Shown here piece by piece: positions 1 to 64,000 of a stretch of DNA of 64,000 bases. The stretch is from Roseovarius atlanticus (GTDB lineage Bacteria > Pseudomonadota > Alphaproteobacteria > Rhodobacterales > Rhodobacteraceae): contig NZ_LAXJ01000010.1 in the NCBI RefSeq assembly GCF_001441615.1, forward strand, positions 62,001-126,000, written 5' to 3'. Position numbers and translations under genes: made by a program. Positions within the stretch are counted from its first letter, which is position 1, and every line of letters begins with the position of its first letter. The notes under the pieces are model-generated. The model worked only from the letters and a program-made list of their open reading frames with translations, was not told the DNA's origin and did not search any database.

Positions 1-1
1 C

Positions 2-322
2 CAGTTCAAATCCGCCATGCGCGCCTGCCGCCCCGAAGCCCGCATCCTGACCATCGGGTTCGCCAGCGGCGAGGTGCCAAAGATCCCGGCCAACCACCTG
101 CTGGTCAAGAACATCTCGGTACTGGGGCTGTACTGGGGCGGATATCTCGGCTTCCGGCCGCAGGTCGTGACGGACAGCCTGACGTGCCTTTTCGACTGGT
201 ATACAGAGGGTCGCCTGAAGCCCCATATCAGCCACGTGCTGCCGCTGGAGAAGGCTCAGGACGGTCTGGACCTGATGAGCACACGCAAGTCCACCGGCAA
301 GGTCGTCGTCACCATGGATTAG
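2..322 (+). CDS. zinc-binding dehydrogenase / NADPH:quinone reductase family, C-terminal end (partial)
   Basis: The frame is open from the left edge, so only the last 106 residues are visible. They hold the end of the Rossmann domain (strand RILTIGFASG), then the catalytic-fold tail with the family-typical HVLPLEKAQDGLDLM segment and the terminal GKVVVTMD. This matches medium-chain dehydrogenases of the quinone oxidoreductase branch, which reduce quinones or enones with NADPH in the cytoplasm. The substrate cannot be read from the fragment. It ends 10 bp from the convergent LysR gene. Family confident, exact function open. Confidence 0.8.
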   Translation, partial: QFKSAMRACRPEARILTIGFASGEVPKIPANHLLVKNISVLGLYWGGYLGFRPQVVTDSLTCLFDWYTEGRLKPHISHVLPLEKAQDGLDLMSTRKSTGKVVVTMD

Positions 323-332
323 GCCATCGTGG

Positions 333-1205
333 TCATGCCTGGCGCAAAAGCGTCGGCGTGGCCGCCCGGAACCCCTGGCGCACAAGATCCGCCAGCTGAC
401 GCGTGATGTCATCGCGGTTGGCCGCCCCGTACATATTGATCTGGTGATATCCCAGATCCGGCAACGCCCCTTGCGCGTTGATCGCCTCCTGGTGCGGCGG
501 GATGCTGGTTTCCAGCAAGGCGCCGACCGCCAGATCGGCGCTGATCAGCGCCTCGACAGAGCGGTCCTCGTCCGACTCGATCGCCAGCTCCCAGTCGATG
601 CCCGCCGCATCCAGGCTGCGCAACACCGTGGTCCGGAAGATGCAGACATTGCAGAATCCAAGCCGCAGGGGTCGTTTGCGCCACGCCTGCCCGCCCAGCG
701 CGCCGACCCATTTGAGCGGCATTTCCGTCAGGGTTTCGCCACCGGGGGTCAGGGCCTTTTCGGTGGTGAGGATCAGATCCACCTCACCTTTCTTCAGCGC
801 TTCGTGCAATCGCATCGTGCTGGAGGATTTCAGCGCCACATTAACCCGCGGAAAGATACCGCTGAACGTCTTCAATACGCGGGGCACCACCGGATAGACG
901 ATGTCGTGCGGAACGCCCAAGGTCAGCTGCCCCTCATAGATCTCGTCCGACAGGCGCCCCACCGCCTCGTCGTTCAGGTCGACGATACGCCGCGCATAGG
1001 TCAAAAGCTGCTCGCCAGAGGCCGTCAGCGCAATCCGCCTGTTACTGCGGTCAAGCAGTTCGATGCCCAGCATCTCCTCCAGCCGCTTGAGCTGCATCGA
1101 CACCGCAGATTGCGTCAGGTTCAGCACCTGCGCGGCGCGCGTGACACCGCCTTGCTCGGCGACTTCAAGGAACGATCTCAAGGTCGTCACGTCCAGATTC
1201 CTCAT
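333..1205 (-). CDS. LysR-family transcriptional regulator
   Basis: A 290-residue protein of usual LysR length. Residues about 4-63 form the winged HTH (FLEVAEQGGVTRAAQVLN, then LTQSAVSMQLKRLE), and from about residue 88 there is the type 2 periplasmic-binding-like effector domain (YEGQLTLGVPHDIVYPVVPR). The ATG at 1205 has a GGAG about nine bases upstream. It is divergent from a DUF1127 gene, with 125 bp between them that contain a perfect inverted repeat (1288-1306), so self-regulation or control of the neighbour is likely. The effector is unknown. Confidence 0.9.
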   Translation of the reverse strand: MRNLDVTTLRSFLEVAEQGGVTRAAQVLNLTQSAVSMQLKRLEEMLGIELLDRSNRRIALTASGEQLLTYARRIVDLNDEAVGRLSDEIYEGQLTLGVPHDIVYPVVPRVLKTFSGIFPRVNVALKSSSTMRLHEALKKGEVDLILTTEKALTPGGETLTEMPLKWVGALGGQAWRKRPLRLGFCNVCIFRTTVLRSLDAAGIDWELAIESDEDRSVEALISADLAVGALLETSIPPHQEAINAQGALPDLGYHQINMYGAANRDDITRQLADLVRQGFRAATPTLLRQA

Positions 1206-1287
1206 GCATCACACTCCTTGATGGTACCTTCGCCAAACATTCATTTTCAAAATATATCCACACATGCAATTTACATCAACACAATTC

Positions 1288-1306
1288 ATGAAGCGCCGTG
1301 CTTCAT
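1288..1306. promoter_or_regulatory. inverted repeat in the LysR/DUF1127 divergent region
   Basis: ATGAAGC and GCTTCAT are perfect 7-bp arms separated by GCCGT. The repeat lies 12 bp before the AAAGGAG ribosome site of the DUF1127 gene. It could be an operator for the divergent LysR protein or a short leader hairpin. The sequence alone does not decide. Confidence 0.4.
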
Positions 1307-1330
1307 CACGAAAACTGAAAGGAGATCGCC

Positions 1331-1528
1331 ATGTCCACCCTCTCTCGCCGCCGCCATGGTCCGTTTCGCACCAGCCCCCGGCCCAGCCTGTTTGACGCGC
1401 TGGACCTTTACCGCCAGCGCCGCGCCCTCGCCCGGCTCGACGATCATGCGCTTGACGACATTGGCGTCACCCGAGAAGAGGCGGACGCCGAGGCGCGCCG
1501 GCCTTTCTGGGACATTACGCGTCGCTAA
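1331..1528 (+). CDS. DUF1127 (YjiS-like) small protein
   Basis: A 65-residue Arg-rich protein. The DUF1127 core is visible as ALDLYRQRRALARLDDHALD followed by DIGVTREEADAEARRPFW. An AAAGGAGA ribosome site precedes the ATG. In Rhodobacter sphaeroides a DUF1127 protein binds RNA and affects maturation of CcsR small RNAs; whether this copy does so is not known, though a CcsR-like array lies elsewhere in the window (39.0 kb). It is divergently transcribed from a LysR gene that may control it. Confidence 0.85.
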   Translation: MSTLSRRRHGPFRTSPRPSLFDALDLYRQRRALARLDDHALDDIGVTREEADAEARRPFWDITRR

Positions 1529-1652
1529 GACGTGAACCGACTGTTTCTGCGCGGTTTCCGTCCGGATTTGCTTGAAAAAGGCCGTCTGGCACCCGATATT
1601 CTCTGCAAACCCCTCGTCGGGTTTGAAATGGGACACTTACTCGGAGGCTTTA

Positions 1653-2372
1653 ATGGCTCAATTCGACACGATCCGGACGGCAACAGGTGCGCGTACCGCC
1701 GCGATCGACGAAGGCTTGCGCGCCCACATGAACAAGGTCTACGGCACCATGTCGATCGGCATGTTGCTGACCTTCGCGGCCGCTTGGGCCGTGGGCAACA
1801 ACGCCGCGATGATGGAAACGCTGTTCACGGGTTTCACCCGCTACATCGTGATGTTCGCGCCGCTGATCATGGTCTTCGCTTTCGGCGCTGTGATCAACAA
1901 GCTGTCGGCGGCCGCGGCTCAACTTTTCTTCTACGCGTTCGCCGCGGTGATGGGTGTGTCGATCTCTTACATCTTCGTGGTGTTCACCGACTTCTCGATC
2001 GCACAGGTCTTCCTGGCCACGGCGGCAGCCTTTGCCGGCCTTTCGCTCTGGGGCTACACCACCAAGAAGGACATCTCCGGCTGGGGCAGCTTCCTGATCA
2101 TGGGCGTGATCGGCCTGATCGTGGCGTCGATCGTCAACATCTTCATCGGATCGACCGAAATTATGTTCGCGATCTCGGCCATCGGTGTTCTGATCTTCGC
2201 CGGCCTGACCGCGTATGACACGCAGTCGATCAAGAACGAGTATCTGGCGCACGCCCACCACGGCGACAGCGAATGGCTGGGCAAATCCGCCATCATGGGC
2301 GCGCTGCGGCTCTATCTGGACTTCATCAACATGTTCATGATGCTGCTGAACCTGCTGGGCCAACGCGAATAA
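1653..2372 (+). CDS. Bax inhibitor-1/YccA family membrane protein
   Basis: A 239-residue inner-membrane protein with about seven hydrophobic helices and the family segments VYGTMSIGMLLTFAAAW near the start and FAGLTAYDTQSIKNEY near the end. The start at 1653 (MAQFDTIRTATG) is chosen over an upstream in-frame ATG because CGGAGG at 1642-1647 sits just before it and similarity begins there. The family includes YccA, linked to FtsH protease control, and proposed Ca2+-leak channels; the role here is inferred only. A strong terminator follows. Confidence 0.92.
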   Translation: MAQFDTIRTATGARTAAIDEGLRAHMNKVYGTMSIGMLLTFAAAWAVGNNAAMMETLFTGFTRYIVMFAPLIMVFAFGAVINKLSAAAAQLFFYAFAAVMGVSISYIFVVFTDFSIAQVFLATAAAFAGLSLWGYTTKKDISGWGSFLIMGVIGLIVASIVNIFIGSTEIMFAISAIGVLIFAGLTAYDTQSIKNEYLAHAHHGDSEWLGKSAIMGALRLYLDFINMFMMLLNLLGQRE

Positions 2373-2398
2373 ACGCCGATAAACACACGACAGACAAC

Positions 2399-2430
2399 GG
2401 GCCGGTCCTTGCGACCGGCCCTTTTCTTTT
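2399..2430 (+). terminator. intrinsic terminator after the BI-1 gene
   Basis: GGGCCGGTC pairs perfectly with GACCGGCCC (2399-2407 and 2413-2421) around a 5-base loop, followed by TTTTCTTTT. It lies 26 bp after the stop codon. Confidence 0.92.
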
Positions 2431-2461
2431 GACTGTGCGGAAAGCCGGCGATACCCACCCC

Positions 2462-2482
2462 GTCCCGGGCGTGACCCGGGAC
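2462..2482. repeat. dispersed palindrome, GTCCCGGG family, copy 1
   Basis: GTCCCGGG, loop CGTGA, CCCGGGAC, then CTCG. Near-identical copies lie at 48939-48959 and 54048-54070, all between genes. No T-run follows, so it is unlike a terminator. Confidence 0.7.
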
Positions 2483-2535
2483 CTCGTGGTCAAGACCAGA
2501 CCGCTCCTAGCTGAAGACGCACCCCACACGTCCCC

Positions 2536-2568
2536 TAAAAGCAAAAGGCCGCGCCCTTCGGCACGGCC
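2536..2568 (-). terminator. intrinsic terminator of rpmG
   Basis: On the minus strand GGCCGTGCC (2560-2568) pairs with GGCGCGGCC (2547-2555) through one G-U pair around a 4-base loop, followed by TTTTGCTTTT. It lies 27 bp beyond the rpmG stop codon. Confidence 0.88.
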
Positions 2569-2594
2569 CGTTCAGCAATCTGGTCAGGCAGATC

Positions 2595-2762
2595 TTACTT
2601 GATCTTGCCTTCCTTGTACTCGACATGCTTGCGCGCGACGGGGTCGTATTTGCGCACCGACATCTTCTCGGTCATGGTGCGGGCATTCTTCTTGGTCACA
2701 TAGAAGTGGCCCGTGCCGGCGGTCGAGTTCAGGCGGATCTTGATTGTGGTCGGCTTCGCCAT
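2595..2762 (-). CDS. rpmG: 50S ribosomal protein L33
   Basis: A 55-residue protein reading [20 protein letters not shown], then [14 protein letters not shown] and a VEYKEGKIK end, which is full-length bacterial L33 of the large ribosomal subunit. The zinc-coordinating Cys pairs of the C+ form are absent, so this is the zinc-independent (C-) type. AGGAGA precedes the start. It is short and Lys/Arg-rich, as expected for an rRNA-binding protein. It has its own terminator and is probably transcribed alone from the 102-bp gap in front of it. Confidence 0.97.
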
Positions 2763-2864
2763 GGGTATCTCTCCTGCGGCGAGGTGTCAGCCACCCCGCG
2801 AAATTCGTCATGAAGCCCGCCTTTTATACGCGCGGGCCTGCATGTCAACCGGATTCTCCCCGCC

Positions 2865-3473
2865 TCAGTTCGAGCTGATGCGCGTGGGCATACGGTAGAA
2901 ATGATGCACGCCGATGGTCGTCGTGCGGGCGAAGGTCCGAGACCATTTCGGACGCACCGCCTTGGTGTGATAATGCGTCGCCCCGTCCGTCAGCTGACGC
3001 TTGGCGCCCTTGACCATGAGATAGGCCACCTTGCCGGCCCGCTCGAACGCGCGCTTCTCGTTGATGCGGTCACTGTAGCCATCGCAGGTATAGGTGAACT
3101 GGCACTGGTACTTGCGCCCGGTGCCCTGGTGCACAACACCGCAGATCGTGTCGGGAAAGCGGGCGCTGTCGACGCGGTTCATGATGACTTCGGCAACTGC
3201 GAACTGGCCCTTCACGCTTTCGCCGCGGGCCTCATGGTACAGAGCTTCGGCCAGGCAGCGCCATTGCTCGCCACCCGATTGGGCCGATTGCGCAGCCAGC
3301 CAGCTGCGCGAATACGTTACGTCCACGCCCGGTCGCTCCATGTACCGCGCCACCATGTCCTCGGGAATCGAGTTCAGCACGCGGTTCTCGTGCGCGTAAA
3401 GACGGTTGATGTCCTGCTCCGCCACGGCGGCGGTTCCAAGCACCATCAAGAATATCGTTGCGAGAGATTTCAA
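2865..3473 (-). CDS. SleB-like cell wall hydrolase
   Basis: A 202-residue exported protein. Residues 1-18 form a signal peptide. The SleB/Hydrolase_2 domain runs from about residue 70 (CLAEALYHEARGE, with the likely catalytic Glu) through GQFAVAEVIMNRVD to a conserved ATHYHTKAVRPKW segment near the C terminus. It should cleave peptidoglycan glycan strands in the periplasm. The start is a TTG at 3473, supported by AGGAGG seven bases upstream; no better ATG is present. It is followed on the same strand by rpmG after about 100 bp. Spore-related naming is historical; this lineage does not sporulate. Confidence 0.88.
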   Translation of the reverse strand: MKSLATIFLMVLGTAAVAEQDINRLYAHENRVLNSIPEDMVARYMERPGVDVTYSRSWLAAQSAQSGGEQWRCLAEALYHEARGESVKGQFAVAEVIMNRVDSARFPDTICGVVHQGTGRKYQCQFTYTCDGYSDRINEKRAFERAGKVAYLMVKGAKRQLTDGATHYHTKAVRPKWSRTFARTTTIGVHHFYRMPTRISSN

Positions 3474-3642
3474 GGCTCGCCTCCTATCAATTAAGACCCT
3501 ACGGGCCCGTCAAGTCGCAAGCGCCTATAGCAATAGGTTCATTCCGTCCAGCCTGCGGCAGGTCAAGGCAGCTATGCACCAGGGTGATCGAGGTGAGACC
3601 GGCAGTGTTCTGCCACAGATATGGCGGCGATCCGCCCGCCGC

Positions 3643-6183
3643 CTACCCGATCTTGTCCTTCACGGCCAATTGTGCGGCAGCTAGTCGCGCCACCGGAACG
3701 CGGAAGGGCGAACAGGACACGTAGTCGAATCCCGCCGTGCGGCAAAAGGCAATCGATTCGGGGTTGCCGCCATGCTCGCCGCAGATCGACAGGGTCAGGT
3801 CAGGGGCCACTTCACGCCCCCGCCGCGCCCCGATTTCAAGCAATTCCCCCACCCCGTCCACGTCCAGCACGTGAAACGGATCCTCGGGATAGACGCCCTG
3901 CTGCACGTAATGCGACATGAACCGCCCCGCGTCGTCGCGGCTGAGGCCATAGGTCATCTGCGTCAGGTCGTTCGTCCCAAAACTGAGGAATGACACGAGC
4001 GGTGCGATTTCCGCGGCTCTCAGCGCGGCGCGCGGCGTCTCGACCATCACGCCCAACCGATAAGTGAAATTGCGCCCGGTCTCGCGTCGCACCGCATCGG
4101 CGACGTTGTCGACATTCTGCCGGACCAATTCGACCTCGCGCATGGCAGACACCAGCGGGATCATGATCTCGGGCACGACCGGGTCGCCCTCCTTGCTGGC
4201 GGCGACCGTCGCCTCGAATATCGCGCGCGCCTGCATCTCGTAGATCTCGGGCACCGCGATGCCCAGCCGGACACCGCGCATCCCCAGCATCGGGTTGTAC
4301 TCGCCCAGCGATTCCACGCGCTCGGTCACGTCCGCCACGGGCAGGTCCAGCGCATCGGCCAGTTCCCGGATGCCCTCGCGATCCGCGGGCAGGTATTCAT
4401 GCAGGGGCGGGTCGAACAGCCGGATGCAGACCGGCATCCCCGACATGATGCGGAAAAGGTCGATGAAATCCGCGCGCTGCATCGGCAGAAGGACCTCCAG
4501 CGCCGACGCACGATCCTCGCTGGTGTCGGCAAAGATCATCTCGCGCATGGCCACAAGGCGGCTGGGCTCGACGAACATGTGCTCGGTCCGGCACAGCCCG
4601 ATGCCCTGCGCCTTGAAGGTCAGAGCCAGCTCGGCATCGGCTTGGGTGTCGGCATTGGCCCGCACCTCGATGTCGCGCACATCGTCGGCCCAACTCATCA
4701 AGGTCTTGAAAGCCTCGTCCCGCGCCGCCTCCAGCAGGCGCGGCTCGCCGGCCAAAACCTCTCCGCTGGTGCCGTCGATCGTGATCTGGTCACCCGATTT
4801 CAGGCTGCGACCGTCCGGGAAGGTCAGCCGCTTCTGCTTGATATGAAACGTGATGGCCGACGCCCCGACCACGCAAGGCGTGCCGATGCCGCGGCCGATC
4901 ACGGCGGCATGGCTGGTGATCCCGCCACGCTCGGTCAGCACGCCGGCAGCAGCGTGCATCCCGCGAATGTCCTCTGGGCTGGTCTCGCGCCGCACAAGGA
5001 TCGCCGCCTCGCCGCGCGAGTCCGCCGCCTGCGCCTCCTCGGCGCTGAACACGATCTTGCCGGTCGCGGCGCCGGGGCTGGCAGCGATGCCCTTGGCCAG
5101 CACGTCGCGCTTGACCTCGGGGTCGATCTGACGGTGCAACAGCTCGTTCAGCGCCCGCGGCTCGATCCGCATGAGCGCTTCTTCGCGCGGAATGATGCCG
5201 TCCTCGGCCAACGATACGGCAATCGCCACAGCCGCGCGGGCATTACGCGCCACGCGCACGCCGTCCAGCAGATAGACCTCGCCGTTCTCGATAGTGAACT
5301 CGGCCTGCATTTCCTCGCGCAGCTTTTCGCGCATCAGCTTGGTGCATTGCTTCAGCCGTGCAAAGGCCTCGGGTGCCAGCTCTTCCAGCGACGGACCGCG
5401 CGGGTCCTTTTGAAGATAAAGCGCCTCGTTGGCGGCCTTCAGCGCCTCGCGGCCCTGGCTCTGGCTCAGGTAGCGCCCGGTGCAGCGCCGGTCGCCCGTC
5501 ACGCTGTCGACCAGCTGCATCACGCCCGATCCGCACTCGCCTTCGCCCAGCCCAAGCGCCATTTCCTGCACCACCAGGCCCAGCCCCGCATCCGCCGGCG
5601 CGCCCTTGGCCTGGCGCAAGAGCCGCGCCGTGGTTCCCTGCCATGCCCGCGCCATAGAGCGCAGCACGCCCAGAAGCTGCACCTTGGCATCCTGAGGAAA
5701 CTCTTCCTCGACCTCGTCCTCGTAGGCGGACAGCGCCTGTCCCACCGCCTTGACGGGGTCCTCGTCCAGCGTGTCGAACATGTCCGGGTCGGCCCGCGCC
5801 ACGTGAACGGCGTAGGACTGTACGAAGCGCAGGTACAGCCGCGCTGCCGCCGGCTTGCCGATGCGGTCGGACAGATCGACGTAGCTCGCGTCGTTCATCC
5901 CGATGTTCAGAACCGCCCCCGGCCCGCCCCAATCGGGGTCTTCGGACGACGGCCGCACGCAAAGCAGGGCCATGTCGCCGAACGGGTCCAGCAAGGACGC
6001 CATGTCCGGCACCTCGCCATCCGCGATCCACCTGACCGCGTCAAAGGACAGCGCCACCGTGCGCGGCACGGGCAAGTCCAGCCGGACCAGCCGTTGCAGA
6101 CACTTGGCCCGCCCGCCATGCGTGGGAATCGCGATTGGCGCGTCGGGAGTGATCAGCGTGATATGTTCCGGGCCCTGCTGCAC
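3643..6183 (-). CDS. ppdK: pyruvate, phosphate dikinase-like protein with altered ATP-grasp domain
   Basis: An 846-residue protein of PPDK architecture. The phosphohistidine domain has TERGGITSHAAVIGRGIG (His425), and the PEP-binding barrel has GTNDLTQMTYGLSRDD and Cys801 in SICGEHGGNP, so PEP/pyruvate chemistry looks intact. The N-terminal ATP-grasp part differs: GGRAKCLQRL replaces the usual GGKGANLAEM, the spacing to the VR(SG) motif is shortened, and the LQTR-type motif reads LLDGVR. Total length is slightly below usual PPDK (about 870-890). Canonical PPDK interconverts ATP, pyruvate and Pi with AMP, PEP and PPi. Activity with ATP is uncertain. It lies downstream of glyS on the same strand. 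Confidence 0.78.
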   Translation of the reverse strand: MQQGPEHITLITPDAPIAIPTHGGRAKCLQRLVRLDLPVPRTVALSFDAVRWIADGEVPDMASLLDPFGDMALLCVRPSSEDPDWGGPGAVLNIGMNDASYVDLSDRIGKPAAARLYLRFVQSYAVHVARADPDMFDTLDEDPVKAVGQALSAYEDEVEEEFPQDAKVQLLGVLRSMARAWQGTTARLLRQAKGAPADAGLGLVVQEMALGLGEGECGSGVMQLVDSVTGDRRCTGRYLSQSQGREALKAANEALYLQKDPRGPSLEELAPEAFARLKQCTKLMREKLREEMQAEFTIENGEVYLLDGVRVARNARAAVAIAVSLAEDGIIPREEALMRIEPRALNELLHRQIDPEVKRDVLAKGIAASPGAATGKIVFSAEEAQAADSRGEAAILVRRETSPEDIRGMHAAAGVLTERGGITSHAAVIGRGIGTPCVVGASAITFHIKQKRLTFPDGRSLKSGDQITIDGTSGEVLAGEPRLLEAARDEAFKTLMSWADDVRDIEVRANADTQADAELALTFKAQGIGLCRTEHMFVEPSRLVAMREMIFADTSEDRASALEVLLPMQRADFIDLFRIMSGMPVCIRLFDPPLHEYLPADREGIRELADALDLPVADVTERVESLGEYNPMLGMRGVRLGIAVPEIYEMQARAIFEATVAASKEGDPVVPEIMIPLVSAMREVELVRQNVDNVADAVRRETGRNFTYRLGVMVETPRAALRAAEIAPLVSFLSFGTNDLTQMTYGLSRDDAGRFMSHYVQQGVYPEDPFHVLDVDGVGELLEIGARRGREVAPDLTLSICGEHGGNPESIAFCRTAGFDYVSCSPFRVPVARLAAAQLAVKDKIG

Positions 6184-6268
6184 TGCGGCATTCCTTCTTT
6201 GGCCGGCAGAATACGCAAGCCGAATTATTAGGCAAGGCCTGTCGCGCGCGCCGCTGCGGTTTGCCCCG

Positions 6269-8587
6269 CTACCCGTCCAGCCGCCGCAGATCCGCCGCTT
6301 GCAGACAGATCTGGCGGATGGAATGAAGCATGTTCAGACGGTTGCGCCGCAGGATCTCGTTGTCCGAGTTGATCTGGACGGCTTCGAAAAACGCGTCAAT
6401 CGGGCCGCGCAGCGCGGCCATCGCGCCCATGGCGCGGGCGAAATCCTCGTCCTTCCCGGCGGCGGCGATGGTTTTCTCCGCATCCTGCAAGGCCGCGAAA
6501 AGCGCCTTTTCGGTGTCGTCCTCGGCAAACTTGGGATCGGCGCCAAAGGAATACTCGACCCCGTCCTTCTCCTCGGCCTGCGTCAGGATGTTGTTCGCCC
6601 GCTTGAACCCCTGCACGAGGTTGGTGCCGTCCTCGGTCTGCAGCACATCCTGCAAGGCCTGCGCCCGCTTGACCAGAAGCGCGAGGTCATCGTTGCCCTC
6701 CATCGCGATACAGGCGTCGATCACGTCATGGCGGATGCCCTGGTCCTTCAGGTAGACCTTCAGACGATCGTGGAAGAAGGAGAGAAGATCGTCTCGCATG
6801 GGAACGAACTCTCCCCGCCACTCTATCCCGCTACGTTGAGTGACCCAAAGGTCTGCGATATCATGAATAGCTTTACGAACAACGCTCTCACGAGCGCTGG
6901 GACCTGCAGCAAGCGCCTTACTGACCATTTGAATTTCATTTTCTGCTGAAGCTCCGATGAACTCTTTGATCTCATCAGACACTTCTTTTCCGCGCTGAAA
7001 ATCTTGCCACATATCATGAAACAGGCCGTCTCGCATTTTTTCGTATCGCGGCGATCGTAGTAAATCGAGAGCATCTTCAAATTTATCCTGAAGCCCAATC
7101 CGCAGACTGTTCTCCAAAACCAACCGGATCACCCCCAAAGCCGCCCGACGCAGCGCATAGGGGTCCTTTGACCCAGTCGGCTTTTCGTCAATCGCCCAGA
7201 ACCCGGCAAGCGTATCCAGCTTGTCCGCAAGCGCCACGGTCACCGAGACCGGGCGCGAGGGCACCGCGTCAGACGGCCCGAGCGGCGCGTAGTGCTCCTC
7301 GCAGGCCGCCGCCACATCCTCGGGCAAGCCCGCCTCGACGGCGTAATACCGCCCCATGATCCCCTGCAATTCGGGGAACTCGTAGACCATTTCCGAACTT
7401 AGATCGGCCTTCGCCACCTGCGCCGCCTGCTCCGCCAGATCAGGGTCGGCCCCCACCACCGGCGCGATCTCCCGCGCCAGCGCGGCTATCCGCGCGATCC
7501 GCTCGGCCTGGCTGCCCAGCTTGTTATGGAAGGTGACGTTCTCCAGGCTGTCCAGCCACGGCCCCATGCCCTCTTTCGCAATGCGCAGATCGTTCTCCCA
7601 AAAGAACTTGGCGTCCGCCAGCCGCGCGGCCAGCACCTTCTGGTTGCCGGCAAGGATCGTGGCGCCCTGATCGGCGGTTTCGCGGTTCGCCACGGTCACG
7701 AACTGCTCGATCCGGCCCGTCTTGGGGTTGCGCACCGAGAAGAACTTCTGGTGCTCCTTCATCGACGATTGCAGCACCTCGGGCGGCAGGTCCAGGAACT
7801 CCGCCCCGATCTCGCCCATCAGCGGCACAGGCCATTCCACCAGCCCCGCGACCTCCTGCAACAGCCCCTTGTCCTCGACCACGTCGAGGCCGCGTGCAAA
7901 GGCCAGGTTCGTGGCCTCCTGCCAGATATGGCCGGCGCGTTCCTCGGGGTTCAGCACCACGTGGGCGCGCTTCAGCTTCGCCGCGTAATCCTCGAAGGAC
8001 GTGACGGAAAACCGCCCCGGCGCCATGAACCTGTGCCCTTCGGTGCTGTCGCCCGCCTTGATGCCGTCCACGTCCAGCGGCACGATCTGCGCCTCGCCCG
8101 CGTCGTCGGTCAGGATGCACAGGATCGAATGCAAGGGCCGCACCCAGCGCAGGCTGCCCGCGCCCCAGCGCATCGACTTGGGCCACGGGAAGTTGCGGAT
8201 CGTATCGTCCAGGACGTCGGCGACGATCTCGGCCGCAGGGCGGCCCGGCTTGGTGATGGTCGCGAAATAGACCTGGCCCTTCTTTTCATCGCGCACTTCA
8301 AGCGCGTCGCGCGTCACGCCCGCACCGCGCAGGAAGCCCTCGATCGCCTTTTCCGGCGCATCGACGCGCGGCCCCTTGCGCTCTTCGCGCAAGGTCGGGC
8401 TCTCGGACAACAGTCCTTCCAGCGCCAGCGTCAGTCGCCGCGGCGTGGCAAAGGCCGCGGCCCCGGCGTATGTCAGTCCCGCCTCGACCAGCCCGTCGGT
8501 CATCCGCTTTTTCAGGTCGTCACAGGCCCGCGCCTGCATCCGGGCCGGGATTTCCTCGGAGAAAAGTTCGATCAGAAGGTCGGGCAT
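6269..8587 (-). CDS. glyS: glycyl-tRNA synthetase beta subunit
   Basis: A 772-residue beta subunit of the alpha2beta2 enzyme that charges tRNA-Gly. The start MPDLLIELFSEEIPARMQ is the family N terminus; an in-frame upstream ATG at 8665 is rejected. HD-like and C-terminal tRNA-binding parts follow, with DRLKVYLKDQGIRHDVIDAC visible near the end. Residues about 491-590 come from a low-G+C segment (6820-7115) unlike the rest of the gene but in frame, so the protein appears functional. It is separated from glyQ by two small genes, all on one strand, and is likely co-transcribed with them. Confidence 0.96.
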   Translation of the reverse strand: MPDLLIELFSEEIPARMQARACDDLKKRMTDGLVEAGLTYAGAAAFATPRRLTLALEGLLSESPTLREERKGPRVDAPEKAIEGFLRGAGVTRDALEVRDEKKGQVYFATITKPGRPAAEIVADVLDDTIRNFPWPKSMRWGAGSLRWVRPLHSILCILTDDAGEAQIVPLDVDGIKAGDSTEGHRFMAPGRFSVTSFEDYAAKLKRAHVVLNPEERAGHIWQEATNLAFARGLDVVEDKGLLQEVAGLVEWPVPLMGEIGAEFLDLPPEVLQSSMKEHQKFFSVRNPKTGRIEQFVTVANRETADQGATILAGNQKVLAARLADAKFFWENDLRIAKEGMGPWLDSLENVTFHNKLGSQAERIARIAALAREIAPVVGADPDLAEQAAQVAKADLSSEMVYEFPELQGIMGRYYAVEAGLPEDVAAACEEHYAPLGPSDAVPSRPVSVTVALADKLDTLAGFWAIDEKPTGSKDPYALRRAALGVIRLVLENSLRIGLQDKFEDALDLLRSPRYEKMRDGLFHDMWQDFQRGKEVSDEIKEFIGASAENEIQMVSKALAAGPSARESVVRKAIHDIADLWVTQRSGIEWRGEFVPMRDDLLSFFHDRLKVYLKDQGIRHDVIDACIAMEGNDDLALLVKRAQALQDVLQTEDGTNLVQGFKRANNILTQAEEKDGVEYSFGADPKFAEDDTEKALFAALQDAEKTIAAAGKDEDFARAMGAMAALRGPIDAFFEAVQINSDNEILRRNRLNMLHSIRQICLQAADLRRLDG
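6820..7115 (-). other. low-G+C mosaic segment inside glyS
   Basis: By hand count 111 of 240 bases at 6841-7080 are G or C (about 46%), against clearly G+C-rich flanks. Codons ending in A or T are frequent here and rare outside. The frame stays open and encodes a charged linker (RYEKMRDGLFHDMWQDFQ, then KEVSDEIKEF). It looks like recombination from a lower-G+C source or a lineage-specific insert. Confidence 0.7.
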
Positions 8588-8665
8588 GATGTCACCGGAA
8601 CGTCTTGGGTCAACGTCCCGGTGCTTAACGGGCCTGCCGCGGCGCGGCAAGCCGATTGAGGGCAA

Positions 8666-9538
8666 TCAGCCCGCCGTCGCGGTCCGCGCCGTCGACTTTG
8701 CCTTGGTCTTGGCCGCCTGCGCCATGCTTTGAATGTCGCTGTTGTAGCTCACGCCGGCCACGATCCGATAGCGCGCCTCGACGAAATTCTCGATGCCGAA
8801 GCCGATGATGCCGAGCGCGATCACGCCCAGAAGGATCTGCCCGCCGGTCATCCCGCGAATGTAATCCAGCGCGCCGCCGATCCCCATGGCCGAGGACGGA
8901 TCGGAAGTCATCGCGGCAACTCCCAGGAAAACGCCCACGATAGCCAGGACGATGCCGTAGCTGACGAATCCCCAGCGCAGCAGCGGCTCCAGCTTTCGCG
9001 TCTTCTCGTTGTTCTGGATGTACCTTTTGTACTTCTTCTTCCAGCCTTTGAGCATGTAATGGATCCCAGCGCCCAGAATCCCGAGCGCGGCCGCGCCCAC
9101 GATCCACCTGCCGCCGGGCATTTGCAGCACCTTCGCGGTCCAGTCCGACGCGCCGCCACCGCCCGAGCCGCCACCGAGGCCCATCGCAAGCGTCGCTATG
9201 ACCAGGCCAAGCCCCACATGGATCAGCCCTGTCACCACGAGCGCCGCACGTTGGAACATGCCCTTTTCCTCGTCGCCGCGATTTTCCAGATCGAAATAGG
9301 CCGCGATAAAGCGCCAGATGCCATAGCAGACGAACCCCAGAGCGACGAGCCACAGCAGGACCTGCCCGAACGGCGCATCCCGCAACGCCTGCAATGCACC
9401 CTTGGTCCCCTCGGTATTGCCGCCCCACCAAGCGGCAGACATCGTCAGCCCCCCGAGGATGAGATAGACCAGCCCGCGTGCGGAATAGCCCGCCCGCATC
9501 ATCGGCACCACCCAGTCGGGTGCTCGTTGATCGGCCAT
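8666..9538 (-). CDS. DUF1206 membrane protein
   Basis: A 290-residue inner-membrane protein with about six transmembrane helices, arranged as three related pairs each starting with an ARxGY/RWGFVSYG-like helix (MMRAGYSARGLVYLILGG, FQRAALVVTGLIHVGLGL, LRWGFVSYGIVLAIVGVF). This threefold internal repeat is typical of DUF1206. A Gly-rich loop follows the second pair's first helix. GGAGG seven bases upstream supports the ATG. No function is established. Its place between glyQ and glyS suggests shared transcription rather than a known role in translation. Confidence 0.88.
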   Translation of the reverse strand: MADQRAPDWVVPMMRAGYSARGLVYLILGGLTMSAAWWGGNTEGTKGALQALRDAPFGQVLLWLVALGFVCYGIWRFIAAYFDLENRGDEEKGMFQRAALVVTGLIHVGLGLVIATLAMGLGGGSGGGGASDWTAKVLQMPGGRWIVGAAALGILGAGIHYMLKGWKKKYKRYIQNNEKTRKLEPLLRWGFVSYGIVLAIVGVFLGVAAMTSDPSSAMGIGGALDYIRGMTGGQILLGVIALGIIGFGIENFVEARYRIVAGVSYNSDIQSMAQAAKTKAKSTARTATAG

Positions 9539-9600
9539 GGCGCATCCTCCGCTGCTTGTGGGCGTTGCTGGAACAGCGTGCGAGGCGGGGCTAAAGTTCC

Positions 9601-10131
9601 TTAATTCTCTGGATTATCTTCACGGGGCGGACATTCCTCGCCCACGACGGTGCCGTCATAGGCCTTGTCGCCACACTCGTTCAGCGCGTGCCAGGCATAG
9701 CCGCGCCCGTCCTCGGTGACGACCACGATGCGGTCGATCCCGTACCCGATGTTCTTTTCACCCAGAAAGGCCAGCGCGGTGCCTGCTTCCAGTTCCTCGG
9801 CAATCGTCTCGGCATCGAAACAGTCGAACCAACCCGGCGCGGTCAGCGGCTCTGCGCCCTCATACATCTGGTAAGTCTCGGACAGCATCGCTTGGCTCAT
9901 CTCGGTGGTGAAACAGGCGCGATAGCGGATCGGGCTGCTGGTTGCGTCGATCGCCTGGAAATCCTCGTAAAGCATCGGCTCGGGCTGGCCGGTGCCCAGG
10001 TTCACCAGGCGCACGTCGTCGGTGCCCGTCGCCTCGACCGGCTCGTAGAAATGGTAGACCTGAAGGTAATACATGGCCGCCCCGGCCAGAAGTGCGATCA
10101 TGACAATCCCTATCCCGATGACTTTGCCCAT
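9601..10131 (-). CDS. DUF6446-like membrane-anchored protein
   Basis: A 176-residue protein with one N-terminal membrane anchor (VIGIGIVMIALLAGAAMYYL) and a periplasmic part with paired cysteines, probably DUF6446, a family I associate with Rhodobacterales glyQ-glyS regions. The start at 10131 (MGKVIGIG) is preferred over an earlier ATG that overlaps glyQ, because AGAGGGG precedes it. It lies 22 bp after the glyQ stop, so co-transcription is likely. The conserved middle contains YRACFTTEMS and PLTAPGWFDCFDAETI. No function is known. Confidence 0.75.
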   Translation of the reverse strand: MGKVIGIGIVMIALLAGAAMYYLQVYHFYEPVEATGTDDVRLVNLGTGQPEPMLYEDFQAIDATSSPIRYRACFTTEMSQAMLSETYQMYEGAEPLTAPGWFDCFDAETIAEELEAGTALAFLGEKNIGYGIDRIVVVTEDGRGYAWHALNECGDKAYDGTVVGEECPPREDNPEN

Positions 10132-10153
10132 CAATCGCCCCTCTTGCGCAGCC

Positions 10154-11083
10154 TCACGCGGCAAAACCGCCATCGGCGGTCAGCACGTAGGCATCGGCGC
10201 ATTTCTTGGCCAGCGCCCGGACGCGCCCGATATAGGCCTGCCGCTCGGTCACGCTGATCACGCCGCGCGCGTCCAGCAGATTGAAGAAATGGCTGGCCTT
10301 GATGCACTGGTCATAGGCCGGCAGCGCCATGACGATCCGGCGGCCGGTCTTTGGGTCCAGTTCGGGCGCGTTCAGGATGCGGTCGCACTCTGCCTCGGCT
10401 TCCTCGAAATGGCGTAGCAGCACATCAGTGTCCGCGACGTCGAAATTCCAACGCGCGAACTGCGCCTCGGCCTCCAGGAACACGTCGCCATAGCTTAGCG
10501 CGATGGGCGCGTCCGGGTCATTGAACGGCATGTCCATCACGTGATCGACGCCCAGAACGTACATCGCAAGACGCTCCAAGCCATAGGTCAGTTCGCCCGA
10601 GACCGGGTGACAATCATGCCCGCCGACCTGCTGGAAATAGGTGAACTGGCTCACTTCCATGCCGTCGCACCACACTTCCCACCCAAGGCCCCAGGCGCCC
10701 AGTGTCGGGCTCTCCCAGTCATCCTCGACAAAGCGGATATCGTGCATCTCCATGTCGATGCCGATCGCCTCGAGGCTGCCCAGATAGAGCGCCTGCAAAT
10801 CCGGCGGGCTGGGTTTGATCAGCACCTGATACTGATAGTAATGCTGCAACCGGTTCGGGCTTTCGCCATACCGCCCGTCCGTGGGCCGACGAGACGGCTG
10901 GACATAGGCCGCGGCCCAGGCCCGCGAGCCCAGCGACCGCAGCGTCGTGGCGGGGTGGAACGTGCCCGCGCCCACTTCCATGTCATAGGGTTGCATCACG
11001 GCACATCCTTTCGCGGCCCAGTAGGCTTGCAAACGCAGGATGATCTCCTGGAATGACCGCGGTTTGCCGGTGCTGTCGCTCAT
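10154..11083 (-). CDS. glyQ: glycyl-tRNA synthetase alpha subunit
   Basis: A 309-residue class II catalytic subunit of glycyl-tRNA synthetase. Visible blocks are [54 protein letters not shown]-type (here YGESPNR) and the motif 3-like [10 protein letters not shown]. It makes glycyl-adenylate and works with GlyS. Length is normal for the family. It is the first gene of a minus-strand run continuing through the DUF6446, DUF1206, glyS and PPDK-like genes. Confidence 0.97.
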
Positions 11084-11246
11084 GGATTGTCCTCCGGGTC
11101 GCCCCTCGTGATGCTCGGCTCTTCCCTACGGCGCTCTCAGCCAAGGGTCAATTGCCGTGAAAGGCCATATTTTGGATGCACACGCCCGTAGATTTGCTAA
11201 AAAGCGGGGAAGAGCAGAACAACACCGAACTCGGCAAGGGACGTAC

Positions 11247-13013
11247 ATGTCGCGCATTTTTCTTACCCTCGTATTTCTGGCCGTCACCCTTGTGGCGCCG
11301 GTCGCCGCCAAGGCTCAGGTCTTCATCCAGATCGAGGCGCAGCCCAGCCTTGCCCAGGCCGAGGCCAGCTTGCGCCGGTATGCGGGGCAAATGCAGGATG
11401 TGAACGGGTTCTCGCTGGGTGGCGGGTGGTACGGCATTGCGCTTGGCCCCTACAACGAAGCGGATGCCAACACGATCCTGCGCAACCTGCGCTCGGCCCG
11501 TCTGATCCCGCGCGACAGCTACATCGCCGAGGCGTCCGAATACGACCGGCAGTTCTGGCCGGTAGGGGCCAATGTCCTGAACCGTCCGACACAGGATGTC
11601 GCGGAAGGCACCGGCACGGATAGCGCGACCGAAGACGCCCAGCAGCAAACCACCAATATCGATCCCCTGCCCCAGCCGGATCCCGAGCCGTCCGACGAAA
11701 CGGTGCGCGAGGCCCGCGCCAGCGAGGCGCTCTTGACCCGCGACGAACGCGCCGCCTTGCAGGAAGCGCTGAAATGGGCGGGCTTTTACGGCGGCGCAAT
11801 CGATGCGGCGTTCGGGCGCGGCACGCGCGGCTCGATGGCCCGCTGGCAGGAGGCGAACAATTTCGAGGCCACCGGCGTTCTGACCACGCGCCAACGCGCG
11901 GAACTCTTCCGTCAGTATAACGCGGTCCTCGAAGGGCTGGACCTGCGGGTCGTGCGCGACACCGGCGCGGGCATTTCTATGAAACTGCCGACCGGGGTCG
12001 TGGAGTTTGCAAAATACGAACCGCCCTTCGCTCATTACGACGCCACCGGCGACATCGACGCGAAAATCCTGCTGATCAGCCAGGCCGGGGACCGCGCCAC
12101 CCTTGCTGGGCTTTACGACATCATGCAGACGCTGGAAATCGTGCCGCAGGACGGCCCGCGCAATCTCGACGGCGATTCCTTCACCCTGATCGGCGAAAAC
12201 GCCTATACCATTTCACACACTCAAGCCTGGCTGCGTGACAGACATATCAAGGGTTTCACCCTGGTCTGGCCAGCGGGCGACGAAGAGCGCCGCACCCGGA
12301 TGCTTGGCGAAATGCAGGAAAGTTTCTCGCGGCTCGACATGGTGCTGGATCCGGCAGCGGGCGCCAATGAAGTCCAAAGCATCAACCTTGTCGCCGGGCT
12401 GGAAATCCGCCAGCCCAAGATCTCGCGGTCGGGCTTTTACGTCGACCGGTCCGGCACCGTGGTGACCACCACCGAAGTGGTCGAATCCTGCGGGCGCATC
12501 ACCCTGGACGAGACCATCGAGGCAGAGGTCCAGACCGCCAATGACGAAACCGGCATCGCTGTTTTGCGCCCGCGCACGCCGCTGGCGCCCTTAGGCGTCG
12601 CGGCCTTTCAACAGAACATTCCCCGCCTGCAATCGGAAGTGGCCGTCGCGGGCTATTCCTATGGCGGGGTCCTCGGCGCGCCGTCGGTCACCTTCGGCCA
12701 ACTGGCCGACGTGCGCGGCCTGAACGGCGAACAGGAGATGAAGCGACTGGCGCTCAACGCGCTCGACGGCGATGCCGGTGGTCCGGTGGTGGATGCGGGC
12801 GGCGCCGTTGTCGGGATGCTGCTGCCGGCCCGCGAGGACAGCCGGCAATTGCCGGAAGGCGTCAGTTTTGCCGCCAATGCCGATACGATCCGCAGGGTGC
12901 TGGAACAGGCCGGCATCACGCCGTCCGCCACCAATGGAAATGGTCAGATGCCGCCCGAAAGCCTGTCAGAACGCGCCTCGGGCATGACTGTCCTCGTCAG
13001 CTGCTGGGAATAG
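11247..13013 (+). CDS. secreted peptidoglycan-binding protein with inactive trypsin-like domain
   Basis: A 588-residue exported protein. A signal peptide ends near AKA/Q (residue 23). Residues 28-100 look SPOR-like; an acidic Pro-rich linker follows; residues about 160-228 match peptidoglycan-binding domain 1 (GGAIDAAFGRGTRGSMARWQ). The C-terminal part (about 395-540) has the trypsin fold (GFYVDRSGTVVTTTEVVESC ... GDAGGPVVD), but the catalytic His is Glu410 and the catalytic Ser is Ala510. It is therefore probably a non-catalytic binding or regulatory protein in the periplasm. The start at 11247 is chosen for its signal peptide. Confidence 0.8.
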   Translation: MSRIFLTLVFLAVTLVAPVAAKAQVFIQIEAQPSLAQAEASLRRYAGQMQDVNGFSLGGGWYGIALGPYNEADANTILRNLRSARLIPRDSYIAEASEYDRQFWPVGANVLNRPTQDVAEGTGTDSATEDAQQQTTNIDPLPQPDPEPSDETVREARASEALLTRDERAALQEALKWAGFYGGAIDAAFGRGTRGSMARWQEANNFEATGVLTTRQRAELFRQYNAVLEGLDLRVVRDTGAGISMKLPTGVVEFAKYEPPFAHYDATGDIDAKILLISQAGDRATLAGLYDIMQTLEIVPQDGPRNLDGDSFTLIGENAYTISHTQAWLRDRHIKGFTLVWPAGDEERRTRMLGEMQESFSRLDMVLDPAAGANEVQSINLVAGLEIRQPKISRSGFYVDRSGTVVTTTEVVESCGRITLDETIEAEVQTANDETGIAVLRPRTPLAPLGVAAFQQNIPRLQSEVAVAGYSYGGVLGAPSVTFGQLADVRGLNGEQEMKRLALNALDGDAGGPVVDAGGAVVGMLLPAREDSRQLPEGVSFAANADTIRRVLEQAGITPSATNGNGQMPPESLSERASGMTVLVSCWE

Positions 13014-13071
13014 GCACCGCGACGACGCCTGCCGTGGCAGTCACCATGCCGGACGCGGGCCTGTCCGAAGC

Positions 13072-14655
13072 CTATCCGGCGATCCCGGCCTGCACGTGTA
13101 TCAGCGTCGGACGGTCCGCGTCGAACGCCGCGCGCACCGCCGCGCCCAACTCCTCCAGGGTTCCGGGTTGCACCGCATGGGCGCCATAGGCTTTCGCCAG
13201 CGCACAGAAATCCGGGTTCCTCGCGACCACCGCGTTGGGCGCGATCTGCGAGCGTATCATCGCGTCTTCGATCTCTTTCAGCTTACCGTTGTCCCACAAG
13301 ATGATCGGCAGCGGCAGGCCGTGCTCGACCGCCGTGCCCAGCTCTTGCAGGGTGTACTGAAATCCGCTGTCGCCGCAGATCGCCAGTGTCGGTTTTCCCT
13401 CCCGCGCAATGGCTCCGCCAATCGCCGCGGGCATCCCATATCCCAGCGTGCCGTAGCCGAACGGGTGGTGCCAATGGCAGGGCCGGTCCATCGGCCAGAC
13501 CTCCTTGGCGGCATAGGCAAACTGCGTCATGTCCGAATAGATCATGGTTTCAGCCGGGCAAGCCTGGTGTAGCGCATCGACCACGGGCACGATCCCAGGT
13601 CGCTCGGCCACCACCTCTGCCCGCCAGCGGGCCTTGGTGGCCGCCACATCGGCTGCATCCCATTTCGGTGCGGCGCGATCGGGCAAGCTCTCGGCCAGCG
13701 CCGTCAGGAACGCGCCCGCGTCGGACAGGATACACAGCTCGGCGCGCGGATGTTCCAGCTCGACCGGGTCGATATCCACCCGGATCATGCGGCCCTTGTG
13801 GCCCAATTCGTCCCGCCACAGGTCGATCTCGGACAGTTCCGAGCCCACGACCAGCACCAGGTCGGCCCGCGCCAGGACGTCGGCGCTGTCGGGCCGCGCC
13901 AGGTAAGCCCCTAAATCGAGCGGCAGGTCGGCGCCCACCACGCCACGCCCGGCATAGGTGATGATCGCCGCCGCCCCGCTGCGCTCAACCACCGCCCGGG
14001 CCGCTTCGCCTGCCCCGACGCTGCCGCCACCGAACAGGATCATGGGCGTGCTGGCCTCTTGCAGCGCCTCGGCCACCGCCGCCACGTCCTCGGCCCGCGC
14101 CACGGGCCGCTTGGCGCGCGCCTGGACAGGGGCTGGTGCCGGATCAGCCAGGCTGCCGCCCAGGGCAATCGGCACCTGCAGGTGCTTCGTGCGCGGCCGC
14201 GCGGAGGCGAACTCGTTGAACGCCCGCTCGATCAGGCCATAGGTGGCTTCGGCCGATTTCACCTCAAAGCTCCAGTCGCAGATGCAGCGCGCCGCACCTT
14301 CCTGGTCGATCATCTGGTGCAGTTGCCCGCGCCGCGCCGCCGTCTCATCGAGGCAGCTCGAGATCACCAGCATCGGCACGCTGTCCGAATAGGCTTGCCC
14401 CATCGGCGTCATGATATTGGTCAGCCCCGGCCCGGTGATGACATAGGCCACCCCCGGCTTGCCCGACGCCCGGGCATAGCCGTCGGCCATGAACCCCGCC
14501 CCCTGCTCGTGGCGCGCCAGAACGTGGCGGATGCCCGCCTCCTCGATGCCGCGATACATCTCGACATTGTGCACGCCGGGAATGCCGAAGATCACGTCGA
14601 CCCCGCGGGCCTTGAGCATATGCGAGATTTGTGCGCCGAGCGGTCGTTGGGTCAT
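13072..14655 (-). CDS. thiamine pyrophosphate-dependent enzyme, acetolactate synthase/2-oxoacid decarboxylase family
   Basis: A 527-residue cytoplasmic enzyme with the three-domain ALS fold. The catalytic Glu50 lies in LARHEQGAGFMADGYARA, a central FAD/DHS-like domain follows, and the TPP motif GDSGF...DN lies near residue 425-450. The sequence resembles the 5-guanidino-2-oxopentanoate decarboxylase (AruI-like) branch more than biosynthetic IlvB, but this is a tentative reading. Its ATG overlaps the trkH stop codon by one base (TGATG), so the two are translationally coupled. No ilvN regulatory subunit is adjacent. Confidence 0.8.
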   Translation of the reverse strand: MTQRPLGAQISHMLKARGVDVIFGIPGVHNVEMYRGIEEAGIRHVLARHEQGAGFMADGYARASGKPGVAYVITGPGLTNIMTPMGQAYSDSVPMLVISSCLDETAARRGQLHQMIDQEGAARCICDWSFEVKSAEATYGLIERAFNEFASARPRTKHLQVPIALGGSLADPAPAPVQARAKRPVARAEDVAAVAEALQEASTPMILFGGGSVGAGEAARAVVERSGAAAIITYAGRGVVGADLPLDLGAYLARPDSADVLARADLVLVVGSELSEIDLWRDELGHKGRMIRVDIDPVELEHPRAELCILSDAGAFLTALAESLPDRAAPKWDAADVAATKARWRAEVVAERPGIVPVVDALHQACPAETMIYSDMTQFAYAAKEVWPMDRPCHWHHPFGYGTLGYGMPAAIGGAIAREGKPTLAICGDSGFQYTLQELGTAVEHGLPLPIILWDNGKLKEIEDAMIRSQIAPNAVVARNPDFCALAKAYGAHAVQPGTLEELGAAVRAAFDADRPTLIHVQAGIAG

Positions 14656-16100
14656 CAGGCTCTCCAGAATGAAATGGTGAAGATCGCGTAGACGGCCATC
14701 AGCTCCAGTCGTCCGATCAGCATGGCGGCGATCAGGATCCACTTGGCCGTGTCGTTGAGCGGCTGGAAGTTCCCCGAAGGCCCGATAACATCCCCCAGGC
14801 CAGGGCCGATATTGGCAATCGCCGTCGCAGCCCCCGACACGGACGTGGTGAAATCCAGTCCCGTCATCCCAAGCGCCACGGCCACCAGCCCCAGCGTGAC
14901 TACGAAGAAGACGAAAAAGGACATGACCGAGCTTAGCACGTCCTCGGAAATCGGCCGGCCGTCATAGCGCGGCGTGAACACGCCGTGCGGCGAATATATT
15001 CGCTGCAATTGCGCCCTTACCGACGCGAACAGCAACTGGTAACGAAAAATCTTGATCGAACAGCTTGTCGAGCCGGCGCAACCGCCGATCAGCCCGACAA
15101 AAAAGAACACCGCGATCAGGAACGTCCCCCATTCCATGTAATCCACGCTGGAATATCCCGTGCCGCTGATGATCGAGGTGATGTTGAACGCCGCCTCGCG
15201 CAGCGCCTGTTCGGGATGGTGCGGGAAAATCGACACCAGAATAACTGCCGTGCCCACGATCAGGACACCGATGGTGATCAGGAAAGCCCTGATTTGGCTG
15301 TCTTTCAACAGAACATTGCTGCCACCCAGCAATTGCACATAGCGCACGAAAGGCAGCGCCGCGAGGATCATGAACGCCGTTGCCACCCATTCCGCCGGGC
15401 CCTGAAAGGTGCCGAAGGACGCGTCGTAAGAGGAAAAGCCGCCTGTAGACACGGTGGTCAGGGAATGCATGGTCGCGTCGAACGCGTTCATCCCCGTCAT
15501 CATGTAGCAGGCCGTGCACGCAAGCGTCAGCCCGAGATAGATCACCGAGATACGTGAGGCGATCTCGGTCGCACGCGGCAGGATCTTTCCCATCGTGTCG
15601 AAGGCTTCCGACCGGAAAATCTGCATCCCGCCGACCCGCAGTTCGGGCAGGAACACCATGGCCACGATGACAATGCCGATCCCGCCCAGCCATTGCAGGA
15701 TTCCGCGCCACAGGTTCAATCCCTTCGGCAGCGTGTCCAATCCGGTCAACACAGTCGATCCGGTGGTCGTGAGGCCCGACATCGCCTCGAAGAAGGCGTC
15801 GACCAGGGTCGAGTTCGTCGCGCCGAAGATGAAAGGCATGGCACCGAAGATCGGCAGGATCACCCAAACGCCGGTCGTCAGCAGGAAGGTCTGTTGAATT
15901 GTCAGCCCTTCGCGCACGCCGTTCTTGCACGACAGCGCCACAAGGCCCCCCGCAAGAACTGTCAGGATCGCGCTTTCCGCAAAGACTTGCCAGTGCTCAC
16001 GCCCTTCGGCGATGTCCACCATCATCGGCAGGACCATCGCCAGGCCCAGCGCCATGACCGTCAGGCCAATCACATATCCAACCGGGCGAAAATCCACCAT
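14655..16100 (-). CDS. trkH: TrkH-type potassium uptake channel subunit
   Basis: A 481-residue inner-membrane protein with the four-fold membrane-pore-membrane plan of the SKT family. Pore loops are visible at MSGLTTTGSTVL, TVSTGGFSSYD and IISGTGYSSVD. It imports K+ with a cytoplasmic TrkA ring, whose gene is not in the window. Family length is normal. The stop codon overlaps the start of the TPP enzyme gene, so the pair forms an operon; the reason for this partnership is not obvious. Confidence 0.95.
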   Translation of the reverse strand: MVDFRPVGYVIGLTVMALGLAMVLPMMVDIAEGREHWQVFAESAILTVLAGGLVALSCKNGVREGLTIQQTFLLTTGVWVILPIFGAMPFIFGATNSTLVDAFFEAMSGLTTTGSTVLTGLDTLPKGLNLWRGILQWLGGIGIVIVAMVFLPELRVGGMQIFRSEAFDTMGKILPRATEIASRISVIYLGLTLACTACYMMTGMNAFDATMHSLTTVSTGGFSSYDASFGTFQGPAEWVATAFMILAALPFVRYVQLLGGSNVLLKDSQIRAFLITIGVLIVGTAVILVSIFPHHPEQALREAAFNITSIISGTGYSSVDYMEWGTFLIAVFFFVGLIGGCAGSTSCSIKIFRYQLLFASVRAQLQRIYSPHGVFTPRYDGRPISEDVLSSVMSFFVFFVVTLGLVAVALGMTGLDFTTSVSGAATAIANIGPGLGDVIGPSGNFQPLNDTAKWILIAAMLIGRLELMAVYAIFTISFWRA

Positions 16101-16191
16101 GGAGCAAAGCCTTGGCCCCGGTTCTGGCCCATGTCAAGCCGCTCCGCGAAGGCCCGGCCCAGCCGGAGCCTCGCAGGAACGAGGATGGTCG

Positions 16192-16404
16192 TTAGGAGTA
16201 GAAGAGATCCTGGAAAACGTGGCGCACGATGTCTTCGCGCTTAATGCCCATCTCGGCCAGTTCAGCGTCGCTTTTCGCGTGCAGTTCGTCGATCAGCCCA
16301 CGACGCGACATGATGCGGGCGTGTTGTTCGAAACCATCGGCAATGCCGCGGAAGAACCGGCTGAAGAATCCGCCGTGTACAAGATTGGTTGTGCTAGTCG
16401 CCAT
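16192..16404 (-). CDS. DUF1127 small protein
   Basis: A 70-residue protein whose C-terminal half is the DUF1127 core (IMSRRGLIDELHAKSDAELAEMGI, then KREDIVRHVF). The N-terminal half is amphipathic and aromatic (GGFFSRFFRGIADGFEQ). It is the second DUF1127 protein in the window after 1331-1528. It stands alone between trkH and the Ala/Lys-rich gene. RNA binding is inferred from the family only. Confidence 0.82.
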   Translation of the reverse strand: MATSTTNLVHGGFFSRFFRGIADGFEQHARIMSRRGLIDELHAKSDAELAEMGIKREDIVRHVFQDLFYS

Positions 16405-16485
16405 TTGGAAACCTCAAGAATGTTGCTTCGGTTTCCTCCCTGACACCAAGGTAGGCCAAACAATCGGTCAGCACCACTGCCGTAC

Positions 16486-16526
16486 TGGAAACCCCGACTT
16501 GCACGCAACGCAACCCGGGGTTTTCA
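16486..16526 (-). terminator. possible hairpin terminator after the Ala/Lys-rich gene
   Basis: AAACCCCG and CGGGGTTT (16489-16496 and 16516-16523) pair across a 19-base loop that can itself form a short TTGC/GCAA stem. A T-run is present on either strand only as part of the stem, so termination is plausible but weak. Confidence 0.4.
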
Positions 16527-16531
16527 AATGG

Positions 16532-17149
16532 TTACTGGCCGGTTTCACCGCTTGCGGTGCTGCGGTCGGGCATGGCGGGCGGCGCCGAGGGTTGACGCGG
16601 ACGCTTGGCGCCGCTGTCTTTTTCCGCGGTCGTTTCGGACTTCGGAAAGGCCGTCACGTTGCTTGTCTCGGGCTTCGCGGGTGCCGACGTCTCGACGGGT
16701 TGCGGCTCTGGTTTCCGTGCCGTCATTGAAGCGTCTTTCTGCACGGATTGGGTCGCAGGCTTCACCGCCGGGGTCGCAGCGGGCTTCGTGGCCGACTTCG
16801 CCGCCGGTTTGGCCGCGGTTTTGGCGGCCGGCTTGGTCGTCGGCTTTGCCGCCGATCTCGCAGCAGGTTTGGAGGCCGACTTTGCTGCCACCTTTGCCGC
16901 AGGCTTCGATGCTGTCTTCCTCGCAGCCGGTTTTGCCTTGGGGGGTGCCACCGGCGCGACGTTGGTGGCGGGGCTCACCAGGACCGGCGCCAGGGTCGGC
17001 AGATCAAAGGCCAGACCCAGGAACCGAAGCTGCGATTCAAAAGCGGCGCGGCCAAGCACCTGCGCGAGTCTAAGCTGCTTTTCCACAATCATTCCGCTCA
17101 GTTGCAAACCCGTCAAAGACGCCTTCAGAGGTGCAGAATACATATCCAT
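16532..17149 (-). CDS. Ala/Lys/Pro-rich protein with histone H1-like tail
   Basis: 205 residues. The first about 60 are helical and hydrophobic (LKASLTGLQLSGMIVEKQLR, then LAQVLGRAAFESQLRFLGL), reminiscent of phasin-like coat proteins but too short to assign. Residues about 70-140 are repeats of AAKPAAK type like histone H1/AlgP tails, followed by a Pro/Ser/Thr-rich end. Such tails bind nucleic acid or act as flexible linkers. Either of two ATGs (17149 or 17143) could start it. Product function is unknown. Confidence 0.65.
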   Translation of the reverse strand: MDMYSAPLKASLTGLQLSGMIVEKQLRLAQVLGRAAFESQLRFLGLAFDLPTLAPVLVSPATNVAPVAPPKAKPAARKTASKPAAKVAAKSASKPAARSAAKPTTKPAAKTAAKPAAKSATKPAATPAVKPATQSVQKDASMTARKPEPQPVETSAPAKPETSNVTAFPKSETTAEKDSGAKRPRQPSAPPAMPDRSTASGETGQ

Positions 17150-17318
17150 TTCTCTATCCCGTTTTGAATCGCCCCTGCGGGCAAGATTGCACGGGTGTTA
17201 TACCAGCTTTGCAGTCGCAGAAAAGGATATGCCGCGACGCAGCTTGCGCGGCACCCCGTTCCGGCAAGCTTTTGCCAAAGGTTTCATCACAACAGGCGCC
17301 GGATCAACGCCGATCGCG

Positions 17319-18419
17319 TTATCCGACGTGAAACAGCGTGGTGAACAGTTTGGGATCCAGGCTTTCGGATGCAAACGTCTCGCCTTCGGTCGTGATGCTG
17401 ACCGCGTCATGGCTATGCAGGCTTTCCTGGTGGCTGGCGATCACCCGGAAATCGCCGATCCGCGCGTCGTTCAGCAACTGTTCCGAAAACAGCCGCGCCG
17501 CATCCTCGACGAAGATCGGGTTGGCCGCGTTCAACTCGGCAAAGGCCTGTTCGTCCTCGCGCTTGACCATGACCTGCGTCTCGGTCGCCACCGCCGTCCG
17601 CGCCAGCTCGATAAGGTCTTCAAACCACAGGCACGCCTCACCCACCACCTCGACCGAAATCCGCGCGACCGAGCGCTGCGAATGCGGCGTGGCCAATTGC
17701 CCCCGCGCCTGCCGCGCATGTTCGCTCAGTTCCAGCGAACAGGGGCAGGTCGAGGAATAGACATAGTCCAGATGCATGAACTTGCGCCGCACGCCGTCAT
17801 GCTCGACCAGTTCCATCGCGATGTCGTAATACTGGTAGCCCTCCAGGCCCGAGCGCAGCGACGTGATCTTCATCGGAAAGGAAAACCGCATCTGGATGCG
17901 CGCATCGATGCTGTCGAGATCCGAGATGTAGTCGTCCAGCGCCGCCTCGATCACCTCGAAGCTGAAGGTGCGTTCGGCGTGCTTGTAAAAGCTGCGCATG
18001 ATGCGGGACATGTTGATGCCCTTCTTCTCGGCCTCCAGGCTGACCGAGCCGGTGACCGAGGTTTCAAGCGTCAGGTCGCCGTTTTCGCGGGTATGAAAGT
18101 TGATCGGCAGCCGGAAATTCGAAATTCCGACATGCTGCAACTGCTGCCGCGCCCCTTTGATCAGCGACGAAGGGCCGTTCTGCAAATCGGGCATACTGGC
18201 CCGGTAAGCGGCGTCGGGCCTGAATTCCTCGGGATAGTCGCGGCGCAGCGCCGGATAGTTCGACACCTCGCCTTGCGGCAAAAGTCGGGAAATCGCCGGA
18301 TCGAGGTCGGCGATCTCTTCCGGCGTGGCGGTTTCCGCCCAGGCGCGCAGAATGTCCAACGCCTCTTTGGCGTCACCGCGGTCCGCAACCTTTTTCATGT
18401 CACTCGGGTGCACGTTCAT
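17319..18419 (-). CDS. folE2: GTP cyclohydrolase I, type FolE2
   Basis: A 366-residue enzyme of the FolE2 (GCYH-IB) family that converts GTP to 7,8-dihydroneopterin triphosphate, the first step toward folate and 7-deazaguanine nucleosides. The catalytic Cys lies in VYSSTCPCSLELSEHARQ, and the C terminus has ANPIFVEDAARLFSEQL typical of the family. The start MNVHPSD at 18419 fits the family better than an ATG ten codons earlier. FolE2 uses various divalent metals and is often Zur-controlled; no obvious Zur palindrome is seen upstream. Confidence 0.94.
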   Translation of the reverse strand: MNVHPSDMKKVADRGDAKEALDILRAWAETATPEEIADLDPAISRLLPQGEVSNYPALRRDYPEEFRPDAAYRASMPDLQNGPSSLIKGARQQLQHVGISNFRLPINFHTRENGDLTLETSVTGSVSLEAEKKGINMSRIMRSFYKHAERTFSFEVIEAALDDYISDLDSIDARIQMRFSFPMKITSLRSGLEGYQYYDIAMELVEHDGVRRKFMHLDYVYSSTCPCSLELSEHARQARGQLATPHSQRSVARISVEVVGEACLWFEDLIELARTAVATETQVMVKREDEQAFAELNAANPIFVEDAARLFSEQLLNDARIGDFRVIASHQESLHSHDAVSITTEGETFASESLDPKLFTTLFHVG

Positions 18420-18516
18420 GGTCGGATCCTCGCTCGCTGCCGACAGCACAGTACCTATGCCAGATCAGGGTAAATTACCACTTTGACCTTTGATACGTCA
18501 GAAGCGCTGTCTTGGA

Positions 18517-19707
18517 TCACTGTTGCGTCACCGCCTCCAGCGCCTGCATCACGTCTGCCACCAGGTCTTCGGCATCCTCGATCCCCACGCTGAGCCGGAT
18601 CAGGCCCGGCGTGATGCCCAGCGCGTCCTTCTGTTCGTCCGACAGCCGCTGGTGCGTCGTCGTCGCCGGGTGGGTCGCGATGGATTTCGCGTCGCCGAGG
18701 TTGTTCGAGATCACCACGATCTCCAGCGCGTTCAGAAAGCGGAACGCGGCCGCCTGCCCGCCCTTGATGTCCAGCGCGATCACGGTGCCGCCCGTGCCCA
18801 TCTGGCGCTTGACCAACTCAAACTGCGCGTGGCTTGCGTGGCCTGGATAGATCACTCGATCCAGCGCCTGATGCCCTTGCAACGCCTCGGCGACGGCCTG
18901 CGCGTTGTCGGCCTGCGCCCGTACCCGCAGGTCGATCGTCTCCAGCCCCTTCAGCATCACCCAGGCGGTGAAAGGCGACATCGAGCCGCCCGTGTGCTTC
19001 ATGTAAGGCTCGACCGTCTTGCGGATATACTCCTCGGTGCCCAGGATCACACCGCCCAGCGCGCGCCCCTGCCCGTCGATATGCTTGGTGGCCGAATAGA
19101 CGACAACATCGGCCCCCTGTTCGACCGCCCGGGAAAAGACCGGCGTGGCGAAGACGTTGTCGACCACAACTTTTGCCCCGACGCCATGGGCAATCTCGGC
19201 CACCGTTTGCACGTCCACCACCTCCAGCGTCGGGTTGGCGATGGTCTCGAAAAAGACTACCTTGGTGTCCGCGCGAACGGCCGCGCGCCACGCATCAAGG
19301 TCCGTGCCGTCGACAAACGTCACCTCCACGCCATAGCGGGTCAGGATCTCTTCCAGCACGTACAGACAGGATCCAAAGAGCGCCCGCGCCGACACCACAT
19401 GGTCCCCCGCCTTCAGCATGGACATCAGCGCACCGCTTACCGCCGCCATGCCGCTCGCCGTGGCAAACGCGGCTTCGGTGCCTTCCAGCGCCGCGATCCG
19501 GTCTTCAAACATGGCCACGGTCGGGTTGCCGTAGCGGGCGTAGATGAACTCGTCCTCGCCGGCCTGCAGGAACCTGGCCTCGGCGGCCTCGGCGCTGTCA
19601 TAGACGAAGCCCTGCGTCAGGAAAATCGCCTCGCTCACCTCACCGTACTGGCTGCGCCGCGTGCCGCCATGCACCAGCTTGGTGCGTTTCTTCCACTCTT
19701 TTTTCAT
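18517..19707 (-). CDS. metZ: O-succinylhomoserine sulfhydrylase
   Basis: A 396-residue PLP enzyme of the Cys/Met gamma-family. SATKHIDGQGRALGG contains the Schiff-base Lys, and the N-terminal RTKLVHGGTRRSQYGEVSEA and C-terminal LIRLSVGIEDAEDLVADV blocks are clear. It makes homocysteine from O-succinylhomoserine and sulfide. Of two adjacent ATGs, 19707 has a better distance (six bases) from GGAGG. An extended reading upstream is rejected because it runs through a SAM-II riboswitch and terminator, which indicate repression by S-adenosylmethionine. Confidence 0.94.
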   Translation of the reverse strand: MKKEWKKRTKLVHGGTRRSQYGEVSEAIFLTQGFVYDSAEAAEARFLQAGEDEFIYARYGNPTVAMFEDRIAALEGTEAAFATASGMAAVSGALMSMLKAGDHVVSARALFGSCLYVLEEILTRYGVEVTFVDGTDLDAWRAAVRADTKVVFFETIANPTLEVVDVQTVAEIAHGVGAKVVVDNVFATPVFSRAVEQGADVVVYSATKHIDGQGRALGGVILGTEEYIRKTVEPYMKHTGGSMSPFTAWVMLKGLETIDLRVRAQADNAQAVAEALQGHQALDRVIYPGHASHAQFELVKRQMGTGGTVIALDIKGGQAAAFRFLNALEIVVISNNLGDAKSIATHPATTTHQRLSDEQKDALGITPGLIRLSVGIEDAEDLVADVMQALEAVTQQ

Positions 19708-19730
19708 CATCGACCTCCGGGCGATCAGCC

Positions 19731-19773
19731 CAAAAAATAAAGCCCCCAAGCCGGTCAAGCGAAAGGGAGCTTT
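19731..19773 (-). terminator. riboswitch-linked terminator in the metZ leader
   Basis: On the minus strand AAAGCTCCC pairs with GGGGGCTTT (19765-19773 with 19739-19747, one G-U pair), followed by ATTTTTT. It begins seven bases after the SAM-II aptamer and ends 24 bases before the metZ start, placing it as the expression platform. Confidence 0.82.
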
Positions 19774-19779
19774 CATCCT

Positions 19780-19836
19780 GACCTCTTTAGCGGAGATGTT
19801 TAACGTGGCCCGCAATCCGGTAACAAATCGCCACAA
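19780..19836 (-). ncRNA. SAM-II riboswitch (metZ leader)
   Basis: The minus strand reads GTGGCGATTTG, then TTACCGGATTGC, GGGCCACGTTAAAC and CCGCTAAAGAGG. These are the conserved blocks of the SAM-II pseudoknot: P1 (GTGGC with GCCAC), the AUUUG element, the GUUAAAC strand, and the GCUAAA-GG 3' pseudoknot strand. SAM-II is an alphaproteobacterial class found before methionine genes, in agreement with metZ downstream. Binding of SAM is expected to lower metZ expression. Confidence 0.93.
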
Positions 19837-19995
19837 GTGCCGATGTACGCCGCCGCGCGGTTGGCGTCAACCGATAGCTGCGCGGGCGCGGTTGTGCCCC
19901 CTTTGCACCGTCACGGTGCTGTAACCCAAGCTTCAAGCAACCGTCATATGGCTGGAGTAACTGCTGCCTACAAGATGTAGTAGAAAGGGTCGAAG

Positions 19996-20988
19996 ATGCC
20001 GCTTTTGCAGGTCGACGCCACGCCTCTTGGTCCTTGCCTTCACGGCGCTTCCCAACCGCTGCTGCCCGCCTTGCGCCGGGCGCTCGAACGTCCCGGCCCC
20101 GTTATCATCATGACCCACGGGTTCAAGTTTGCACCCGGTCATCCAACGGCTTGCCCGCATAACCATATCCTGTCGCTCGATCCCAAGCTCCGCACTTGGA
20201 AAGCCAAAAGCTGGCCGCGCGGTCTGGGATACGGCGCGGGCGATCCTGACGAAGGGCTCGCAATCGGATTCGGCTGGTCGGCCCGGGGAACCATCTGGAA
20301 CGCCTACAAGCAGGCGGAAGAGGCCGGCCTTTGCCTTGCCGACCTTGTGTCGATGATACGGCAGGTCGCGCCGGACCGGCAGGTGCACCTTGTCGCGCAT
20401 TCTCTGGGCGCACGCGTTGCCCTTGGCGCCCTGCCCCACGTGCCCGCTGGCGCGGTCGCCCGGGTTCTGCTGCTGAACGGCGCCGAGTACGGCGCCGCCG
20501 CCCGTGCCGCCATCGAAAGCACCGCAGGCCGCGCCGCCGAGATCATCAGCGTCACCACGCGTGAGAACGACCTGTTCGATTTTCTGCTGGAACGGCTGAT
20601 CTCGGCCCCCGAACATGGCGACCGCAGCCTGGCACAGGCGCTGCCGCAGCGGCCCAACACGCTGACCGTGCAGCTGGATCATCCCGACACGCTGCCGTCG
20701 CTGGAACGGGCCGGCTTTCATGTCGCGCCGGGCCGGGCGCGATTTTACTGTCACTGGTCGACCTATCTGCGTGACGGGCTGTTCGACGTCTACCGCGCTT
20801 TGCTGCGCCAGCCCGACCATCACAGCCTGGCGCGTCTGCGCACGTTGCTGCCCGAGATCCAGGATCCCCGTTGGTCGCGCGTCCTGCCCTGGCCCAGACC
20901 AGACTTGCCGGCACTCTCGTTTCTCTCCCGACTGCCTCAGGCGAGGCTGTCTTCGGGCGGGATCACCAGCAGCACGATGAACCAATAG
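19996..20988 (+). CDS. alpha/beta-hydrolase-fold protein
   Basis: 330 residues. PVIIMTHGFKFAPG gives the oxyanion-hole strand with HG, and LVAHSLGARVALGAL is the nucleophile elbow (G/A-H-S-L-G). A later His is plausible in FYCHWSTYLRDG. There is no signal peptide. It could be an esterase or lipase-like enzyme; substrate is unknown. Its last 52 bases overlap the 3' end of the convergent membrane-protein gene. It diverges from metZ across a 288-bp gap holding the metZ leader. Confidence 0.8.
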   Translation: MPLLQVDATPLGPCLHGASQPLLPALRRALERPGPVIIMTHGFKFAPGHPTACPHNHILSLDPKLRTWKAKSWPRGLGYGAGDPDEGLAIGFGWSARGTIWNAYKQAEEAGLCLADLVSMIRQVAPDRQVHLVAHSLGARVALGALPHVPAGAVARVLLLNGAEYGAAARAAIESTAGRAAEIISVTTRENDLFDFLLERLISAPEHGDRSLAQALPQRPNTLTVQLDHPDTLPSLERAGFHVAPGRARFYCHWSTYLRDGLFDVYRALLRQPDHHSLARLRTLLPEIQDPRWSRVLPWPRPDLPALSFLSRLPQARLSSGGITSSTMNQ

Positions 20989-21539
20989 GCCGCATGCACG
21001 AGAAACGCCGCAATCATCATCGCCGACATCCACACCACCAGCGAACCTGTCGCGATCAGGGCTTCGTTCACGCACAGGAACACCAGCGCGAACCACGCAT
21101 TGACCCGCAAGAGCGACACCGGCCGCCCTTCGGTCATGCTATGCATCATACGTGCCATCACCTCCTGCTCGCGCCGGACGCCCATCAGCATCACCAGCAG
21201 CACGAAAATGCAAGCGCCCGACAGCAGGCGCTGGCTGAACAGAGGATCGTTGATGCTCAGTTGCAGCGCGGACAGGGCCGTGACGCCAACCACCGGCCAG
21301 ATCATCCTGGCGTGTTTCCGGCTTTCAAGGTGACGCGCGGCGTTGGGCAGGCTGCGCCAGACGGCATGGGCCTGCGCCAGAACCAGAACCAGAACGAAGA
21401 CTCGCTCCTCGGGCATACCCGAAGCGTTAAGACCGATCCACAGGATCAGCATGACCACAAGGGGAAGAAGCGTCTCGGCCCGCATCGGCGGGATTGAGGC
21501 GAACGCGTCCTGGACGCGGGAAATCACTGCATATGTCAT
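20937..21539 (-). CDS. hypothetical membrane protein downstream of yciB
   Basis: A 200-residue protein with about five to six hydrophobic helices (LLPLVVMLILWIGLNASG, VGVTALSALQLSIND, GACIFVLLVMLMGV, FALVFLCVNEALIATG). No family was recognised. It is on the same strand as yciB with 86 bp between them, so it may be the last gene of that operon. Its 3' end overlaps the opposite-strand hydrolase gene by 52 bp. The long open frame, hydrophobic pattern and codon use support a real gene. Confidence 0.7.
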   Translation of the reverse strand: MTYAVISRVQDAFASIPPMRAETLLPLVVMLILWIGLNASGMPEERVFVLVLVLAQAHAVWRSLPNAARHLESRKHARMIWPVVGVTALSALQLSINDPLFSQRLLSGACIFVLLVMLMGVRREQEVMARMMHSMTEGRPVSLLRVNAWFALVFLCVNEALIATGSLVVWMSAMMIAAFLVHAAYWFIVLLVIPPEDSLA

Positions 21540-21625
21540 GCGCCCTGCATGGCGGATTATTGGGGCGAAAATTTGGCTTGTCTGGCGCGTCGCAGGCGGC
21601 TGCGGCGGAAAAACAACAGATACGC

Positions 21626-22231
21626 TCAGGACTTGCCGCCGTCATCCGTCCCATGCTCGGCGATCAGCTTGCCCTGCATCATGAAGAACACGAACATCGC
21701 CGCCATCAGGCCGAAGGTTTTGAAATAGACCCAGGTTTCCTCGCTCTGCGTGCGCCAGACCAGCTCGTTCAGCGCGGCCATCGCGAAAAAGAAGATCGTG
21801 ATCCGCCTGGTCAGGATCATCCAGCCCGCGTCGGTCAGCGGCATCAGCCCGTCCATCACGTATTGCAGATAGGACCGTCCCCGCAGCAGGCCGATGCCCA
21901 GAACCGCGCCGAAGAACAGGTAGATGATCGTCGGTTTCATCTGAAAGAACTTCGGATCGTTCAGCCACACGGTCAGCCCGCCGAAGACCACCACCAGAAC
22001 CGCCGTCAGTATCTGCATCTTCGACAGATGGCCCGTCAGCTTCCACATCAGCGCCGTGCAGGCCAGCAGCACGGGGATGAACACCGCCGTGATGACGATA
22101 AAGCCTTCGTATTCCGTGCCCCCGATGGTGAACACGCGGTCCTTCAGCAACAGGTAGGCCACGAAAAAGCCCAGCACCGGGCCGAATTCCAGCACCGCCT
22201 TCAGTTTGCCATTCGCGTTCTTGTCGTCCAT
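21626..22231 (-). CDS. yciB: septation protein YciB/IspZ
   Basis: A 201-residue inner-membrane protein with about five helices. The family start LKAVLEFGPVLGFFVAYLL and the block NDPKFFQMKPTIIYLFFGAV are diagnostic, followed by LTRRITIFFFAMAALNELVW. YciB/IspZ acts in envelope maintenance and cell division, interacting with elongation and division proteins in other bacteria. It lies 17 bp after the EamA exporter gene on the same strand. Confidence 0.93.
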   Translation of the reverse strand: MDDKNANGKLKAVLEFGPVLGFFVAYLLLKDRVFTIGGTEYEGFIVITAVFIPVLLACTALMWKLTGHLSKMQILTAVLVVVFGGLTVWLNDPKFFQMKPTIIYLFFGAVLGIGLLRGRSYLQYVMDGLMPLTDAGWMILTRRITIFFFAMAALNELVWRTQSEETWVYFKTFGLMAAMFVFFMMQGKLIAEHGTDDGGKS

Positions 22232-22248
22232 CGTCTCGCCTCTTCTTT

Positions 22249-23151
22249 TCAGCCGCCACTTTCAACTATGACCGCGCCGGCTGCAATCAATGCCATCAGC
22301 GCGATCCGCCGCGGCCCCACCGTTTCCTTCAGGATCAGCCACCCGATCAGGGCGGCGAAAACGGTCGAGGTCTCGCGCAGCACCGCCGCCTCGCCCACCT
22401 TGTCCAGCCGCGTGGCCATCATAATCGACCCGAAGGAAAAGAACGCGATGACCCCGCCGGCAAACCCGCGCAGCATCAGCGGGCCGGGCTCGGGCGGGGT
22501 CTCCATCCCGCGCCAGCGGCGATAGGCAATGACCGGAAAGGTCAGCCCGTCGATCATGAAGAACCACGCCAGGAACGTGAACGGGTCCGCGGTGGCCCGA
22601 ATGCCATAGGCGTCGTAGGTGGTGTAAAGCGCCACGAAAAGCCCGGTCAGCACTGCCAGCCCCAGCGCGGCGGGCATCGTCTCGCGGTCCAGCTTGATCG
22701 TGCGCAGGTTATAGATTGCCAGGCCGTAGATCCCGGCCAGCAACACTCCCACGCCCGTCCATTGCACCGCGTTGAACGTCTCTCCGAACAGCAGATAGGC
22801 CCCGATCACGGTAAAAAGCGGCCCGGTGCCGCGCACCACCGGGTAAACCACCGTGTAGGCCCCGCGCATGTAGGCCATCGCCTGCAATATCTTGTATAGC
22901 GTGTGGATCACCCACGCCGTGGCGAAGATCAGCCACATATGCGGCTCGGGCCAGGGCACCACGAACAGCGCGAAGGGTGCCGCCATCAGCGCATAGGATC
23001 CGTCGATCGCCCCCCGCGTCAGCCACGGATCGTGCCGCCCCTTCTGCAACGCGCCGAAAAGCGCGTGCAGAACGGCGGCCAGCAAGGCCAGCCCGAGGGC
23101 AAGCTGGTGACCGGCCTCGGTCCCCTCAAGCGAGACGATCCATTCGCTCAT
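22249..23151 (-). CDS. DMT/EamA-family transporter
   Basis: A 300-residue, roughly ten-helix protein of the drug/metabolite transporter type with two EamA halves. The first half ends in VYPVVRGTGPLFTVIGAYLL and the second in LRETSTVFAALIGWLILKET, both standard EamA positions just before the fourth or ninth helix. The substrate is unknown. It precedes yciB by 17 bp and is likely co-transcribed. It is a different subfamily member from the DMT gene at 47115-48071. Confidence 0.88.
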   Translation of the reverse strand: MSEWIVSLEGTEAGHQLALGLALLAAVLHALFGALQKGRHDPWLTRGAIDGSYALMAAPFALFVVPWPEPHMWLIFATAWVIHTLYKILQAMAYMRGAYTVVYPVVRGTGPLFTVIGAYLLFGETFNAVQWTGVGVLLAGIYGLAIYNLRTIKLDRETMPAALGLAVLTGLFVALYTTYDAYGIRATADPFTFLAWFFMIDGLTFPVIAYRRWRGMETPPEPGPLMLRGFAGGVIAFFSFGSIMMATRLDKVGEAAVLRETSTVFAALIGWLILKETVGPRRIALMALIAAGAVIVESGG

Positions 23152-23190
23152 GCGCCGGTGTCACACCCCCGGCACGATCCGGTCCGTACG

Positions 23191-23715
23191 TCAGCCTTCA
23201 TGCGTGCCCCGGATGGGATAGTCGTTATCCAGGACATACTTGATCCGCGACGGCAGCTTCTCCAGCTCCGGGCGCAGGAACGGCGCGTTCGAAATATCCA
23301 CCATGTGCAAATCGCCTTCCGGGTTGACCAGGAACAGTCCGGGTTCCGCGAAGGGCCGGTCGGTTTCCTCGGGCGAGCGCGGATCCGAGACATAGAGCCC
23401 CAGCGCCTGCATCTGCGCCACGTCCATCCCGTACCCCAGCGGCACGGAAAGGGAAAGGTCTGCCCGCAATTTCCGCGCCTTGGCTTCTGTATCGGCGGAC
23501 ACGGCCACCACCTCGATCCCCATATCCGCGAACTCTTGCAGCTTCGGCTCAAGGTCCTGCAGATACTGGCGGCAGATCGGGCAGTGGATGCCGCGATAGA
23601 CGAAAATCAACTGCCATGGCTTCTCGTCCGGCGCGCCAAGACGCATCGTCCCGCCATCCTGGCGGTCGATCTCGGTTACGGGAAACGCGGAAGCGGACGA
23701 CAGGGCTTTGGGCAT
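23191..23715 (-). CDS. peroxiredoxin-like (AhpC/TSA) protein
   Basis: A 174-residue thioredoxin-fold protein. FVYRGIHCPICRQYLQDL carries Cys45 and Cys48 in a CxxC arrangement where AhpC-type proteins have the peroxidatic Cys, and GLFLVNPEGDLHMVDISN is a family strand. It probably reduces peroxides or disulfides in the cytoplasm; no signal peptide is present. The CPIC pair suggests an intramolecular disulfide. It lies 39 bp upstream of the EamA gene on the same strand. Confidence 0.85.
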   Translation of the reverse strand: MPKALSSASAFPVTEIDRQDGGTMRLGAPDEKPWQLIFVYRGIHCPICRQYLQDLEPKLQEFADMGIEVVAVSADTEAKARKLRADLSLSVPLGYGMDVAQMQALGLYVSDPRSPEETDRPFAEPGLFLVNPEGDLHMVDISNAPFLRPELEKLPSRIKYVLDNDYPIRGTHEG

Positions 23716-23876
23716 GGGACAGTTCCTTTCAAGAGGTTAAATGCCGCCATCAGCGGCACTTGGATCCAGAGTACCTAGTTACGGAACCCGGAAACCCAAC
23801 CCTCGGGTCCCGCGAGCGTCAGCCAAACAATCCGCAACGCGACGGAACCCATGCAGCACCACACGGTTGATCCAAC

Positions 23877-24383
23877 ATGCAACCCATGCTCGCGGCCTTC
23901 ATGGACCAGATCGTGAACGAGGTGCAGGGCACGTTTTCGGTGGTGCCCGCCTCGGTGGCCTTTGCGCGCCTGATCGTGGCCGTCGTGCTGGGCGCCTGCA
24001 TAGGGTTTGAACGCGAGATGCGCGACAAGCCCGCCGGCCTGCGCACGCATATCCTGGTATCCGTCGCCGCCTGTCTCTTCGTCATTATCGGCCGTGAACT
24101 GGCCGCGCTCGACTTCAGCGGCGGCAACAGCGAGCAGCGCAACGATCCCATCCGCATGATCGAGGCGGTGACAGCCGGCGTCGCCTTCCTTGCCGCTGGG
24201 CTGATCTTTACCGCGGGCGACAAGGTGCGCAACGTCACCACCGGCGCCTCGCTCTGGCTGGCGGGCGCTGTGGGCCTCGGATGCGGCGCGGGCCAGATCC
24301 CGCTGGCCGCCATGGCCGCTGCACTCGTAGTGATCGTGCTCTTCGTGCTGGGCCAGATCGAGAAGTTGATGGGCACGCACTGA
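23877..24383 (+). CDS. MgtC/SapB-family membrane protein
   Basis: A 168-residue membrane protein of the MgtC N-terminal type: ARLIVAVVLGACIGFEREMRD, then GLRTHILVSVAACLFVIIG, and VTAGVAFLAAGLIFTAGDKV with LWLAGAVGLGCGAG. It lacks the C-terminal ACT-like domain of Salmonella MgtC. Family members affect magnesium homeostasis or virulence but their transport role is disputed. No good ribosome site precedes the first ATG, so an internal ATG (residue 4 or 9) could be used. Confidence 0.88.
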   Translation: MQPMLAAFMDQIVNEVQGTFSVVPASVAFARLIVAVVLGACIGFEREMRDKPAGLRTHILVSVAACLFVIIGRELAALDFSGGNSEQRNDPIRMIEAVTAGVAFLAAGLIFTAGDKVRNVTTGASLWLAGAVGLGCGAGQIPLAAMAAALVVIVLFVLGQIEKLMGTH

Positions 24384-24413
24384 CCGTGTCTCCCAAGGCG
24401 TCGGGTCTGCGTT

Positions 24414-25295
24414 TCAGTTGTAAGGGGTCCAGGTCGCCTCGATCCGCACCCCGCTCAACAACAGCGTGGCGGCATCCTTCACATCCTCGTCGCTGACACT
24501 TTCCTCAAGCTGCATCCCGCCCCCGGCGATCTGGATCATGCCCAGCCCCGCCTCCGACGTGACGCTCAGCTCCAGCGTGCCGTCCTGCGCCGGTGCGGCA
24601 TCCAGAAAGGCGACCAGCGCCGCGCGGCTTTCCTCCGACACGGTGTCGTCTGGCAACACACGAACCACCTCGCGCATGAGCGCCAGTTGCTCTTCCCCTC
24701 CAAGGCCCGCGCTCAGCGCCCGCGACAGGTCCGGCGTCGTGTCCACCGACAGCGTAGCCTCGCGGATCCGCAGCCCCCCAATGGTGATCTGCATCCGCTT
24801 CAGCCCCGACAGGTCGATCCCCCCGCCAACAAGGCTGAAATTCGCCGCGCCAAGCGCGCCGAAATCAAAGTCCATCGCCCGGATCGCGAAATCCAGCGTT
24901 TCCGGGTCACGCTCGGCCATCACGGTCAGGCCGGCCATCGCGCCGGCCCGCTCCTGCGGCAAATCCATCCCGAACGCCTCGATCAGGTCGATGCCGGAAA
25001 AACGCGCCTCCAGGCTTTCCGGGAAGCCACTTTCCTCGATCGCCTCGGCCACGCCGGTCGCGCGCCACTCCAATTCTGAAAAATCCTTGTCGCGCAAATC
25101 CGCCACGCTGCGGTCGATACGGCACCAGCCGTCATCGGTGACCATAGGCTCGATGGTCTGGAACCTTGCCGCCTGCCCCATCGCCGCGTTGAGCGCCTGC
25201 CAGCCCTCACGGCAGGTCTCCCGGTCCATCACCGGCTGGGCCTGCACGGCGACCGGCAGCACAAGGCCCATGATCATCACGACCCGCCGCATCAT
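24414..25295 (-). CDS. hypothetical exported protein coupled to ftsY
   Basis: A 293-residue protein with a signal peptide ending near VQA/QP (residue 20) and no other membrane segment. The body has repeated beta-like strands ([35 protein letters not shown]) and three Cys. No family was recognised. Its start overlaps the ftsY stop by four bases (ATGA), so it is translated with ftsY. A link to membrane-protein targeting is possible but not shown. Confidence 0.75.
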
Positions 25296-26677
25296 GCTTC
25301 CAGCCCCGTCAGGGCGTTGGCGAAATCCTCGGGGTCGAACGGCGCCAGATCGTCGATCTGCTCGCCCACCCCGATGGCGTGGATCGGCAGACCGAACTTG
25401 TCGGCCAGCGCCACCAGCACACCGCCCTTCGCGGTGCCGTCCAGCTTGGTCATCACCAGCCCCGAGACATCGGCCAGTTCCTGGAACGTCTTGACCTGGC
25501 TCAGCGCGTTCTGCCCCGTGGTGGCGTCCAGAACCAGCAGCGTATTGTGCGGCGCATCGGGGTCCTTCTTGCGAATGACGCGGACGATCTTGGCCAGTTC
25601 CTCCATCAGGTCGGCGCGGTTCTGCAACCGCCCCGCCGTGTCGATCATCAGAAGGTCCGCGCCGTCTTTCTCGGCGCGGTCCATGGCGTCAAAGGCAAGG
25701 CTGGCCGGGTCGCTGCCCTCGGGCGCGGTCAGCACCGGCACTCCCGCGCGGTCGCCCCAGACCTGCAATTGCTCGACGGCGGCGGCGCGGAACGTGTCGC
25801 CCGCGGCGATCACCACCGACTTGCCCGCCGCCTTGAACTGGCTCGCCAGCTTGCCGATGGTCGTGGTCTTGCCCGACCCGTTGACCCCCACCACCAGCAC
25901 CACCTGCGGGCGCTTGGGGTATAGTGGCATGGGCTTGGCCACCGGCTCCATGATCCGCGTGATCTCGCGCGCCAGAAGCTCCTTGATCTCCTGGCTGGAC
26001 AGTTTCCGCCCCATGCGCCCCTCAGCCATGTTTGCGGTGACGCGCAGGGCCGTGTCGACGCCCATATCGGCGGTGATCAGAAGCTCTTCGAGCTGTTCCA
26101 GCATGTCGTCGTCGAGCACGCGGCGCACCACCGTCCTGGCCTCGCCACGTCCCAGCAGCCGTCCGAACAGGCCCGTCTTCGCGGCAGCCGCGGCCTCGCT
26201 TTTCGGCGTATCCGGCGGAATCTCGATCGGCGTCGGCATGGGCTGCGGATCAGGCTCGCGCACCGGGTCTTCCAGGGGCGGAGACTGCGGCACCTCCTGC
26301 GGCGCGGCTGGCGGCACCTCGCTGGGCGGTGCGGGAACTTCCGGCGGCGACGGGTCGGGGCGCGGCTCCGGCGGCGGTGTCGGGCGCGGCTGGGGTTTCG
26401 GCTCGGGCTCGGGTTCAGGCTCTGGCTCTGGTTCAGGCGCAGGTTCCGGCTCTGGTTCTGGCTCAGGCTCGGGTGTCGGCTGAGGTTTCGGTGCAGGCTC
26501 CGGTTCCGGCGCAGGTTCAGGCTCAGTTTCCGGCTCCGACTCCGGCTTTGGGTCCGGCTCCGCCGCCTCGGTCAACTCCTCGGCTTCGCCCCCGTCCTCG
26601 ACAATCGCGTCCAGCCCTTCCTCCAGCTTCGAGGAAGACTTGAACAACCGGTCCTTCAGCTTGCGGAAAAACGCCAT
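25292..26677 (-). CDS. ftsY: signal recognition particle receptor FtsY
   Basis: A 461-residue SRP receptor GTPase that docks SRP-ribosome complexes at the inner membrane. The NG domain spans about 165-461 with P-loop [14 protein letters not shown] (264-277), [30 protein letters not shown] and [10 protein letters not shown]. The amphipathic start [13 protein letters not shown] suits lipid binding. Residues about 40-150 are an unusually long Pro-Glu repeat replacing the normal acidic A domain. It overlaps the downstream exported-protein gene by four bases. Confidence 0.96.
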
Positions 26678-26774
26678 TGAGACACCCTTGCTTTCTGACC
26701 TCTCCAGTTAAACCGCCCCGCCCCCGATGAAAACCCACCATTGACAAGCGCGGCCCGCAGGCAACCATGCCGAC

Positions 26775-27662
26775 ATGCTTCTGCGCCTCGTCCTTCTCGT
26801 CTCGATGCTTGTCCCCGGCCCCGCGCTGGCGACGCCGCCCGACACGATCTGTTCCACCGACAAATGGGGGCCGCCCCTGTGCATCCGCAAGGCGCATTTT
26901 GTCTACGACACCTGCAACGCCATTGAGACCTTCGCCGCCCGCCACGGCCTTGACCCGCATTTCTTCGCCCGCCTGATCTGGCAGGAAAGCCGTTTCGATC
27001 CCAACGCGCTCAGCCCCGCCAACGCCCGCGGCATTGCCCAGTTCATCCCGTCGACGGCCAAGCTGCGCGGCCTCTCGGACCCCTACAACCCTGCCGAGGC
27101 GCTGGAGCATTCGGCGCAGTACCTGGCCGAAATGGCTCGCCGCTACGGGAACCTCGGGCTGGCTGCCATCGGCTATAACGGCGGCGAGCGGCGCGCCGAA
27201 GGGCTGATCGCCGGCACCGGAGGTTTGGCGCAGGAAACCATCGACTACGTTCGCATCATCACCGGCGTCCCCTACCCCAACTGGACCGAAGAGCCCGTGC
27301 CGACACCCGACCTGCGGCTGTCACAAGATCTTCCCTTCGACAAGGCGTGCTTCGATCTGGCCCGCAACCGCCGCATGACCGCGCTCAAGTCCTATCTGCC
27401 CAAGGTCAAGCCTTGGGGCATCCAGATGGCATTCGGCGTCACCAAGAAGGCGTCGCTTGCGAAGTTCAAGGCGCAGACGCGAGCCTGCACCGGCCTGATC
27501 GGTAAAGAGGAACCAGACCTTCTGTTCCAGAAAAGCCGCGCCAGCCCCAAGGGCGGGTACTTCATGGCCCGGCTCGGGCGCGACAGCCGCGACGCGGCGT
27601 GGCGCGACTGCGCGAAATTCAAGAAAGCAGGCTGCATCTGCGCGGTCTATCCCAATGACTGA
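26775..27662 (+). CDS. SLT-family lytic transglycosylase
   Basis: A 295-residue exported protein. The signal peptide ends near ALA/TPP (residue 17). The SLT domain (about 50-160) has the catalytic Glu in LIWQESRFDPNA, followed by GIAQFIPSTAKLRG and AAIGYNGGERR. It should cleave glycan strands with 1,6-anhydro product in the periplasm. A Cys-rich C-terminal extension of about 120 residues (ending CAKFKKAGCICAVYPND) has no family I recognise. It diverges from ftsY across 97 bp. Confidence 0.9.
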   Translation: MLLRLVLLVSMLVPGPALATPPDTICSTDKWGPPLCIRKAHFVYDTCNAIETFAARHGLDPHFFARLIWQESRFDPNALSPANARGIAQFIPSTAKLRGLSDPYNPAEALEHSAQYLAEMARRYGNLGLAAIGYNGGERRAEGLIAGTGGLAQETIDYVRIITGVPYPNWTEEPVPTPDLRLSQDLPFDKACFDLARNRRMTALKSYLPKVKPWGIQMAFGVTKKASLAKFKAQTRACTGLIGKEEPDLLFQKSRASPKGGYFMARLGRDSRDAAWRDCAKFKKAGCICAVYPND

Positions 27663-27830
27663 CCGCGCACCCCCGGCTTACGGATCGCCGGCCAAATCGA
27701 CCGGAAGGAAGATTGCTGCTCCCTTGTCACACTGTCACGCGACTATGCAGCCAACACGACGCCGAAGATTGAGTGAATCGTAATCACCCCCATGTTAAGA
27801 GTGCCCGAGACTGTTCATCCCCGATGCCCC

Positions 27831-28895
27831 ATGAAAGACCTGCGCCTTTTCACCATCGCGACATGCCTGCCCGTCCTGCTGATCGGGCTTGCTGCGGCGT
27901 GGGGCGGCGCCTGGGCGTGGGTGGCTTTGGGATATCTCACGGTGCTGACCTTCCTGATGGACCGCCTGATCGCCGTCGAAGCCGCCAATACCGACCCCGA
28001 CGCCGAGTTTCCCGCCGCCGACACGCTGCTGGCGGTGCTTGGCGTGGCGCATTTCGGCCTTTACGCTTCCGCGCTCTGGGCCATCGCGGGGCCGTCCGGT
28101 CTCTCTGGGCTGGAACGGTTCCTCACCGGCTTTGCCACGGGGCTTTTCTTCGGGCAGATTTCGCACCCGGTCGCCCATGAGCTCATTCACCGCACCGCCC
28201 GCCCTCTGCGCTTTTTGGGCCGGCTGATCTACACGTCGCTGCTGGTCGGCCACCACGCCAGCGCGCATCTGCGCGTGCACCACGTCCATGTCGGCAGCGA
28301 TGCCGACCCCAACAGCGCAAGACCCGGCGAAGGCTTCTATCGCTACGCCCTGAGGGCCAGCGCGGGGTCTTTTCGGGCGGGACTCGCGGCTGAAAATCGC
28401 CTGCGGGCCGGCCGCAAGCCCGCCTGGACACATCCCTATGTGCTCTACCTGGGCGGCGCCGCGGGCCTGATCCTCGGCGCGCTATTCCTTGGTGGTCCCA
28501 AGGCCCTGGCCACGGTTGCAGCACTTTCGCTCTATGCGCAGATGCAGATCCTGCTGTCCGATTACGTTCAGCATTACGGCCTGCGCCGCGCCACCCTGCC
28601 CGATGGCCGGATCGAGCCTGTGGGGCCGCAGCATTCATGGAACACGCCCCACTGGTTCTCGTCCGCGCTCATGCTCAATGCACCACGCCACTCGGATCAT
28701 CATGTCACACCCTCGCGCGGCTACCCGGCGCTGCAACTTGACCGCGACACCATGCCAATGCTGCCGCTGCCACTTCCACTGATGGCCACCATCGCGCTTT
28801 TCCCAACGCTCTGGCGAAGGATGATGGATCGCCGCTGCGCCCGGTGGCGGGATCGCGCCCGCGTGACCACGGCCACCCCCATGCCCGGCGAATAG
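27831..28895 (+). CDS. alkB: AlkB-type membrane alkane hydroxylase / fatty acid desaturase superfamily
   Basis: A 354-residue inner-membrane di-iron enzyme. All the His clusters are present: HPVAHELIHR, GHHASAHLRVHHVHVG, LSDYVQHYGLRR and NAPRHSDHHV, in the AlkB order, with about six hydrophobic helices. AlkB hydroxylates the terminal carbon of n-alkanes with O2 and rubredoxin; no rubredoxin gene is adjacent. The start MKDLRLFT at 27831 is preferred over an ATG 13 codons earlier. The true substrate may be another alkyl compound. Confidence 0.85.
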   Translation: MKDLRLFTIATCLPVLLIGLAAAWGGAWAWVALGYLTVLTFLMDRLIAVEAANTDPDAEFPAADTLLAVLGVAHFGLYASALWAIAGPSGLSGLERFLTGFATGLFFGQISHPVAHELIHRTARPLRFLGRLIYTSLLVGHHASAHLRVHHVHVGSDADPNSARPGEGFYRYALRASAGSFRAGLAAENRLRAGRKPAWTHPYVLYLGGAAGLILGALFLGGPKALATVAALSLYAQMQILLSDYVQHYGLRRATLPDGRIEPVGPQHSWNTPHWFSSALMLNAPRHSDHHVTPSRGYPALQLDRDTMPMLPLPLPLMATIALFPTLWRRMMDRRCARWRDRARVTTATPMPGE

Positions 28896-28934
28896 CCCGT
28901 GGCCCTCGTCAACCGTATCTGTCAGGATCGCGCC

Positions 28935-29330
28935 ATGCGCCTCTTTGCTTTTCTGCCCTTGATCGTTGTCCCCTGCGCCACTGCCGCGCAAGATTACATG
29001 TCCGCGGCGGAGTTTGACGCCTACACGCGCGGCAAAACCTTCTATTATGGCGCCCAGGGGGCCCCGTATGGCGGCGAGGAATATCTCGAGAACCGCCGCG
29101 TGCGCTGGTCTTTCCTCGACGGCCGCTGCCAGGAGGGCGAATGGTACGAGGACGACGGCCTGATCTGTTTCGTCTATGAAGACAAACCCGATCCGCAATG
29201 CTGGAGCTTTCAGCGGTCGGGTGGCGGTCTCCTGGCGCAATTCGAAAACGACCCGGCCCAAACCCAGCTATACGAGATGGAACAGACCGGAGAGCCGCTT
29301 CACTGCCTCGGCCCGGAAATCGGCGTCTAA
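28935..29330 (+). CDS. hypothetical exported protein
   Basis: A 131-residue protein with a signal peptide (MRLFAFLPLIVVPCATAA/QD). The mature part has YTRGKTFYYGAQGAPYGGEE, then RRVRWSFLDGRCQEGEWYED and a paired-Cys region ending in HCLGPEIGV. The pattern of aromatic, Gly and Cys residues recalls small periplasmic proteins common in this order, but no named family was assigned. It lies 39 bp after alkB on the same strand and ends seven bases from the convergent xseA. Confidence 0.75.
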   Translation: MRLFAFLPLIVVPCATAAQDYMSAAEFDAYTRGKTFYYGAQGAPYGGEEYLENRRVRWSFLDGRCQEGEWYEDDGLICFVYEDKPDPQCWSFQRSGGGLLAQFENDPAQTQLYEMEQTGEPLHCLGPEIGV

Positions 29331-29337
29331 GCCGGCG

Positions 29338-30864
29338 CTAGAACAAGCTGCCCTGCTCGGGCGGCGACTTCTTTGCCTTCGGGGCGGGTTTCGGCTTCGG
29401 CTCGGGGCCGCCCGACTGCGGCGGGCTTGCGGCGGCATCGCCTCCGCCGACCGACAGTTTGCCATCGGCGAACTCGATCTCAAGCGCGCTGGCCGCCTGT
29501 GCCGCATCTTTCGTCGTCACCAGCGCCCCGTCGCCGCGCACCACGGCATAGCCCCGCGCCAGCGTCGCCTTGTAGCCCAGCGTTTCCCGCAGGCGATCCT
29601 GCGCCGCCAGCCTGTCGCGCCAGATGCCGATCTGCCGCACGCCCACGTTCGACAGACGCCCGGTGATACGGTCAAAATCTGCGCGCTTCTGGTTGATGTC
29701 GCGCTGCAAGGTACGCGTGTTCATCCGTGCCGCCAGCGACGCAAACCCGTCCCGCCGGTTCCGCACCCGCTCGCGCAGCATTCCTGGCCGCAGCGCCCCG
29801 GCTTTCTCCGACAGCTTCACCTGCCGCACCTGGATCGACGCGCGCAGCGCACCGGGCAGCTTGTCGGCCATCCCGTCCAGCCTCTGGCGCGGCCCCTCCA
29901 GCAGGGCATCCCCGCGCGGCAATGCCCGGCTGAGGTCGCGCAGCCGTTGCTGCCGCGCCGTCACCTGGCCCTTGAGCGCCTGCAACAGCCGCCCTTCCTG
30001 TCCATCCAGCCATGCCAGCAGGTCCAGTCGCACCGGCACGGCCAGTTCGGCCGCCGCCGTGGGCGTGGGTGCCCGCTTGTCCGATGCAAAGTCGATCAGC
30101 GTGGTGTCTGTTTCGTGGCCAACGGCGGAAATCAACGGGATCTCGGATGCCGCCGCAGCCCGCACCACCGATTCCTCGTTGAACCCCCACAAATCCTCAA
30201 TGCTCCCGCCGCCGCGCGCCACGATCAGCAGATCGGGCCGCGGCAGCGCGCCGCCCGGCGTCATCGCGTTGAAGCCTTGAATGGCCCGCGTTACCTCGGG
30301 CGCACATTTCTCGCCCTGCACGGCCACGGGCCAGATCAGCACCTTGCGCGGAAACCTGTCACGCAGACGGTGCAGGATATCCCGGATCACTGCGCCCGAA
30401 GGCGAAGTCACAACCCCGATCACCTCGGGCAGATATGGCAACGGTTTCTTGCGCTCGGGCGCGAACAAGCCCTCGCCTGCCAGTGCCTTGCGCCGGGCCT
30501 CCAGCATGGCCATCAGGGCGCCCATGCCCGCCGGCTTGATATCCTCGATCACGATCTGGTAACGGGATTGTCCTGGGAAGGTAGTCAGCCGGCCCGTCGC
30601 CACGACCTCCATGCCCTCTTCGGGTTGTACCGCCAGCCGACCTGCCACACCTTTCCAGATCACCCCGGCCAGAACCGAGCGATCGTCCTTCAAGTCCATG
30701 TAGATGTGACCAGAGCGAGGCCGGCTCACACGCCCCACCTCGCCCTTGACGCGCACGTGGGAAAACTCTCCCTCGATCACGCGTTTGATGACCCCCGAAA
30801 GGTCAGAAACCGAGAATTCGGGGGCGTTTTCGCCCGGGGCGGGATCGTCGATGAGGTCCGACAT
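29338..30864 (-). CDS. xseA: exodeoxyribonuclease VII large subunit
   Basis: A 508-residue XseA, the catalytic subunit of the ATP-independent single-strand exonuclease. The N-terminal OB fold (HVRVKGEVGRVSRPRSGHIY), the catalytic core (GVVTSPSGAVIRDILHRL; LPRPDLLIVARGGGSIEDLW; SAVGHETDTTLIDFASD) and the coiled-coil C-terminal part are all visible. The last about 35 residues form a Pro/Lys-rich tail. The ATG at 30864 is chosen. It is 38 bp downstream of the DJ-1/PfpI gene; xseB is not in the window. Confidence 0.95.
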   Translation of the reverse strand: MSDLIDDPAPGENAPEFSVSDLSGVIKRVIEGEFSHVRVKGEVGRVSRPRSGHIYMDLKDDRSVLAGVIWKGVAGRLAVQPEEGMEVVATGRLTTFPGQSRYQIVIEDIKPAGMGALMAMLEARRKALAGEGLFAPERKKPLPYLPEVIGVVTSPSGAVIRDILHRLRDRFPRKVLIWPVAVQGEKCAPEVTRAIQGFNAMTPGGALPRPDLLIVARGGGSIEDLWGFNEESVVRAAAASEIPLISAVGHETDTTLIDFASDKRAPTPTAAAELAVPVRLDLLAWLDGQEGRLLQALKGQVTARQQRLRDLSRALPRGDALLEGPRQRLDGMADKLPGALRASIQVRQVKLSEKAGALRPGMLRERVRNRRDGFASLAARMNTRTLQRDINQKRADFDRITGRLSNVGVRQIGIWRDRLAAQDRLRETLGYKATLARGYAVVRGDGALVTTKDAAQAASALEIEFADGKLSVGGGDAAASPPQSGGPEPKPKPAPKAKKSPPEQGSLF

Positions 30865-30902
30865 GACCACATCTTTGACGCATCCCGCCCCGGTTGGAAA
30901 GA

Positions 30903-31463
30903 TCAGGCAGCACGACTTTCGTGGCGGCCTTCACAAATTTCCTCTATCACCTTGCCGCAGAAGTTGGGCAGGTCGTCCGGATTGCGGCTGGTGACCACGC
31001 CTTTATCGACCACGACCGGGCTGTCTTCCCATTTCGCACCCGCATTCTCCATATCCGTGCGAATCGAATGGTAGGACGTCAGGTGCAACCCGTCGGCGAT
31101 GCCTGCCTCGGCCAGAAGCCACGGCGCGTGGCAGATGGCGGCAATGGGTTTCTTGGCGTCGAAGATCGCCTTGATGAACTTCACGGCGCTCTTGTCGGTG
31201 CGCAGGATATCGGGGTTGATTTGGCCGCCGGGCAAAACCAGTGCGTCGTAGTCGTCGGCGCTGACCGCGTCGAGCGTCTTGTCGACGCTGACCGACCGGC
31301 CCCAGTCATCGTCATCCCAGCCGCGGATCTTGCCCGCTTTGAGCGACACGATGTGCACTTCGGCTCCTTCGCTCAGCAGCGCATCTCGCGGCTTTTCAAG
31401 CTCCGATTGTTCATAGCCGTCGGTGGCCAGTATCGCGACTCTTCGGTTCGACAGTTTCGGCAT
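30903..31463 (-). CDS. DJ-1/PfpI-family protein (YhbO-type)
   Basis: A 186-residue class I glutamine amidotransferase-like fold protein. The nucleophile elbow is AAICHAPWLLAEAG (Cys111), with the partner Glu in TDGYEQSEL and the following YDALVLPGGQINPD. This is the PfpI/YhbO subgroup, variously reported as protease, glyoxalase or protein deglycase; the exact activity is disputed. It lies upstream of xseA on the same strand and diverges from purD. Confidence 0.92.
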   Translation of the reverse strand: MPKLSNRRVAILATDGYEQSELEKPRDALLSEGAEVHIVSLKAGKIRGWDDDDWGRSVSVDKTLDAVSADDYDALVLPGGQINPDILRTDKSAVKFIKAIFDAKKPIAAICHAPWLLAEAGIADGLHLTSYHSIRTDMENAGAKWEDSPVVVDKGVVTSRNPDDLPNFCGKVIEEICEGRHESRAA

Positions 31464-31600
31464 TTTTCTACTCCTTCATCACTCAATCACACTACGCTCT
31501 TGCAACGCCCCTCCGCCTGATCCGTTCCCGCGACAGGCGGTCGCTTGCCACCAGCGGGCGCACCGCTTAAGCAATCGGCAAATTCCAAGGGAGCGGTGCC

Positions 31601-32866
31601 ATGAATATCCTCATTCTCGGCGGCGGCGGGCGCGAACACGCGCTGGCCTGGGCGGTGATGCAGAACCCCAAATGCGACAAGCTGATCGTTGCGCCGGGCA
31701 ATGCAGGCATCGCCCAGATCGCCGAATGCGCGTCGCTCGACATAGAAAACGGCGCGGCAGTGGTGAATTTTTGCGAAGCCAACGCCATAGAGTTCATCAT
31801 CATCGGCCCTGAGGCCCCGCTGGCCGCGGGCGTGGGCGACCGGCTGCACGACGCGGGCTTTCTGGTGTTCGGTCCGTCACAGGCGGCGGCGCAACTGGAA
31901 GCCTCCAAAAGCTTCACCAAGGAAATCTGCGACGCCGCGAACGCCCCCACCGCCGCTTACGGCCACTTTTCCGAGCCGCAGGCCGCGAAGGATTACGTGA
32001 CGGCGCAGGGCGCCCCCATCGTGGTCAAGGCCGACGGGCTGGCCGCCGGGAAGGGCGTGATCATCGCCCAGACGGTGGACGAGGCGCACGCCGCCATCGA
32101 CGAAATGTTCGGCGGCAGCTTCGGCAGCGCCGGCGCCGAGGTGGTGATCGAGGAATTCATGGACGGCGAAGAGGCATCCTTCTTCGTGCTCTGCGACGGC
32201 CAGACCGCCCTGCCCGTGGGCACCGCGCAGGACCACAAGCGCGTGGGCGAAGGCGACACCGGTCCCAACACCGGCGGCATGGGCGCCTATTCTCCTGCCC
32301 CCGTGCTGACCGACGCCGTGGCCGAAAAGGCGCTGGAGGAGATCATCCGCCCCACCCTGCGCGTCATGGCCGAGCGCGAGATGCCTTACCAGGGCGTGCT
32401 CTATGCCGGGCTGATGATCAAGGATGGCCAGCCGCGCCTTGTGGAATACAACGTGCGCTTCGGCGACCCGGAATGCCAGGTGCTGATGCTGCGGCTGGGC
32501 GCGCAGGCGCTGGACCTGATGCAGGCCGCTGCCGAGGAACGCCTGCACCAGGTCGAGGCGAACTGGGCCGACGATCATGCCCTGACGGTGGTGATGGCCG
32601 CGGAGGGTTATCCCGGCACCTACGAGAAAGGCAGCATCATCAAGGGGTTGGACGACTGTCCTGAAGACAGTTTTCACATGGTGTTCCACGCCGGCACCGG
32701 TGAAAAGGACGGAAAGATCACCGCCACGGGCGGCCGGGTGCTGAACGTCACAGCGCGGGGCACGACGCTCCGCGAGGCGGCCGACCGCGCTTACGCAATG
32801 GTCGACCGGATCGACTGGCCCGAGGGGTTCTGTCGGCGCGATATCGGCTGGCGGGCGCTGGACTGA
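31601..32866 (+). CDS. purD: phosphoribosylamine-glycine ligase
   Basis: A 421-residue GAR synthetase of de novo purine synthesis, joining phosphoribosylamine and glycine with ATP. MNILILGGGGREHALAWAV is the family start; ATP-grasp blocks include VVKADGLAAGKGVIIAQT, HKRVGEGDTGPNTGGMGAYS and VEYNVRFGDPECQ. Length is normal. AAGGGAG precedes the start. It is separated by a repeat-rich gap from the convergent ferredoxin gene. Confidence 0.97.
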   Translation: MNILILGGGGREHALAWAVMQNPKCDKLIVAPGNAGIAQIAECASLDIENGAAVVNFCEANAIEFIIIGPEAPLAAGVGDRLHDAGFLVFGPSQAAAQLEASKSFTKEICDAANAPTAAYGHFSEPQAAKDYVTAQGAPIVVKADGLAAGKGVIIAQTVDEAHAAIDEMFGGSFGSAGAEVVIEEFMDGEEASFFVLCDGQTALPVGTAQDHKRVGEGDTGPNTGGMGAYSPAPVLTDAVAEKALEEIIRPTLRVMAEREMPYQGVLYAGLMIKDGQPRLVEYNVRFGDPECQVLMLRLGAQALDLMQAAAEERLHQVEANWADDHALTVVMAAEGYPGTYEKGSIIKGLDDCPEDSFHMVFHAGTGEKDGKITATGGRVLNVTARGTTLREAADRAYAMVDRIDWPEGFCRRDIGWRALD

Positions 32867-32900
32867 GTTTCGGATCCCGCTGCGCGCGCTCCGACCGATG

Positions 32901-32990
32901 CGAGGGCCAGGCCCCGCACGCGGGTTCAAGTGGGGGCCAGCCCCCGCACGCGGGTTCAAGCGGGGGCCAGCCCCCGCACCCCCGGGATAT
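32901..32990. repeat. three 30-bp tandem repeats with a CCCGGGATATTT tail
   Basis: Copies at 32901-32930, 32931-32960 and 32961-32990 share a GGGGGCCAGCCCCC palindrome, then GCACGCGGGTTCAAG in the first two; the third instead runs into CACCCCCGGGATATTT and ACGGCCAGAGGAAG. The tail resembles an intergenic element I recall as frequent in Rhodobacterales. It lies between the convergent purD and ferredoxin genes and may act as a terminator in both directions. Confidence 0.75.
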
Positions 32991-33013
32991 TTACGGCCAG
33001 AGGAAGCGGCAGG

Positions 33014-34428
<1,415 letters not shown>

Positions 34429-34486
34429 TCGGGCTTCGTTAACCGGGCGTTTACCTAATTTAACCACTCTGAACGCGTGAGGTGCC

Positions 34487-35149
34487 ATGCCGCTCAAACG
34501 CGTTGTCATTCCCGTTCTGCTGATCTTCAGTGCCGCGCCGGCGCTGGCGGGGCCCTGGATGCGCGGAGAGGATGAAACTTTTCTGAGCTATTCCATCGAG
34601 ACCGACCTCGAGAACGGCATCTCCGATGGCAGCGGGTTCTACGGCTCGCTTTATGCCGAACACGGTCTGACGAAGCGCCTGACCGTCGGCCTCGATGCAG
34701 GCGGCCATGAAGACGACATGTCCAAGGCCATTGCGTTTTTTCGCTGGCCCGTCAGTGCCGCGGACCGCAACCTGCGCGTCAGCGCCGAGTTCGGACTTGG
34801 CATGGCCCGCGAAGACTTCGCGCTGCGCCCCGGCATCAGCGTCGGCCATGGGCTGCAACTGGGGGACATGCCCGGCTGGGTCAGCGTCGACAGTCGGGCG
34901 ATCATCATCGGCAGTTTCGATGGCGCGCTGGAAACCGACATCACCTTCGGGCTCAGCCCCAGCCCCGACTCCAAGCTCGTCCTGCAACTACAGACGGGCA
35001 TCCCGACGCAAAGCGATCCCTACGCCAAGCTGGCGCCCTCCTACGTGCACCGCATCGCACCCGGCTACCACATCGAGGTCGGCGTGGTGGCCGGGGTGGC
35101 AGAGGCCGATGATTTCAAGCTGAAGCTCGGCCTCTGGCACCAGTTCTGA
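34487..35149 (+). CDS. probable outer-membrane beta-barrel protein
   Basis: 220 residues with a signal peptide (ending ALA/GPW, residue 21). The mature sequence alternates hydrophobic and polar residues in strand-length blocks (SLYAEHGLTKRLTVGLDAG, NLRVSAEFGLGMA, YHIEVGVVAGVAEADDF) and ends in LKLGLWHQF with the terminal Phe typical of barrels. This supports an outer-membrane barrel of roughly 10-12 strands; the function is unknown. It follows the lipoprotein gene by 58 bp and may share its transcript. Confidence 0.75.
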   Translation: MPLKRVVIPVLLIFSAAPALAGPWMRGEDETFLSYSIETDLENGISDGSGFYGSLYAEHGLTKRLTVGLDAGGHEDDMSKAIAFFRWPVSAADRNLRVSAEFGLGMAREDFALRPGISVGHGLQLGDMPGWVSVDSRAIIIGSFDGALETDITFGLSPSPDSKLVLQLQTGIPTQSDPYAKLAPSYVHRIAPGYHIEVGVVAGVAEADDFKLKLGLWHQF

Positions 35150-35174
35150 ATCGTTGCGCGACAGCTTTCGTGCG

Positions 35175-37469
35175 TCAGATCAGATCGTCGATCCGGACCC
35201 GCATGGTGACCGTCCCGCTGACCGCCTTTTCCCAGCGCAGGTTGACCTGGTCCTTGTTCGGTCCTTCCTTGCCGTCATAGTAGGGTATGCCGAAATACGC
35301 GTCGCCATTGGCTTCGCGGATCGGACCTTCGGGCACGATCGCTTCGACAGTCTGCGCCCAGGCCTCGAAGGGCAGCTTGGGATGCGGCGACACCACCCAC
35401 GTCTTCTGAGCGCTCGCCTCGGTGTGTTGCAGCACCAGCGGATTCTCCACCTGGATGTTGACGTTGAAATACGCGTTGTCCTCGAAGCGGATGTTGCGGA
35501 ACCGCTCGAAATTTAGGGTCGCAAAGCTGGTGTCGATGCCCTCGAACCGGTCGATCGGCCCGTCGATCAACCGCACCGTGTTACCCGTCACCGTCAGCCC
35601 GTTGATGAAATGTCCCGGTCCATAGGGCTTCACCGACAGGAAGTTGAACGAGGGCGCGGTGCTCTGGCTCAGAAACACGTTGCTGGTGATCGACAGCGCG
35701 CTGAACGAGAATTCGCTCGAGAAATCGGGCGCTTCGTCATACTCGTTGGTCCATTCGATAGACCCGTCGCAGATATAATTGCCGGTGAACGTACCCCGGT
35801 TGTTGGTCCGCGCCATCACGAAGATCGCGCTGCGCGGCCCTGGATCAGCGCCGTCTCCCTGAAAGCAATGGTTGCCCATGATCACGCTCGACGAGCCCGC
35901 AAGGATCGCGAAATGCCGGAAGAAGTTGCAGCGGCAGTTGCGGATCTTGATGTCGTTGCCGTTGCAATTGACCCCGATCGTCGTCCGGTTCGGCACCAGG
36001 ATTGGACTTTCCCGCGACAAGAACTGGCAGCGGTCGATCATCATGCCCTGGTCGCCCTCACCGTGGCTGGTGATGCCCCGGTCGCGCGGCTGGGTAAAAA
36101 AGCAGTCGCGGAAATGGATGGCCGATCCGGCGGGCGGCAGCAGAACGGCACTGCAATCGCCGCCGCACTGGAACTCGATATTCGACACGGCGAATTTCGA
36201 GATCTGGGCGAAGCCACTGAAATCCCACATATACTTGAACCGCCTGAACGTATAGTTCTGGGTGCCTTCGGCATCATAAAGCGGCTGGCTCAGCGTCACG
36301 GTCTGCGCGCCCACGTTCTTGTCGCGCACGTAAACCTCGCGCCCCACCCCGTTGCCGGTGACCAACGATCCGATCTGGATGTTGGCCACATTCGCCACGT
36401 TGGTCAGGCGCTTGTTGTCGTTGGCGCTATAGGTGGCTTGAGAGGTGACAGTATCGGTGTCCCAGTTCGGCCCCGGAAAGACCGAGAACTGCGCGTTCTT
36501 GATCACGTGCCGCGTCTTGTAGACCGTCCGGTTGGGCACGGCGGCCTGCATGTCCACGGGTTCGCGCAGGGCCACCTTGCGCCCTTTCATGTCCAGTTCG
36601 ACATGGCCCGGGTTGTTCAGCAGCGCCTGGTAGGCTTTCTTGAACGCCATCTCGGTGTCACCACCGAACGCGTCGACATACTTGGAAAAGTCGAAATCAT
36701 TGACCAGTTCGAAGATCTTGTCGACGGGCATGGTCACCTCGCCTTCAAAGCTGACCTTGCTTTGCATGGTCAGGCTGTCGGCAAGATAGTAGGTGCCCGC
36801 CGGCACCAGCACCGTGCGCCCGTTGGCCGCGGCGTCCGCCGCCTCGAAGGCCGGCAGGTCGTTGGTGCTGCCATCGCCAAGCGCGCCGTAGTCACGCACG
36901 TCTACCAGTCCCACAAGATCGCGCAGGAAAACGTTGGTCACATCCTCGATCCGAATGTCGTCGATCCGCAGCACCCCGCCATTCGGCCCGGTCAGGTCGA
37001 TACCGAAATGACCGTAGAGCGGTTGGGTCCCCCAGACCATGTCGACCCCGCCGCGGTTGCCGCTGCCGACGATAGCCGTGACCACGACCACCTCGCCGTA
37101 ATTCGTCAACGTCACGCCGGGGCCTGTTTCGGTCAAACCGGTCACGTGGCTTCCGCCCGGCCCGCCGGCCCAGGCCGCCACCCGCACCGTGGGCAGGTTG
37201 CCCGCCAACGCCTTCACCCGCGCGGTGATCTGCAAGTAACACCCCGGCAGGATCGGCGTCTCGCCCATGTAGCGCAGCCGTTGTATGGCTTGCGTCTTCT
37301 GCATCTCCAGCGCCCCGCCGAAATCCTGGTCTGCGGGGACCAAGGCGGCATTGGCCGCGTTGTCGTAGGTGTCCGAGCCCGGCGTGCCATCCTCCCTCGA
37401 CCAGACGTCCAGCCCGTTCGCGAAGGCCGGCGGCATGAAGACGATGCCATCGGTAATTGCCTTGTTCAT
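35175..37469 (-). CDS. pectate-lyase-superfamily / GH28-related beta-helix protein
   Basis: A 764-residue protein. Residues about 1-190 look like a carbohydrate-binding-type jelly roll (ANGLDVWSREDGTPGSDTYD, then LQITARVKALAG and GVLRIDDIRIEDV). VDVRDYGALGDGSTNDLPAF starts the pectate-lyase-superfamily module at about 195, after which a right-handed beta-helix of N/C/G-rich rungs runs to about 650. A short C-terminal beta region follows. There is no signal peptide. The layout recalls phage tail spikes and surface glycan enzymes. The substrate is unknown, and no phage gene is nearby. Confidence 0.75.
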   Translation of the reverse strand: MNKAITDGIVFMPPAFANGLDVWSREDGTPGSDTYDNAANAALVPADQDFGGALEMQKTQAIQRLRYMGETPILPGCYLQITARVKALAGNLPTVRVAAWAGGPGGSHVTGLTETGPGVTLTNYGEVVVVTAIVGSGNRGGVDMVWGTQPLYGHFGIDLTGPNGGVLRIDDIRIEDVTNVFLRDLVGLVDVRDYGALGDGSTNDLPAFEAADAAANGRTVLVPAGTYYLADSLTMQSKVSFEGEVTMPVDKIFELVNDFDFSKYVDAFGGDTEMAFKKAYQALLNNPGHVELDMKGRKVALREPVDMQAAVPNRTVYKTRHVIKNAQFSVFPGPNWDTDTVTSQATYSANDNKRLTNVANVANIQIGSLVTGNGVGREVYVRDKNVGAQTVTLSQPLYDAEGTQNYTFRRFKYMWDFSGFAQISKFAVSNIEFQCGGDCSAVLLPPAGSAIHFRDCFFTQPRDRGITSHGEGDQGMMIDRCQFLSRESPILVPNRTTIGVNCNGNDIKIRNCRCNFFRHFAILAGSSSVIMGNHCFQGDGADPGPRSAIFVMARTNNRGTFTGNYICDGSIEWTNEYDEAPDFSSEFSFSALSITSNVFLSQSTAPSFNFLSVKPYGPGHFINGLTVTGNTVRLIDGPIDRFEGIDTSFATLNFERFRNIRFEDNAYFNVNIQVENPLVLQHTEASAQKTWVVSPHPKLPFEAWAQTVEAIVPEGPIREANGDAYFGIPYYDGKEGPNKDQVNLRWEKAVSGTVTMRVRIDDLI

Positions 37470-37648
37470 GAATTTCCCTTTCCGCGCCAGGGGCCTCGGT
37501 CCCCTGCCGTCACGTGATTGCCAGCCATGGGCGCGAAACGGTGCGCACCCGGGCTTCGGGAAATATCAACGAGGGGTTAACGGGCTCTCAGGCCACCGTG
37601 ACGGTGCCTAAGCTTGTCGGCCTGCGCCAATGGCAGTGTGAATTCCGC

Positions 37649-37670
37649 GTAGGGTGGGTGAAAACCCACC
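37649..37670. repeat. dispersed palindrome, GTAGGGYGGG family, copy 1
   Basis: GTAG, then GGTGGGT, loop GAAA, ACCCACC. Related copies lie at 44070-44086, 53191-53213 and 54573-54595, with half copies near 26730 and 44270. It sits between the Mrp-type gene and the beta-helix gene. Confidence 0.7.
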
Positions 37671-37702
37671 ATCCCCCGGCATCCTCTTTGGCCGAATGGC
37701 GC

Positions 37703-38767
37703 CTACGCCATCCCACCCTGCACCAGCCGGTCCGCCAGCCGCGCATAGGCCTCCGACACTGGCCCGTCCCCCAGCGCCACGGGCCGGCCTTCATCCCCGC
37801 CCAGCCGCGTGTCCAGGTCGATCGGCAACGCCCCCAACAGCGGCAGTCCCAGCCGTTCGGCCTCCTGCGCCACGCCGCCATGGCCGAAAATCGCGGCCTC
37901 GTACCCGCATTGCGGACAGTGGAACATCGACATGTTCTCGATCAGCCCCAGCACCGGCGTCTTCAGCGTGTTGAACATGTCGATCGCCTTGCGCGCGTCC
38001 AGCAGCGCCACGTCCTGCGGCGTCGAAACCACCACTGCGCCAGTGGGCGCCGCCCGCTGGCACAGGGTCAGCTGCACGTCCCCTGTCCCCGGCGGCAGAT
38101 CGACCAGCAGAACGTCCAGCTCGCCCCAGTCCACCTGGCTCAGCATCTGCTGGAGCGCGCCCATCAGCATCGGCCCCCGCCACACCACGGCGCGGTCCTC
38201 CTCGATCATCAGCCCGATGGACATCATCTTGACGCCATGCGCCTCCAGCGGGGTCAGGATCTTGCCGTCCGGGCTCTGCGCCCGCTCGGTCACGCCCATC
38301 ATCCGCGGCAGGCTGGGCCCGTGGATGTCCCCGTCCAGCAAGCCCACGCGCCGCCCTTCCCGGGCCAGCGCCACCGCCAGGTTCGACGCCACGGTCGACT
38401 TGCCGACCCCGCCTTTGCCCGATGCCACCGCGAGAATCGATCTGACCCCGCTCGGCCGGATCGAGGCGCTGCCCCCCTCGGGATGCCGCCCGACCTTCAG
38501 CGTGGGCGCCGGAGCCTCAGGCGCCTGCGCGGTCAAGGCCACCTGCGCCGAAGTCACCCCCTCGACCGACAGCGCCGCCCTTTCGGCGGCGGCCCTCAAA
38601 GGTTCCATATGCCGGGCCATCTCGGGGCTGGGCGCTTCCAACACGAATCGCACCTCGCCGCCTTCGAGTCGCATCGCGCGCACCATGTCGCGCGAAATCA
38701 CCGTTCCGCCGTCCGGCAATTCCAGCCGGTCCAGCTCTCGGCGCACATTGTCGAGTATTTCCGTCAT
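37703..38767 (-). CDS. mrp: Mrp/NBP35-type iron-sulfur carrier ATPase
   Basis: A 354-residue P-loop protein. An N-terminal MIP18/DUF59-like domain (1-80) is followed by the deviant Walker A AVASGKGGVGKSTVASNLA (113-131), LLDGDIHGPSLPRMMGV, VDLPPGTGDVQLTLCQ and the cluster-binding FHCPQCGYE. It transfers Fe-S clusters to apoproteins in the cytoplasm. Its end falls just after a GTAGGGYGGG palindrome. The long upstream gap contains the small-RNA array on the other strand. Confidence 0.95.
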   Translation of the reverse strand: MTEILDNVRRELDRLELPDGGTVISRDMVRAMRLEGGEVRFVLEAPSPEMARHMEPLRAAAERAALSVEGVTSAQVALTAQAPEAPAPTLKVGRHPEGGSASIRPSGVRSILAVASGKGGVGKSTVASNLAVALAREGRRVGLLDGDIHGPSLPRMMGVTERAQSPDGKILTPLEAHGVKMMSIGLMIEEDRAVVWRGPMLMGALQQMLSQVDWGELDVLLVDLPPGTGDVQLTLCQRAAPTGAVVVSTPQDVALLDARKAIDMFNTLKTPVLGLIENMSMFHCPQCGYEAAIFGHGGVAQEAERLGLPLLGALPIDLDTRLGGDEGRPVALGDGPVSEAYARLADRLVQGGMA

Positions 38768-38931
38768 GCCCGGTCTCCATGCATCTGCGGCGTCGAAAGT
38801 GGCATTTCTGAAGACAGGTACAACCCCTGTTTCAACACCGCATAAAAAACCAGCAAACTGGTGAAATTAAACGTAAAACATGCTCAGTTCTTCTATGCGT
38901 CAATCGCATAGCTGCGTTGCAGCAAAATTCA

Positions 38932-38959
38932 TTGTGCATGCGCAGCATATCGCTATCTT
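38932..38959 (+). promoter_or_regulatory. candidate promoter of the small-RNA array
   Basis: TTGTGC (38932-38937) and TATCTT (38954-38959) are 16 bases apart and about 50 bases before the first hairpin. In R. sphaeroides the CcsR genes are driven by RpoH-type sigma factors; the match here is only approximate. The remaining gap from 38768 to here shows no coding potential. Confidence 0.4.
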
Positions 38960-39011
38960 TAACTCAACAGCGAACGAAACGGCCACCGCGCCGGACGCTC
39001 GCGAAAACAAT

Positions 39012-39040
39012 CAGGTGCCTCTCCTCCCGTTTGGTACCTG
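39012..39040 (+). ncRNA. CcsR/cuckoo-type small RNA hairpin 1
   Basis: CAGGTGCC and GGTACCTG form an 8-bp stem (one G-U) around the loop TCTCCTCCCGTTT, which contains the anti-Shine-Dalgarno-like CTCCTCCC. It is the first of four such hairpins in 180 bp. Confidence 0.8.
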
Positions 39041-39043
39041 TTC

Positions 39044-39075
39044 GGGATACCGCCTCTCCTCCCTTGTGCGGTCCC
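39044..39075 (+). ncRNA. CcsR/cuckoo-type small RNA hairpin 2
   Basis: ACCGC pairs with GCGGT and GGG with CCC (a two-base bulge between), enclosing a loop with CTCTCCTCCC. Three bases separate it from hairpin 1. It is followed by an extra stem GGGTTC/GAACCC (39086-39102) without the loop motif. Confidence 0.78.
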
Positions 39076-39115
39076 GGCATGACCTGGGTTCCTTTCGAAC
39101 CCAACACTAACGAAC

Positions 39116-39139
39116 GGTCCCTTCCTCCTCCCTGGGACC
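39116..39139 (+). ncRNA. CcsR/cuckoo-type small RNA hairpin 3
   Basis: GGTCCC and GGGACC form a perfect 6-bp stem around TTCCTCCTCCCT, with the full CCTCCTCCC motif in the loop. Confidence 0.8.
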
Positions 39140-39149
39140 CGACGTAAAG

Positions 39150-39190
39150 AACGGCGGCGCCTCTCCTCCTCCCTGGCGTCGCCGTTTTTT
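39150..39190 (+). ncRNA. CcsR/cuckoo-type small RNA hairpin 4 with terminator
   Basis: AACGGCGGCGCC (39150-39161) pairs over 12 bp (one G-U) with GGCGTCGCCGTT (39175-39186) around a loop containing CCTCCTCCC, followed directly by a T-run. It is both the fourth motif hairpin and the intrinsic terminator of the array. Confidence 0.85.
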
Positions 39191-39286
39191 CTTTCTCAAA
39201 CAGCGGCTTCACTACGACAGGCAAATGGGTCATCCTGGTCCTGAGCCGCGCCGAACGCAACCGCTCGCCGCGCCGTCAGACGGCGC

Positions 39287-39559
39287 TCAGTGCACCAATC
39301 TCGCCGCGCGCCCACGCCGCCCACGGGTCATCCGAACCGCGTGCCGTGCCTCTTCCAGAACGCCGACAAAGGCCTTCGCCGCGGCACTATCGGCATTCTG
39401 CACTGCCGGCTCGTCCAGCGCCTCACGCACCACCCGGGCCGTCACCGTGCCGGGATGGGCAAATACCCATTCAAGAAACCCCAGACGGGCCACGGCCTCG
39501 GCTTCGTCTCCCGTGGCGCCGCTGCGCTCCAGTCCATCCATGATCGGTGTCAGGCTCAT
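39287..39559 (-). CDS. 90-residue protein under cobalamin riboswitch control
   Basis: A small acidic-to-basic protein, with MSLTPIMDGLERSGATGDEA at the start and an Arg-rich end (RRGRAARLVH). Helical segments LGFLEWVFAHPG and SAAAKAFVGVLEEARHAV are visible. No family was recognised and no cobalt or B12 motif stands out. GGAGG precedes the start by 12 bases and lies in a hairpin downstream of a B12 aptamer, so production should be high when cobalamin is low. A longer open frame (to 40009) is rejected because it reads through the riboswitch. Confidence 0.65.
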   Translation of the reverse strand: MSLTPIMDGLERSGATGDEAEAVARLGFLEWVFAHPGTVTARVVREALDEPAVQNADSAAAKAFVGVLEEARHAVRMTRGRRGRAARLVH

Positions 39560-39574
39560 TCTTGCTGCTCTTCC

Positions 39575-39596
39575 TCCGGCCACACCCCGGGCCGGA
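39575..39596 (-). promoter_or_regulatory. ribosome-site-occluding hairpin
   Basis: On the minus strand TCCGGCC (39590-39596) pairs perfectly with GGCCGGA (39575-39581) around an 8-base loop, covering the first bases of the GGAGG ribosome site of the 90-residue protein. It fits the translational expression platform of the B12 riboswitch. Confidence 0.65.
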
Positions 39597-39672
39597 CTGG
39601 GGCGAAGGAAGGCCGCGCGAGAACCGCTTTTCCGGTCCACCGCCCGCACCGCCCCCCGCGGTTCGACGTTTG

Positions 39673-39840
39673 TCCCAAAGGCTGGTTTCCGGGCTTGGCG
39701 GGGGTGCGGATACGCGCGCCTTCCCGGGGCAACGCGCCCCAGTGGCCATCTGCGGTATCCCCCATCCTTACCGTTGCGGGGGCAGCGCCGGACTTGCACC
39801 GGCTTCCCAATTCTCCGCGACCTGCGCGGCACCTTCGGGA
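39673..39840 (-). ncRNA. cobalamin riboswitch
   Basis: Read on the minus strand it has P1 (TCCCGAAGG with CCTTTGGGA), GGGAAGCCGGTGCAAGTCCG, GCGCTGCCCCCGCAACGGTA, the GCCACTG box, GGGAAGGC and GCCCGGAAACCAGCC in the canonical order. These are the diagnostic conserved blocks of the adenosylcobalamin aptamer. It lies 114 bases before the 90-residue gene. The stretch between 39841 and 39914 shows no other feature. Confidence 0.96.
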
Positions 39841-39914
39841 GTCTCACTGTGCCGCCTTCCGGCCCTCGACGCAACCCGCGATTGCGACGTTGAAGCGCTG
39901 TGCGACGACACACG

Positions 39915-40196
39915 TCAGGCCAGAACGTCCGCCCATTCGGGATGTCTGCGAAACTGGGCGGCGGCAAACGGGCAAAGCGGCGTGATTTTCTGTCCCGCCG
40001 CGCGGGCATCCTCTACCGCGCGCGTGACCAGCGCCAGCCCCACCCCCTTGCCACGATAGGCATCCGGCACGCCGGTATGGTCTATGATGATGGCCTTGGC
40101 CCCCAGCTTGGAATAGGTCAGCTCGGCCTCCGGCCCGTCGTCGATGCGGGTAACGTATCGCCCTTTGCTGTCGCTGTCTTCGTGGTCGATCTGCAT
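39915..40196 (-). CDS. GNAT-like (YidJ/Acetyltransf_CG type) N-acetyltransferase
   Basis: A 93-residue minimal GNAT-fold protein with ELTYSKLGAKAIIIDHTGVP, then YRGKGVGLALVTRAVEDARA (the acetyl-CoA loop R/Q-x-x-G-x-G/A) and CPFAAAQFRRHPEW at the end. This matches the short uncharacterised family related to human GTLF3B/NATD1. The start at 40196 follows GAGGAGA by five bases. Substrate is unknown. It lies just upstream of the riboswitch-controlled gene on the same strand. Confidence 0.88.
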   Translation of the reverse strand: MQIDHEDSDSKGRYVTRIDDGPEAELTYSKLGAKAIIIDHTGVPDAYRGKGVGLALVTRAVEDARAAGQKITPLCPFAAAQFRRHPEWADVLA

Positions 40197-40287
40197 GTGG
40201 TCTCTCCTCTGGATGAGCGCAGGATGCCGCACCGCCGAAAAAAGGTCCATGACACTTCGGATCATGGTGCCTGCAAGACGCCGGCCA

Positions 40288-40319
40288 AACGCAAAGCGGC
40301 GCCCGCAACGGACGCCGCT
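40288..40319 (-). terminator. intrinsic terminator of yebC
   Basis: On the minus strand AGCGGCGTCCG pairs with CGGGCGCCGCT over 11 bp (one G-U) around a short loop, followed by TTGCGTTT. It starts 23 bp after the yebC stop. Confidence 0.75.
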
Positions 40320-40341
40320 CAAAGCCGGTGATGTGGCCGGA

Positions 40342-41091
40342 TCACTCCGCCGCCAGTTGGTCCATCACATCGTCGCTGGCCTCGAAATTCGTCGTGACGT
40401 TCTGCACGTCATCGTCGTCTTCCAGCGCGTCGATCAGCTTCATCAGCTTCTGCATACCCTCCAGATCCAGCTCGGTGGTTGTCGTCGGACGCCAGGCCAG
40501 CTTGGTCTCCTCACTCTCGCCCAGTTCCGCCTCCAGCGCGGCGCTGACGTCGTTAAGGTCGGTATCCGCGCACCAGATCACGTGTCCGTCCTCTCCCGAT
40601 TCCACGTCTTCGGCCCCGGCCTCGATCGCGGCCATCATCACCGTGTCCGCGTCGCCCGCATCAACGGGATAGGTCACCTGACCCTTGCGCTCGAACATGA
40701 ACCCGACAGACCCCGTCTCGCCCAGGTTCCCGCCGTTCTTGGTGAAGGTCGAGCGCACGTTGCTGGCAGTCCGGTTGCGGTTGTCGGTCATCGCCTCGAC
40801 GATCACCGCCACACCGTTCGGGCCATAGCCCTCGTAGCGGATTTCCTCGTAATCCTCGCCCTCGCCCGCCACCGACTTCTTGATCGCCCGGTCGATATTG
40901 TCGTTGGGCATCGACTGCGACTTGGCCTGTTTCACCGCCAGCCGCAGGCGCGGGTTCTTGTCGGGGTCCGGGTCGCCCATCTTGGCGGCGATGGTGATCT
41001 CTTTCGACAGCTTCGAAAAAAGCTTCGCCCGCTGGGCATCCTGACGGCCCTTGCGGTGCTGGATATTGGCCCATTTAGAGTGGCCGGCCAT
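40342..41091 (-). CDS. yebC: YebC/PmpR-family protein
   Basis: A 249-residue cytoplasmic protein with [19 protein letters not shown], the family signature, then [20 protein letters not shown] and [19 protein letters not shown]. The C terminus is acidic. YebC proteins were named transcription regulators and some now appear to act on ribosomes stalled at proline runs; which applies here is unknown. In other Rhodobacterales it often lies near ruvC, which is not present here. A good terminator follows. Confidence 0.95.
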
Positions 41092-41249
41092 GGCGTGCCT
41101 CCGATGACATGCGTAAAGTTCACGCCTCTATAAATCAGGCGCAGGCCCCTGTGCAATCCCGCCAATCACCTGTTGCGCACGCGCTTGGGGACGATACCCT
41201 GCGCGTCACGGGGCGCGGCACGACGCCGCCCATCACATGGGCGATCCTC

Positions 41250-43022
41250 ATGACACAGGACCAGACCATCCTCTTCGCGCTTTTCGGCGGCGTGTTCGCG
41301 CTCTTGCTGTGGGGCCGTTACCGCTACGATATTGTGGCCTTTGGTGCCCTTTTGGTCGGCGTGGTGCTGGGGGTGGTGCCCACCGAACAGGCCTTTTCCG
41401 GCTTCGGCCACCCCGCGACCATTATCGTGGCGCTCGTGCTCGTCGTTTCCGCCGGGCTGGTGCGCTCGGGCGCAGTGTTCCTGATCACCCGCACGCTCGT
41501 GGACAGCTCGCGCAGCCTCGGGGCTCACATCGCCATCATGGGGGGCATCGGCGGCGTGCTCTCGGGCTTTATGAACAATGTCGCAGCACTCGCCCTGCTC
41601 ATGCCCGTCGATGTCCAGACCGCGCGCAAGGCGAAACGCGCGCCGGGAAGCAGCCTGATGCCGCTTTCCTTCGCCACCATCCTGGGCGGTATGGTGACGC
41701 TGATCGGCACGCCGCCCAACATCATCATCGCCGGCATCCGCGAGGATACGCTCGGCACCTCCTATTCCATGTTCGACTTCGCCCCGGTTGGCGCCGTCAC
41801 CGCCTTTGCCGGGCTCGTCTTCGTTGCCCTCATCGGATGGCGGCTCATCCCTGCCCGGGACGACACCGGCCTGCACGCCGCCGAACTGGCCGATTACCTG
41901 GCCGAACTGACCATCCCCGAGGACAGCGCCCATATCGGCAAGCGCCTCGCCGAGTTGCAGCAGGACGCCGACAGCAACGACGTCGCCCTGCTCGGCCTGG
42001 TCCGCGACGGCAAGCGCCAGTATGGCCGGGCACGCAACACCATCCTTCAGGCCGGCGACGCGCTGGTGATCGAGGCCACGCCCGACGCACTGGATGAGTT
42101 CCGCTCCGCATTGTCCCTCGCCTTTTCCGACTCCAAGCGCGAGGGCAAGGTCCGCGCCGCCGGCGACGGGCTCGACATGATCGAGGTCGTGGTCCCGCGC
42201 GACGCCCGCATCGCGGGCCGCACGGCCCAGTCCGTGGGCCTCAATTGGCGTCAGCGCTCGGTGCTGATGGGCATTTCCCGCCGCGGCCGCCAGATCCGCG
42301 AACAGGTGCGCAAGACCAGGATTCAGCCGGGCGACATCCTTCTGTTGTTGGTGCCGCGCGAAACCGGCGGAGATGTGACCGACTGGCTGGGCTGCCTGCC
42401 GCTGGCCGACCGCGGCCTTTCCGTGACCCAGGACCGCAAGACATGGGTGGCCATCGGCGTCTTCGCCGCCGCCGTCGCCGCGGCCAGCTTCGGGCTCATC
42501 TACCTGCCGATCGCCCTCGGCCTCGTGGTGATGGTCTACGTGCTGACCCGCATCGTGCCCGCAACCGAGCTTTACACCCATATCGAATGGCCCGTGGTGG
42601 TGCTCCTGGGGTCCATGATCCCTCTCGGCGCCGCGCTGGAAGAGGCCGGCGGTACCGCGCTCATCGCCAGCGCGCTTGTGGGCCTGACCGAAGGCCTGCC
42701 GGCCTGGGCGATCCTGACCGTGCTGATGGTCGTCACCATGACCCTTTCGGATGTGCTCAACAACACCGCCACCACCATCGTCGCGGCCCCGGTGGGCATC
42801 CAGATGGCGCAAAGCCTGAACGTGTCGGCGGACCCCTTCCTGATGGCGGTCGCCGTCGCCGCCTCTTCGGCATTCCTCACGCCCATAGGCCACAAGAATA
42901 ATACGCTGATCCTAGGCCCCGGCGGTTATGCTTTCGGGGATTACTGGCGCATGGGCCTGCCTTTGGAAATCATCGTGGTCGCGGTGTCGGTCCCGGCGAT
43001 TCTCGTGTCCTGGCCGCTCTGA
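41250..43022 (+). CDS. SLC13/ArsB-type permease with two TrkA-C domains (first copy)
   Basis: A 590-residue inner-membrane protein. Two membrane halves flank two cytoplasmic RCK_C/TrkA-C domains (about 205-285 and 310-385; GDALVIEATPDAL and GDILLLLVPRETG mark their ends). Signature repeats in the membrane parts are GFMNNVAALALLMPV and SDVLNNTATTIVAAPVGI, and TLIGTPPNIIIAG. Such proteins carry sulfate, dicarboxylates or other anions; the substrate here is unknown. The start at 41250 is chosen because the upstream 47 codons overlap intergenic-looking sequence. A second copy is at 45337-47115. Confidence 0.88.
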   Translation: MTQDQTILFALFGGVFALLLWGRYRYDIVAFGALLVGVVLGVVPTEQAFSGFGHPATIIVALVLVVSAGLVRSGAVFLITRTLVDSSRSLGAHIAIMGGIGGVLSGFMNNVAALALLMPVDVQTARKAKRAPGSSLMPLSFATILGGMVTLIGTPPNIIIAGIREDTLGTSYSMFDFAPVGAVTAFAGLVFVALIGWRLIPARDDTGLHAAELADYLAELTIPEDSAHIGKRLAELQQDADSNDVALLGLVRDGKRQYGRARNTILQAGDALVIEATPDALDEFRSALSLAFSDSKREGKVRAAGDGLDMIEVVVPRDARIAGRTAQSVGLNWRQRSVLMGISRRGRQIREQVRKTRIQPGDILLLLVPRETGGDVTDWLGCLPLADRGLSVTQDRKTWVAIGVFAAAVAAASFGLIYLPIALGLVVMVYVLTRIVPATELYTHIEWPVVVLLGSMIPLGAALEEAGGTALIASALVGLTEGLPAWAILTVLMVVTMTLSDVLNNTATTIVAAPVGIQMAQSLNVSADPFLMAVAVAASSAFLTPIGHKNNTLILGPGGYAFGDYWRMGLPLEIIVVAVSVPAILVSWPL

Positions 43023-43032
43023 CCCCACCGCC

Positions 43033-43518
43033 TCAGCGGCAATGCTTGGCGATTTCGCGCTCGCGCAGTCCGGTTTCGACCAACAGACACTTGTCCCGCG
43101 CGGCATAGTAATAGCCACGCGCATACCACATCACGGCGTCCGGCTCGCTGCCTTCGGACACCAGCCATGCGCCGCGCAGGTATTTCACCGCATATTTAAG
43201 GTTGGTCTCGGGATTCAGCAGATCACTCGGCTGACCCTGAAATCCCATGCCCCGCGCCGTGGCGGGCAGTATCTGCATCATGCCCCAATAGGGCCCGTTC
43301 CGCGCGCCGGGGCGATAATCGCTCTCGCGCTGCACGACGCGGTGCACCAGCGACCGCGGAACCTCGTAATCATCGGCATATTGATTGATCAGCGCCCGGA
43401 TCTGCGGCGTCTCGTTGGGATAAAGCGGCGGGCCTTGTTGCGCCGGCGGCTCCGGCGCCTCTTTCGCACTGCATCCCGCCACCACGCAAATCAGCATCAA
43501 GGCCATCAAACGCCGCAT
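43033..43518 (-). CDS. SLT-family transglycosylase lipoprotein
   Basis: A 161-residue lipoprotein (lipobox VVAGC, Cys16). The SLT domain has the catalytic Glu in VVQRESDYRPGA, then YWGMMQILPATARGMGF and YLRGAWLVSEGS. It should cleave peptidoglycan from the inner face of the outer membrane. The start at 43518 is chosen for its signal peptide. It ends 10 bp from the convergent SLC13 gene. The 239-bp gap before it contains only the divergent promoter region. Confidence 0.88.
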   Translation of the reverse strand: MRRLMALMLICVVAGCSAKEAPEPPAQQGPPLYPNETPQIRALINQYADDYEVPRSLVHRVVQRESDYRPGARNGPYWGMMQILPATARGMGFQGQPSDLLNPETNLKYAVKYLRGAWLVSEGSEPDAVMWYARGYYYAARDKCLLVETGLREREIAKHCR

Positions 43519-43757
43519 CAGAAAACCCTCATGTTTTTTTTCTTTTTCCCGATACCCAGCCCTCAGGCAAGCGCGCAGATTTCCGACGCGCGAAAATCCG
43601 CCCGAAATCCCGTCCGCCCCACAAAATTTAACGCCTGGCATCTTGACGCAGGGGCAGTCTCATCCGATCTTCGCCGCATCCGGGCGCGAGGCTCCGCCCG
43701 GCGGCTACAAGGCGCGGGGTCGCGCCAAGAGTGCTTTCCTCCCCTGGACATACAGAT

Positions 43758-44045
43758 ATGCGTATTCTCATCGCAACGGCCCTCGCCGCATTCGCGGCCC
43801 TTCCCGCCTTCGCCGACCAGACGCAAGGCAACGTGGTCTCCTTCGACCGCGACACCGGCGTTCTCGTCCTCTCAGACAAGACCGTGTGGTACATTCCCGG
43901 CGACATGGTCCTGCCCGTCGACCTCGCTCCGGGCGACCGGCTTCAGTTCGACTATGCCACCGCCGGCGAAGACGGTCTGACAAAGATCCACGCCATCACC
44001 CGCGTCGCCATGGCCACGACACAAGGCGCGCGCGGCGGCAGCTGA
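43758..44045 (+). CDS. DUF1344-like small secreted protein
   Basis: A 95-residue protein with a signal peptide (ending AFA/DQ, residue 19). The mature part GNVVSFDRDTGVLVLSDKTV and YIPGDMVLPVDLAPGDRL is the short all-beta DUF1344 pattern, in which an OB-like domain reads 'expressed with T/V-rich strands, then LPxG'. No function is known for the family. It diverges from the transglycosylase lipoprotein and is followed by a GTAGGGYGGG-type palindrome (44070-44086). Confidence 0.75.
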   Translation: MRILIATALAAFAALPAFADQTQGNVVSFDRDTGVLVLSDKTVWYIPGDMVLPVDLAPGDRLQFDYATAGEDGLTKIHAITRVAMATTQGARGGS

Positions 44046-44069
44046 CAGGCAGACCGCATTGCATAGGCG

Positions 44070-44086
44070 GGCGGGGTTTCCCCGCC
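44070..44086. repeat. dispersed palindrome, GTAGGGYGGG family, copy 2
   Basis: GGCGGGG, loop TTT, CCCCGCC, then ACGCC; the right half and tail match the copy inside nnr (54577-54600). It starts 25 bp after the DUF1344-like gene. Confidence 0.6.
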
Positions 44087-44269
44087 ACGCCAAGCACCCG
44101 GATGCTCAGAGCGGTACCCGGCTGATCCCGATTGCGGCAACGGCATCGCCTTCATCCGCGCACCGGCCCAGCGCCGCCGCGACACACCCACCCTCGTTCA
44201 AATGCAACCGGCCTGGGGTTTTACGTCTTCGGCCGTAGCCGGATTTGCCATGCATCGGTCAAAGACGCG

Positions 44270-45130
44270 CTACACCCACCCTACCGCCGCACGATAAAGA
44301 TGCCATGTCGCATGGCCCAACACCGGTAGCACAACAATCAGCCCCAGGAATAACGGCACCGTCCCGATCAGCATCAGGACGGCCACGATGGCCCCCCACC
44401 GGGCCACGATGGCCGGGTTCTTTTGCATCACCCGCAAGGATGTCGCCACCGCGACAGCCAGCCCGACCCGGCGGTCGATCAGCATCGGAAAGGTCGTCAG
44501 GCTGACCGCCAGTACCGTCACCGCAAAGACCGCGCCCACCGCAATGCCGACAACGATCATCGTCCAGCCCGGCCCGGTCGTCAGCACGTCCGTCATGAAG
44601 CCCGTCAGGCTCTGCGGCGGCTGCGGCCCGAGCGTCCAGTCGTAAATCTTCATGGCGGTCAGCATCCAGATCAGGAACACTCCCAGCAGATACACCGCCA
44701 TCACCAGCACCGGCCCGATATTCTCGGCCCGGATCACCGACAAAGCGGCGCTCCAGCCCACGTCCCCGCGCCGCTCCGCCTGTCGGCTCATTTCGTAAAG
44801 CCCGATCGCCACGACCGGCCCCAGCAACAGAAAACCTGCCGCCAATGGGAACAGCATCGGCAGCATCGCCCTGTGAAAGGCAAAGAATGACAGGCACAGC
44901 CCGATCGCCGGATAGATCATCACCAGGAACATCACGTCGCTGCGAAAGCGGCTGAAATCGGCATATCCCTTACGCAGCGCATCACTCAGATCCCCGCGTG
45001 ACAACGACCTGACCTTCGGTGTGGCACCTGCCTCGCCACTCAGCGCGACGGTGGCATCGCCCACCGACCGGCTCGCGCCGGACACACCCTGAAAGAACCA
45101 TGACAGCGGGTTTCCGATTGTCTTGACCAT
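44270..45130 (-). CDS. DUF2189 membrane protein
   Basis: A 286-residue inner-membrane protein with about six helices. The DUF2189 blocks DALRKGYADFSRFRSDVMFL, GPVVAIGLYEMSRQAERRGD and FPMLIDRRVGLAVAVATSLR are clear. The family is of unknown function and common in Proteobacteria. Its last codons and TAG lie in a GTAGGGTGGGTGTAG half-repeat, so the C-terminal VGW residues come from repeat sequence. It follows the SLC13 gene at 45337 by 206 bp on the same strand. Confidence 0.9.
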   Translation of the reverse strand: MVKTIGNPLSWFFQGVSGASRSVGDATVALSGEAGATPKVRSLSRGDLSDALRKGYADFSRFRSDVMFLVMIYPAIGLCLSFFAFHRAMLPMLFPLAAGFLLLGPVVAIGLYEMSRQAERRGDVGWSAALSVIRAENIGPVLVMAVYLLGVFLIWMLTAMKIYDWTLGPQPPQSLTGFMTDVLTTGPGWTMIVVGIAVGAVFAVTVLAVSLTTFPMLIDRRVGLAVAVATSLRVMQKNPAIVARWGAIVAVLMLIGTVPLFLGLIVVLPVLGHATWHLYRAAVGWV

Positions 45131-45336
45131 AGGACACTCCCTTCCTCCAGTCGGCCGGGCGCCCCCGGTCCGGTTGGGTTTGGGCGGGTCTCGTCACTTG
45201 GCGGAACACCCGCCTTGTCGACAACAATACCACAACCGGGGCGTGCAGGTGATCACGATTTGGGGATTCCACCCGTCAGGAACGGCGCCACTCACCTTTC
45301 ACCGTTCCCGAAACACTCGACATCCCGACGCCCGCC

Positions 45337-47115
45337 CTAAAGCGGCCAGATGAACGGAATAAGCGCACTGGCCAGCACCCCGATGCTCAGGTTCAGCGGC
45401 ACGCCCACCTTCAGGAAATCCGTGAACTTGTAGCCTCCGGGCCCGTAGACCAGCGTGTTGGTCTGGTACCCGATCGGTGTAGCGAAACTCGCCGAGGCCG
45501 CGACCATCACCGCCACCACCAGCGCCCGCGCGTCGATCCCCATCGCATCCGCCAGCCCGATGGCGATGGGCGTGACGACCACCGCGACCGCGTTGTTGCT
45601 CACCAGCTCCGTCAGGATCGAGGTCAGCAGGTAGATCGCCCACACGATCATGAAAGGCGGCAAAGCCGACAGCGCCGGCGCCACGTAATCGACGATCAGC
45701 CTGATCGCGCCCGATGCCTCCAGCGCCGCCCCGATGGCCAGCATCGAAAAGATCAGCGCCAGCAGCCGCCCGTCGACAAAGGAAAAGGCCTCGTCCGCGT
45801 CGATGCAGCGCGACAGCAGCACCACCGCCAGCGCGATCACCGTCAGCGCCAGGATCGGCGCCACGCCCAACGCAGCCAGAATCACGATCCCCGCCAGCGC
45901 CGCCAGCGCCACCGGCGCGTGCCCCCGCCTGAACGCCTTGGCAGAGGGTTGGCTGACGTCCACCAGGTCCATCTCGCCCGCTAGCCGCTTGATGTCCTCG
46001 GGCGCGCCTTCCAACAGCAGGGTGTCGCCCACCCGCACGATCAGGTCATCCAGCTGCCGCCCGATATTCTGGTTCCGCCGGTGCACTGCCAGCGGATAGA
46101 CCCCGAACCGCCGCCGCAGGCGTAGCGAGCCAAGCGACCGCCCCACCATCTTGCACCCCGGCGTGATCAGCACCTCGACCGTGGTCGTCTCCACCGCCGA
46201 CACCTGGTCGACCCGCTTCAGTTCCTTGTTGCTTTGCAAACTCAGCAGTTCCGTCATCTGCGTGCGCAGCACGACCCGGTCGCCCACCTGCAACTCCACC
46301 CCCTGCAGGTTCCGCCTGAGCGAGATATCGCCGCGCACCACGTCCACCAGCCGCACGCCCTCGCGTTTGAACAGCTGCACGCCAGTCACCTCGCGGCCGA
46401 TCAGGTTACTGTCGGGCGGGATCACCGCCTCGGTGAAGAACTTCATCTTCGAGCGGTCCGACAGCATGTCCGCCATGCTCTCGCGGTCCGGCAAAAGGCG
46501 CGGCGCAATGAAGTAAAGGTACACCGCCCCCCACGCCACCAGGCACAGCGCCAGCGGCGTCACCTCGAATATCCCAAACGGCTCCATCCCCTGCGACCGG
46601 GCCACACCGTCGACCAGAAGGTTCGTCGAGGTCCCGATCAGCGTCAGCGTCCCGCCCAGGATCGCGGCATAACTCAGCGGGATCAGCATCTTCGAGGCCG
46701 TCACCCCCAGCGTCCGCGCCAGTTGCACGAAGATCGGGATCATCACCACCACGACCGGCGTGTTGTTCATGAAGGCCGAGCCGAATACGACAAAGGCCAT
46801 CAGCATCCCGATCGCCAGCTTCGGGTTCACCTTGGCCTGCCGGTCCGCCACGGTGGTGAACGCGTCCAGCGCACCCGTGCGCACCAGCGCCCCCATCACC
46901 ACGAACATCCCCGCGATGGTCCAGGGCGCGGGATTGGCCAGAACCTCCAGCCCCGCATCGTAAGGCAGCACGCCGAGCGCCAGCAACACAGCGGCCCCAC
47001 TCAGCGCCACCACTTCCGTTGGATAGGTTTCGCGGATGAACAGCACGAACATCACCGCGACCACGCCCAGGGCGACCAGCGGCTGGGCGCCCTGCGAAAG
47101 TTCCAAGAATTGCAT
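45337..47115 (-). CDS. SLC13-family permease with two TrkA-C domains (second copy)
   Basis: A 592-residue inner-membrane protein with the same plan as the gene at 41250-43022. Two TrkA-C domains (about 225-290 and 310-375) sit between membrane halves; FGSAFMNNTPVVVVMIPIF and TELVSNNAVAVVVTPIAIGL are the paired motif loops, with TLIGTSTNLLVDG. It likely transports sulfate or another anion with Na+. Its ATG overlaps the stop of the DMT gene by one base (TGATG), so the genes are translationally coupled. Confidence 0.9.
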   Translation of the reverse strand: MQFLELSQGAQPLVALGVVAVMFVLFIRETYPTEVVALSGAAVLLALGVLPYDAGLEVLANPAPWTIAGMFVVMGALVRTGALDAFTTVADRQAKVNPKLAIGMLMAFVVFGSAFMNNTPVVVVMIPIFVQLARTLGVTASKMLIPLSYAAILGGTLTLIGTSTNLLVDGVARSQGMEPFGIFEVTPLALCLVAWGAVYLYFIAPRLLPDRESMADMLSDRSKMKFFTEAVIPPDSNLIGREVTGVQLFKREGVRLVDVVRGDISLRRNLQGVELQVGDRVVLRTQMTELLSLQSNKELKRVDQVSAVETTTVEVLITPGCKMVGRSLGSLRLRRRFGVYPLAVHRRNQNIGRQLDDLIVRVGDTLLLEGAPEDIKRLAGEMDLVDVSQPSAKAFRRGHAPVALAALAGIVILAALGVAPILALTVIALAVVLLSRCIDADEAFSFVDGRLLALIFSMLAIGAALEASGAIRLIVDYVAPALSALPPFMIVWAIYLLTSILTELVSNNAVAVVVTPIAIGLADAMGIDARALVVAVMVAASASFATPIGYQTNTLVYGPGGYKFTDFLKVGVPLNLSIGVLASALIPFIWPL

Positions 47116-48071
47116 CAGCTCTGCCTGTCCCGGTCCGATGTCATGCCAGCCTCGGCATTCTCATCTATCACGCGCCCCGGCACAAGAACCCGCGCCGCCC
47201 GGGGCTGCACCAGGAACATGCCCAGCATCATCGTACCCAGCGCCAGCCAGACCCAGATCGCATAGCTTTCCCGTAACAGCGCCATCGACCACAGCACGCC
47301 CGCCGCCGTCACCATGTAGGACGTCTGCGCGGTAAAGACCGACCCGGCCCGTCCAACCATCCAGACATAGGTCGCATAGACCAGCGCGTGCAGCGCCGCG
47401 CCTGCCGCCAGCGCCAGCTCCGGCACCCCGATCCCGTTCATCGGATTGATCCATTGCCCGCTCAGCAAAGCCGCGGGCAGGCAAATCACCAGCCCGACAA
47501 GCGACGCGCCCAGGATCACCTGCATCGGGTCCAGGCCCTGCGTGCCCCACAAGGCCACCAGGTTGCCCTCGGTCGCATAGAGCGCCGGCGCGCAAAGCGC
47601 CAGCAGGACGAACCCTGCCGAGGCCGCGCCGGGCAGGCTCGCCTCCGGCCCCACCAGCATCACGATGCCCATAAGGCCGATCACCACCCCGACCAGGCGC
47701 TGCCACTCGAAGCGTTCATTGCCCAGCGCTACCGCGATCGGCAACGAAAACATCGCCACGCTGGAAACCACGATCGACATCACGCCGCCCGGCAGTTTCG
47801 CGGCGGCAAGATAAAAGAACACGTCGGGCAGAACCGCGCCGCACAGCGCGACCATCACGAAGAGCCGCAGGTAGGCCCGCCCGAAAATGATCCTGCGCCC
47901 CCGCACCAGCGTCACCGCACCAAGGCAGATAACCACCACCACCAGCTGCCAGAAAATCAGGCCGACCGGCTGGTGCCCGGTGCTGACGGCAATCTTGGCC
48001 AGCGGAATCGTCAAACCCCACCCCAACCCCATCGCGATCAGAATGGCATAAAGCCAAAGATCGGACTTCAT
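47115..48071 (-). CDS. DMT/EamA-family transporter (second)
   Basis: A 318-residue, about ten-helix exporter. The first EamA half contains GLTIPLAKIAVSTGHQPVGL, the second YVWMVGRAGSVFTAQTSYMV and WSMALLRESYAIWVWLALG. The C terminus has a short polar tail. Substrate is unknown. It overlaps ymdB by four bases upstream and the SLC13 gene by one base downstream, so all three are probably made from one message. Confidence 0.88.
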   Translation of the reverse strand: MKSDLWLYAILIAMGLGWGLTIPLAKIAVSTGHQPVGLIFWQLVVVVICLGAVTLVRGRRIIFGRAYLRLFVMVALCGAVLPDVFFYLAAAKLPGGVMSIVVSSVAMFSLPIAVALGNERFEWQRLVGVVIGLMGIVMLVGPEASLPGAASAGFVLLALCAPALYATEGNLVALWGTQGLDPMQVILGASLVGLVICLPAALLSGQWINPMNGIGVPELALAAGAALHALVYATYVWMVGRAGSVFTAQTSYMVTAAGVLWSMALLRESYAIWVWLALGTMMLGMFLVQPRAARVLVPGRVIDENAEAGMTSDRDRQS

Positions 48072-48880
48072 GGGCCACCCGGCGACAGCCGCCCGCCTTC
48101 GCGGACCATCTGCACATGCGTGGCTTTTCCGGTGGCGTCATCCGTTTCCACGTACAGCCCGCACAGCGTGACCTCACCCAGCGCCGGCGTGAACCGCTCC
48201 TTGCCCATGCCGGTCACGAAGCGCCGCATCGGTTCGGTCTTCTCCATCCCGATCACGCTCAGGTAATCGCCGCACATGCCCGCATCCGACTGAAACGCCG
48301 TGCCCCCCGGCAGGATCTGCGCATCGGCGGTGGGCACATGGGTATGGCTGCCCACGACAATGCTCGCGCGCCCGTCGCAGTAATGCCCCATCCCCATCTT
48401 CTCGCTGGTGGCCTCGCAATGGATGTCGATCAGGCTGGCCTGCACCGCGCCGCCCGGCACATGGGTGCGCATCACCGTGTCCACGGCGCTGAACGGGTCG
48501 TCGAAGGCGCGTTTCATGAACACCTGCCCCAGAACCTGCGCCACCATCACCTTGCGGCCCCGGGCATCGGAAAAGACCGCCGCCCCGCGCCCCGGCGCAC
48601 CCTTGGCAAAGTTCAGAGGCCGCACGATCCGCGGCTCGCCCTCGATGAATTGCAGCATGTCCTTCTGGTCGAAGGCGTGATCCCCCAGCGTCAGGCAATC
48701 CGCTCCGGCGTCAAGCAGCGCCTTGGCATGTGCCCCGCTCAGGCCCATCCCGCCCGTGGCGTTCTCGCCGTTGACCACGACGAAATCCAGCTTCCACGCC
48801 TGGCGCAGGCCCGGCAAACGCTCCGCGACGGCCTGCCGTCCGGCGCGGCCCATCACGTCTCCAAGATACAAAATCCTCAT
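48068..48880 (-). CDS. ymdB: YmdB-family metallophosphoesterase
   Basis: A 270-residue dinuclear-metal phosphoesterase of the YmdB type: MRILYLGDVMGRAGRQAV, VVNGENATGGMG, LTLGDHAFDQKDML, IDIHCEATSEKMGMG and VGSHTHVPTADAQIL give the metal ligands. Homologues hydrolyse 2',3'-cyclic nucleotides or cAMP. The start at 48880 is chosen over an ATG 12 codons upstream. The last bases overlap the DMT gene. What the coupling to two transporters means is not known. Confidence 0.92.
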   Translation of the reverse strand: MRILYLGDVMGRAGRQAVAERLPGLRQAWKLDFVVVNGENATGGMGLSGAHAKALLDAGADCLTLGDHAFDQKDMLQFIEGEPRIVRPLNFAKGAPGRGAAVFSDARGRKVMVAQVLGQVFMKRAFDDPFSAVDTVMRTHVPGGAVQASLIDIHCEATSEKMGMGHYCDGRASIVVGSHTHVPTADAQILPGGTAFQSDAGMCGDYLSVIGMEKTEPMRRFVTGMGKERFTPALGEVTLCGLYVETDDATGKATHVQMVREGGRLSPGGP

Positions 48881-48938
48881 GCCGAAACTGGTAGAGACAC
48901 CGCCTCCAAAGGGCAAGAGCCACCGATGCTGCCCGGCC

Positions 48939-48959
48939 GTCCCGGGCCTGACCCGGGAC
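48939..48959. repeat. dispersed palindrome, GTCCCGGG family, copy 2
   Basis: GTCCCGGG, loop CCTGA, CCCGGGAC, then CTCC. It lies between the ymdB start and the OsmC stop. Confidence 0.7.
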
Positions 48960-48973
48960 CTCCCCGCCCCCTT

Positions 48974-49447
48974 TCAGCCCGCCGCCACCTCGTAGCGCGC
49001 CTCGTACACAATCGGAAACGCCACCGACCGCGCTATGAAGCAAACCTCGTGAATGCGCCCGTGGATCGCGTCCGCCGTCTCCAGGTCCGTTCCCTCGGGC
49101 ACCGTGATCACCGGGCGCAGCACGGCCCGCGTGAACCGCCCCTTGCCGGACCGCTCCACCTCCGCCTCGCCCAGCGGGTCGTCAACATAGCCGTGCACCG
49201 CGATGCCCGCATCACTGGCGAAATGCAGGTACCACAGCATGTGGCACGCGCTTACCGTCGTCAGCAACAAGTCCTCGGGATTGTGCAGGTTCGGATCTCC
49301 GCCCAGCACCGGATCGTTCGAGCACGCCACCACCGGCTTGCCCGGCGTCTCGATATTCCACGTCCGGTCATACCTCTTGTAGCTCCGGGTGCCCTCGCCC
49401 CGGTTGCCGGTCCAGACCACCCTGGCGGTGTAGTCGTGGGTGTCCAT
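48974..49447 (-). CDS. OsmC-family peroxide-reductase-like protein
   Basis: A 157-residue OsmC/Ohr-fold protein. The two redox Cys are in TVSACHMLWYLHFASDAG and HEVCFIARSVAFP, and GGDPNLHNPEDLLL is a family block. It likely reduces organic hydroperoxides. The ATG at 49447 has GGAGAAG before it; an upstream GTG is rejected. A 327-bp gap with a composite palindrome separates it from the upstream ygfA gene. Confidence 0.92.
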   Translation of the reverse strand: MDTHDYTARVVWTGNRGEGTRSYKRYDRTWNIETPGKPVVACSNDPVLGGDPNLHNPEDLLLTTVSACHMLWYLHFASDAGIAVHGYVDDPLGEAEVERSGKGRFTRAVLRPVITVPEGTDLETADAIHGRIHEVCFIARSVAFPIVYEARYEVAAG

Positions 49448-49549
49448 GTTCACTTCTCCAAAGATAGGGTCGAATTGATTCACTACCGTCTACGCAGCAC
49501 GCGCGGAATCAAGGCCGCAGGCCGCCGCGCGATCGCCCGCTGACCGAAA

Positions 49550-49647
49550 GGCGATTGCTAGCAATCGCCGAAAGGAGGACCGCCCGTCACGCCGAAGGCG
49601 TGCCGACTATGAACGGCGCACCTGCGGTGCGACGGGCTGGCGATTGG
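49550..49647. repeat. composite palindrome with two competing pairings
   Basis: GGCGATTGC/GCAATCGCC (49550-49569) is a perfect 20-bp palindrome. CAATCGCC (49562-49569) can instead pair with GGCGATTG (49639-49646), enclosing a stem GCCCGTC/GACGGGC (49582-49588, 49631-49637), which in turn encloses hairpins CACGCC-GAA-GGCGTG and CGCACC-TGC-GGTGCG. It fills part of the 327-bp gap between osmC and ygfA; the rest (49648-49774) shows nothing else. Confidence 0.6.
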
Positions 49648-49774
49648 CTGACGCAAGCACTCCGATCAGAAGCCATGCGGACACGGCAGCCACAAAGTGC
49701 CCTGAACACCCCTCGGGTCGCCATCCCGCGGTCTGGCAATCCCGCGGCTCAACACTGCAGGCCGGCGGACCCCG

Positions 49775-50332
49775 TCAAAACCCGATCACCTCTTTCTCCG
49801 TCACCACTATGTCCAGCGGCTGGTCCGTGGGCTCCAGCGGCAGCCCCTCGGCCTCCTGCGCCGCGAACGCAAAGCCAATGGCCAGCGTCGCCCGTTTTCC
49901 CCTCAACAGCTCCAACGTCCGGTCATAGAAGCCTCCACCATAGCCCAGCCGCCCGCCATTCCGGTCGAACGCCACCAAGGGCACGATCAGGATCTCCGGC
50001 TCAAAGAAATCATCCACCTCCGGCACCCGCGCACCGAACGGCCCGTCGCGCAGGGCCCCGTCCGGTTCCCAGCGCGAGAACTTCAGCGGCATCCCCTCGC
50101 CTTCGATCACCGGCACGCCCACCGGGCCATGTGCCGCCGCCTCGGCCATCGCCGGCAGCGGGTCAATCTCCGTACGGATGGGCATGTACCCCGCCAGCGG
50201 CACGCCGCGATACCCGGCCAGCACGCCGGACAAGAGGCCCGCCCCCGCGCCCTCTGCCGCGTCGAACGCCGCCTTGCGCCGCGCGAAGGCCGCCTTGCGC
50301 GCCGCCGCTTTCACCTCCGCCAGATCGTTCAC
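49775..50332 (-). CDS. ygfA: 5-formyltetrahydrofolate cyclo-ligase
   Basis: A 185-residue enzyme that converts 5-formyl-THF to 5,10-methenyl-THF with ATP. The N-terminal Lys/Arg-rich helix (VKAAARKAAFARRKAAF), LAGYMPIRTEIDPLP, LIVPLVAFDRNGGRLGYG and GGGFYDRTLELL are the family blocks. It overlaps mgtE by four bases (ATGA), so it is translated with the magnesium transporter gene. Confidence 0.94.
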   Translation of the reverse strand: MNDLAEVKAAARKAAFARRKAAFDAAEGAGAGLLSGVLAGYRGVPLAGYMPIRTEIDPLPAMAEAAAHGPVGVPVIEGEGMPLKFSRWEPDGALRDGPFGARVPEVDDFFEPEILIVPLVAFDRNGGRLGYGGGFYDRTLELLRGKRATLAIGFAFAAQEAEGLPLEPTDQPLDIVVTEKEVIGF

Positions 50333-51777
50333 AGCAGCACCACCGCAGCAAGCCCCAGGAAGGCGAAAAAGCCCACCACGTCCGTCACCGTGGTCACGAA
50401 CGCCCCCGAGGCCAGCGCCGGGTCAACACCCACCCGGTCCAGCACCACCGGAATCACCGTGCCGGCCAGGCCCGCCATCACCAGGTTGATCACCATCGCC
50501 GCCCCGATGACATAGCCCAGTTCCGGCCCGCCAAACCACAACACGCCCACGATCCCCATCACCACGGCGAATATGATCCCGTTGACCAGCCCCACCAGCA
50601 CCTCGCGCCGGATAAACCGCCACACGTTCGATCCCGTAAGGTCCTTGGTCGCAATCGCGCGCACGGCCACGGTCAGACTTTGCGTGCCTGCATTGCCCCC
50701 CATCGACGCCACGATCGGCATCAAGACCGCCAGCGCCACGATCTGCGCGATCGCCGCCTCGAACTGCGCAATCACCAAAGAGGCCAGGATCGCCGTCACC
50801 AGGTTCACCGCCAGCCACGGAAACCGCCGCTTGGTCGTGCTGATCACCCGGTCGCTCAAGGACCCTTCCTCGCTCACCCCGGCCAGGCGCAGGATGTCTT
50901 CCTCGTGCTCCTCGTCCAGCACCGCCATGGCATCGTCGATGGTGATCACGCCGACCAGCCGCTCGTCCTCGTCCACCACCGGCGCGGAAATCAGGTGATA
51001 CTGGTTGAACGCATAGGCCACATCGCCCTCGTACTGCTCGGCCGGAATGACGTGAAACGTCTCCTCCACGATCGAACTCAGCATCACCTCGCGCCTTGAG
51101 GCCATCAGCTTGCCCAGCGTCACGTTGCCCACGGGTTTAAGCCGCGGATCCACCAGCACGATATGATAGAACTGGTCCGGCAGATCATCCTGGTTGCGCA
51201 GGTAATCGATCGCCTCGCCCACGTTCCAGTGCTCGGGCGCCATCACTACCTCGCGCTGCATCAAGCGCCCGGCGGAATACTCGGGGTAGCTCAAAGACTG
51301 CTGCACCAGCGTCCGGTCGCTGTCTTCCAGCACACCCAGGATTTCGGCCGCCCGGCTTTCCTCCATGTCCTCGACCAGGTCGACCACGTCGTCCGATTCC
51401 AGGTCGCGCACCGCGTTGGTCAGAACCTCCGGCGCCAGGATCGAGATCACCTCCTCGCGGATCGTCTCGTCCAGTTCCGTCAGCACGTCGCCGTCGAATT
51501 CGTGCCCGTAAAGCTCGATCAGCCGGCGTCGGTCGAAGGAATTGATCTGCTCCAGAAGGTCGGCGATGTCGGCGGGGTGGAACGGCTCCAGCTCCTGCCA
51601 CAGCATCGCCTGGTCGCCGATATCCACGGCATACATGATCCGGCCCACGGTTTTCTGGTCCAGAACATAGGCGCTGTCCTCGCGCTCGGGTTCGCGCTCG
51701 GGCTCAGGCACCTGCCCCGGCTCGGTCTCCGGCTTGCGCTCTTCGGTCACATCGGTCTTCTGCTCTTCCTCGGTCAT
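50329..51777 (-). CDS. mgtE: MgtE-family magnesium transporter
   Basis: A 482-residue protein with the complete MgtE layout: an acidic N-terminal tail, the superhelical N domain (about 60-170; PADIADLLEQINSFDRRRLI), two CBS domains (ISAPVVDEDERLVGVITIDD in the second), a plug helix and five membrane helices with VALAVLMPIVASMGGNAGTQ. Mg2+ binding in the cytosol closes the channel. The start at 51777 is chosen; a long frame extension upstream is rejected because it reads through the guaD promoter region. Confidence 0.95.
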   Translation of the reverse strand: MTEEEQKTDVTEERKPETEPGQVPEPEREPEREDSAYVLDQKTVGRIMYAVDIGDQAMLWQELEPFHPADIADLLEQINSFDRRRLIELYGHEFDGDVLTELDETIREEVISILAPEVLTNAVRDLESDDVVDLVEDMEESRAAEILGVLEDSDRTLVQQSLSYPEYSAGRLMQREVVMAPEHWNVGEAIDYLRNQDDLPDQFYHIVLVDPRLKPVGNVTLGKLMASRREVMLSSIVEETFHVIPAEQYEGDVAYAFNQYHLISAPVVDEDERLVGVITIDDAMAVLDEEHEEDILRLAGVSEEGSLSDRVISTTKRRFPWLAVNLVTAILASLVIAQFEAAIAQIVALAVLMPIVASMGGNAGTQSLTVAVRAIATKDLTGSNVWRFIRREVLVGLVNGIIFAVVMGIVGVLWFGGPELGYVIGAAMVINLVMAGLAGTVIPVVLDRVGVDPALASGAFVTTVTDVVGFFAFLGLAAVVLL

Positions 51778-51907
51778 CGCGCGCTCCCCGGTTCTGCGGC
51801 ACCATGTAGGACAATGCCGCGGGAAATCACAACGCAATATGCGGGATTTACGCCTGCCCGCGGCCCTCCTATCCTGCGCCCGACCGGCCCCAAGGACACC
51901 ACCCCGC

Positions 51908-53194
51908 ATGACCCCCCCGCGCATCTTGACCGGACAGGTCCTCTGCTTCACGCGCTCGCCGTTCCAGGGCGACCCCGCCGGCTCCGCCCGCCTCGACGAG
52001 GCCGTCCTGATCGAGAACGGCCACATCTCGCGCACCGGCCCCCTCGCGGACCTGCGCACCGCCGCCCCGGATGCCCGGATCGAGCGCTACGACGACCATC
52101 TCATCTCGCCCGGCTTCATCGACGCCCACGCGCATTACCCCCAGACCGGCATCATCGCCAGCTGGGGCAAGCGCCTGCGCGACTGGCTGGAAACCTACAC
52201 CTTCCCCGAGGAAATGCGCCTTTCCGATCCCGCCTACGCGCACGAGATCGCCCATCGCTACCTCGACCTGACGCTGGCCAACGGCACCACCACGGTCGCG
52301 ACGTTCTGCACTTCCCACGCCCACAGCACCGACGCCTTCTTCGAGGCCGCGCAGAGCCGCAACCTCCGCGCCGTCGCCGGCAAGACCTGCATGGACCGCA
52401 ACGCCCCCGCCGGCCTGCTGGACACCGCGCAATCGGCCTATGACGACAGCGCCGCCCTCATCGCCCGCTGGCACGGCACCGGGCGGCTGACCTATGCCAT
52501 CACCCCGCGCTTCTCGCCCACCTCGACGCCCGATCAACTCTCCGCCCTAGGCGCGCTCTGGGCCGAACACCCCACCTGCCTGATGCAAACGCATCTTTCC
52601 GAGCAGGTCGAGGAAATCGCCTGGGTCAAAACCCTCTTCCCGACGGCGCGCGACTATCTCGACACCTACGAGTCCCACGGCCTCCTCGGCCCTCGCGGCC
52701 TCTATGGCCATGCCATCCACCTCACCCCCCGCGAACGCGCCCGGCTGGCCGAGGTCGGCGCGGCGCTCGTCCACTGCCCCACCTCCAACACCTTCATCGG
52801 CTCGGGGCTCTTCGACATGGCCGCCCGCATCCATGACGGCCACCGCATCGGCCTCGCCACCGACACAGGCGGTGGCTCGTCCTTTTCCATGCTCCGCACC
52901 ATGGCCGCCGCCTACGAGATCGGCCAGCTTTCCGGCACGCCCCTGCACCCCGCGCAACTCTGGTGGTGCGCCACCGCGGGATCGGCCGATGCGCTCCACA
53001 TGTCCGACAGCATCGGCACCATCGCCCCCGGAACCGAGGCCGACCTCGTCGCCATTGACCTCGCCTCGACACCCGCCATCGCCCAACGCGCCGCCACGGC
53101 GGCCGATCTGTGGTCGGCCCTTTTTCCAACGATCATGATGGGCGACGACCGCGCCATCGCGCAGGTCTGGGTGACGGGAGAGCCGCAACGGTAG
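51908..53194 (+). CDS. guaD: guanine deaminase
   Basis: A 428-residue amidohydrolase that converts guanine to xanthine. Metal ligands are in ISPGFIDAHAHYPQTGI, LMQTHLSEQVEEIAW, GLYGHAIHLTPRE and ATDTGGGSSFSML, and the substrate-pocket AHCPTSN-like HCPTSNTFIGSGLFD is present. The start at 51908 matches the family N terminus. It diverges from mgtE over 130 bp. A GTAGGGYGGG palindrome begins three bases before its stop codon. Confidence 0.93.
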   Translation: MTPPRILTGQVLCFTRSPFQGDPAGSARLDEAVLIENGHISRTGPLADLRTAAPDARIERYDDHLISPGFIDAHAHYPQTGIIASWGKRLRDWLETYTFPEEMRLSDPAYAHEIAHRYLDLTLANGTTTVATFCTSHAHSTDAFFEAAQSRNLRAVAGKTCMDRNAPAGLLDTAQSAYDDSAALIARWHGTGRLTYAITPRFSPTSTPDQLSALGALWAEHPTCLMQTHLSEQVEEIAWVKTLFPTARDYLDTYESHGLLGPRGLYGHAIHLTPRERARLAEVGAALVHCPTSNTFIGSGLFDMAARIHDGHRIGLATDTGGGSSFSMLRTMAAAYEIGQLSGTPLHPAQLWWCATAGSADALHMSDSIGTIAPGTEADLVAIDLASTPAIAQRAATAADLWSALFPTIMMGDDRAIAQVWVTGEPQR

Positions 53195-53213
53195 GGTGGG
53201 GTTCCAGCCCACC
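53191..53213. repeat. dispersed palindrome, GTAGGGYGGG family, copy 3
   Basis: GTAG, GGTGGG, loop, CCCACC. The TAG at 53192-53194 is the stop codon of guaD, so the element forms the gene end. Confidence 0.7.
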
Positions 53214-53294
53214 ACCCCGACGCCAGCCACAACGGCCCACGGCCCGCGACAACCCACCCTCAATTCGGCAGCAGCGTCGTTGCATAATGGAGTG

Positions 53295-53379
53295 TGGTGC
53301 GGGTGAAGGGACTTGAACCCCCACGCCTTGCGGCGCCAGAACCTAAATCTGGTGCGTCTACCAATTCCGCCACACCCGC
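53295..53379 (-). tRNA. tRNA-Leu (anticodon UAG)
   Basis: On the minus strand it reads GCGGGTG at the 5' end and CACCCGC, discriminator A and an encoded CCA at the 3' end. The anticodon arm is CCAGA-TTTAGGT-TCTGG, giving anticodon UAG, which reads CUA and other CUN codons. The long variable arm (CGCC-GCAA-GGCG) marks a class II tRNA. TTCAAGT is the T-loop. No integrase or flanking repeat suggests its use as an attachment site. Confidence 0.97.
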
Positions 53380-53542
53380 ACTGCGGCGCGTCTTAGCAAA
53401 GCGTGTCGCGGGATGCGAGTGAAATTTCGCCCGCAACACCTGCACTAAATGTACTCCGGCATTGAACAAAAAGCGCGACATTTGCGAAATGTTAACGTAA
53501 GCTGGGTAAAAATCTGAGGCAGAAAACAGAGCGAGATAGCCC

Positions 53543-54040
53543 ATGGAACCGAAAACGGTCGGGGGCGCAGGCGGGATCAACCCGTCCGGGGCCAAAGTGC
53601 AGGCCAGCGGCTTTGCCGCCGGTGCAATCATCATGACATTGGACGGCGAGAAACCGGTCGAAGATCTTCGTTCCGGCGACCGCGTGATCACGCGCGACAC
53701 CGGCATGGCCATCCTGCGGGGAATATCCTCGGCCAGCTTGCGCACCCGTGCGATCCGGGTCCAGGCCGGCTCACTGGGCCACACCCGCCCGGTGCGCGAC
53801 GTGCTGTTGCCGGCAGGGCAATACCTGCTGATCCGCGACTGGCGGGCCGAGGCGATGTTCGGCGCGAAACGGGCCATGGCGTGGGTGTCGCAACTGGTCG
53901 ATGGCGAATTCATCACCGACGAGGGCGAGGCCGAGATGACGCTTTACACGCTCGAGTTCGACACGCCGCACGTGATTTATGTCGACGGGCTCGAAGTGGC
54001 CAGCACCGCCGATATCGCCACGCTGTCGAAAGCCGCGTAA
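53543..54040 (+). CDS. Hint-domain protein with degenerate catalytic residues
   Basis: A 165-residue protein made almost entirely of a Hint (hedgehog/intein) fold: AGAIIMTLDGEKPVEDLRSG, DRVITRDTGM and TLYTLEFDTPHVIYVDGLEV are typical of Rhodobacterales Hint_2-type proteins. The first residue of the fold, usually a nucleophilic Cys, is Gly23 here, and the SPxHR block reads LPAGQYLLI, so self-cleavage is unlikely. In other proteins of this order, Hint domains accompany RTX or surface proteins; none is adjacent. Confidence 0.82.
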   Translation: MEPKTVGGAGGINPSGAKVQASGFAAGAIIMTLDGEKPVEDLRSGDRVITRDTGMAILRGISSASLRTRAIRVQAGSLGHTRPVRDVLLPAGQYLLIRDWRAEAMFGAKRAMAWVSQLVDGEFITDEGEAEMTLYTLEFDTPHVIYVDGLEVASTADIATLSKAA

Positions 54041-54047
54041 CTTGGGC

Positions 54048-54070
54048 GTCCCGGGCCTTGGACCCGGGAC
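54048..54070. repeat. dispersed palindrome, GTCCCGGG family, copy 3
   Basis: GTCCCGGG, 7-base loop, CCCGGGAC, then CTGT. It lies in the 33 bp between the convergent Hint and nnr genes and may serve as their shared terminator. Confidence 0.7.
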
Positions 54071-54073
54071 CTG

Positions 54074-56125
<2,052 letters not shown>

Positions 56126-56155
56126 ACTATACCTGGAACCACAACGAAGGGATCA

Positions 56156-57568
56156 ATGGACATGAGCGCAAAAGATCTGCTCAAGACGATCAAGGACGAG
56201 GAAGTCGAATATGTCGACATCCGTTTCACCGACCCGCGCGGCAAGCTTCAGCACGTGACGGTCATCGCCGACGAGGTCGACGAGGATTTCCTCGACGAAG
56301 GCTTCATGTTCGACGGCTCGTCGATCGCAGGCTGGAAATCGATCGAAGCGTCGGACATGAAACTGATGCCCGACACCAACAGCGCCTATATCGACCCCTT
56401 CTATGCCGAGAAAACCATCTGCGTGCATTGCTCGATTGTCGAACCCGACACGGGCGAAGCCTACGAGCGTGACCCGCGCGGGACCGCCGAAAAGGCCGAG
56501 GCCTACCTGAAATCCTCGGGCATCGGCGACAGCGCCTTCATGGGCCCCGAAGCGGAATTCTTCCTCTTCGACGACGTGCGGTTCTCGAACTCGATCAACA
56601 AGGTCTCCTACGAGGTCGACGCGATCGACGCATCGTGGAACACCGACACCGAGTACGAGATGGGCAACATGGGCCACCGTCCGGGCGTCAAGGGCGGCTA
56701 TTTCCCGGTGAACCCCACCGATGAAGCCCAGGACATTCGCTCGGAAATGCTCTCGACCATGAAACGTCTGGGCATGAAGGTCGACAAGCACCACCACGAG
56801 GTGGCGTCGTGCCAGCACGAGCTTGGCCTGATCTTCGACACCCTGACCAAACAGGCCGACGAGCTGCAGAAATACAAGTACGTCATCCACAACGTCGCCG
56901 CCGCCTATGGCAAGTCGGCCACGTTCATGCCCAAGCCCATCGCGGGCGACAACGGCACCGGGATGCACGTCAACATGTCGATCTGGAAGGACGGCAAGCC
57001 GCTCTTCGCCGGGGACAAGTATGCCGATCTCAGCCAGGAAGCGTTGTGGTACATCGGCGGCATCCTGAAGCACGCCAAGTCGCTCAATGCCTTCACCAAC
57101 CCGTCGACGAACAGCTACAAGCGCCTGATCCCCGGGTTCGAGGCGCCCGTTCTGCGCGCCTACTCGGCCCGCAACCGTTCGGGCTGCGTCCGCATCCCGT
57201 GGACCGAGTCGCCCAAAGCCAAGCGCGTCGAGGCCCGCTTCCCCGATCCGTCGTCCAACCCCTACCTGTGCTTTGCCGCCCTGCTGATGGCCGGCCTCGA
57301 CGGCATCAAGAACAAGATCGACCCGGGCGAGGCGATGGACAAGAACCTCTACGATCTGCCCGCGGAAGAGCTGGAAGGCATCCCGACCGTCTGCGGCAGC
57401 CTGCGCGAAGCCATGCAGGAGCTTCAGGCCGATCACGAGTACCTGCTGGCCGGTGACGTGTTCACCAAGGACCAGATCGACGGCTACATCGCGCTGAAGA
57501 TGGAAGAGATCGAAACCTACGAACACACGCCGCACCCGGTCGAGTTCGGCATGTACTACAGCTGCTGA
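56156..57568 (+). CDS. glnA: glutamine synthetase type I
   Basis: A 470-residue dodecameric GS-I that makes glutamine from glutamate, ammonia and ATP. Family blocks are [67 protein letters not shown] and [10 protein letters not shown]. The adenylylation Tyr is in NLYDLPAEE (Tyr399, or 397 counting from the second ATG). GAAGGGA precedes the first ATG. It forms an operon with glnB and has a strong terminator. Confidence 0.98.
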
Positions 57569-57592
57569 TTCCACCGCAGCACTGATCCCAGG

Positions 57593-57624
57593 CGGGCGCA
57601 TTCTTCGGAACGCGCCCGTTTTCG
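57593..57624 (+). terminator. intrinsic terminator after glnA
   Basis: CGGGCGC (57593-57599) pairs with GCGCCCG (57612-57618) and the stem continues weakly to a TTCG loop; TTTTCG follows. It starts 25 bp after the glnA stop. Confidence 0.88.
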
Positions 57625-57779
57625 TTGTGTCCGAAAAAACGGATTGGAAAACAGCGCGAAATCAGCATTCTAGAAGAGTTTATTTCGCGTTGCCTCATTG
57701 TTTTCATACTTGAAACAAATTGATTTCACTAATCTGAAGGACGATCCGGATGTGAACTGCCTCAACTGGGAATTGCACC

Positions 57780-58646
57780 ATGGGCCACTCCGACAGCCGC
57801 GTCATGGCCGGGCTTATCTTTCTGGGGGAAACGAGTATCGACCTTCTCGATGCGGTCACCCGGACAGCGGATGCCCTGACCGAGCTTGGTCAGAAAATTC
57901 AATCGCTCGGCTTTCTGTCCGATCAGGACGCCGGTGTCGAAACCGGGCTCTACCGCGTCTGCCTGGCCCTCAGTGAAAACGTCGCCCTGCCAGGGCTCGA
58001 AGAGGTCGCCGATGTTGTCCTTCGGATCGACGTCCGCCATCGCACCGCGTCAGACAGCGACACCGGCCCAAGCATCGAGGCTGTGCTGGCCCATGTGGCC
58101 ATCGACCTCAGCGATCATTTCCGGCCCACCCACCTGCAATGGATCGAGGCCGACGCCATCTTGTCCGCCACCGAACTCGCCGGGGACGCCGAGACGCCTG
58201 CCAAGCCTGCGTCCAAACCCAAGCCTGCTGCCGCCAACAGCCTGCAAGACTATCAGCAGATGGCACGTGCACGCGCCGCCCTCACCGGGGCCGAAACGCT
58301 CGATACCGATCTGGACACCCGGGCCAAAGACGCGCGCCAGCCCGCCAAGGTCCCGGTCTGCACACAGGACGGCGTCATCCCAGAATCGCTCTCGGACACC
58401 TGTTCGCAGGTCCCGAAAAATGCCGAACCCACCGACCGCCTGCGCCTCTCGGCCTGGCTTTTGTCCATCGCGGTGGCCTGCATCGCCCTGCCCGTCGGGC
58501 TGGCGCTGGTGATCTTCAACCTGCTGAAAGGCGAGAACCTGCGCCTCAGCGGTCAGGCGGCCGCCTTGTCCGGCCTTTTCGTGTCGCTCCAGGCCAATGG
58601 CGCCACGGCACAGGCGATCCAGGTTGTGCAAACCGTTCTGCCCTGA
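57780..58646 (+). CDS. unknown protein with C-terminal membrane segment
   Basis: 288 residues. The first about 130 are soluble and acidic, with helices (IDLLDAVTRTADALTELGQK). A low-complexity Pro/Ala/Lys linker (KPASKPKPAAANS) follows. Residues about 222-245 form one membrane helix (LSIAVACIALPVGLALVIF) followed by NLLKGENLRLSGQAAALSGL and a short Ala/Gln-rich end. No family was recognised. The layout suggests a cytoplasmic domain held at the membrane. It stands alone after the glnA terminator. Confidence 0.7.
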   Translation: MGHSDSRVMAGLIFLGETSIDLLDAVTRTADALTELGQKIQSLGFLSDQDAGVETGLYRVCLALSENVALPGLEEVADVVLRIDVRHRTASDSDTGPSIEAVLAHVAIDLSDHFRPTHLQWIEADAILSATELAGDAETPAKPASKPKPAAANSLQDYQQMARARAALTGAETLDTDLDTRAKDARQPAKVPVCTQDGVIPESLSDTCSQVPKNAEPTDRLRLSAWLLSIAVACIALPVGLALVIFNLLKGENLRLSGQAAALSGLFVSLQANGATAQAIQVVQTVLP

Positions 58647-58649
58647 GCG

Positions 58650-59030
58650 AACGGCCGCCAAACCGGCAGAAAACCGAATACGTTTCTGGCCCAAAGCGCT
58701 TCGCGACGCTGTCAAAGAGTTCGGGGGCCCGGACGCGGGCATCGTCAACCGCGGGATCATAAGCTCCGCCGGTTTTGCGGGCCACGACGCCGTCGCAATG
58801 CTGGACATCGGCAAGCTACATGTTCGGATGTCCGGCTGGACGAGACCGGCGACAACACCGCCGACGCCCAAATCCTGCTCAGTTTCGCCAGCGGTGTGAC
58901 CGCAGGCGATTTCATCCTCCGAGGAACCGATGCGATCAAACAGGCGTTTTTCGCCGGAACTGGGGCCGCGGTACGGCCCCCGTCGCATTGGGCCGACCGT
59001 CGTGGAGAATTGGCTTTGTTCCCCTGCCCG
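58650..59030 (+). pseudogene. frameshifted gene remnant, possibly RTX-type tail
   Basis: In this 425-bp gap one frame reads VKEFGGPDAGIVNRGII and GHDAVAMLDIGKLHV, then meets a stop; another frame, from about 58815, reads LDETGDNTADAQILLSFASG and VTAGDFILRGTDAIKQAFF. Joined by one frameshift they resemble the linker after RTX repeats in secreted proteins. No start codon with ribosome site is seen. It is reported as a decayed fragment, with the family guess weak. Confidence 0.4.
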
Positions 59031-59071
59031 GCTCGGCTAACATCGGCCTTGTCTGACCTGGAGCTGCCTAA

Positions 59072-59887
59072 ATGTATTCTCATCTCAAACCCCGTATTTT
59101 CTCGCTCGCAATAGCTTTTGTTGCCACTGCAACCACCGGCACGGCCGCGCTCGCCCAATGTGGCAACAACGCCAACGGGTTCGAACAATGGAAGGCCGGC
59201 TTCGCCCAGCAGGCCCAGGCCGCCGGCGTCGGTCAGCGCGGCCTTCAGGCGCTGGCCCAGACCAGTTATGCCTCCAGCACCATCGCCGCCGACCGCAACC
59301 AGAAAAGCTTCCGCTACTCGCTCGACAAGTTCATGCAGGTGCGCGGTGCCAACACGATCATCGCCCAGGGCCGCAAGCGCAAGGCGCAGAACCCCGGCTT
59401 CTACAACTGGATCGAACAGAATTACGGCGTGCCTGCCGGCGTCATCATTGCCATTCACGGGATGGAAACCGGCTTTGGCGGCTTCATGGGCGACAGCTCG
59501 GTCGTCTCGGCCATCGTCACCCTGACCTATGACTGCCGCCGCTCGGATTTCTTCCGCCCGCACGCCATCGGCGCGCTGAAACTGGTGGATCGTGGCTCGA
59601 TCACCATCAACACCCGCGGCGCCAAGCATGGCGAGCTGGGCCATACCCAGTTCCTGCCCGGCAACGCGCTCGCCTATGGCGTCGATGGCAACGGCGACGG
59701 TCGCGTCGATTTCTACAATCAGGCCGATGCCCTTGTATCGACGGCGAATTTCCTGCGCCGCAAGGGGTGGCAGCCGGGCGCCGGCTACCAGCAGGGACAG
59801 CCGAATTTCCGCGTGATCCAGCAATGGAACGCCGCGACGGTCTATCAACAGGCCATCGCCATCATGGCGTCCAAGATCGACGGCTGA
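59072..59887 (+). CDS. MltB-like lytic murein transglycosylase
   Basis: A 271-residue exported protein. The signal peptide ends near ALA/QCG (residue 28). The SLT_2 domain has the catalytic Glu in IIAIHGMETGFGGFMGDSS, then LTYDCRRSDFFRPHAIGALK, and GELGHTQFLPGNALAYGVDG, as in MltB. It cleaves glycan strands in the periplasm. Several Gln/Asn-rich stretches are typical of the clade. GGAG lies nine bases before the ATG. It is the third transglycosylase-type gene in the window. Confidence 0.92.
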   Translation: MYSHLKPRIFSLAIAFVATATTGTAALAQCGNNANGFEQWKAGFAQQAQAAGVGQRGLQALAQTSYASSTIAADRNQKSFRYSLDKFMQVRGANTIIAQGRKRKAQNPGFYNWIEQNYGVPAGVIIAIHGMETGFGGFMGDSSVVSAIVTLTYDCRRSDFFRPHAIGALKLVDRGSITINTRGAKHGELGHTQFLPGNALAYGVDGNGDGRVDFYNQADALVSTANFLRRKGWQPGAGYQQGQPNFRVIQQWNAATVYQQAIAIMASKIDG

Positions 59888-60075
59888 CGGCCCGGGACTT
59901 GACGCCACAGGTCGGGCTGCCTATCTGCGGGTCTCACGGGGCGTCAGGCCCCCGCCGCCCGCAGGCCGTCCGGCCATGGTGAAGCCCTGACTGTGACATT
60001 GCATCGTCCCGGGGCACAGGCCGGGCAGCAACGCGGGCCCTGCCGATCTTATCCGCCCCTTCTGGGATCACAGCA

Positions 60076-60510
60076 ATGACACAAACCACACTTCCCCCGC
60101 GCGACGTGCTGAAAGGCCATGCGCGCACGCTTCGCCAAACCCTGGGCCGTGCCGGTACGGCCATCAGCCATTCCACGGCGCTCGAACACGTGGCGCATCA
60201 ATGGGGCTATCGCGACTGGAATACCCTGTCCGACGCCGTCTCGACCCCGGCGCACCAGACCTGGACGCTGGGACAAAGGGTGTCCGGCCGCTACCTGGGC
60301 CACGCCTTCACCGGCACAATCCGCGCGGCGCGCCGCCGCGGACCGAATCACGTGGAGCTGGGCATCGATTTCGACAGCCCCGTCGACGTTGTCACCTCTC
60401 CGCGCTTCAGCGCGTTGCGGCGGCGGGTCACCTGCACCATCGGCGCATCCGGACGCACGGTCGAGAAAACCTCGGATGGACAACCCCACCTTGTCCTCGA
60501 TCTAACCTGA
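60076..60510 (+). CDS. small glyoxalase-superfamily-annotated protein
   Basis: A 144-residue soluble protein. The N-terminal part has ISHSTALEHVAHQWGYRDWN, a motif seen in short Proteobacterial proteins that are labelled glyoxalase superfamily (PF20066-like) on distant similarity. The C-terminal half has a beta-rich segment (LGQRVSGRYLGHAFTGTIRA, VELGIDFDSPVDVV). No catalytic assignment is possible. An intrinsic terminator follows eight bases after the stop. Confidence 0.7.
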   Translation: MTQTTLPPRDVLKGHARTLRQTLGRAGTAISHSTALEHVAHQWGYRDWNTLSDAVSTPAHQTWTLGQRVSGRYLGHAFTGTIRAARRRGPNHVELGIDFDSPVDVVTSPRFSALRRRVTCTIGASGRTVEKTSDGQPHLVLDLT

Positions 60511-60517
60511 CACGGAT

Positions 60518-60565
60518 GGCGTGCCGCGCCTGCAAAATGCGCGGTACGCCCCTTTTATTCCTTTT
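60518..60565 (+). terminator. intrinsic terminator after the glyoxalase-like gene
   Basis: GGCGTGCCGCGC (60518-60529) pairs with GCGCGGTACGCC (60539-60550) over 12 bp with one G-U pair, followed by CCTTTTATTCCTTTTATT. Confidence 0.88.
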
Positions 60566-60685
60566 ATTCAAGGCACTCGGTCCGCTATCGCGGACTGCGA
60601 TCTTAATCTTGCCGCAGTTTCATCCAATACCGGACGCAGTTGGAGCATAGATCATGGATCCACCTCGTTTCCTTACAGGCCAGGC

Positions 60686-61402
60686 ATGTACGACGACCAG
60701 CAAACCTCGATTGCGACTTTCGGCTATCGCCACGCGCCCGCGGCGCAGGCCGGCGATATCGTGCTGTCAATCGACGAAATGCTGCAAAGCACAGACGCCC
60801 AGCCGCGCCGCATCACCTGGGCAGGCGACTCCATCGCCATGATCGACCGGATCGGCGTGCGCATCGCCGTGGCCGTTCTGCCGCCCAGCCGCGAGGATCG
60901 CTACACTTACCTCGTGCTTGCCGTGGGGCGCGGCCCCGATGCGGCGGACGATGACGGGCTGCTCGGCACCTCTTTCGCGCATCTCGCTGATCGGCTGATC
61001 TACCGGATCAAGGCCGACATGCCCTATGACACGCTCATGCGCGGCGAGACGCCCGAGTTGGTCGACCACGACCTCATCCTGTCGCTCTACGATCTTCTGC
61101 GCCAGTCGCCGGCCACATCCGGCCCCGCGTCCCCGGCCAATCTCGATGGAAAACCTGACGCCCACCGGCCACGCACCACCCCGGCCATACCGGCCGAAGA
61201 CCGTTTCGACGTGATCCTGTCCACTGACGTGCCCGACACCGTCACCAGCGTGCCCGGCTGGCTGGAAAAGCGGGCCGTGCCCACCAAACCGCTGCGCCTG
61301 ACCGTGCACACCATGGCACTGTCGATCATGCTCTACACCGCGCCTTTGGGGGCATTTCTCTTCACCTACTCGATGTTGCGGGACATCACTGGCGACCGCT
61401 GA
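60686..61402 (+). CDS. unknown protein with C-terminal membrane segment (second)
   Basis: 238 residues. The soluble part has IVLSIDEMLQSTDAQPRRIT and MIDRIGVRIAVAVLPPSRED, then a Pro-rich linker and VPTKPLRLTVHTMALSIMLY followed by a membrane helix (TAPLGAFLFTYSMLRD) that ends the protein. No family was recognised. The start at 60686 is chosen because the reading upstream covers a promoter-like and hairpin region; its ribosome site is weak. It resembles the gene at 57780 only in layout. Confidence 0.65.
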   Translation: MYDDQQTSIATFGYRHAPAAQAGDIVLSIDEMLQSTDAQPRRITWAGDSIAMIDRIGVRIAVAVLPPSREDRYTYLVLAVGRGPDAADDDGLLGTSFAHLADRLIYRIKADMPYDTLMRGETPELVDHDLILSLYDLLRQSPATSGPASPANLDGKPDAHRPRTTPAIPAEDRFDVILSTDVPDTVTSVPGWLEKRAVPTKPLRLTVHTMALSIMLYTAPLGAFLFTYSMLRDITGDR

Positions 61403-61436
61403 ACACCCCCTGCTCGGGTGTCCGTTACAGTGAAAC

Positions 61437-61461
61437 GGGCGGCATCCCAAAGATGCCGCCC
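61437..61461. terminator. hairpin after the 60686 gene
   Basis: GGGCGGCATC pairs with GATGCCGCCC over 10 bp around CCAAA, 35 bp after the stop. No T-run follows on the plus strand, so it may stabilise RNA ends or act with a weak tail. The rest of the gap to 61590 holds no gene. Confidence 0.5.
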
Positions 61462-61589
61462 TGCCTGTATGAAGCCTGTTTATCCGGCTTTATATATCTA
61501 TGCCTGGTGTCGGGATTGCGCCCGCCCGGCTTTTGTTTTTGCTATTGTCTCTTATGACGAAACAATTTGTCCGAATTAAGGCAGTTTGT

Positions 61590-62027
61590 TCAGTTTCCCG
61601 AACGGCTGTACCGACTGACCATCCGGTAGGCCTTGCGCGGTCCACGCACCTGCCACGTCGCCGACCAGTCCGGCCAGCCCGCAAACTCATAGCGCACGAC
61701 GTACATATCCGGATCGCACCAATGCCGCGCTTCCGCGTCGCCGGTAATGCTGTGAAAGAATCGCCCGTCCTCAAACACCACGTCGATTCCGCCATCCTCT
61801 CGCGCCCGCCACAGGTATCCCCGCTCGGCCCGCATCGGCACCTGCCCGGCCACGGTCAACACGCCCGACTCGCGATAGACCAGCCCGCCCTGCCCCGGCA
61901 TGAACGTCGCCTCGCCCTCGAACCGCGCAGGCGGCGCACCCTCGTGCACTACGTCGCGCACCAGACGCCATGCGCCTTCGAACTCTGTCAGCTCCGGTAC
62001 CAAACGCCACGCCCGTCTTGCCGCCAT
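61590..62027 (-). CDS. DUF6314 family protein
   Basis: A 145-residue soluble protein with the DUF6314 pattern FEGAWRLVRDVVHEG, FEGEATFMPGQGGLVYRESG, then AERGYLWRAREDGGIDVVFE and DGRFFHSI. The fold is a probable lipocalin-like barrel. DUF6314 members are common in Rhodobacterales and fungi with no known function. The start of the gene diverges from purB with 55 bp between them. An alternative later start is possible at MRAERGY, but the full length fits better. Confidence 0.85.
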   Translation of the reverse strand: MAARRAWRLVPELTEFEGAWRLVRDVVHEGAPPARFEGEATFMPGQGGLVYRESGVLTVAGQVPMRAERGYLWRAREDGGIDVVFEDGRFFHSITGDAEARHWCDPDMYVVRYEFAGWPDWSATWQVRGPRKAYRMVSRYSRSGN

Positions 62028-62082
62028 CCGTTCCTCCGTCTAAACCGCGCCCGACAGCCATTCAATCCAAAGGTCCGTTCGC

Positions 62083-63390
62083 ATGATCCCTCGCTATTCC
62101 CGCCCCGACATGGTCGCCATCTGGGACCCCGCCACCAAGTTCCGCATCTGGTACGAGATCGAGGCCCATGCCTGCGACGCCATGGCCGAGCTTGGCGTGA
62201 TCCCGCGCGAGAATGCCGAAGCGGTGTGGAAGGCCAAGGATGTGGACTTCGACGTCGCCCGGATTGACGAGATCGAGGCCGTGACCAAGCATGACGTCAT
62301 CGCCTTCCTCACCCACCTGGCCGAGCATGTGGGCAGCGAGGAAGCCCGCTTCGTCCACCAGGGCATGACCTCGTCGGACGTCCTGGATACCTGCCTGAAC
62401 GTCCAGCTGGTGCGCGCCGCCGACCTGCTCATTGCCGACATGGAAGACCTGCTTGCCGCCCTCAAGCGCCGCGCGTTCGAACACAAGATGACCCTGCGCG
62501 TCGGCCGCTCTCACGGCATCCACGCCGAACCCACGACCATGGGTCTCACCTTCGCGCGTTTCTATGCCGAGATGGACCGCAACCTGACCCGCCTGCGCAC
62601 CGCACGCACCGAGGTCGCAACCGGCGCCATTTCCGGCGCGGTCGGCACCTTCGCCAATATCGACCCGCGGGTCGAGGAACACGTCTGCAAGAAACTCGGC
62701 CTTACGCCCGAGCCCATCAGCACGCAGGTCATCCCCCGCGATCGCCACGCCGCCTTTTTCGCCACCCTTGGCGTCATCGCCTCGTCCATCGAGAACGTCG
62801 CCATCGAGATCCGCCACATGCAGCGCACCGAGGTTCTGGAAGGCGCCGAATTCTTCTCGATGGGCCAGAAAGGCTCGTCGGCCATGCCGCACAAGAAGAA
62901 CCCCGTCCTGACCGAGAACCTGACCGGCCTCGCCCGCCTCGTCCGCATGGCGGTGATTCCGGCGATGGAAAACGTGGCCCTCTGGCACGAACGTGACATA
63001 TCGCATTCCTCGGTCGAACGCATGATCGGCCCCGACGCCACCGTGACGCTCGATTTCGCGTTGGCGCGCCTGACCGGCGTCATCGACAAGATGATCATCT
63101 TCCCCGAGAACATGCTGGAAAACATGAACAAGTTTCCGGGCCTTGTGATGTCCCAACGCGTCCTTCTCGCCCTGACGCAAGCCGGCGTCAGCCGCGAGGA
63201 CGCCTATGCCATGGTCCAGCGCAACGCGCTCAAGGTCTGGGAACAGCGTACTGATTTCAAACAGGAACTTCTGGCCGACGCCGATGTGGTCGCCGCCCTG
63301 GGAACCGAGCAGATCGAAGAGAAATTCGACATGGATTACCACACCAAGCATGTCGACACGATCTTCGCCCGAGTCTTCGGGGAAAGCTGA
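62083..63390 (+). CDS. purB: adenylosuccinate lyase
   Basis: A 435-residue fumarase-superfamily enzyme that acts twice in purine synthesis, on SAICAR and adenylosuccinate. MIPRYSRPDMVAIWDPATKF is the family start; THLAEHVGSEEARFVHQGMTS and RSHGIHAEPTTMGL contain catalytic His residues; GSSAMPHKKNP is the superfamily signature with the catalytic Ser loop. Length is normal. A small secreted-protein gene follows after 105 bp. Confidence 0.97.
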   Translation: MIPRYSRPDMVAIWDPATKFRIWYEIEAHACDAMAELGVIPRENAEAVWKAKDVDFDVARIDEIEAVTKHDVIAFLTHLAEHVGSEEARFVHQGMTSSDVLDTCLNVQLVRAADLLIADMEDLLAALKRRAFEHKMTLRVGRSHGIHAEPTTMGLTFARFYAEMDRNLTRLRTARTEVATGAISGAVGTFANIDPRVEEHVCKKLGLTPEPISTQVIPRDRHAAFFATLGVIASSIENVAIEIRHMQRTEVLEGAEFFSMGQKGSSAMPHKKNPVLTENLTGLARLVRMAVIPAMENVALWHERDISHSSVERMIGPDATVTLDFALARLTGVIDKMIIFPENMLENMNKFPGLVMSQRVLLALTQAGVSREDAYAMVQRNALKVWEQRTDFKQELLADADVVAALGTEQIEEKFDMDYHTKHVDTIFARVFGES

Positions 63391-63495
63391 ATTTCCGGGC
63401 AGATCGCGCCGCTCGAACCCGATCCGGGCCGGAAACACTGGTCCGGCACGAATTTCGTGTTACCACCGGGGTTCTAGTGAAAAGGAGTTCAAACC

Positions 63496-63657
63496 ATGAA
63501 GTCCAAGACCATTACCACGTCCCTGGCCCTCGTTCTGGCCTCCACGCTTTCCGCCGCTGCCATGTGCCCCGGCAAGGCGCAACAGGCCGCCTCCTGCGCC
63601 GAAGGCATGGTGTGGGACCGCGCGTCCGGCACCTGCGTCGAACAAACGATGAGCTGA
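63496..63657 (+). CDS. 53-residue secreted Cys-rich protein, chitin-binding (peritrophin)-like
   Basis: A very short gene with AAAGGAG eight bases before its ATG. The signal peptide MKSKTITTSLALVLASTLSA is cleaved near AAA/M. The mature 30 residues have MCPGKAQQAASCAEGMVWD and SGTCVEQ, with three Cys in the C-x8-C-x-EGxxWD-x-C order of peritrophin-A/CBM14 half-domains. Similar tiny proteins occur after purB in other Rhodobacterales as I recall. The role is unknown. A terminator follows 26 bp downstream. Confidence 0.8.
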   Translation: MKSKTITTSLALVLASTLSAAAMCPGKAQQAASCAEGMVWDRASGTCVEQTMS

Positions 63658-63682
63658 CCGGGCCACATATCCCAAGTCGAGG

Positions 63683-63722
63683 CGGCGCACCCGGGGACCG
63701 GGCGGCGCCGTTTCAAATTTTA
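63683..63722 (+). terminator. intrinsic terminator of the small secreted-protein gene
   Basis: CGGCGC-A-CCCGG pairs with CCGGG-CG-GCGCCG (6 + 5 bp with a small internal loop), followed by TTTCAAATTTTAG. Confidence 0.72.
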
Positions 63723-63783
63723 GCTTTAGACATTTCTTCACGACTCCCGCCCTAGGTTGCCGGAACGTCATCCGGGGACTGGA

Positions 63784-64000
63784 ATGAGCAGCAGTAATTT
63801 TGGGCAACTGGCGCTTCCGGGTCCGTCCGCAAACGCGGCGGCCCAGCTGACCCGCCGTCAGAAGGCCGCGATCATCGTGCGGTTCTTGATCAACGAAGGC
63901 GCGGATGTGCCGCTTCAGGACCTGCCCGACGAGCTGCAGCACCGCCTGACCCAGCAGATGGGCACGATGCGCTATGTCGACCGCTCCACGCTGGCCGATG
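63784..64000 (+). CDS. fliG: flagellar motor switch protein FliG, N-terminal part (partial)
   Basis: The frame is open to the right edge, giving 72 residues. LTRRQKAAIIVRFLINEGAD, then LQDLPDELQHRLTQQMGTMR and VDRSTLAD match the N-terminal domain of FliG of this clade, which binds FliF and joins the rotor ring; the middle and C-terminal torque domains lie beyond the window. GGGG and GGA lie just before the ATG. It suggests that a flagellar gene cluster continues to the right. Confidence 0.88.
   Translation, partial: MSSSNFGQLALPGPSANAAAQLTRRQKAAIIVRFLINEGADVPLQDLPDELQHRLTQQMGTMRYVDRSTLAD

Follow-up and report, generated by a model that had tools for sequence, protein, structure and literature searches.

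A CcsR-type small-RNA array in Roseovarius whose adjoining DUF1127 gene has probably been lost

The CcsR small RNAs of Rhodobacter sphaeroides and the RNA-binding protein CcaF1 are described as products of one transcript, and a viable ccaF1 deletion is reported not to have been obtained (PMC10253847), so that the separate roles of the RNAs and the protein are hard to part. What, then, is to be made of a CcsR-like array that has no DUF1127 gene beside it? Such an array lies at positions 39012-39190 of the window (the whole stretch of DNA analysed here, 64 kb in length). The DUF1127-CcsR association is said in the same source to be found "often", which already allows for exceptions; at title and abstract level, the primary CcsR/CcaF1 papers aside, neither a published CcsR array without DUF1127 nor a published LysR box at CcsR loci was found.

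The plus strand at 39012-39190, judged by sequence and fold, carries four hairpins with the loop motif, one hairpin without it and a T run at the end. The features of the array are as follows.

39012..39040, plus strand: SL1, loop CTCCTCCC (sequence, fold; helix 1 covaries)
39042..39077, plus strand: SL2, loop CTCCTCCC (sequence, fold; unpaired in the consensus fold of relatives)
39085..39103, plus strand: hairpin without the motif, between SL2 and SL3 (fold; helix 2 covaries)
39110..39145, plus strand: SL3, loop CCTCCTCCC (equals the first half of the Rfam CcsR1 match)
39146..39193, plus strand: SL4, loop CCTCCTCCC, with T run, presumed intrinsic terminator (fold, Rfam match)

The fold reaches -76.2 kcal/mol against a mean of -50.97 (sd 3.74, z -6.75) for 200 dinucleotide shuffles, none of which (0/200) attains this stability. 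Sequence and fold thus bear out the four hairpins of the preliminary description, whose loops (CTCCTCCC/CCTCCTCCC) are of the anti-Shine-Dalgarno kind; the extra motif-free hairpin that it placed at 39086-39102 folds at 39085-39103, and SL4, said to double as terminator, does end in a T run. SL4 is missing from the terminator scan, which was limited to loops of 3-8. Counted on both strands, the 64 kb window has four copies of the motif CTCCTCCC, and 4/4 are on the plus strand within the array. The total is unremarkable (shuffle mean 3.03; at least four in 37/100 shuffles), and it is the clustering that is unusual, with four copies in 153 nt against about 0.004 expected (3.03 per 128 kb). The window also contains a cobalamin riboswitch (RF00174, 117.3 bits) at 39663-39851 on the minus strand, downstream of the array, an alphaproteobacterial SAM riboswitch (RF00521, 60.3 bits) at 19766-19844 on the minus strand, and at 35175-37469 on the minus strand a gene whose 764-aa product contains a stretch resembling pectate lyase (PF12708, 2.9e-9).

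A covariance-model search had been proposed in the preliminary description, and RF02791 (CcsR1) does match the SL3-SL4 part, 39105-39190, with 53.9 bits and E 1.3e-12, below the gathering score of 65.3 bits; RF02344 (ar14) matches 39104-39196 with 45.1 bits and E 2.7e-7, again below gathering (58.8). No CcsR match was returned by the Rfam search at gathering thresholds, and the match appeared when the short stretch was searched in E-value mode. The RF02791 gathering score is reached by 0/60 genus and 7/120 family genomes, and most of the 60 genus genomes, all of which fall below it, carry DUF1127-linked arrays. With stricter filters and the genome of the window included, RF02791 matches were counted in 56/60 same-genus (E 0.01) and 99/120 same-family genomes (E 0.001). 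Among the 150 of 3068 first-look candidates that were scored genome-wide, the array is the sole clear CcsR locus, the next match having E 0.17; the weaker matches (15/16, E 0.17-8.8) were taken as chance, as 12/14 control genomes also give matches at that threshold. The tandem CCUCCUCCC-type loop hairpins, the RF02791 match (E 1.3e-12) and the synteny with DUF1127-linked arrays together uphold the assignment to the CcsR/cuckoo type.

The region between the array and its divergent neighbour is laid out as follows.

37703..38767, minus strand: Mrp/ApbC-type P-loop ATPase gene, divergent neighbour and synteny anchor (Pfam PF10609, 3.9e-97)
38896..38909, plus strand: upstream LysR-type box TGCG-N6-GCAT, fits T-N11-A (conserved in orthologous regions)
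38905..38919, minus strand: VtlR-like 15-mer, 12/15 to the Brucella VtlR motif (motif as given in the text of PMC12595884)
38932..38959, plus strand: presumed core promoter TTGTGC ... CTATCTT (conserved with the boxes, start presumed)
38935..38948, plus strand: second TGCR-N6-GCAT box, overlaps the presumed -35 region (second box in 41/62 regions)
38960..39011, plus strand: leader; the interval that holds the DUF1127 gene in gene-bearing relatives (box-loop distance)

As had been claimed, no DUF1127 gene adjoins the array: the nearest genomic DUF1127 match is at window position 1400, about 38 kb off, and 38959-39012 contains no ATG, GTG or TTG start codon. By the Mrp protein, the nearest named relatives are Roseovarius confluentis SAG6 (94%) and Roseovarius sp. 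MMSF_3350 (93%), and in the 60-genome genus sample a full-length array at 93-97% DNA identity is present in three other genomes. The Mrp-anchored search covered 84 genus genomes. Sixty-two of them gave a close orthologue (about 497 bits or more), whose upstream side was then read; of the 22 that did not, 14 were examined, all but G186, G155, G167, G193, G194, G197, G198 and G135. An Mrp-adjoining array is present in 62/84 genomes, and in every case (62/62) two or more CTCCTCC sites fall within 1.4 kb. In 51 of these 62 loci the promoter is separated from the array by a DUF1127 frame, with Pfam in agreement for 51/51, and in the other 11 DUF1127 is absent from every forward frame at E 0.1. Twelve of the 14 genomes examined without a close Mrp orthologue have arrays, all with DUF1127 (12/12); in the stretch read, G168 has DUF1127 and fewer than two CTCCTCC sites, and G136 has neither. 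A Mrp-adjoining array of ten loops, with the box present and no recognisable DUF1127, was observed in a Rhodobacterales MAG (L234), and in G051 a very long array behind a DUF1127 gene has 14 loop sites in spacing units of about 114 nt (L023).

In a maximum-likelihood tree of 61/62 Mrp proteins (G121 left out, G200 partial, G192 long; a single gene with midpoint root), ten of the 11 DUF1127-less genomes, that of the window included, form one clade (100/98), and the eleventh, G166, stands apart, so that two changes are needed. Because of this branching, the DUF1127 gene has probably been lost twice at the Mrp-linked locus. One DUF1127 gene still present in G166 (L186) falls loosely beside the CcaF1 type, on a long branch and with support of 89/86, and G166 may have moved the gene rather than lost it. 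The named-record loci fetched with Mrp number 76, comprising 41 with DUF1127 and array, five with an array and no DUF1127 (L201, L202, L203, L211 and L234, of which L202 and L203 add nothing beyond G130 and G149) and 30 without an array. With 41 coupled against five uncoupled named Mrp-linked arrays, the DUF1127-array coupling is likely to be the ancestral state, and the locus is most simply read as the outcome of loss from a coupled ancestor. The reverse history, in which the ancestor had no DUF1127 gene at the locus and other lineages gained it by insertion, would find some comfort in the wider family, where 8/29 top-scoring loci (one per genome) are arrays whose surroundings, read over 7-7.5 kb, contain no DUF1127. 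We consider it very improbable, as the ten-genome clade is nested among DUF1127-bearing genomes in the midpoint-rooted tree and the gene is present in 41/46 named Mrp-linked arrays.

If the gene was lost, what drives the array? The motif TGCR-N6-GCAT is present in 61/62 orthologous upstream regions, among them 11/11 of the gene-less loci, and in 0.5% of letter-shuffled regions (up to 250 nt); the box of the window, TGCG-N6-GCAT, is one letter off TGCA-N6-GCAT. A second box is present in 41/62 regions, at a spacing of 39 or 40 nt in 40/41 and of 37 nt in one. The core promoter is conserved together with the boxes in loci with and without DUF1127; a strict sigma-70 scan did not find it. If transcription starts at about 38965, simple arithmetic puts the upstream box at about -69 to -56. 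Among the 29 top-scoring family loci, 25 have the box within 420 nt before the array, and at the DUF1127-less ones it lies 75-260 nt before the array in 6/8. The first box is separated from the first loop by 98-126 nt in the 11 gene-less genomes (125 nt in the window), against 347-460 nt in the 50 genomes having both gene and box. The array does have a promoter of its own, as had been supposed, but not a new one: since box and array stayed and the gap between them is short (98-126 versus 347-460 nt), it is, to judge by these regions, the ancestral DUF1127-CcsR operon promoter, retained after loss of the gene.

The boxes resemble LsrB/VtlR sites at rhizobial small-RNA promoters. Sinorhizobium NfeR1 (ar14, three CCUCCUCCC hairpins) is reported to be activated by LsrB via TGCA-N6-GCAT at -72 to -57 (PMC10746234), and Brucella VtlR is described as chiefly affecting three DUF1127 genes and the sRNA AbcR2 (PMC12595884). 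The VtlR motif as printed in PMC12595884 is fitted at 12-14 of 15 positions in 58/62 regions, and letter shuffles score 12/15 in 7/620 and never higher; the site of the window is weak alone, because its 12/15 is also reached by shuffles, and it is persuasive only together with the relatives, which share descent. The vtlR gene is reported downstream of trxB (PMC7486931), and in the genome of the window a LysR gene is found downstream of trxB (L299:4576-5487), with a DUF6647 gene between the two. Among NCBIfam models GcvA comes nearest to this LysR protein, with a score below cut-off, and by gene order the protein is a candidate LsrB/VtlR-type regulator. Another LysR gene, at 333-1205 of the window, was considered and set aside, its protein being nearest LrhA (below the NCBIfam cut-off) and the trxB-linked gene fitting the reported gene order.

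The boxes might instead bind another LysR protein or none, with transcription relying, as in R. sphaeroides, on a sigma factor of the heat-shock type, a reading that is possible and to us on the doubtful side. The -10 element CTATCT resembles that of RpoH promoters, and R. sphaeroides CcsR1-4 are listed among sRNAs under RpoE, RpoHI and RpoHII control (PMC8307010). The conservation of two boxes at fixed spacing speaks against this reading.

Selection on the RNA itself can be followed in an alignment of 31 of the 62 arrays, picked for similar layout and with G166 left out. Both sides changed in 18/35 consensus pairs, a number equalled by 1/500 shuffles; the cells with two-sided change amount to 91 (shuffled mean 28.2), and 93.4% of cells pair compared with 38-50% in slid controls. 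Further pair types are unexceptional (48 versus a shuffled mean of 44.4; reached by 41/500). The loops of SL3 and SL4 are almost invariant across the 31 arrays, the motif-free hairpin (helix 2) shows two-sided changes in 3/5 pairs, and SL2 is absent from the consensus fold. The preliminary description had named disappearance of the loop motif from close relatives as evidence against its reading; no such loss was seen in the other four members of the closest clade, where 4/4 loops are kept. Further out in the ten-genome clade the motif of hairpin 2 is lost in G150, G173 and G126, and this could suggest that the array is a decaying, functionless remnant of the former operon. We give that view hardly any credence, for neither the SL3 loop nor the SL4 loop varies in any of the 10 rows although Mrp identity to the window drops to 77%, and stem changes compensate at 5/31 pairs within the clade. 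In the three loci concerned (L107, L108 and L109) the stem of the second hairpin is kept, its anti-SD loop is gone, and three motif hairpins are left.

Two DUF1127 genes had been proposed elsewhere in the window, of which that at 1331-1528 (plus strand) is borne out by Pfam (7.7e-11) and that at 16192-16404 (minus strand) is not. The latter is a 70-aa ORF, DUF1127-like by eye, and it was rejected as DUF1127, having no PF06568 match and a best other match of E 0.053. A profile from DUF1127 proteins finds the spot at E 0.0034, a value inflated because the underlying alignment (A1) mixed CcaF1-type proteins with two own DUF1127 types, which were separated afterwards; the ORF could conceivably be a very distant DUF1127 relative. 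Frames of 73 aa resembling it match at E 0.0006-0.0017 in G153, G171, G184 and G130. The local DUF1127 profile was seeded with four sequences of the genome of the window, the 16192 ORF included, and iterated on neighbours, which makes it permissive and leaves the absences reported above unweakened. The 1331-1528 gene lies in a group at 333-2372, where a LysR gene is divergent from it and another ORF, presumably for a Bax inhibitor-1 membrane protein, follows.

Another DUF1127 gene, of 63 aa on contig C67 of the same genome, has a TGCA-N6-GCAT box 114 nt upstream. A LysR box precedes 18/18 examined members of this C67-type group (support 80/73, weak) and 7/7 CcaF1-type DUF1127 genes; for the 1331 type it was found in 0/4, and that type was discarded as a trans partner. 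None was found at L018 or L186 either. Since the C67 gene and the array have the same box, DUF1127 and sRNA may still be co-regulated, from two separate places. It is a tentative further step, and one we rate as less probable than its failure, to suppose that coupling persists in trans, with another DUF1127 protein, expressed from a separate promoter that has the same LysR box, replacing CcaF1 in processing. The boxes of the C67-type group and a report on R. sphaeroides that CcaF1, acting in trans, alters CcsR levels (PMC10253847) speak for such a substitution; on the other side, C67-type proteins are also found in genomes keeping the CcaF1 type, they are without the C-terminal stretch, and the support of their group is weak (80/73).

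As to function, trans-acting translational repression by anti-SD loops, as with NfeR1, is the best reading, in which the four hairpins would probably block mRNA start sites. The pattern GGGAGGAG-N4-10-ATG has 21 sites in the genome against two for the reversed pattern, an excess that may reflect only that SD sequences are common. In four close species, loci were covered for 60/80 sites, and for 10/21 sites an orthologue of at least 88% identity carries the site in two or more of them; this apparent target-site conservation is a lead only, because close species share ribosome binding sites anyway. The candidate sites include those of two SoxYZ-like carriers encoded within the PQQ alcohol dehydrogenase cluster of contig C18, a formate dehydrogenase-like protein, RegA/PrrA, the start of succinyl-CoA ligase beta and a DctP protein. 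CcsR1-4 of R. sphaeroides are reported to target flhR mRNA and to modulate C1 metabolism (PMC8307010, PMC8625941), which the C1 theme of the candidates echoes. No complementary site (-4.0 kcal/mol) was found for a response regulator of the methanol/PQQ cluster that was considered as an FlhR candidate. The PQQ-dependent alcohol dehydrogenase cluster (L362-L363), which contains pqqB and pqqC, has GGGAGGAG before three gene starts within 27 kb.

Taken together, we consider it probable that the locus is an orthologue of the alphaproteobacterial DUF1127-CcsR locus after loss of the ccaF1-type gene, and that a LysR-controlled precursor of anti-SD small RNAs is made from it without CcaF1. The array, its orthology, the absence of the gene and the kept promoter region and loops are read directly from the sequence. 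The ancestral promoter would now directly drive a non-coding precursor of four anti-Shine-Dalgarno hairpins, with a LysR-type activator of the LsrB/VtlR kind presumably binding the TGCR-N6-GCAT boxes. Cleavage of the precursor, probably by RNase E, would yield short RNAs that have SL4 at their end, and their exposed CUCCUCCC loops would pair with GGGAGGAG-type ribosome binding sites, lowering translation of several mRNAs. Maturation of the array would then need no cis-encoded CcaF1.

A clade in which only the protein gene is missing offers a ready comparison with sister species keeping DUF1127, and the gene-less lineage serves as a natural experiment on the dependence of the RNAs on the protein. 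The conserved LysR-type boxes provide a testable link between Rhodobacteraceae CcsR loci and the rhizobial LsrB/VtlR sRNA circuit. More broadly, and with confidence falling slightly short of even, we suggest that this Roseovarius clade dispensed with CcaF1 while the array remained functional, and that Rhodobacteraceae CcsR and rhizobial NfeR1 are branches of one LsrB/VtlR-type circuit joining anti-SD sRNAs and DUF1127 proteins, which can be rewired by DUF1127 gain or loss at the sRNA locus.

Among known systems, CcsR1-4/ccaF1 of Rhodobacter (Cereibacter) sphaeroides (RF02791, the CIN1 locus) has the same tandem CCUCCUCCC-loop hairpins, and orthologues of the present array adjoining the same neighbour gene have, like CIN1, a DUF1127 gene just upstream; unlike CIN1, the array itself has no DUF1127 gene directly upstream, and unlike CcsR1-4 it has a motif-free hairpin between SL2 and SL3 and falls below the Rfam gathering score. 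It is also like the cuckoo RNA family, reportedly described by Reinkensmeier and Giegerich in 2015 as repeated hairpins united by the loop motif and not by stem sequence, in being made of repeated hairpins that share a loop motif. With the VtlR/LsrB regulon (AbcR sRNAs and three Brucella DUF1127 genes) it has in common a LysR-type box before an sRNA locus and before a DUF1127 gene, whereas the AbcR RNAs are another sRNA family and the box here is a predicted binding site. NfeR1/ar14 of Sinorhizobium (RF02344) differs in having three hairpins against four plus one here and in belonging to a different bacterial order; it is alike in that every hairpin is described with a CCUCCUCCC anti-SD loop, by which ntrB is reported to be repressed, in the LsrB-type box upstream of the promoter (TGCA-N6-GCAT in NfeR1) and, as far as the accessible text of the NfeR1 paper goes, in the lack of any mention of DUF1127, in line with the array here (PMC10746234).
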